From a bacterium (GTDB lineage: Bacteria; JAJRZV01), in contig JAJRZV010000019.1 of NCBI GenBank assembly GCA_024275095.1, positions 1 through 20,257 of the forward strand: a DNA stretch of 20,257 bases, read 5' to 3'. A program made the translations under genes and the position numbers. Below the pieces are notes generated by a model. It searched no databases and had not been told where the DNA came from. It saw only the letters and a program-made list of their open reading frames with translations. This document shows positions 1 through 20,257 of the stretch, piece by piece. Within the stretch, counting starts at the first letter, position 1; the number at the start of each line of letters is the position of its first letter.

Positions 1-329
1 ATACCTTCAAGATACTTCCGCGTATCTTTAAATACAACGAGAGGAAGTTTCTTCGTGTTTTTCAACGCGATGATAATGGTTTGTCCCACATTAATGACCT
101 TGTCAACAACACCCGTAATTTTTACTGTTCGCCCGTTCAACTTCTCTGCGTCCAGCGGTTCCCCGGCTTTTATGCTGATGGGTACAAGCTGGCCCCTTTC
201 AGCGGTGACAACCTTAAAGATTTTCACAGGAGACGTGCGGGTATTCAGTGAGACTGCGAAGATCACTATAATGAGTAGCACTGCTGCTCCTGCCAGCGAT
301 AGAAACGTGTAGATAAGGTATTTTTTCAT
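1..329 (-). CDS. Membrane-anchored OB-fold-like protein (3' end outside window)
   Basis: The reading frame opens with ATG at 329 and runs off the left edge, giving 109 visible residues. Residues 5-27 form one strong hydrophobic segment after a short MKKY start, so the protein is probably anchored in the inner membrane with the rest in the periplasm. Residues 66-102 (starting GRTVKITG, ending LVVFKD) alternate like an OB-fold beta barrel of the nucleic-acid-binding type that accompanies some secreted nucleases; this is an inference from pattern, not a firm family match. The ATG overlaps the TGA of the upstream nuclease gene (ATGA), so the two are translationally coupled and probably work together. 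The C-terminal part cannot be seen, so a fused catalytic domain is possible. Confidence 0.7.
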   Translation of the reverse strand, partial: MKKYLIYTFLSLAGAAVLLIIVIFAVSLNTRTSPVKIFKVVTAERGQLVPISIKAGEPLDAEKLNGRTVKITGVVDKVINVGQTIIIALKNTKKLPLVVFKDTRKYLEG

Positions 330-859
330 TTTTTGCCCCTCCATAACGCATTAAATTCTTTCTCAAATTCATCCGCCAGCTCGCCGGCGTTTTCAAACAC
401 CAGCAGGTTTTCGTAATTGGATATTTCTGCAGATGCCGTCCAGTTATAGGAGCCTGTAATAAGAATGTGGCCGTCTATAACGGCAAACTTGTGATGCATC
501 TTTGGGGGATATTTGGATTTGAACCTTTCGAGCCCGTGATAGGTGCGCGAACGTTTTACCTGGATCCCGTGTTTGCGTAAAAATTTCTCCTTTGAGAATT
601 TTCCCTGTGCGCATTCTCTGTCGAGCAGAACCCTCACCTTCACGCCTCGTTTTTTTGCTCTCACCAGTGCCTGCGCGAGATGGCGTGAAGTAAAGCAATA
701 CATGGCCACATCTATGTATTTGCGGGCACCGTTGATTTTTTCCACAATGGCATCGCGTGCGCCTCCACGTGGTGAAAAATATACCTTTAACGACATTCCT
801 GCGGGAAGGGAATCGGTGGAAGCGATAATAAACCCGATGATGAGAATAAACCTCGTCAT
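326..859 (-). CDS. Exported phospholipase-D family nuclease (single HKD domain)
   Basis: This 177-residue protein has a hydrophobic N-terminus (about residues 3-20) that looks like a signal peptide or anchor, followed by one PLD-like domain. The HKD catalytic motif is complete: H122, K124, D129, then G136, S137 and N139 in GSYNWT. A single HKD in a protein this size is typical of the Nuc-type endonucleases, which dimerise to build the active site and cut DNA without a metal ion. The start ATG overlaps the stop of the transporter gene upstream (TAATG), and its own stop overlaps the next ATG, so it is the third gene of a tight operon. Export plus the OB-fold partner suggests action on DNA outside the cytoplasm. 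A phospholipase role is possible but less likely at this length. Confidence 0.85.
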   Translation of the reverse strand: MTRFILIIGFIIASTDSLPAGMSLKVYFSPRGGARDAIVEKINGARKYIDVAMYCFTSRHLAQALVRAKKRGVKVRVLLDRECAQGKFSKEKFLRKHGIQVKRSRTYHGLERFKSKYPPKMHHKFAVIDGHILITGSYNWTASAEISNYENLLVFENAGELADEFEKEFNALWRGKK

Positions 860-2337
860 TACAATACCCCTCCTGCATGAAGGAGAAAAAGATAGCCTAC
901 CATTACTATAAGACCAAGTACATCGCAGAAAAAGCCGGATTTAATCATCTCCTTGATGGGTACGTATCCTGATCCATAGGCAATGGCATTGGGAGGAGTG
1001 GATACCGGTAGAAGGAAGGCGAGGCTTGTGGCCACGCATGCAGCCAGCACAGGCAGCATGATGGGAGCTGCCGCCTCTTTTGCAACAGCAATAATGACCG
1101 GTATCACAAGGTTGGATGTTGCGGTATTTGACATGAATTCTGTGAGTGTAACGCCTGCCAGGTGCGATGCAACAACCAGAACCACCAGGCCGCCGCTTCG
1201 AATAATCTGAAAAGCGGCCTCACCGAGCATGTGTCCGACCCCTGTCTTTATGGTCAGCTCTCCCAGGGTCAGCCCCCCGCCGAAGAGCAAGATCGTGTTC
1301 CAGTCAATACGGCTTGCTTCTTTCCAGGTTATGACGGGTTGAAACGGGCGCAGCCGGGAGGGTATGAGAAAGAGAAGAGAGGTACCCAGTACTGCTGCTG
1401 TGGCTTCAGGGATATGCGTGTGGAGCCACATGCTGAGCGGATGAGTCTTTCCCAGGAAAAGGGCTGCAAGTCCTGGTCCAATCCACATTATCACTGTGGC
1501 GGAAAATGCTATCAGCACACCCTTTTGTCCCTGCGTAAGTTTTGTTGCCGGTTCTTCTTTTTGAATGATGTGTGTATGCTCACCGCTCACGGTATGTTTT
1601 CGAAAGTACCTCAGGTACATGACGAGAAAAACCCCCATGAGCAGTAGAAGCGATGCAGGGAACAAAATTTTCATCCACTGGAAGAATGGAATGGAAATAT
1701 TGGCCAGCTCTTCCAGAAACCCCAGGGTAACGAGGTTTGGTGGTGTGCCTATGGGGGTTGCAATTCCACCCACTGAGGCTGCATAGGCAATAAATAAAAC
1801 CCCGCCCGTGGCAAACGGCAGTGTTTCAGGGGTTTCTGCATATTGCCTCAGGATGCTGTAACTGAGGGGAATCATCATGGCAGTTGCGGCTGTGTTGCTG
1901 ATCCACATGGACAAAAACCAGGTGATGGCGCCGAAGGCGAATACAAGAGTCACTGGAGAACGCCTGACCCACGGGAGGTTGAGGATTTTTCCAGCCATCC
2001 ATCGGTCGAGACCGTGATGCACAATAGCTTCTGCAATGATGAAGCTGCCCATGAAGAGGAAAATGAGAGGATGAGCGAAATTTTTGAATGCCTCTTTTGC
2101 GCCTGCAAGGCCCAGCAATACTGCAAGCGCGGGAATGAGAAGCGAGGTTACCCCCAGGGGTACGGGTTCGCCGACCCACCAGAGAAGGGTGAACGTGATG
2201 AGTGCAATTTGACGTGCAGCGGAAGTATCGGATACGGGAGGCCATATTATCAGCGCCAGAAATGCAAGTGGACCAAGAAAAAACGTAACCGGGCCGCGCC
2301 ATCTGTCAAACAGGGTCTGGCCCCCGGCCTCGTACAT
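859..2337 (-). CDS. SLC13/DASS-family anion (di/tricarboxylate-type) transporter
   Basis: The 492-residue protein is almost entirely hydrophobic with about a dozen membrane segments. It has the two inverted-repeat signatures of the divalent anion:sodium symporter family: SNT at 147-149 with TPPN at 198-201, and SNT at 403-405 with TPPN at 447-450, plus a GGGLTLGE segment near 353-360. In known family members the SNT motifs bind sodium and substrate carboxylates, so import of dicarboxylates or a related anion (phosphate, sulfate) coupled to sodium is expected; the substrate cannot be told from sequence. Length is normal. The start lies 8 bases after the stop of the TPR gene, and the stop overlaps the start of the nuclease gene, so it belongs to the same operon. 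No strong Shine-Dalgarno is visible; translation may depend on coupling. Confidence 0.9.
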   Translation of the reverse strand: MYEAGGQTLFDRWRGPVTFFLGPLAFLALIIWPPVSDTSAARQIALITFTLLWWVGEPVPLGVTSLLIPALAVLLGLAGAKEAFKNFAHPLIFLFMGSFIIAEAIVHHGLDRWMAGKILNLPWVRRSPVTLVFAFGAITWFLSMWISNTAATAMMIPLSYSILRQYAETPETLPFATGGVLFIAYAASVGGIATPIGTPPNLVTLGFLEELANISIPFFQWMKILFPASLLLLMGVFLVMYLRYFRKHTVSGEHTHIIQKEEPATKLTQGQKGVLIAFSATVIMWIGPGLAALFLGKTHPLSMWLHTHIPEATAAVLGTSLLFLIPSRLRPFQPVITWKEASRIDWNTILLFGGGLTLGELTIKTGVGHMLGEAAFQIIRSGGLVVLVVASHLAGVTLTEFMSNTATSNLVIPVIIAVAKEAAAPIMLPVLAACVATSLAFLLPVSTPPNAIAYGSGYVPIKEMIKSGFFCDVLGLIVMVGYLFLLHAGGVL

Positions 2338-2345
2338 GGGATTGC

Positions 2346-3542
2346 TCAGGGGCTTTCCCTGACGACCTGTTCCAGGTAATCGATAATTCGCTGTACGCTT
2401 TCCTTTATTTCGGGTGGGTCCTGAGTGTATCGCATGTAGATTTTGTATTCCTTGAGAGCTTCGGCGTACATTCCCCTCTCATAGTAAATATTGGCGAGAT
2501 TGTAATGAGCAGGGGCGAAAGTGGGGTCGGCCATAATCGCCCATTGATAGTATCTTATCTCTTCGTCAGAACTGTTTCCCAGTGCCACGCCCTTGTTGTA
2601 CCAGTACGTGGCTGCTTCACGATCACCTGCAGTTTCCTGTGGGGTGTATCCTTCAAGTCCCTGGAGTATGGTCATGATTTTGCTTTTTTTTGCCGGATCC
2701 TTGCCGTACCGCAGGTACGAGAGAAAGTAGCGTACAGCTTCGTCTATCTGATTGCGCTGGTAATAGACCACTCCGAGGTTGTAGAGTGCCGGTCCGTATT
2801 TTGGATCTACCTCCAGTGCTTTTTTGTAATAAAAAATTTCCCTGTCAGATCCGTCGCTGAGGTTTACACCTTTGCGAAACCATTCTTCGGCAGAGTACTT
2901 GCTTGTTTCTTCCTGCATGAGTTTGTAAGTGGCACTGTCTTCTAAAGAAGGGTTAACCCCGCTTTGCTCTTCCATAAGTCGCCTGGTGATTTCATTTTCA
3001 TCAACGGTGGGTTTGCGAGGTTTGGGTTGGGGCTTTGGTTTGGGTTTGGGTGCGGGAGCTGACGTGGCAGCAAGTTTCAAAATCACGAGTTTGGTGTGCC
3101 GCACAATGTTGTCCTGGACAGTGAAAATTTCGTCCAGTTTTCCGCTTTCTTTGACGGTTTCGACCACGCGCCCAGCGTCAACATCGAAAACATAAGCTGT
3201 AACCTTCACGTAGTCACCAAATTTTTGAAAGTCACCAAATACCATATAGCGAGCGTTGAGTTTCTGGCCCACTGCTTTTACAGTGGCGATGGGTATGGTG
3301 CCCTTGGGGAGAATCACATTGGCGAGTGCTTTTTCTACTGTAACAGTATCTATTACATGAACCTTGGAGTATTTTGTGAGTTCCAGGGTGATCTCCTTTG
3401 CCATGCTCAAACCTATCCAGTCCACACTTTTATCTGATGAGAGGTTTTGGAAAGGTATTATCCCCACACGCGGCCCGGCGGCGAAGGAATGGACGGGCAA
3501 AAGAAAGAATATGGATATGATGAAAACAATACTCCTGTTCAT
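2346..3542 (-). CDS. Exported CsgG/FlgO-like TPR protein
   Basis: This 398-residue protein begins with a clear signal peptide (cleavage probably near residues 21-23, after SFAA). Residues 24-155 resemble the FlgO/CsgG N-terminal fold: VGIIPFQNLS at 26-35, then alternating strands and a conserved-looking FGDFQKFGD at 102-110. A low-complexity proline/lysine linker (PKPKPKPQPKPRKP, 165-178) follows. The C-terminal half carries two long TPR blocks (about 218-297 and 311-390) related by a 93-residue shift. Such proteins usually sit in the periplasm or at the outer membrane and scaffold envelope assemblies. It is the first gene of a four-gene operon, with a Shine-Dalgarno GGGAGA just upstream of the ATG and an extended -10 promoter. 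The precise job is unknown. Confidence 0.8.
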   Translation of the reverse strand: MNRSIVFIISIFFLLPVHSFAAGPRVGIIPFQNLSSDKSVDWIGLSMAKEITLELTKYSKVHVIDTVTVEKALANVILPKGTIPIATVKAVGQKLNARYMVFGDFQKFGDYVKVTAYVFDVDAGRVVETVKESGKLDEIFTVQDNIVRHTKLVILKLAATSAPAPKPKPKPQPKPRKPTVDENEITRRLMEEQSGVNPSLEDSATYKLMQEETSKYSAEEWFRKGVNLSDGSDREIFYYKKALEVDPKYGPALYNLGVVYYQRNQIDEAVRYFLSYLRYGKDPAKKSKIMTILQGLEGYTPQETAGDREAATYWYNKGVALGNSSDEEIRYYQWAIMADPTFAPAHYNLANIYYERGMYAEALKEYKIYMRYTQDPPEIKESVQRIIDYLEQVVRESP

Positions 3543-3544
3543 TT

Positions 3545-3606
3545 TCTCCCTGAGATAAAAACTTTATTAATCCATATTATACCATGCAAAGTGTTTTTTT
3601 ATTCAA
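3545..3606 (-). promoter_or_regulatory. Promoter and RBS of the TPR-transporter-nuclease operon
   Basis: On the minus strand a perfect -10 TATAAT (3576-3581) is preceded by TGG (3582-3584), making an ideal extended -10. A -35-like TTGAAT lies at 3601-3606 with a long 19-base spacer, tolerable for an extended -10 promoter. Transcription would start near 3569, giving a leader of about 27 bases with the ribosome site GGGAGA (3545-3550) just before the ATG at 3542. Confidence 0.65.
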
Positions 3607-3659
3607 CGAAAAGAACATTCGGGCTTCTCCCCGACGTGTTGAGAATGTAGAATGAAGGC

Positions 3660-4715
3660 ATGAAAAAATGGGTGCTTTTTTCGGCGGTGTGTTTATTTGT
3701 TGCCTCCTGTGGAGAAGATCGCTGTCCAGTGAAGTTGTACGCCTTCTATTACGGATGGTACGGGACACCAGAGGTCTCTGGCCGTTGGTATCACTGGGAC
3801 AGTTCCGGTCACAATCCTGAACTTACAGGTGCTGAAGGGTTGCCGGATATTGCATCTGTACGTCATCCCTATCCTGAATTGTACGATTCAATGGACATTG
3901 AGGTATTACGGCGCCATGTGGCTCTGGCACAAGAAGCCGGTATTGACGGCTTCGTCTTTTCCTGGTGGGGGCGGGACAGAAGGGAAGATGATGTGCTGGC
4001 GCTTCTCATGCAGACTATTCACGAGGCACACGCCCCGCTTCAGCTTGCCGTTTATTACGAAAGTGTGCCGCCGGAGGGAATGGAAGGAGTGATGGAAGAT
4101 GTGGAGTACCTGTACAACCGATACATGAAGGATTTTACCTACCTGAAGGAAAACGGCAGCCCCGTGCTTTTCGTTTACGGTAGAGGAATTTTCCCCGTCC
4201 TCTGGTGCCTTGGCGAACCATGTGGAGAAAACGTATCCATGCTGGAGGACTGGAGCAGTGTAACCTCTGCTTTCCCCGACGTGTTTTTCGTGGCCGATGT
4301 GATGACATATGCCTTCAGCCGTTCATTTCTGCCTCTTGTTGCCGAAATGGGCTTTGGAGGAGTCCACATTTACAATCCCTTACAGGAAGTGCGTGGTGGT
4401 ATGAACATGAAGAAACTTTACCAGAATTTTTTGTGGGAGTCGCAACACAACGGGCTTCTTCCATACGTAACCGTCATTCCCGGCTATGATGATACCCTTC
4501 TATCCCGGCAATATCCTGTTTATCTGGACCGTGAGAATGGAGGACTTTATCGTCGGCTGTGGCTCCAGGCTGGTGCTGCAGGGGCACGAAGGATACTTCT
4601 CACCTCTTTTAACGAATGGCACGAGGGCACGGAAATCGAGCCCAGTTTTGAGCTTGGTCGCATGTATATTGAACTTACTCGCCAGTTAAAACAGGAATTG
4701 TGTGGAGGGGGGTAA
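3660..4715 (+). CDS. GH99-like (endo-alpha-mannosidase/mannanase type) lipoprotein
   Basis: The 351-residue protein starts with a lipoprotein signal peptide; VASC puts the acylated cysteine at residue 17. The mature part resembles glycoside hydrolase family 99 and its relatives: FYYGWYGTPE at 29-38, GRWYHWD at 41-47, AGIDGFVFSWWG at 93-104, and the hallmark NEWHEGTEIEP at 318-328. The two glutamates three residues apart (E319, E322) match the spacing of the catalytic pair described for GH99 enzymes, so it is probably active. GH99 enzymes cleave internal alpha-mannosidic bonds; the substrate here is unknown. Length is near normal. It is a single-gene unit, divergent from the TPR operon and convergent with the SDR gene 24 bases away. 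The ribosome site is weak (AAGG too close to ATG) and a TAGAAT box lies only 6 bases upstream, so a leaderless message is possible. Confidence 0.8.
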   Translation: MKKWVLFSAVCLFVASCGEDRCPVKLYAFYYGWYGTPEVSGRWYHWDSSGHNPELTGAEGLPDIASVRHPYPELYDSMDIEVLRRHVALAQEAGIDGFVFSWWGRDRREDDVLALLMQTIHEAHAPLQLAVYYESVPPEGMEGVMEDVEYLYNRYMKDFTYLKENGSPVLFVYGRGIFPVLWCLGEPCGENVSMLEDWSSVTSAFPDVFFVADVMTYAFSRSFLPLVAEMGFGGVHIYNPLQEVRGGMNMKKLYQNFLWESQHNGLLPYVTVIPGYDDTLLSRQYPVYLDRENGGLYRRLWLQAGAAGARRILLTSFNEWHEGTEIEPSFELGRMYIELTRQLKQELCGGG

Positions 4716-4739
4716 CACGAAAACCTCACAAAGAGTCCC

Positions 4740-5477
4740 TCACGCATGATCTGTACCCAGCAGGTGTCTGCCGCTATCAACGAAAAGAACCTGCCCGGTA
4801 ATGGCCTCGTTTTTGATAAGGCTCAGAATGCCTTCTACCACGTTTTCAGGAGATCCTGTATGTTGCAGGGGAAGTTTTCGAGAAAGTTTTGATCCAGGAT
4901 CGGCAACTTCGTGGGGAGAGGGGAGTACAGGACCAGGAGCCACAGCGTTGACACGCCAGCGCGGTGCGAACGCCACCGCCATGACCTGCGTGAGATAGTA
5001 CAAAAGTTGTTTGCTCAAGTGGTATTCGAAAAAAGTTGTGTTCACCTCATGAATCCTGGCGTCCAGAAGATTGATGATAACTCCGTGCGAGCCTTTTTCC
5101 CACAGCCGACGACCGAGGGCAAAAGGAGCCCATGCGTTAACCCGGATGTTGTAAATAAAGGAGTATATGGATGCCTCGGTTAAACTTCCTTTCTCATATA
5201 CGGAAGCATTGTTTATGAGAATTTCCGGAACCCCTGCATATTCGCACACTTTGTCTATCAGGGCTGCACATTCTTTGTCTTCTGCGAGGTCGGCACGGAA
5301 AATCCATGCCTGTCTGCCCAGAGTTTCTATCTCCTGCTTGAGCGATAGTGCCTCTCTTTCCGAGGCATGATAATGAATCGCCAGTGATGACCCTTCACGA
5401 GCAAGTGCGAGTGCAATAGCTTTTCCCAGACGGCGGGCGGCACCTGTGACAAGAGCTGTTTTTCCGGTTAATTGCAT
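4740..5477 (-). CDS. SDR oxidoreductase of the pteridine reductase (PTR1/FolM) type
   Basis: This 245-residue short-chain dehydrogenase has the cofactor loop TGAARRLG at 11-18, HYHAS at 35-39, NNAS at 89-92 and the catalytic YHLSK with Y152 and K156. Instead of the usual catalytic serine it has an aspartate, D139, thirteen residues before the tyrosine (INLLDAR). That D-Y-K arrangement, with ARR and HYH, is typical of pteridine reductases such as trypanosomatid PTR1 and bacterial FolM, which use NADPH to reduce dihydropterins. A generic 3-oxoacyl-ACP reductase is less likely. The gene is monocistronic from its own sigma-70-like promoter, with ribosome site AGAGGAAA before the ATG. It converges with the GH99-like gene with no visible terminator between. 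Confidence 0.82.
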   Translation of the reverse strand: MQLTGKTALVTGAARRLGKAIALALAREGSSLAIHYHASEREALSLKQEIETLGRQAWIFRADLAEDKECAALIDKVCEYAGVPEILINNASVYEKGSLTEASIYSFIYNIRVNAWAPFALGRRLWEKGSHGVIINLLDARIHEVNTTFFEYHLSKQLLYYLTQVMAVAFAPRWRVNAVAPGPVLPSPHEVADPGSKLSRKLPLQHTGSPENVVEGILSLIKNEAITGQVLFVDSGRHLLGTDHA

Positions 5478-5480
5478 GTT

Positions 5481-5520
5481 TTTCCTCTGGAGTATATTGG
5501 TGTGCAGAAAGACGGGTCAA
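5481..5520 (-). promoter_or_regulatory. Sigma-70-like promoter and RBS of the pteridine-reductase-type gene
   Basis: On the minus strand TTGACC (5515-5520) is followed after 18 bases by TATACT (5491-5496), both close to consensus. The ribosome site AGAGGAAA (5481-5488) stands four bases before the ATG's A at 5477 with only a short leader. An 8-base palindrome AGCCGGCT (5526-5533) lies between this -35 and that of the divergent purA promoter; whether it is an operator is unknown. Confidence 0.65.
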
Positions 5521-5540
5521 GGCGAAGCCGGCTCTAACCA

Positions 5541-5576
5541 TTGCCCCTTAACCCCAGTCCGCTTAAAATGAGGAAG
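5541..5576 (+). promoter_or_regulatory. Promoter of the purA operon
   Basis: TTGCCC (5541-5546) and TAAAAT (5564-5569) are separated by the ideal 17 bases. The ATG of purA is only 9 bases after the -10, so transcription would begin within a few bases of the start codon. The AGGAAG at 5571-5576 could act as ribosome site only if transcription begins farther upstream. Confidence 0.5.
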
Positions 5577-5578
5577 TT

Positions 5579-6865
5579 ATGGCTGTGGTTGTCGTTCTTG
5601 GTGCCCAGTGGGGTGACGAGGGGAAAGGGAAGGTCGTGGACCTTCTCAGCAAGGAAGCCCATGTGGTTGTGAGGTTCCAGGGAGGGGCCAACGCGGGTCA
5701 TACCATCGTCACAGGAGGGCACAAGTATATTTTTCACCACATTCCTTCAGGAATTCTTTACCCGGATAAAACATGTGTGCTGGGTAACGGCATGGTGATT
5801 GACCCTGCAACTCTTACCAAGGAAATGGACAGACTTGAGGAGAACGGCGTTGATGTTGGGCCGAAGCGCTTGAAAATCAGCGATCGCGCTCACATCGTAC
5901 TTCCGTATCATAAAGCCATAGATCTTTTGCGTGAAGCGCAGAGAGGGAAGCCCATAGGAACCACCGGTCGGGGTATCGGTCCTGCATACGAGGATAAGGT
6001 GGGACGACGTGGTATTCGAATGGCGGAGTTCGTTGAAGAAAATCTTTTTTATCGACGATTGAAGGAGAACCTTGAACTTGTTAATTCTTATATTGTCAAA
6101 CTGCTCGGCGGAGAAAAATTTGAACTGGACGAGATGTTTGAGGAGTACCGCTCGCTGGCAAACCGACTTCAACCCTACGTCACCGATACCGTAAATTTCC
6201 TTCACGAGTGCATAGGCAAGGGTAAGAACCTTTTGCTCGAGGGTGCACAGGGTGCCCATCTGGATATTGATCACGGGACATACCCTTTTGTAACTTCTTC
6301 GACCACCACTATCGGAGGGGCACTGGCTGGCTCGGGGCTTCACTACCAGCATGTCTCCCGCGTAATAGGGGTGATGAAAGCATATACAACACGTGTGGGC
6401 GGCGGGCCGTTTCCCACCGAACTGAACGATGAGGTGGGACAGTACCTACGCGATCGTGGCGGTGAATATGGTTCCACAACAGGACGTCCCAGGCGATGTG
6501 GATGGCTGGACCTTGCAGTAGTGAGGCGTGCAGCGCAACTTAATGGATTTACCGACCTTGTGATCACGAAGATTGACGTGCTCAGCGGATTAAAACAGCT
6601 GAAGATAGGCAAAGGCTACAACCTCAACGGAACAGAACTGTCGTGCCCACCTCCAGTGTTTGATGAATACGCACAGTGCAAACCCCTTTATCAGGAAGTA
6701 GACGGATGGGAGGAGGAACTTCGAGGCATTCGCTCCTTCCCCGAGCTTCCGGAAAATGCCATTCAATATGTTAAGACCATAGAAAAGATTATTGGAGTAC
6801 CAGCAAGCATGCTCTCACTAAGCCCGGATCGTGAAGATACTTTAATGATAAGAAAGATTTTTTAA
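5579..6865 (+). CDS. purA: Adenylosuccinate synthetase
   Basis: PurA makes adenylosuccinate from IMP, aspartate and GTP, the first committed step to AMP, in the cytoplasm. The 428-residue length is standard. The N-terminal GTP-binding signature WGDEGKGK (11-18) contains the catalytic aspartate D13, and GANAGHTI contains the catalytic histidine H41. Other family blocks are TTGRGIGPAYEDK, EGAQGAHLDIDHGTYPFVT, TRVGGGPFPTE and TGRPRRCGWLDL. It heads a seven-gene operon with an apparent promoter directly upstream; the next gene begins about 9 bases after its stop (if the TTG start is used). Confidence 0.97.
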   Translation: MAVVVVLGAQWGDEGKGKVVDLLSKEAHVVVRFQGGANAGHTIVTGGHKYIFHHIPSGILYPDKTCVLGNGMVIDPATLTKEMDRLEENGVDVGPKRLKISDRAHIVLPYHKAIDLLREAQRGKPIGTTGRGIGPAYEDKVGRRGIRMAEFVEENLFYRRLKENLELVNSYIVKLLGGEKFELDEMFEEYRSLANRLQPYVTDTVNFLHECIGKGKNLLLEGAQGAHLDIDHGTYPFVTSSTTTIGGALAGSGLHYQHVSRVIGVMKAYTTRVGGGPFPTELNDEVGQYLRDRGGEYGSTTGRPRRCGWLDLAVVRRAAQLNGFTDLVITKIDVLSGLKQLKIGKGYNLNGTELSCPPPVFDEYAQCKPLYQEVDGWEEELRGIRSFPELPENAIQYVKTIEKIIGVPASMLSLSPDREDTLMIRKIF

Positions 6866-6874
6866 GCAGGGGCA

Positions 6875-8017
6875 TTGGTTTTTCCGGTATCCATATCAGA
6901 GAAGGCTCAAAAAGTGCTTGCTGAAGATGGATTGCAGCCTGAATGCATAGCTCTTGCAGGTGATGTAAGTAAAGTGGGCATTGCAGATGCGTTCGAATTC
7001 ATCAATGCGCTTCGAAAAACAGGAGTGCTTTATTTTTTCAATGATAGAGAAGCTCTCAGGCGCTTCTATTTCGAGAACGGGGAACTGATATTTACCACTT
7101 CAGAGAACAAGGCGGAACGTCTGGGAGAGGTGATGGTGAGCAAGGGAATAATAGATGAGGCCCAGCTTCGCGATGCAGAACAGCACCTTCGACCGGGTGC
7201 AAAAATTGGTGCTGTGCTTGTGGCGCGTAAACACATTACGCCAAAAGAATTATTCGAAGGTGTCAAGGAACAAATACGCGCTATTGTTTCAGGTGCCCTC
7301 ACCGAAGAAAAAGGGTATTTTTTCTTTGCGGCAGGTCCGGTTAAACACGAGAATATTGTGCATTTCAATATCAATACCCGGAATTTGCTCCTCGAGTGTA
7401 TAAAAACTCTTGATGAACGCAATTACATAAAGCGTCTTTTGCAGGCGGCACAGGTGAAAGTTACACGAACACCTGGTAAAGATATCACCCCTCTTTATTT
7501 GCGCGTGGCCCGCCTTCTCGAGGACGGGCTTGGTATCGAAAAAGTAAGTGAGATTACAGGGCTGTCCGGTGAAGAGATCCTTGATGTTATACTGGAACTT
7601 CGCCGGCAGGGAGTTGTAAGTATCCGCCCGGTTTCGAAGGGCAGCCGGGAAGGAAGGGATTTTAAAAGATTTATCAATGATGCAAATTCATGGCTCATGG
7701 ACGCTTTCTCAGTAGTGGCAAGCCGTACTGGCGAGGAGAAGGCCCTGGAGCGCCTCAATTCCTTTTTTGAGGATATTCCTGATGAAATGGACAGGCTTTT
7801 TCGTAATGTGCGCCTGGATGCCATGGGTAAACTTGACGGAGACAGACTGGAAAAGAACCTCCAGGCGTTTCCCCTCTCTCGTCGCTGGGAGGTGCTTCTT
7901 ACAGGAATGAGGGAATTGTTTAATTTTGTTTTATTTGAGATACTCAATACTGCGGGAAGAGAAGCAGCTCGCCCCTTTGAAAATATTATTAAATTACTGG
8001 AGAGCAGTCATGGCTGA
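6875..8017 (+). CDS. DUF4388 (PATAN) domain protein with MshEN-like repeats and winged helix, copy 1
   Basis: The protein (up to 380 residues) has a DUF4388/PATAN-like N-terminal domain (about 24-80: LAGDVSKVGIADAFEFINAL, then RFYFENGELIF). Next come two repeats of the type found in type II secretion ATPase N-termini (RLGEVMVSKG from 82, KIGAVLVARK from 110, ending at Q133), a winged-helix-like segment (about 208-250) and a helical C-terminus. Such proteins belong to bacterial signalling systems, but no effector domain is recognisable. A paralogue with the same order follows directly. The start is uncertain: TTG at 6875 has AGGGG only two bases upstream; GTG at 6914 has GAGAAGG at a better distance and would shorten the protein by 13 residues. 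The stop overlaps the next gene's start by 8 bases. Confidence 0.82.
   Translation: MVFPVSISEKAQKVLAEDGLQPECIALAGDVSKVGIADAFEFINALRKTGVLYFFNDREALRRFYFENGELIFTTSENKAERLGEVMVSKGIIDEAQLRDAEQHLRPGAKIGAVLVARKHITPKELFEGVKEQIRAIVSGALTEEKGYFFFAAGPVKHENIVHFNINTRNLLLECIKTLDERNYIKRLLQAAQVKVTRTPGKDITPLYLRVARLLEDGLGIEKVSEITGLSGEEILDVILELRRQGVVSIRPVSKGSREGRDFKRFINDANSWLMDAFSVVASRTGEEKALERLNSFFEDIPDEMDRLFRNVRLDAMGKLDGDRLEKNLQAFPLSRRWEVLLTGMRELFNFVLFEILNTAGREAARPFENIIKLLESSHG
7999..8004 (+). promoter_or_regulatory. Ribosome binding site fixing the start of DUF4388 copy 2
   Basis: GGAGAG at 7999-8004 lies 5 bases before ATG at 8010. This decides for that ATG over an in-frame TTG at 7926, which would add 28 residues with no counterpart in the paralogue and overlap copy 1 deeply. 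Confidence 0.75.
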
Positions 8018-9305
8018 ACGTGTCCAGCTCATGATCAAGAAGGGCGGTGTAATTCCCCTTACCCGGAAACTTTTGAAAATTCTGGGTGCAGGAGATGGTG
8101 ACCGTTTTGACGTGATTTTCGTGGATGATGGATATTTGTTTCTCGCTCGTGCGGGTGAAAGAGGTATTAATGTGTCACTTTCAGGAGACCTTCAATACAC
8201 AAACATCGCGGATGTGTTTTCCATGCTGAGCATGTCCCAGCGTACAGGAGTCCTTATACTTCTTACTGACGGTAAAAAGAAAAATATTTATTTCAAAAAC
8301 GGCGAAATTATATACGCATCCAGTAATGAAAAAGAGTTTTTGTTAGGACAGATTCTTTACAAAATAGGTTTTCTTTCTGATGAACAGCTTGAGGAGGCAG
8401 AGAAGTCTATTGAAACATCCGGCGAACGTTTCGGAGCCATACTCATCAAAAAAGGGTTTCTCACCCCCAAGCAGTTGTGGGCAGGTGTGAAATACCAGCT
8501 TGAGGAAATCGTGTATTCTGCTTTTGAGCTTACACACGGGCATTTTGTATTTATCGAAGGTGCTGAGCCCCCACAGGATGTGGTGAAGTTTTCACTCAAT
8601 ACCCAGAGTCTTCTTATGGAAGGATTCAGACGTCTGGACGAGGGCAATGTTATCAAACAGGCGATCCCCTCTCTCAAGGCACGCCTGCGCATTAATCCGG
8701 ATAAAACCCCTTCTGGTTTAAGCGAAAGTTTGCTGAAGGTGTATCAGGTTATTGAAGACGGGCTTTTAGTTGAGGATGTCATACGGCGAACCCGGATGGG
8801 AGAATTCAATACTTTGAAGCTCCTGCACCATCTGGTCAATCTCGGATTTGTGTTCGTTGAGGGAGCAGTTCCTCCGGAGAAGAGGCCGGAAGCAGCTGAC
8901 CTTCGCATGATGGTGCTCAGGTACAATACGCTTTTTACCAAGATTATCACGTGCCTGCGCGAGCACAACGTGAATATTCGCTTTAAAGAGCAAATTGCTG
9001 ATTTTCTCGAAGGTGTAACAGAAAGGGTCAGAGAACTTTTCAGAGATGTCGAATGTGATGATACAGGCTTCTTTGACCCTGACGCGCTTCTTGAAAATGC
9101 TCAGCGGCTTTACATTACAGATAATGTCAGGTTTCTTGATATGCCCGAGTTTAACATGCTGCTTCTCAAGCAACACCTTCAGGAAGGGCTTAATGAAATA
9201 TTGTCCTTTCTGCTTGTGGCTGCACGCAGTTACCTTACCGAGGAAGATTACGAAAACCTGCTGAAGGAGACCGATGAAATTAGAAGCGAACTGGAAAGGA
9301 CCTGA
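8010..9305 (+). CDS. DUF4388 (PATAN) domain protein with AbrB-like N-terminus and MshEN-like repeats, copy 2
   Basis: This 431-residue paralogue of the preceding gene has an extra N-terminal segment (1-50; KKGGVIPLTRKLLKILGAGDGDRF... pattern) that resembles a SpoVT/AbrB swapped-hairpin, a fold often used for DNA binding. Residues 55-110 are DUF4388-like (LSGDLQYTNIADVFSMLS, then IYFKNGEIIYA). Two MshEN-like repeats follow (LLGQILYKIG from 111; RFGAILIKKGFLTPKQL from 140, ending at Q163), then a winged-helix-like part (about 243-283) and a helical C-terminus ending in a charged helix. Its ATG sits inside the end of copy 1 (8-base overlap), and its own 3' end overlaps pyrF by 32 bases. It probably acts with copy 1; whether it controls the flanking nucleotide genes is not known. 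Confidence 0.82.
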   Translation: MAERVQLMIKKGGVIPLTRKLLKILGAGDGDRFDVIFVDDGYLFLARAGERGINVSLSGDLQYTNIADVFSMLSMSQRTGVLILLTDGKKKNIYFKNGEIIYASSNEKEFLLGQILYKIGFLSDEQLEEAEKSIETSGERFGAILIKKGFLTPKQLWAGVKYQLEEIVYSAFELTHGHFVFIEGAEPPQDVVKFSLNTQSLLMEGFRRLDEGNVIKQAIPSLKARLRINPDKTPSGLSESLLKVYQVIEDGLLVEDVIRRTRMGEFNTLKLLHHLVNLGFVFVEGAVPPEKRPEAADLRMMVLRYNTLFTKIITCLREHNVNIRFKEQIADFLEGVTERVRELFRDVECDDTGFFDPDALLENAQRLYITDNVRFLDMPEFNMLLLKQHLQEGLNEILSFLLVAARSYLTEEDYENLLKETDEIRSELERT

Positions 9306-9993
9306 TAAGGGTCTCATCGTATCCCTGGATGTAGAGAGCATCTCCACCTGTCTTGAACTCGCTGGAGCACTTGCCGAGGTGGCTGATGTGTTCAAAATCC
9401 CTTCTGCAACGGCTATAAAAGGTGGCGCAGATTTTTTGAAAGAGATTTCACGCTGTGCCCCTGTCTTTCTCGACCTCAAAATATTTGATATCCCAAACAC
9501 CATGGACCTTGTGCTCAAATCGGCCTCCCAGCTGGGGGTACGGTATGTAACCGCTCATACCTTCATGGGTTTTGACCATCTGAAAGCTGCTGTTTCTTCC
9601 GCTCGGAAATACGGAATTAATCTCATTGCTGTGACAATTCTCACCAGTGTTTCGCAGAATTCGTTGCCTTATGGATTGAAAGGAACCGTTGAGGCCCACG
9701 TAAAGTCTATGGTTACTCTGGCGCGCGAGGCAGGGGCATGGGGTGTTGTGTGTTCTGTCAAAGAGCTTCCCTTTTTGCAGGATGTGCTGGGGCATCTCAA
9801 AACGGTGTGCCCTGGTATTCGTATTTCTTCAGCCTCATCTGATGATCAGGTGCGCACGGCTACCCCCTCCCAGGCTCGAGAAGGGGGCGCTCATTTCATC
9901 GTGGTTGGACGGCCCATTATTCGTGCTCCTGATCCTGTAGAGGCGGCACGACACATTCGTGACGAATTCATGGGAGACTCCACCGCCCGGTGA
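9274..9993 (+). CDS. pyrF: Orotidine 5'-phosphate decarboxylase
   Basis: PyrF converts orotidine monophosphate to UMP, the last step of de novo pyrimidine synthesis. The 239-residue protein has the catalytic array D67-x-K69-x-x-D72 in FLDLKIFDIPNT, the upstream substrate lysine K41 and aspartate D19, and the phosphate-binding C-terminal blocks (SSDDQVRTATPSQA and VVGRPIIRAPDP). The length fits the bacterial short form. The ATG at 9274 lies inside the upstream gene (32-base overlap) but has a strong AAGGAGA at 9264-9270. The stop overlaps the GTG start of the next gene (GTGA). Having pyrF and purA in one operon with two signalling-type proteins between is unusual. Confidence 0.95.
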   Translation: MKLEANWKGPDKGLIVSLDVESISTCLELAGALAEVADVFKIPSATAIKGGADFLKEISRCAPVFLDLKIFDIPNTMDLVLKSASQLGVRYVTAHTFMGFDHLKAAVSSARKYGINLIAVTILTSVSQNSLPYGLKGTVEAHVKSMVTLAREAGAWGVVCSVKELPFLQDVLGHLKTVCPGIRISSASSDDQVRTATPSQAREGGAHFIVVGRPIIRAPDPVEAARHIRDEFMGDSTAR

Positions 9994-10724
9994 AAGAGGC
10001 GATTTACGGTCTTAAGCCCGTTCTGGAAGCACTGAAGGCTCGAAGGCGCAAATTTTACAGGATTTACTTTTCTCGGGTTACAAAAGGCTTTCTGGAAAAT
10101 GAACTATTAAAAGAGGCGCAAAAGCAAAATATTCCGGTGCTTGATGCAGAGCGTAAAACACTTTCTCGCATTGCCGGTACATCCGAACATCAGGGAGTCG
10201 TTGCTGTTACATCTTCATATCCTGTTCTTTCGCGTAAAGACATACAGAAAGACCTTCCGTTTTTGAAAACACTGGTGTTGCTTGATGGAATCCAGGATCC
10301 GAGGAATCTGGGCGCTGTTGCCCGCAGCGCCGTCGCGTTTAATGTGAGCGCACTTGTTATTCCTTCGAAGAATTCCGCATCTCCGACTCCCGCTGCTGTG
10401 AAGACCTCCGCGGGCCTTCTGGAGAGGCTGCGTGTTTATCGGGTAACATCTTTGAACCATACGGTTAAATTACTTGTGAATGCCCGTTTTACCATCTGTG
10501 CAGCATCAGCGGAAAAAGGGGAAGATCCCGGCGATCTTTGCATTTCACCCCCCTGGGCGCTGGTGGTGGGAAGTGAGGCGAGAGGAATTTCATCATCTCT
10601 CCTCAAGAGAGCCACTGTGCTTGTAAAAGTCCCCATTAGTGAGGAAGTGGATTCCCTCAATGTCGCTGTGGCCTGTGGTATAATTCTTTATGCCATGAAG
10701 CGTAATGAACGTGTGAAAGGATAA
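9990..10724 (+). CDS. rlmB: TrmH/SpoU-family RNA 2'-O-ribose methyltransferase (RlmB type)
   Basis: The 244-residue protein has an N-terminal RNA-binding domain (about 3-77) and the knotted SPOUT methyltransferase domain with all three SpoU motifs: motif 1 DPRNLGAVARSA (N106, R112), motif 2 VVGSEARGI (E196), and motif 3 VPISEEVDSLNVAVA (S222, N224). The two-domain form matches RlmB, which methylates the ribose of a guanosine in 23S rRNA, although related TrmH-group enzymes can act on tRNA, so substrate is an inference. It starts with GTG overlapping the pyrF stop (GTGA), making translation coupled. No residues expected for the cofactor knot appear missing. Confidence 0.88.
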   Translation: MKEAIYGLKPVLEALKARRRKFYRIYFSRVTKGFLENELLKEAQKQNIPVLDAERKTLSRIAGTSEHQGVVAVTSSYPVLSRKDIQKDLPFLKTLVLLDGIQDPRNLGAVARSAVAFNVSALVIPSKNSASPTPAAVKTSAGLLERLRVYRVTSLNHTVKLLVNARFTICAASAEKGEDPGDLCISPPWALVVGSEARGISSSLLKRATVLVKVPISEEVDSLNVAVACGIILYAMKRNERVKG

Positions 10725-10728
10725 GGGG
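10723..10728 (+). promoter_or_regulatory. Ribosome binding site of the coiled-coil protein gene
   Basis: AAGGGG at 10723-10728 overlaps the rlmB stop codon and lies 6 bases before GTG at 10735. The in-frame TTG at 10729 touches this site directly and is too close to be used, so GTG 10735 is preferred. Confidence 0.65.
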
Positions 10729-10734
10729 TTGGAA

Positions 10735-11400
10735 GTGAGAGAATACGATATTGAGGTTTTCGGGCGTCGGGTTCTCAGAGCAGCAGTACCAGATGAGGTT
10801 GTCAGCGAAGTGCTGGCACTGGACTGGACGATTTACCGCGATGCAGAGCGGGATGTGCTGTGCGCTCCTGAAGATGTGCACAATTGGGTAAAAGGTGAAG
10901 TGATTATTCGTGAGCGCTCAAAACTGCTTTTGCCCGACTTGGAAATCCGCACCAGTGAAGGCGTGATTGAACTCTACCTGGATGAACTTCAGCACGAAAG
11001 GAGCAAGATCGTGGATTTCCAAAAATACCGTCTTCAGAAAAACGCTATGGCCATCCTGGAGGCACTGGAGCATCTTGAAGACTTACTTCATCAAAAAGCC
11101 CAGCTTGTCAAACAGGAAGAGGAACTGCTCAAAGCCATGAAGATAAAGGGTTACGATCCCGAAGAAATTGCCCAGTATGAGGAGAAAGTAAATAAACACC
11201 GTGAGGCTCTTGCACGTGATTTTGAAAAACTGGCGGATAGTTATCCACGCATACGGGAAAGTGCCAACCTTTTGACACTGAAGAACCTTCTGGCGTTGCT
11301 GGATGACCTCCAGGAAAACGATCCCGCTGAATATCTAGAAGTAAAGGAAGTTCTCAAAGAAGCGGTTGTTGACTATTTTGCGAATTGCGAATCAGCCTGA
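10735..11400 (+). CDS. Unrecognised helical, coiled-coil protein
   Basis: I do not recognise this 221-residue protein. With the GTG start it begins MREYDIEVFGRR. The first 75 or so residues are mixed strands and loops (with a VHNWVKGEVII segment), and from about residue 85 to the end it is almost wholly helical, with charged heptad-like stretches (HERSKIVDFQKYRLQKN, LLHQKAQLVKQEEELLKAMK, YEEKVNKHREALARDFEKL) suggestive of a coiled coil. There is no signal peptide or membrane segment, so it is cytoplasmic. It sits 10 bases after rlmB and overlaps the proposed start of anmK by up to 35 bases, which ties it to the operon. Its strongly acidic/basic helices could mediate protein-protein contact; a function cannot be given. 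Confidence 0.72.
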   Translation: MREYDIEVFGRRVLRAAVPDEVVSEVLALDWTIYRDAERDVLCAPEDVHNWVKGEVIIRERSKLLLPDLEIRTSEGVIELYLDELQHERSKIVDFQKYRLQKNAMAILEALEHLEDLLHQKAQLVKQEEELLKAMKIKGYDPEEIAQYEEKVNKHREALARDFEKLADSYPRIRESANLLTLKNLLALLDDLQENDPAEYLEVKEVLKEAVVDYFANCESA

Positions 11401-12508
11401 GAATCCCCTTGTGTTTGTTGGTCTCATTTCGGGTACCTCAATGGACGGTGTGGATGCCGTAGTAGCAGATTTTGCGGGCTCCAGACCGATGGTACTGAGG
11501 AGCTTTACACTTCCTTATCCCTCCAGACTGAGAAAAGCTCTTGAACATATAGTCGCCACAGGTGGAAACACAGAACTTATTTCTCGTCTGGATTTCGCCC
11601 TTGGCCAATTTCTTGCGCACGTGGCGCTTGAAGCTGTAAGGGGTGTGCCGGACGTTATTGCAATAGGTTCACATGGCCAAACTGTTTTTCACAACCCTGA
11701 ACCTGAAGGACGTCTCCCGGGTTGTACACTTCAAATTGGAGAACCATGGCATATTGCTCTGGCGACGGGTCTCCCTGTGTATTTTGATTTCCGCCGCTTT
11801 TACGTGGCAAAGGGAGAAGAAGGCGCTCCTCTGGCTCACATTTTGCACCAGCGGATATTTTCTTCAAAGGGTGTTACGTTGTGTGTTCTCAATATTGGCG
11901 GCATATGCAATGTATCGGTTCTTCGCAATGGCAGGGCTGTTCTCTCCTTTGATACCGGGCCGGGCATGGGACTTGTGGACGAGGCTGTAAAGGTAATAAC
12001 AAATGGACGTTACAAAATGGACAAGAACGCACGTTTCAGTAAAAAGGGTAACGTACACGAAAAGGCTTTGGCGTATTTACTCGATCATCCTTTTTTCTGC
12101 AAGAGCCCCCCACGTTCTACGGGAAAAGAGACCTTCGGCCGCAATCTTGTTCTGTCCACGTTAAAACGCTACCCATCACTAAAACAGCGACCAGCCGACC
12201 TCGTTCGCACAACAGTGGAAGCAGGCGCTGTGGCTGCTGCACGTGCTATAAAAGAATATTCCGGGCGCAATATCAACGAGGTGATACTCTGTGGCGGTGG
12301 GAGACTTCACCCTGTTTTCGTACAGCGTTTTTCCACGCTCATGAGTCCTGTGCATGTAAGCTTATGCGATGAGAAAGGTGTCGACGGTGATAGCGTCGAG
12401 GGGCTTCTCATTGCGTACCTGACGTTTCTCGCGTGGAAGGGGGAGTACCCTGCAAAGTCTGTGTTCGTGCCTGTAGACTTACCGGATTATGTACTTCAGA
12501 GAAAGTAA
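11366..12508 (+). CDS. anmK: Anhydro-N-acetylmuramic acid kinase (divergent)
   Basis: AnmK cleaves and phosphorylates 1,6-anhydro-MurNAc to MurNAc-6-phosphate in peptidoglycan recycling. The protein (up to 380 residues) has the family blocks GLISGTSMDGVD (19-30), GSHGQTVFHNP (101-111), NIGGICNVS (176-184), the catalytic-base motif FDTGPG with D196, and a C-terminal CGGGRLHP (309-316). A block usually reading DFRxxDxAxGGQGAPL is here DFRRFYVAKGEEGAPL (141-156), and the residue after DTGPG is M rather than the usual N, so it is divergent. The start is unsettled: TTG codons at 11366, 11369 and 11378 and GTG at 11411 are all in frame without a convincing ribosome site; family alignment needs only a few residues before GLISGTS. 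Last gene of the purA operon, its 3' end overlaps the convergent dehydrogenase gene by 13 bases. Confidence 0.87.
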   Translation: MLTILRIANQPENPLVFVGLISGTSMDGVDAVVADFAGSRPMVLRSFTLPYPSRLRKALEHIVATGGNTELISRLDFALGQFLAHVALEAVRGVPDVIAIGSHGQTVFHNPEPEGRLPGCTLQIGEPWHIALATGLPVYFDFRRFYVAKGEEGAPLAHILHQRIFSSKGVTLCVLNIGGICNVSVLRNGRAVLSFDTGPGMGLVDEAVKVITNGRYKMDKNARFSKKGNVHEKALAYLLDHPFFCKSPPRSTGKETFGRNLVLSTLKRYPSLKQRPADLVRTTVEAGAVAAARAIKEYSGRNINEVILCGGGRLHPVFVQRFSTLMSPVHVSLCDEKGVDGDSVEGLLIAYLTFLAWKGEYPAKSVFVPVDLPDYVLQRK

Positions 12509-13779
12509 ACGTTTGAAAATTTTTGTTTCCGCAAACAGCCGCGTGTGTCAAGCACAGTGGTGGCGACCTCCGCGATCCTTTTTAAATCGATACTGGTATG
12601 CGGGGTGACGATTACCGCAAGGTCAAAATACTTTGTTTTCAGCTGAGAATTTTTAATTGAGCGCATCTTTTTCTGTAATACAGACACTTCCGGCACAAAA
12701 GGGTCCAGATAATAGACCCGAGTTCCATGGTTCAAAAGCTGTTTCATAATTTCTAATGAAGGAGAGTGCCGGATGTCCGCCACATCCGGCTTATAAGCAA
12801 CGCCTACCACGAGCACTTTCGAATTTTTCAGTGCTTTCCCTTTTAGGTTAAGTATTTGTGCGCATCTTTTCACCACGTGAGACGGCATGGCAGCGTTGAC
12901 TTCTCCTGCCAGTTGCACAAAGCGGGCTTCCACGCCAAAAGCGCGGGCACGGTATGCCAGGTAGAACGGGTCAACGGGGATGCAGTGACCTCCCACCCCG
13001 GGACCTGGATAAAACGGCATGAACCCGAAGGGTTTGGTGGCGGCGCCTTCGATGACTTCCCAGATGTCGATTCCCATTGTCTGACAGATGAGCGCCATTT
13101 CGTTGACAAGGGCGATGTTCACGTTGCGAAATATATTTTCAAATAATTTCGTCATTTCCGCCGCTTCGGGAGATGAGAGCACGTGAACATGTGATTTCAC
13201 AAATGTGGAATAAAACGCGCGGGCGAGCATGGCGCAACGACGTGTTATACCTCCGATTACACGGGTGGTGTTCTCAATGGTGTAACGGGTGTTGCCCGGG
13301 TCCATGCGCTCGGGGCAATAGGCAAGGAACACGTCTTTCCCTACATTCAGTCCTTTTTTCGTGATGGGGGTTGCAAGAAACTCCCTGGTTGTACCTGGAT
13401 AAGTGGTGCTCTCCAGGATCACGAGCGTTTCGGGGTGTAAATATTCAATAACACCTGCTGCAGCATCTTTTATGTAATTCATGTCAGGAACGCGGTGCGC
13501 GTCTACAGGAGTAGGCACACATACCACCACCACATCCGCATCTTTGACAGCACTGTAATCTGAATGCACGGGGAAGCTCACTTTCATTTCTTTAAGCTGT
13601 TTTTTTATCTCCCGATGGCGGATATCTACTCCACTGACGGGAAATCCTCTGCGTTGAAGAGCAACGGCCAACGGCAATCCTACATATCCCAATCCCACCA
13701 CTACAATATGGGCCTGGACGTTGATGATTTTTCGATTCAGGTTTTTAAAACGCTCGTTATGAGAACGTACGTGTTTCAT
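12496..13779 (-). CDS. UDP-N-acetylhexosamine 6-dehydrogenase (WbpA/WecC type)
   Basis: This enzyme oxidises C6 of a UDP-sugar to the uronic acid with two NAD+, supplying precursors for surface polysaccharide. Using ATG at 13779 it has 427 residues; an in-frame GTG at 13797 would add six. It has the N-terminal NAD fold (VVVGLGYVGLPLA), the YCPERMDPGN segment typical of the UDP-GlcNAc/UDP-ManNAc dehydrogenase subgroup rather than UDP-glucose dehydrogenase, the catalytic cysteine in GVGGHCIPVDPFYL (C266), and the C-terminal UDP-binding part with VLVVGVAYKPDVADIRHSPS. No other sugar or glycosyltransferase genes adjoin it, so the polysaccharide it serves is unknown. No ribosome site precedes ATG; a TATATT box ends 8 bases before it. 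Its 3' end overlaps convergent anmK. Confidence 0.9.
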   Translation of the reverse strand: MKHVRSHNERFKNLNRKIINVQAHIVVVGLGYVGLPLAVALQRRGFPVSGVDIRHREIKKQLKEMKVSFPVHSDYSAVKDADVVVVCVPTPVDAHRVPDMNYIKDAAAGVIEYLHPETLVILESTTYPGTTREFLATPITKKGLNVGKDVFLAYCPERMDPGNTRYTIENTTRVIGGITRRCAMLARAFYSTFVKSHVHVLSSPEAAEMTKLFENIFRNVNIALVNEMALICQTMGIDIWEVIEGAATKPFGFMPFYPGPGVGGHCIPVDPFYLAYRARAFGVEARFVQLAGEVNAAMPSHVVKRCAQILNLKGKALKNSKVLVVGVAYKPDVADIRHSPSLEIMKQLLNHGTRVYYLDPFVPEVSVLQKKMRSIKNSQLKTKYFDLAVIVTPHTSIDLKRIAEVATTVLDTRGCLRKQKFSNVYFL

Positions 13780-13954
13780 GGGATGGCAATATACCACAAA
13801 ACATTTGACCTTTACATGCTCCAGCTATGCTTTGGGCCTGAAGTTTTTTCAAAAAATAAAGTCGTCAGGGATGCAATGGGTCACAGATTTACAATTGTGC
13901 TTATCTGAGGTTTGAAGTTACGAAAGCGAAATGAGTAACAATTTCCCTGTTTGG
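13780..13954 (-). other. Intergenic leader of the nucleotide-sugar dehydrogenase gene
   Basis: These roughly 175 bases between the 153-residue protein and the dehydrogenase hold a possible -10 (TATATT, minus strand, 13787-13792) with no good -35. A weak stem GTTAC/GTAAC (within 13918-13940) lies just after the upstream gene but lacks a T tract, so I do not call a terminator. A plus-strand frame through here (13564-13908) is a shadow. Confidence 0.3.
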
Positions 13955-14416
13955 TTAACCTTCCTTTTCTATTTCATCTACATCAATTCCCTGCATAAAA
14001 GGTTTTATGGAGCGGTAGTTGAGAAGTACGAGGCCCTCCTTTCTCAGATCGCGACAGACATCCTTGAATTCTGCTGTGGAACCTTTGAAGAAACGAACAG
14101 CTTCGCTTGGAGTTGCTCCATCTTTTTTTCTGAGCGTATATCCTACAGCCGATAACAGGTGCTTGCTGAATATACCTTTTACGCGGGATTTCGTTGCCGG
14201 GTCCATATACATGAGGGCGCATACGATGTCGTCATCTGATGCGTTTTCTCTCACCGCATTTTTCCTGGTCTTGTTTTCGTATATTCGTACAATGCCAACA
14301 ACGACTCTCTCGCTGATGATACCGATAGCAAAGAATCGTTTAAAAGGGAGTTCAAGCCCTTCATTTAAAGCCAGGCACGAGTAAAAGGCGGGACCTTCTT
14401 CTTTTTCACTCTTCAT
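13955..14416 (-). CDS. Unrecognised 153-residue protein
   Basis: I do not recognise this protein. It has no signal peptide or membrane segment. The first half looks beta-rich (PFKRFFAIGIISERVVVGIVRIYE, then DDDIVCALMYMDP), the middle has ATKSRVKGIFSKHLLSA, and the end is helical and charged. A beta core followed by an 'xDPATKSRVKGIF' helix is vaguely like the end of a PilZ domain, but the N-terminal RxxxR signature is not clear, so this is not claimed. Codon use and base composition look like its neighbours. It lies between the small lipoprotein gene (71 bases upstream) and the dehydrogenase gene. No Shine-Dalgarno precedes the ATG; an extended -10 ends only 7 bases before it. Confidence 0.65.
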   Translation of the reverse strand: MKSEKEEGPAFYSCLALNEGLELPFKRFFAIGIISERVVVGIVRIYENKTRKNAVRENASDDDIVCALMYMDPATKSRVKGIFSKHLLSAVGYTLRKKDGATPSEAVRFFKGSTAEFKDVCRDLRKEGLVLLNYRSIKPFMQGIDVDEIEKEG

Positions 14417-14423
14417 AAAATAC

Positions 14424-14432
14424 AGTGTATCA
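14424..14432 (-). promoter_or_regulatory. Possible extended -10 promoter of the 153-residue protein gene
   Basis: Minus-strand TGATACACT fits an extended -10 (TGnTAnnnT). It ends 7 bases before the ATG, which would make the message leaderless. The nearest -35-like TTGTCA (14451-14456) is at an unfavourable 21-base spacing. Confidence 0.3.
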
Positions 14433-14487
14433 CAAGAATCGGTCGGAATATGACAATATCTTGCGTTGCCTGTTTTAATGTTTTTTG

Positions 14488-15003
14488 TTACTGCCGTGTG
14501 AGCTTCAGCTGATTCTCTTCAGTATATACATCCTGACAGTAAACCCCACACCACATGTCGCTCCACGTGCCTTCCATCAGATCAGTGGTGAACTGGAAGA
14601 TACCCAGAACCCGTGGTTCAGAATTCATAACCGTTAGTTGAGTTCCGGAGATATTGCCTCTGAGATACATGGGTGACACGTCGGGCACGTAGCCGGTGGG
14701 ATCACATTGAGAATCGAGTACTGTAAAGTTCGAACCCGTGTATCTCAGTTCGATATTTACAGTGTAGTCAGTATCCCTGGTGATAATCATGGTGACTTCT
14801 CTCTCTTCTGAAGCGACCAGTTCGAGCTGGCTCGAGCAGTAATCAGTTTTGATGTAAAACGTTACAGGAAAGGTTGTTTGCCACGTTCCCTCCATTTCAC
14901 GTGCTGGAGAAAGTGGTCCTTCGCCATCACTGAATACACCGCAGGCTGTTAGAAGAAACCCCGTAAATAGTATCCAATGGCCTCGCTTTCTTTTTAGAAC
15001 CAT
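14488..15003 (-). CDS. Small predicted lipoprotein, unknown function
   Basis: The 171-residue protein has a classic lipoprotein signal: basic MVLKRKRGHW, a short hydrophobic stretch, and LTAC with the acylated cysteine at residue 21. The mature part is beta-rich and begins with a loose acidic/proline tether, then EMEGTWQTTF; a second EGTW occurs near the end (LMEGTWSDMWCGVYC). Repeated GTW openings and alternating strands suggest a small lipocalin-like barrel, but this is only a pattern. Four further cysteines could form two disulfides in the periplasm. ATG at 15003 is chosen because AAGGTG lies about 9 bases upstream; an in-frame GTG at 15015 would add four residues. It is the first gene of the minus-strand group and divergent from the flavoprotein gene. 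Confidence 0.72.
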   Translation of the reverse strand: MVLKRKRGHWILFTGFLLTACGVFSDGEGPLSPAREMEGTWQTTFPVTFYIKTDYCSSQLELVASEEREVTMIITRDTDYTVNIELRYTGSNFTVLDSQCDPTGYVPDVSPMYLRGNISGTQLTVMNSEPRVLGIFQFTTDLMEGTWSDMWCGVYCQDVYTEENQLKLTRQ

Positions 15004-15047
15004 TTTGATTTTCACCTTAACCCCCAGTGTTGAATTTTAAAAAAATA

Positions 15048-15056
15048 ATTTTAACA
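15048..15056 (-). promoter_or_regulatory. Extended -10 promoter of the lipoprotein gene
   Basis: Minus-strand TGTTAAAAT is a good extended -10 (TG-n-TAAAAT), about 45 bases before the ATG, allowing a normal leader. No good -35 is seen at 16-18 bases. Confidence 0.4.
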
Positions 15057-15084
15057 CATTTGCGTTACAAAACCTCCTATACAG

Positions 15085-15096
15085 TTCAAATTTGAA
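15085..15096. repeat. 12-base perfect palindrome in the divergent intergenic region
   Basis: TTCAAATTTGAA is a perfect inverted repeat located between the divergent lipoprotein and flavoprotein genes, upstream of the lipoprotein's -10. Its place suits an operator, but AT-rich palindromes of this size also occur by chance. Apart from this, the 220 or so bases between the two genes show nothing I can name. Confidence 0.35.
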
Positions 15097-15225
15097 ATGA
15101 TAATCGGTGAAAATAGTTGAACATGACGAAACAATGGGGTTTGTTTATAAGTTCCGGCCTGCAACTCCATACAATGGGCAGGGCAGGGGTGCAGGCTCAA
15201 CGACACTTGCGGTGTGAGGGTGTGT

Positions 15226-16584
15226 ATGGAACACATGAAGGTTGACATTATGGTAGCAGGAGGGGTGGCTGCGGGTATGTCTGCAGCTTCACAGGCGAAA
15301 CGAGTCAATCCGCAATTGCACGTTGTTGTATTTGAGAGAGGTCCGTACATTTCCTATGGGGCATGCGGCATGCCCTATTACCTGTCAGGTGACATTCCAG
15401 ACCCCATGCGACTGATCGCTCTCACTCCAGAGGAAGCGCACCAAAAGCGGGGAATTTCAGTATATACACAACATGAAGTACTGGACGTTGATCCTGATGC
15501 TCACACGGCCCTTGTGCGCGATCTTCTGTCGAACAGAGAGATCCTTGTTGAATGGGAGAAGTTCATACTTGCTACGGGCGCAAGAGCATGGACGCCGCCT
15601 GTAAAAGGGATGGATTTGCCCGGAGTTTTTGTCCTCAGGACTCTTTCCCATGCACTGGAATTCCAGCAGTTTCTGAATTCCCAGCGCCCCCGTCGTGCCG
15701 TGATTCTCGGTGGTGGACCTGTGGGATGCGAAATGGCGGAGGCACTGAAAAAACGAGGACTGGACGTTGTAGTTGTGGAGTTTTTGGAAGAAATTATGAA
15801 CACAATAGATGCAGACATGGGTGCACTGGTGCATGAGGAATTAAGGCGTAACGGTGTCGGCGTGCGCACTCACAGACGCGTGGAAAGGGTGGAAAGAACA
15901 CGGGATGGTCTTCACGTTATAATCGGAGAAGAAGTCGTGAACTGCGACATGATCTTGGTGGCCACGGGTGTGAAGCCCAATACGGAACTTCTCACAAAAA
16001 AGGGAGTCGCAGAGGGACCGGCCGGCTCCGTTGATGTGGACGAATACATGTGCACATCCTTTGAACACGTTTTTGCCTGTGGTGATTGTGCTGATGCACT
16101 CGACCTTGTCACAGGCAAAAAAGTATATGTGCCTCTCGGAACCACAGCCAATAAACAGGGACGCGTTGCAGGCGCGGTGGCTGCGGGTGTAGAAGTGAGT
16201 TTCCCGGGTATTGTGCAGACGGCAGCGGTTAAAGTATTTGACCTTGAAGTGGCCCGCACGGGGCTCTCGGAACGACAGGCCAGAGAGGCTGGCTTTGATG
16301 TTGATACCGTACAGGTACGCTCACGGTCACGCGCGGGTTATTATCCGGGAGGGACGCCGGTACACGTGAAACTTATTTATGAAAAAAATACAGGCAAACT
16401 GCTGGGAGGTCAGGTCATCTCCAGAGAAGGAGCTGCAAAACGCGTGGATGTAATAGCGGCCGTACTTTACTTTGGAGGCACAGTAAAAGACCTTTACAAC
16501 CTGGATCTCTCGTACGCACCACCCTTTGCTCCTGTTTATGACCCCCTCATCCTTGCTGCGCGCCGGGCATATCGATGGAAATGA
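15226..16584 (+). CDS. CoA-disulfide reductase / NADH oxidase family flavoprotein
   Basis: The 452-residue protein belongs to the single-cysteine branch of the pyridine nucleotide-disulfide oxidoreductases, which use FAD and NAD(P)H to reduce CoA disulfide, persulfides, polysulfide or oxygen. It has the FAD motif GGVAAGMSAA (12-21), the redox cysteine C47 in ISYGACGMPYYLSG, a second Rossmann motif GGGPVGCEMA (162-171), the flavin-contacting ACGDCAD segment and a C-terminal dimerisation domain. It lacks a rhodanese fusion. CoA-disulfide reductase, NADH oxidase and persulfide reductase cannot be separated by sequence alone. ATG at 15226 is preferred (AGGG 5 bases upstream); GTG at 15214 and ATG at 15235 are in frame. 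Thioredoxin reductase follows after 59 bases, suggesting a thiol-redox unit. Confidence 0.9.
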   Translation: MEHMKVDIMVAGGVAAGMSAASQAKRVNPQLHVVVFERGPYISYGACGMPYYLSGDIPDPMRLIALTPEEAHQKRGISVYTQHEVLDVDPDAHTALVRDLLSNREILVEWEKFILATGARAWTPPVKGMDLPGVFVLRTLSHALEFQQFLNSQRPRRAVILGGGPVGCEMAEALKKRGLDVVVVEFLEEIMNTIDADMGALVHEELRRNGVGVRTHRRVERVERTRDGLHVIIGEEVVNCDMILVATGVKPNTELLTKKGVAEGPAGSVDVDEYMCTSFEHVFACGDCADALDLVTGKKVYVPLGTTANKQGRVAGAVAAGVEVSFPGIVQTAAVKVFDLEVARTGLSERQAREAGFDVDTVQVRSRSRAGYYPGGTPVHVKLIYEKNTGKLLGGQVISREGAAKRVDVIAAVLYFGGTVKDLYNLDLSYAPPFAPVYDPLILAARRAYRWK

Positions 16585-16631
16585 CACGTGGACGAATCGT
16601 AACTAATTTAAACAAAAAGTTTTAACAAACT

Positions 16632-16639
16632 GGGAGGTG
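16632..16639 (+). promoter_or_regulatory. Strong ribosome binding site of trxB
   Basis: GGGAGGTG at 16632-16639 lies four bases before the GTG start at 16644, a near-perfect match to the 16S rRNA tail, and supports the non-ATG start. Confidence 0.8.
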
Positions 16640-16643
16640 AAGC

Positions 16644-17582
16644 GTGAGTGAACAGAACGTTTACGATATTGTGATTGTGGGCGGAGGACCTGCGGGCCTT
16701 ACCGCGGCTATATACGCATCGCGCGCACGTTTGAAAACCCTCGTGGTGGAAAAAGCTGGGTTGGGAGGGCAGGCAGCAATGAGTCACTGGATTGAGAATT
16801 ACCCTGGTTTTCCGGAGGGGCTCTCGGGCATGGACCTCACTGAACACATGCGTCAACAGGCGGAACGGTTCGGCACGGAGTTTGAATTTGATGAAGTACG
16901 AACGGTGGAAAAAAGCAATGGACTTTTTACTGTAAAGGCGTACAAACAATTCAGCAGTCGGGCTGTTATTATTGCAACAGGTCGCAGTCCTCGACGCCTG
17001 AACGTGCCTGGAGAAGCCGAACTGACGGGGAAGGGAGTGTCCTATTGCGCCACGTGCGACGGTGCATTCTACAGGGACGTGGCTGTTGCTGTGATAGGAG
17101 GAGGAGACGCAGCTGTGAAAGAAAGTCTGTTTCTCACACGGTTTGCTTCGCGCGTATATATTATTCATCGTCGGGACCGGTTCCGGGCCGAAAAAATCAT
17201 TGCAGAAGAAGCTCTTAAGCACTCAAAAATCGAACCCGTGTGGAATTCAGTGGTGGAAGCCATCGAAGGTGAAAACGGGGTTGAAGGTATCCGCGTAAAA
17301 AATGTGAAAACCGGTGAGGTTCACGTTATTGATGTAAAGGGGGTGTTCGTGTATATCGGCAGTATTCCAAACACCGAACCCGTACGCACTCTGGTACAAC
17401 TGGATGCAGACGGTTACATTGTTGCCGGTGAAAATACACGCACAAGCATGCCGGGCGTTTTTGCCGCAGGAGATGTGCGGCGCAAACCTGCGTATCAGGT
17501 TGCCACAGCAGTTGCCGACGGTGCTATCGCTGCCATGCAGGCAGAGGAATACATCACTCACGAAACAGGATTCGCAAGTTGA
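16644..17582 (+). CDS. trxB: Thioredoxin reductase
   Basis: TrxB passes electrons from NADPH through FAD and a disulfide to thioredoxin in the cytoplasm. The 312-residue length is standard for the low-molecular-weight bacterial form. It has the FAD motif GGGPAG (13-18), the redox pair CATC (C135, C138), the NADPH motif GGGDAA (152-157) followed by HRRDRFRA (175-182), and the C-terminal FAD motif FAAGDVRRKPAYQVATA. The HRRDxxRA stretch favours NADPH over NADH. The start is GTG. It lies 59 bases after the CoA-disulfide-reductase-type gene on the same strand; no terminator is visible between, so co-transcription is likely. No thioredoxin gene is in the window. Confidence 0.96.
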   Translation: MSEQNVYDIVIVGGGPAGLTAAIYASRARLKTLVVEKAGLGGQAAMSHWIENYPGFPEGLSGMDLTEHMRQQAERFGTEFEFDEVRTVEKSNGLFTVKAYKQFSSRAVIIATGRSPRRLNVPGEAELTGKGVSYCATCDGAFYRDVAVAVIGGGDAAVKESLFLTRFASRVYIIHRRDRFRAEKIIAEEALKHSKIEPVWNSVVEAIEGENGVEGIRVKNVKTGEVHVIDVKGVFVYIGSIPNTEPVRTLVQLDADGYIVAGENTRTSMPGVFAAGDVRRKPAYQVATAVADGAIAAMQAEEYITHETGFAS

Positions 17583-17595
17583 AGCTCCCATGCCT

Positions 17596-17623
17596 TTGAG
17601 CGGGGTTTGGTGTATGATATTAA
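17596..17623 (+). promoter_or_regulatory. Possible promoter of the SDR-proB-prmA operon
   Basis: TTGAGC (17596-17601) and TATTAA (17618-17623), with TGA just before it as an extended -10, are 16 bases apart. The match is moderate; the gene's ribosome site AAGGAGA follows just upstream of the ATG at 17653. Confidence 0.35.
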
Positions 17624-17652
17624 AGCTAATCATTTAACAAGGAGAGACGACA

Positions 17653-18738
17653 ATGAAGGGTAACCCCGTTCTTTTTATCACCGGTTCTACCGGTTTTATT
17701 GGAAAACGCTTGGTAAAGAAAGCACTCGAGAAAGGAGCGGAAGTATACGCTCTCGCACGTGAAGGTTCAGAACCGAAACTCCTGCGGTATCTGGAGCAAA
17801 AAAAGGTCTCTCCTGATGGTTTGTATTTCGTCATTGGTGACATATGTGCACCAGGTGTTATTAAAGATCCTGCTGTGGCTGAAGAGGTACAGGAACGCAC
17901 AACTCACGTGATCCACGGCGCGGCTGTATATGACCTCTCAGTACCCAGGCCCGTGGCAAAGCGCGTTAATGTTGATGGCACGCGGGCAGTGCTGGAATTC
18001 GCCAGCAAGGCGAAAAAGCTCAAGCGTTTTACACATCTCAGTACCATTGCTGTCTCGGGTGATTACCGTGGCATCTTTTATGAAGAGATGCTGGATGTGG
18101 GCCAGGGTTTTACAGACCATTACGGGCGTACAAAGTTTATTGCAGAGAAACTTGTGAGGGAATGGGAGAGTCGTTTTCCCGTAACCATCATTCGGCCTGG
18201 AGCTGTGGTGGGTGAGATGGCAACGGGAGAGACTGAAAAATTTGATGGCCCATACATTATGATGCGATTCATCTACGCATCACGCTGGCTCCACTTGGTG
18301 GTGCCGGGTAGCGACCAGTCATATCTCGAAGTTGTTCCTGTGGATGTACTCGCTGAGTTTATTCTCGAGATTACTCTGGACTCTGCCGCTGGCGGGCGCA
18401 CGTTTACTGTTGTGGATCCGGAGCCCATGAGCATGGGAGAATTTATCGATCGGGTGTATGAACGCATTAGCTTTTATAAACCTCTCTTCAAGTTCTCGCT
18501 CAAACCCGTTGCTGCTTTCGTTAAGGCACCGGTTATTAAGCCCGTACTCAATGTGGCCGGTCGCATTGCCGGTTATCCCGTAGAAGGTATTCACTACGTG
18601 ACTCGTGAAGTACTGCACGATGCCAGCAACACCCTGAGTTTCGCAGCCCGCAAAAACATGCGCCTTCCGCGCTTTAATGAGTATATAGATGCCATCTGTA
18701 CGTACTTTGAGAAGGAAGCACTCGGCCGGAAACATTGA
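17653..18738 (+). CDS. Extended SDR (NAD-dependent epimerase/dehydratase or acyl reductase-like)
   Basis: This 361-residue protein is an extended short-chain dehydrogenase: nucleotide-binding TGSTGFIG (10-17), HLST at 128-131, the catalytic Y157-G-R-T-K161, and IIRPGAVVGE (179-188). Extended SDRs include sugar epimerases, 3-beta-hydroxysteroid dehydrogenase-like enzymes and fatty-acyl reductases; the LxxxxxRxxVDGTRxVLE pattern and hydrophobic C-terminal part (281-305, rich in K, P, V) suggest a lipid or isoprenoid-linked substrate, but this is a guess. The start is ATG after AAGGAGA. Its TGA overlaps the TTG start of proB (TTGA), so the two are coupled despite no evident shared pathway. Confidence 0.85.
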   Translation: MKGNPVLFITGSTGFIGKRLVKKALEKGAEVYALAREGSEPKLLRYLEQKKVSPDGLYFVIGDICAPGVIKDPAVAEEVQERTTHVIHGAAVYDLSVPRPVAKRVNVDGTRAVLEFASKAKKLKRFTHLSTIAVSGDYRGIFYEEMLDVGQGFTDHYGRTKFIAEKLVREWESRFPVTIIRPGAVVGEMATGETEKFDGPYIMMRFIYASRWLHLVVPGSDQSYLEVVPVDVLAEFILEITLDSAAGGRTFTVVDPEPMSMGEFIDRVYERISFYKPLFKFSLKPVAAFVKAPVIKPVLNVAGRIAGYPVEGIHYVTREVLHDASNTLSFAARKNMRLPRFNEYIDAICTYFEKEALGRKH

Positions 18739-19820
18739 GTAAAAAAGCCGTACTCAAAGTAGGGAGCGCTGTCCTTGTAAATAATACGGGGAAGTTTTCA
18801 CTTCGCCGCATTCACAAAATCGCAGCGGACGTGGCATGTCTCCGCGAGAACGGATGGCAGGTGTTTGTGGTTTCTTCTGGTGCGATCATGATTGCCATGC
18901 ATCATCTTGGATTGACCGAAAGACCTTCAAAAGTGGAAGACCTCCAGAAGCTGGCAGCCATTGGTCAACCGAGACTGATGCAGGCCTATGAGCGGGCTTT
19001 CCGCCGCAGAGAGATAGAAGTGGCACAGGTGCTCCTTACACATTACGATTTTGAACGAAGAAATAGTTTTCTCAATGCTCGCCACACTATTACCTCACTG
19101 GCACGAGCGGGCTTTGTCCCCATTATCAATGAAAATGATACGGTGGCGGTGGAATAGATTAAGGTGGGAGACAATGATACGCTTTCGGCACTGGTAGCAG
19201 CAGCGGTCGAGGCGGATGCTCTCCTCATCATGAGCAACGTACCGGGAATTGTTAACCCTTCCACAGGAATCATAGAAAAAATGATCAATCCGCGCGAGCG
19301 ACCTGAAAAATACGACAGTGGCACAAAAACTCCGGCAGGGGTGGGAGGGATCGTAACCAAGTTTCGTGCTGCACGCATTGCCGCTTCGCATGGCATTCCC
19401 ACATACGTGGGCGATGGTCGAGACAAAACCTTCATTCAATCATTTCTGGAAGGGGCCTTTAGGGGCACTGTTTTTCCACCCGAAGACAGGGGATTGAGGG
19501 GTAAAAAACGCTGGATAGCCATCCTTCAAAAACCCAGAGGAACGATCGTTGTAGATGCCGGGGCGGCAGAAGCGTTGAGGGCGAGAGGTAAAAGTCTTTT
19601 GCCCCGGGGAGTGACAGGTGTGAGGGGTTCATTCAGCAGGGGTGATGTTGTAGAAATTTTTACTGAAGACGGTCACCTGGTGGGTCGGGGCATTACCGCA
19701 TACAGTGCACAGGAACTTCGCAAGATCCAGGGTTGCCGAACTTCGGAAATTGAAAGCATCCTGGGCTACCGCTATTCCGACGAGGTTATTCACAGAGACG
19801 AAATGATTGTGGAGCGGTAA
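18735..19820 (+). pseudogene. proB: Glutamate 5-kinase with PUA domain, interrupted by in-frame TAG (pseudogene or recoded)
   Basis: ProB phosphorylates glutamate, the first step of proline synthesis. The frame spans 361 codons from TTG (overlapping the upstream stop) to TAA, the full family length. It has LKVGSAVL (7-14), VVSSGAI (45-51), FVPIINENDTVAVE (127-140), then TAG at codon 141 (19155-19157), then IKVGDNDTLSALVAAAVEADALLIMS without any frame change, GGIVTKF, and a complete C-terminal PUA domain (about 270-361). In the family the sequence around the stop normally reads NENDTVAVEEIKFGDND, so one codon, usually Glu, is replaced. Everything else appears under constraint. Downstream restart at GTG 19164 lacks a ribosome site and would omit the catalytic N-terminus. 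proA is not in the window. Confidence 0.88.
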
Positions 19821-20257
19821 TGGAATTCGGCCGTTACCGGTGTTTCAGGGCTGTGTTCCGTGTAAATCCCGATAAAGAAGACATACTCCAGGGCCGACTG
19901 TTCGAACTGGGATGTACAGGTACAGAGTCACACGTGAAAAAAGATGCTGTAGTTGTTATTGCATATTTTCCCAGAGCGATTGAACACGAGATGTTTTTGA
20001 AGGCAGCCGGTGTCACCCCAGTGGAAACAGGCTTTTTTACCCTGGAGTTGAAAAACAATGAACTTTATCCAGTGGAAGTCGAGGATGCTGTTATTCTTCC
20101 AGCAGGGGAAACTCAAGAGTGTAAAGAGAAAACGCCGATTTTCCTCGTTTCAACAATGGCATTTGGCACGGGGAAGCATCCTTCTACAGAACTTGCCATT
20201 AAAGCTCTGCGAAGAGTCCAGCAGAGAGGATGGCTCGGGGCCCCATTTCTTGACATA
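19820..20257 (+). CDS. prmA: Ribosomal protein L11 methyltransferase-like protein (3' end outside window)
   Basis: The frame begins at ATG 19820, overlapping the proB stop (TAATG), and runs off the right edge after 146 codons. The first 90 residues form a small alpha/beta substrate-recognition domain, and the hallmark MAFGTGKHPSTELAI block (about 112-126) leads to the start of the SAM-binding Rossmann motif (FLDI) where the window ends. In the family this block reads AFGTGxHxTT and precedes LDxGxGSG. PrmA trimethylates lysines and the N-terminus of ribosomal protein L11. The visible N-terminal domain is somewhat divergent, so a related protein methyltransferase is possible. Coupling to proB suggests translation of proB matters for its expression. 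Confidence 0.82.
   Translation, partial: MEFGRYRCFRAVFRVNPDKEDILQGRLFELGCTGTESHVKKDAVVVIAYFPRAIEHEMFLKAAGVTPVETGFFTLELKNNELYPVEVEDAVILPAGETQECKEKTPIFLVSTMAFGTGKHPSTELAIKALRRVQQRGWLGAPFLDI

Follow-up and report, generated by a model that had tools for sequence, protein, structure and literature searches.

The proB gene analysed here (glutamate 5-kinase; 18735–19820, plus strand) has its full length but is interrupted by a single in-frame TAG at codon 141 (19155–19157), which is probably one wrong base in the consensus of a draft metagenome assembly. Similar lone changes from sense to stop are dispersed among the conserved genes of this genome, and the TAG would be one of them; the living cell would most likely have a sense codon, with Glu expected, at position 141, and a working ProB. 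What the analysis adds is that in-frame stops occur in at least 13 conserved cellular genes, proB included, among them genes that a growing bacterium needs.

The proB gene and its setting

The window, i.e., the whole stretch of 20,257 nt analysed, is an entire contig (C110) of a 2.45-Mb genome in 136 contigs, 97% complete; the genomes compared with it include no other of the same phylum. The contig ends share exact 141-bp overlaps, which suggests a short-read (de Bruijn) assembly with k = 141. The assembly lacks a 16S rRNA gene, and no tRNA for Asn, Ile, or Ala-UGC is among the 43 tRNA genes identified in it; the rRNA operon region is therefore probably missing.

Within the window, proB lies between an NAD-dependent epimerase-like gene, which comes before it, and a prmA-like methyltransferase gene, which comes after. 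Judged by Pfam, the remaining main frames are intact. Two other regions may be mentioned in passing. At 6875–9305, flanked by purA and a gene for orotidine-phosphate decarboxylase, two adjacent frames overlap by about 90 bases and each carry an N-terminal DUF4388 domain, so that the pair looks like a tandem duplication; at 3660–4715, a glycosyl hydrolase family 99 (endo-mannosidase-like) gene adjoins a short-chain dehydrogenase.

Translated with table 11, proB starts at a TTG and runs for 361 codons, interrupted only by the TAG at codon 141 (INENDTVAVE, stop, IKVGDND). Read through the TAG, the product belongs to the TIGR01027 family (394.6 bits over residues 4–358 of 361; cut-off 186) and has both expected Pfam domains, AA_kinase (3–226) and PUA (269–343), bearing out the first-pass description of an otherwise intact proB. 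That description had also taken the codon to be normally Glu, preceding an IKxGDND motif, and this too holds: Glu occupies the position in 71 of 71 aligned relatives, a comparison that includes no close relative (the best ProB matches among other genomes' contigs are only 37–47% identical), as well as in two solved ProB chains aligned with it. Conservation is similar on the two sides of the TAG, with 19 and 20 identities per 30 residues. Codon 140, directly before it, encodes a near-invariant Glu, and the TAG replaces the second Glu of an EE-IK motif; GAG to TAG is a single-base step. A 218-aa frame (19164–19820, plus strand) opens at a GTG seven bases downstream of the TAG, but re-initiation there would yield no more than the C-terminal portion of the kinase domain plus PUA.

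The gene is present in a single copy, and nothing in its sequence points to prolonged decay. A count against a redundant reference set gave six departures from near-invariant columns, but these fell to two, including the stop, once the set was thinned, and a decayed gene was accordingly rejected. In the thinned, non-redundant alignment of 44 sequences, ProB departs from the near-invariant columns only at the TAG and at one Gly to Ala change; this is one missense deviation at 38 such columns, and the other sequences deviate to a similar extent. Outside the TAG, constraint on the gene thus shows no detectable relaxation, although a very young pseudogene would look identical. Both proA and proC are intact in the same genome.

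In-frame stops elsewhere in the genome

Open reading frames from four other genomes, together with 80 proB-bearing loci, were compared by tblastn with 873 kb of the genome (loci L160–L188 and L269–L288 plus the window), of which 236 kb was covered; the rest of the genome was searched by family only. A coding-potential scan of the same 873-kb sample served as a second search. In this sample at least 12 conserved cellular genes besides proB have one in-frame UAA or UAG each.

Nine of these were found by homology. Seven carry TAA, with the following bit scores across the stop: valS (L176:16604; 1233.8), dnaE (L188:1991; 1351.5), prfB, encoding RF2 (L188:8711; 521.6), dapL (L181:4219; 599.6), efp (L170:15233; 252.5), rplU, encoding L21 (L274:3924; 102.1), and the hydrogenase small subunit gene hydA (L274:17629; 324.9). 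The eighth, lon, has a TAG (L179:15553; 1007.6 bits), and the ninth, a malic enzyme gene, has a TAA (L168:5717) with its family match below the cut-off. The coding-potential scan contributed three more: an AOR gene with a TAG inside its Pfam AFOR_C match (L187:19574), rplC, encoding L3, with a TAA (L277:754; 251.1 bits across the stop), and an enolase-superfamily enzyme gene with a TAA (L280:7890) that is flanked on either side by Pfam matches, while the NCBIfam matches spanning it fall below cut-off. For prfB, dnaE, valS, dapL, efp, L21, hydA, L3, and lon, one family model spans the stop and scores above its curated cut-off. Many other same-frame candidates from the scan were rejected as ordinary gene ends with the next gene following. 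The tblastn search also returned an IS256 transposase interrupted by a TGA (L269:516).

Two radical-SAM matches found elsewhere in the genome (G000:C108:4061–4570 and G000:C96:2913–3305) likewise have one in-frame TAA each, the second match being weak. The prfB gene keeps its classic programmed CTTTGA frameshift site (L037:885–900; GGGGGTATCTTTGAC), besides the in-frame TAA about 80 codons later; the AAA GTG directly after this TAA could provide a restart for domains 2–4.

The same search of four control genomes gave one weak, doubtful case in 393 kb. Counting cases found by homology only, there are 11 in 78.5k codons here and 1 in 131k in the controls (Fisher p = 1.6e-4). There is no accompanying excess of frameshifts in the survey, and frameshift-prone sequencing was rejected as the source on that ground.

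The residues expected at the stops are mixed: Glu in ProB and AOR, Gln in L21 (19 of 19 sequences), Met or Leu in Lon, Arg in DnaE, and Asp or Glu in ValRS. Since they differ, no one tRNA fits all the sites, and recoding to a single residue was rejected for the same reason. In rplU, efp, and prfB the in-frame stop is TAA, yet the gene's own terminator is TAA as well. The 13 sites also lie nearer to contig ends than the covered bases do: 5 of 13 are within 2 kb, where 10% would be expected (p = 0.007; p = 0.017 for the median), although this test was chosen after the data had been seen and is supporting only.

Explanations for the stops

No growing bacterium can do without DnaE, ValRS, L3, and RF2. 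The stops in these four genes are therefore not plain null mutations: they are either wrong bases or read through. Release at UGA, which closes 354 of 682 long ORFs, depends on RF2 alone, and the genome has a single RF2. As life without these four proteins is not possible, base error is the best reading of most of the stops, probably including that in proB. Assembly error would be expected to leave isolated stops in indispensable genes, L21 also among them. Other points in its favor are the mixed expected residues, the closeness to contig ends, the use of UAA and UAG as ordinary terminators, the intact proline pathway, and the undecayed ProB. Base errors in draft metagenome-assembled genomes resemble the present case in being isolated substitutions that break essential genes, scattered, commoner near contig ends, and without a common residue or context.

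Several observations run against base error. The stops imply about 1.2e-3 substitutions per base, a high figure for a short-read k = 141 de Bruijn assembly, and on this point the case differs from base errors in other draft genomes. At that rate about 1.9 mismatches would be expected in 947 tRNA stem pairs; there are none, an outcome with a probability of about 0.15. UGA is under-represented, making up 0 of the 13 in-frame stops, or 1 of 14 if the transposase is counted (p of about 0.04 to 0.14 under uniform errors). Finally, the stops could not be shown to come with a corresponding excess of missense errors. The high rate, the clean tRNA stems, and the scarcity of UGA leave real, tolerated nonsense a slim chance, though none of them is decisive.

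As a second possibility, the proB TAG might be genuine, having arisen by nonsense mutation only very recently in the strain sampled, or it might be a minor allele that the assembler chose; the cell would then be a proline auxotroph, or some of the population would have no ProB. Not every bacterium requires proB, one base separates GAG from TAG, and the rest of the gene is undecayed, as a young event predicts. Short-lived in-frame stops have also been widely reported in bacterial genes (Belinky et al., 2021; PMC7918605). Those cases resemble this one in being single, apparently young stops in otherwise conserved genes, but that study rests on stops common to orthologues of two or more species, whereas here no relative has the stop and essential genes are affected. 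Points against a young allele are that proA and proC are intact, and that equally isolated stops occur in indispensable genes, so that a cause specific to proB is needless. A young allele is thus unlikely, although it is the strongest competitor to base error. The first-pass annotation had proposed either a one-base change, in a very young pseudogene or as a miscalled base, or UAG read as an amino acid. A one-base change still stands, with the stops in indispensable genes favoring base error over a pseudogene peculiar to proB; the reading of UAG as an amino acid has fared badly on RF1, tRNAs, PylS, and terminator use, as follows.

As a third possibility, the UAA and UAG codons might truly be there and be translated in part, by a suppressor tRNA that has escaped detection or because termination is leaky. 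Nonsense would then be nearly neutral and would build up sparsely, with UAA and UAG still terminating many genes. In keeping with this, every one of the 13 stops in cellular genes is UAR and none is UGA, those in the two radical-SAM matches are also TAA, there is no frameshift excess, and the tRNA stems are free of mismatches; the assembly also misses some tRNAs (Asn, Ile, Ala-UGC), so that a suppressor could be absent from it too. Against it, the 43 tRNA genes read in this 97% complete assembly include none with a CUA, UUA, or UCA anticodon, and a suppressor tRNA with CUA was one of the checks suggested at first pass. The loss of RF1 was another, and RF1 is intact: it has 354 aa and matches TIGR00019 with 504 bits (cut-off 423), and the genome has just one RF1 and one RF2. 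The 682 long ORFs of the 873-kb sample end in TGA (354), TAA (270), or TAG (58); UAA and UAG together thus close 48% of them, with no excess of back-up stops after UAR terminators. The expected residues vary among the sites. A C at +4, the leaky termination context, is found at none of the 13. A recoding structure was looked for after the proB TAG, and none was found, the downstream fold being nothing unusual (z = -1.0). Partial suppression is accordingly improbable, and the more specific proposal, that a deep-branching bacterium tolerates sparse UAA and UAG in essential genes by unseen suppression while using both as terminators, seems a long shot.

The remaining proposal, reassignment of UAG across the genome (as in codes 15 and 16, or as pyrrolysine), has in its favor one TAG at an invariant Glu and can be set aside: TAG is rare within conserved genes and not avoided as a terminator (58 of 682 long ORFs), RF1 is present without a CUA tRNA, 28 ABC_tran matches contain no in-frame stop, and, for the pyl system suggested as a further check, the only PylS-model match has 26.8 bits, well below the cut-off of 178, similarly weak matches arising in most control genomes. 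In genomes with UAG or UAA reassigned, a gene contains the codon many times and the cognate tRNAs are present. The systems known (codes 6, 15, and 16, and the Blastocrithidia type with UAR as Glu) share with proB a UAG at an invariant Glu, but differ in that the frequency here is about 1 per 7,000 codons, no such tRNA was found, and RF1 is intact.

Implications

If base error is the right reading here, two cautions follow. Where a lone in-frame stop is met in a single draft genome, the indispensable genes of the same assembly should be checked before a pseudogene or a change of code is proposed, and this genome is unfit for claims about single bases without its reads. Should the stops prove real instead, UAA and UAG in dnaE, valS, rplC, and prfB would show strikingly that a bacterium can tolerate nonsense.
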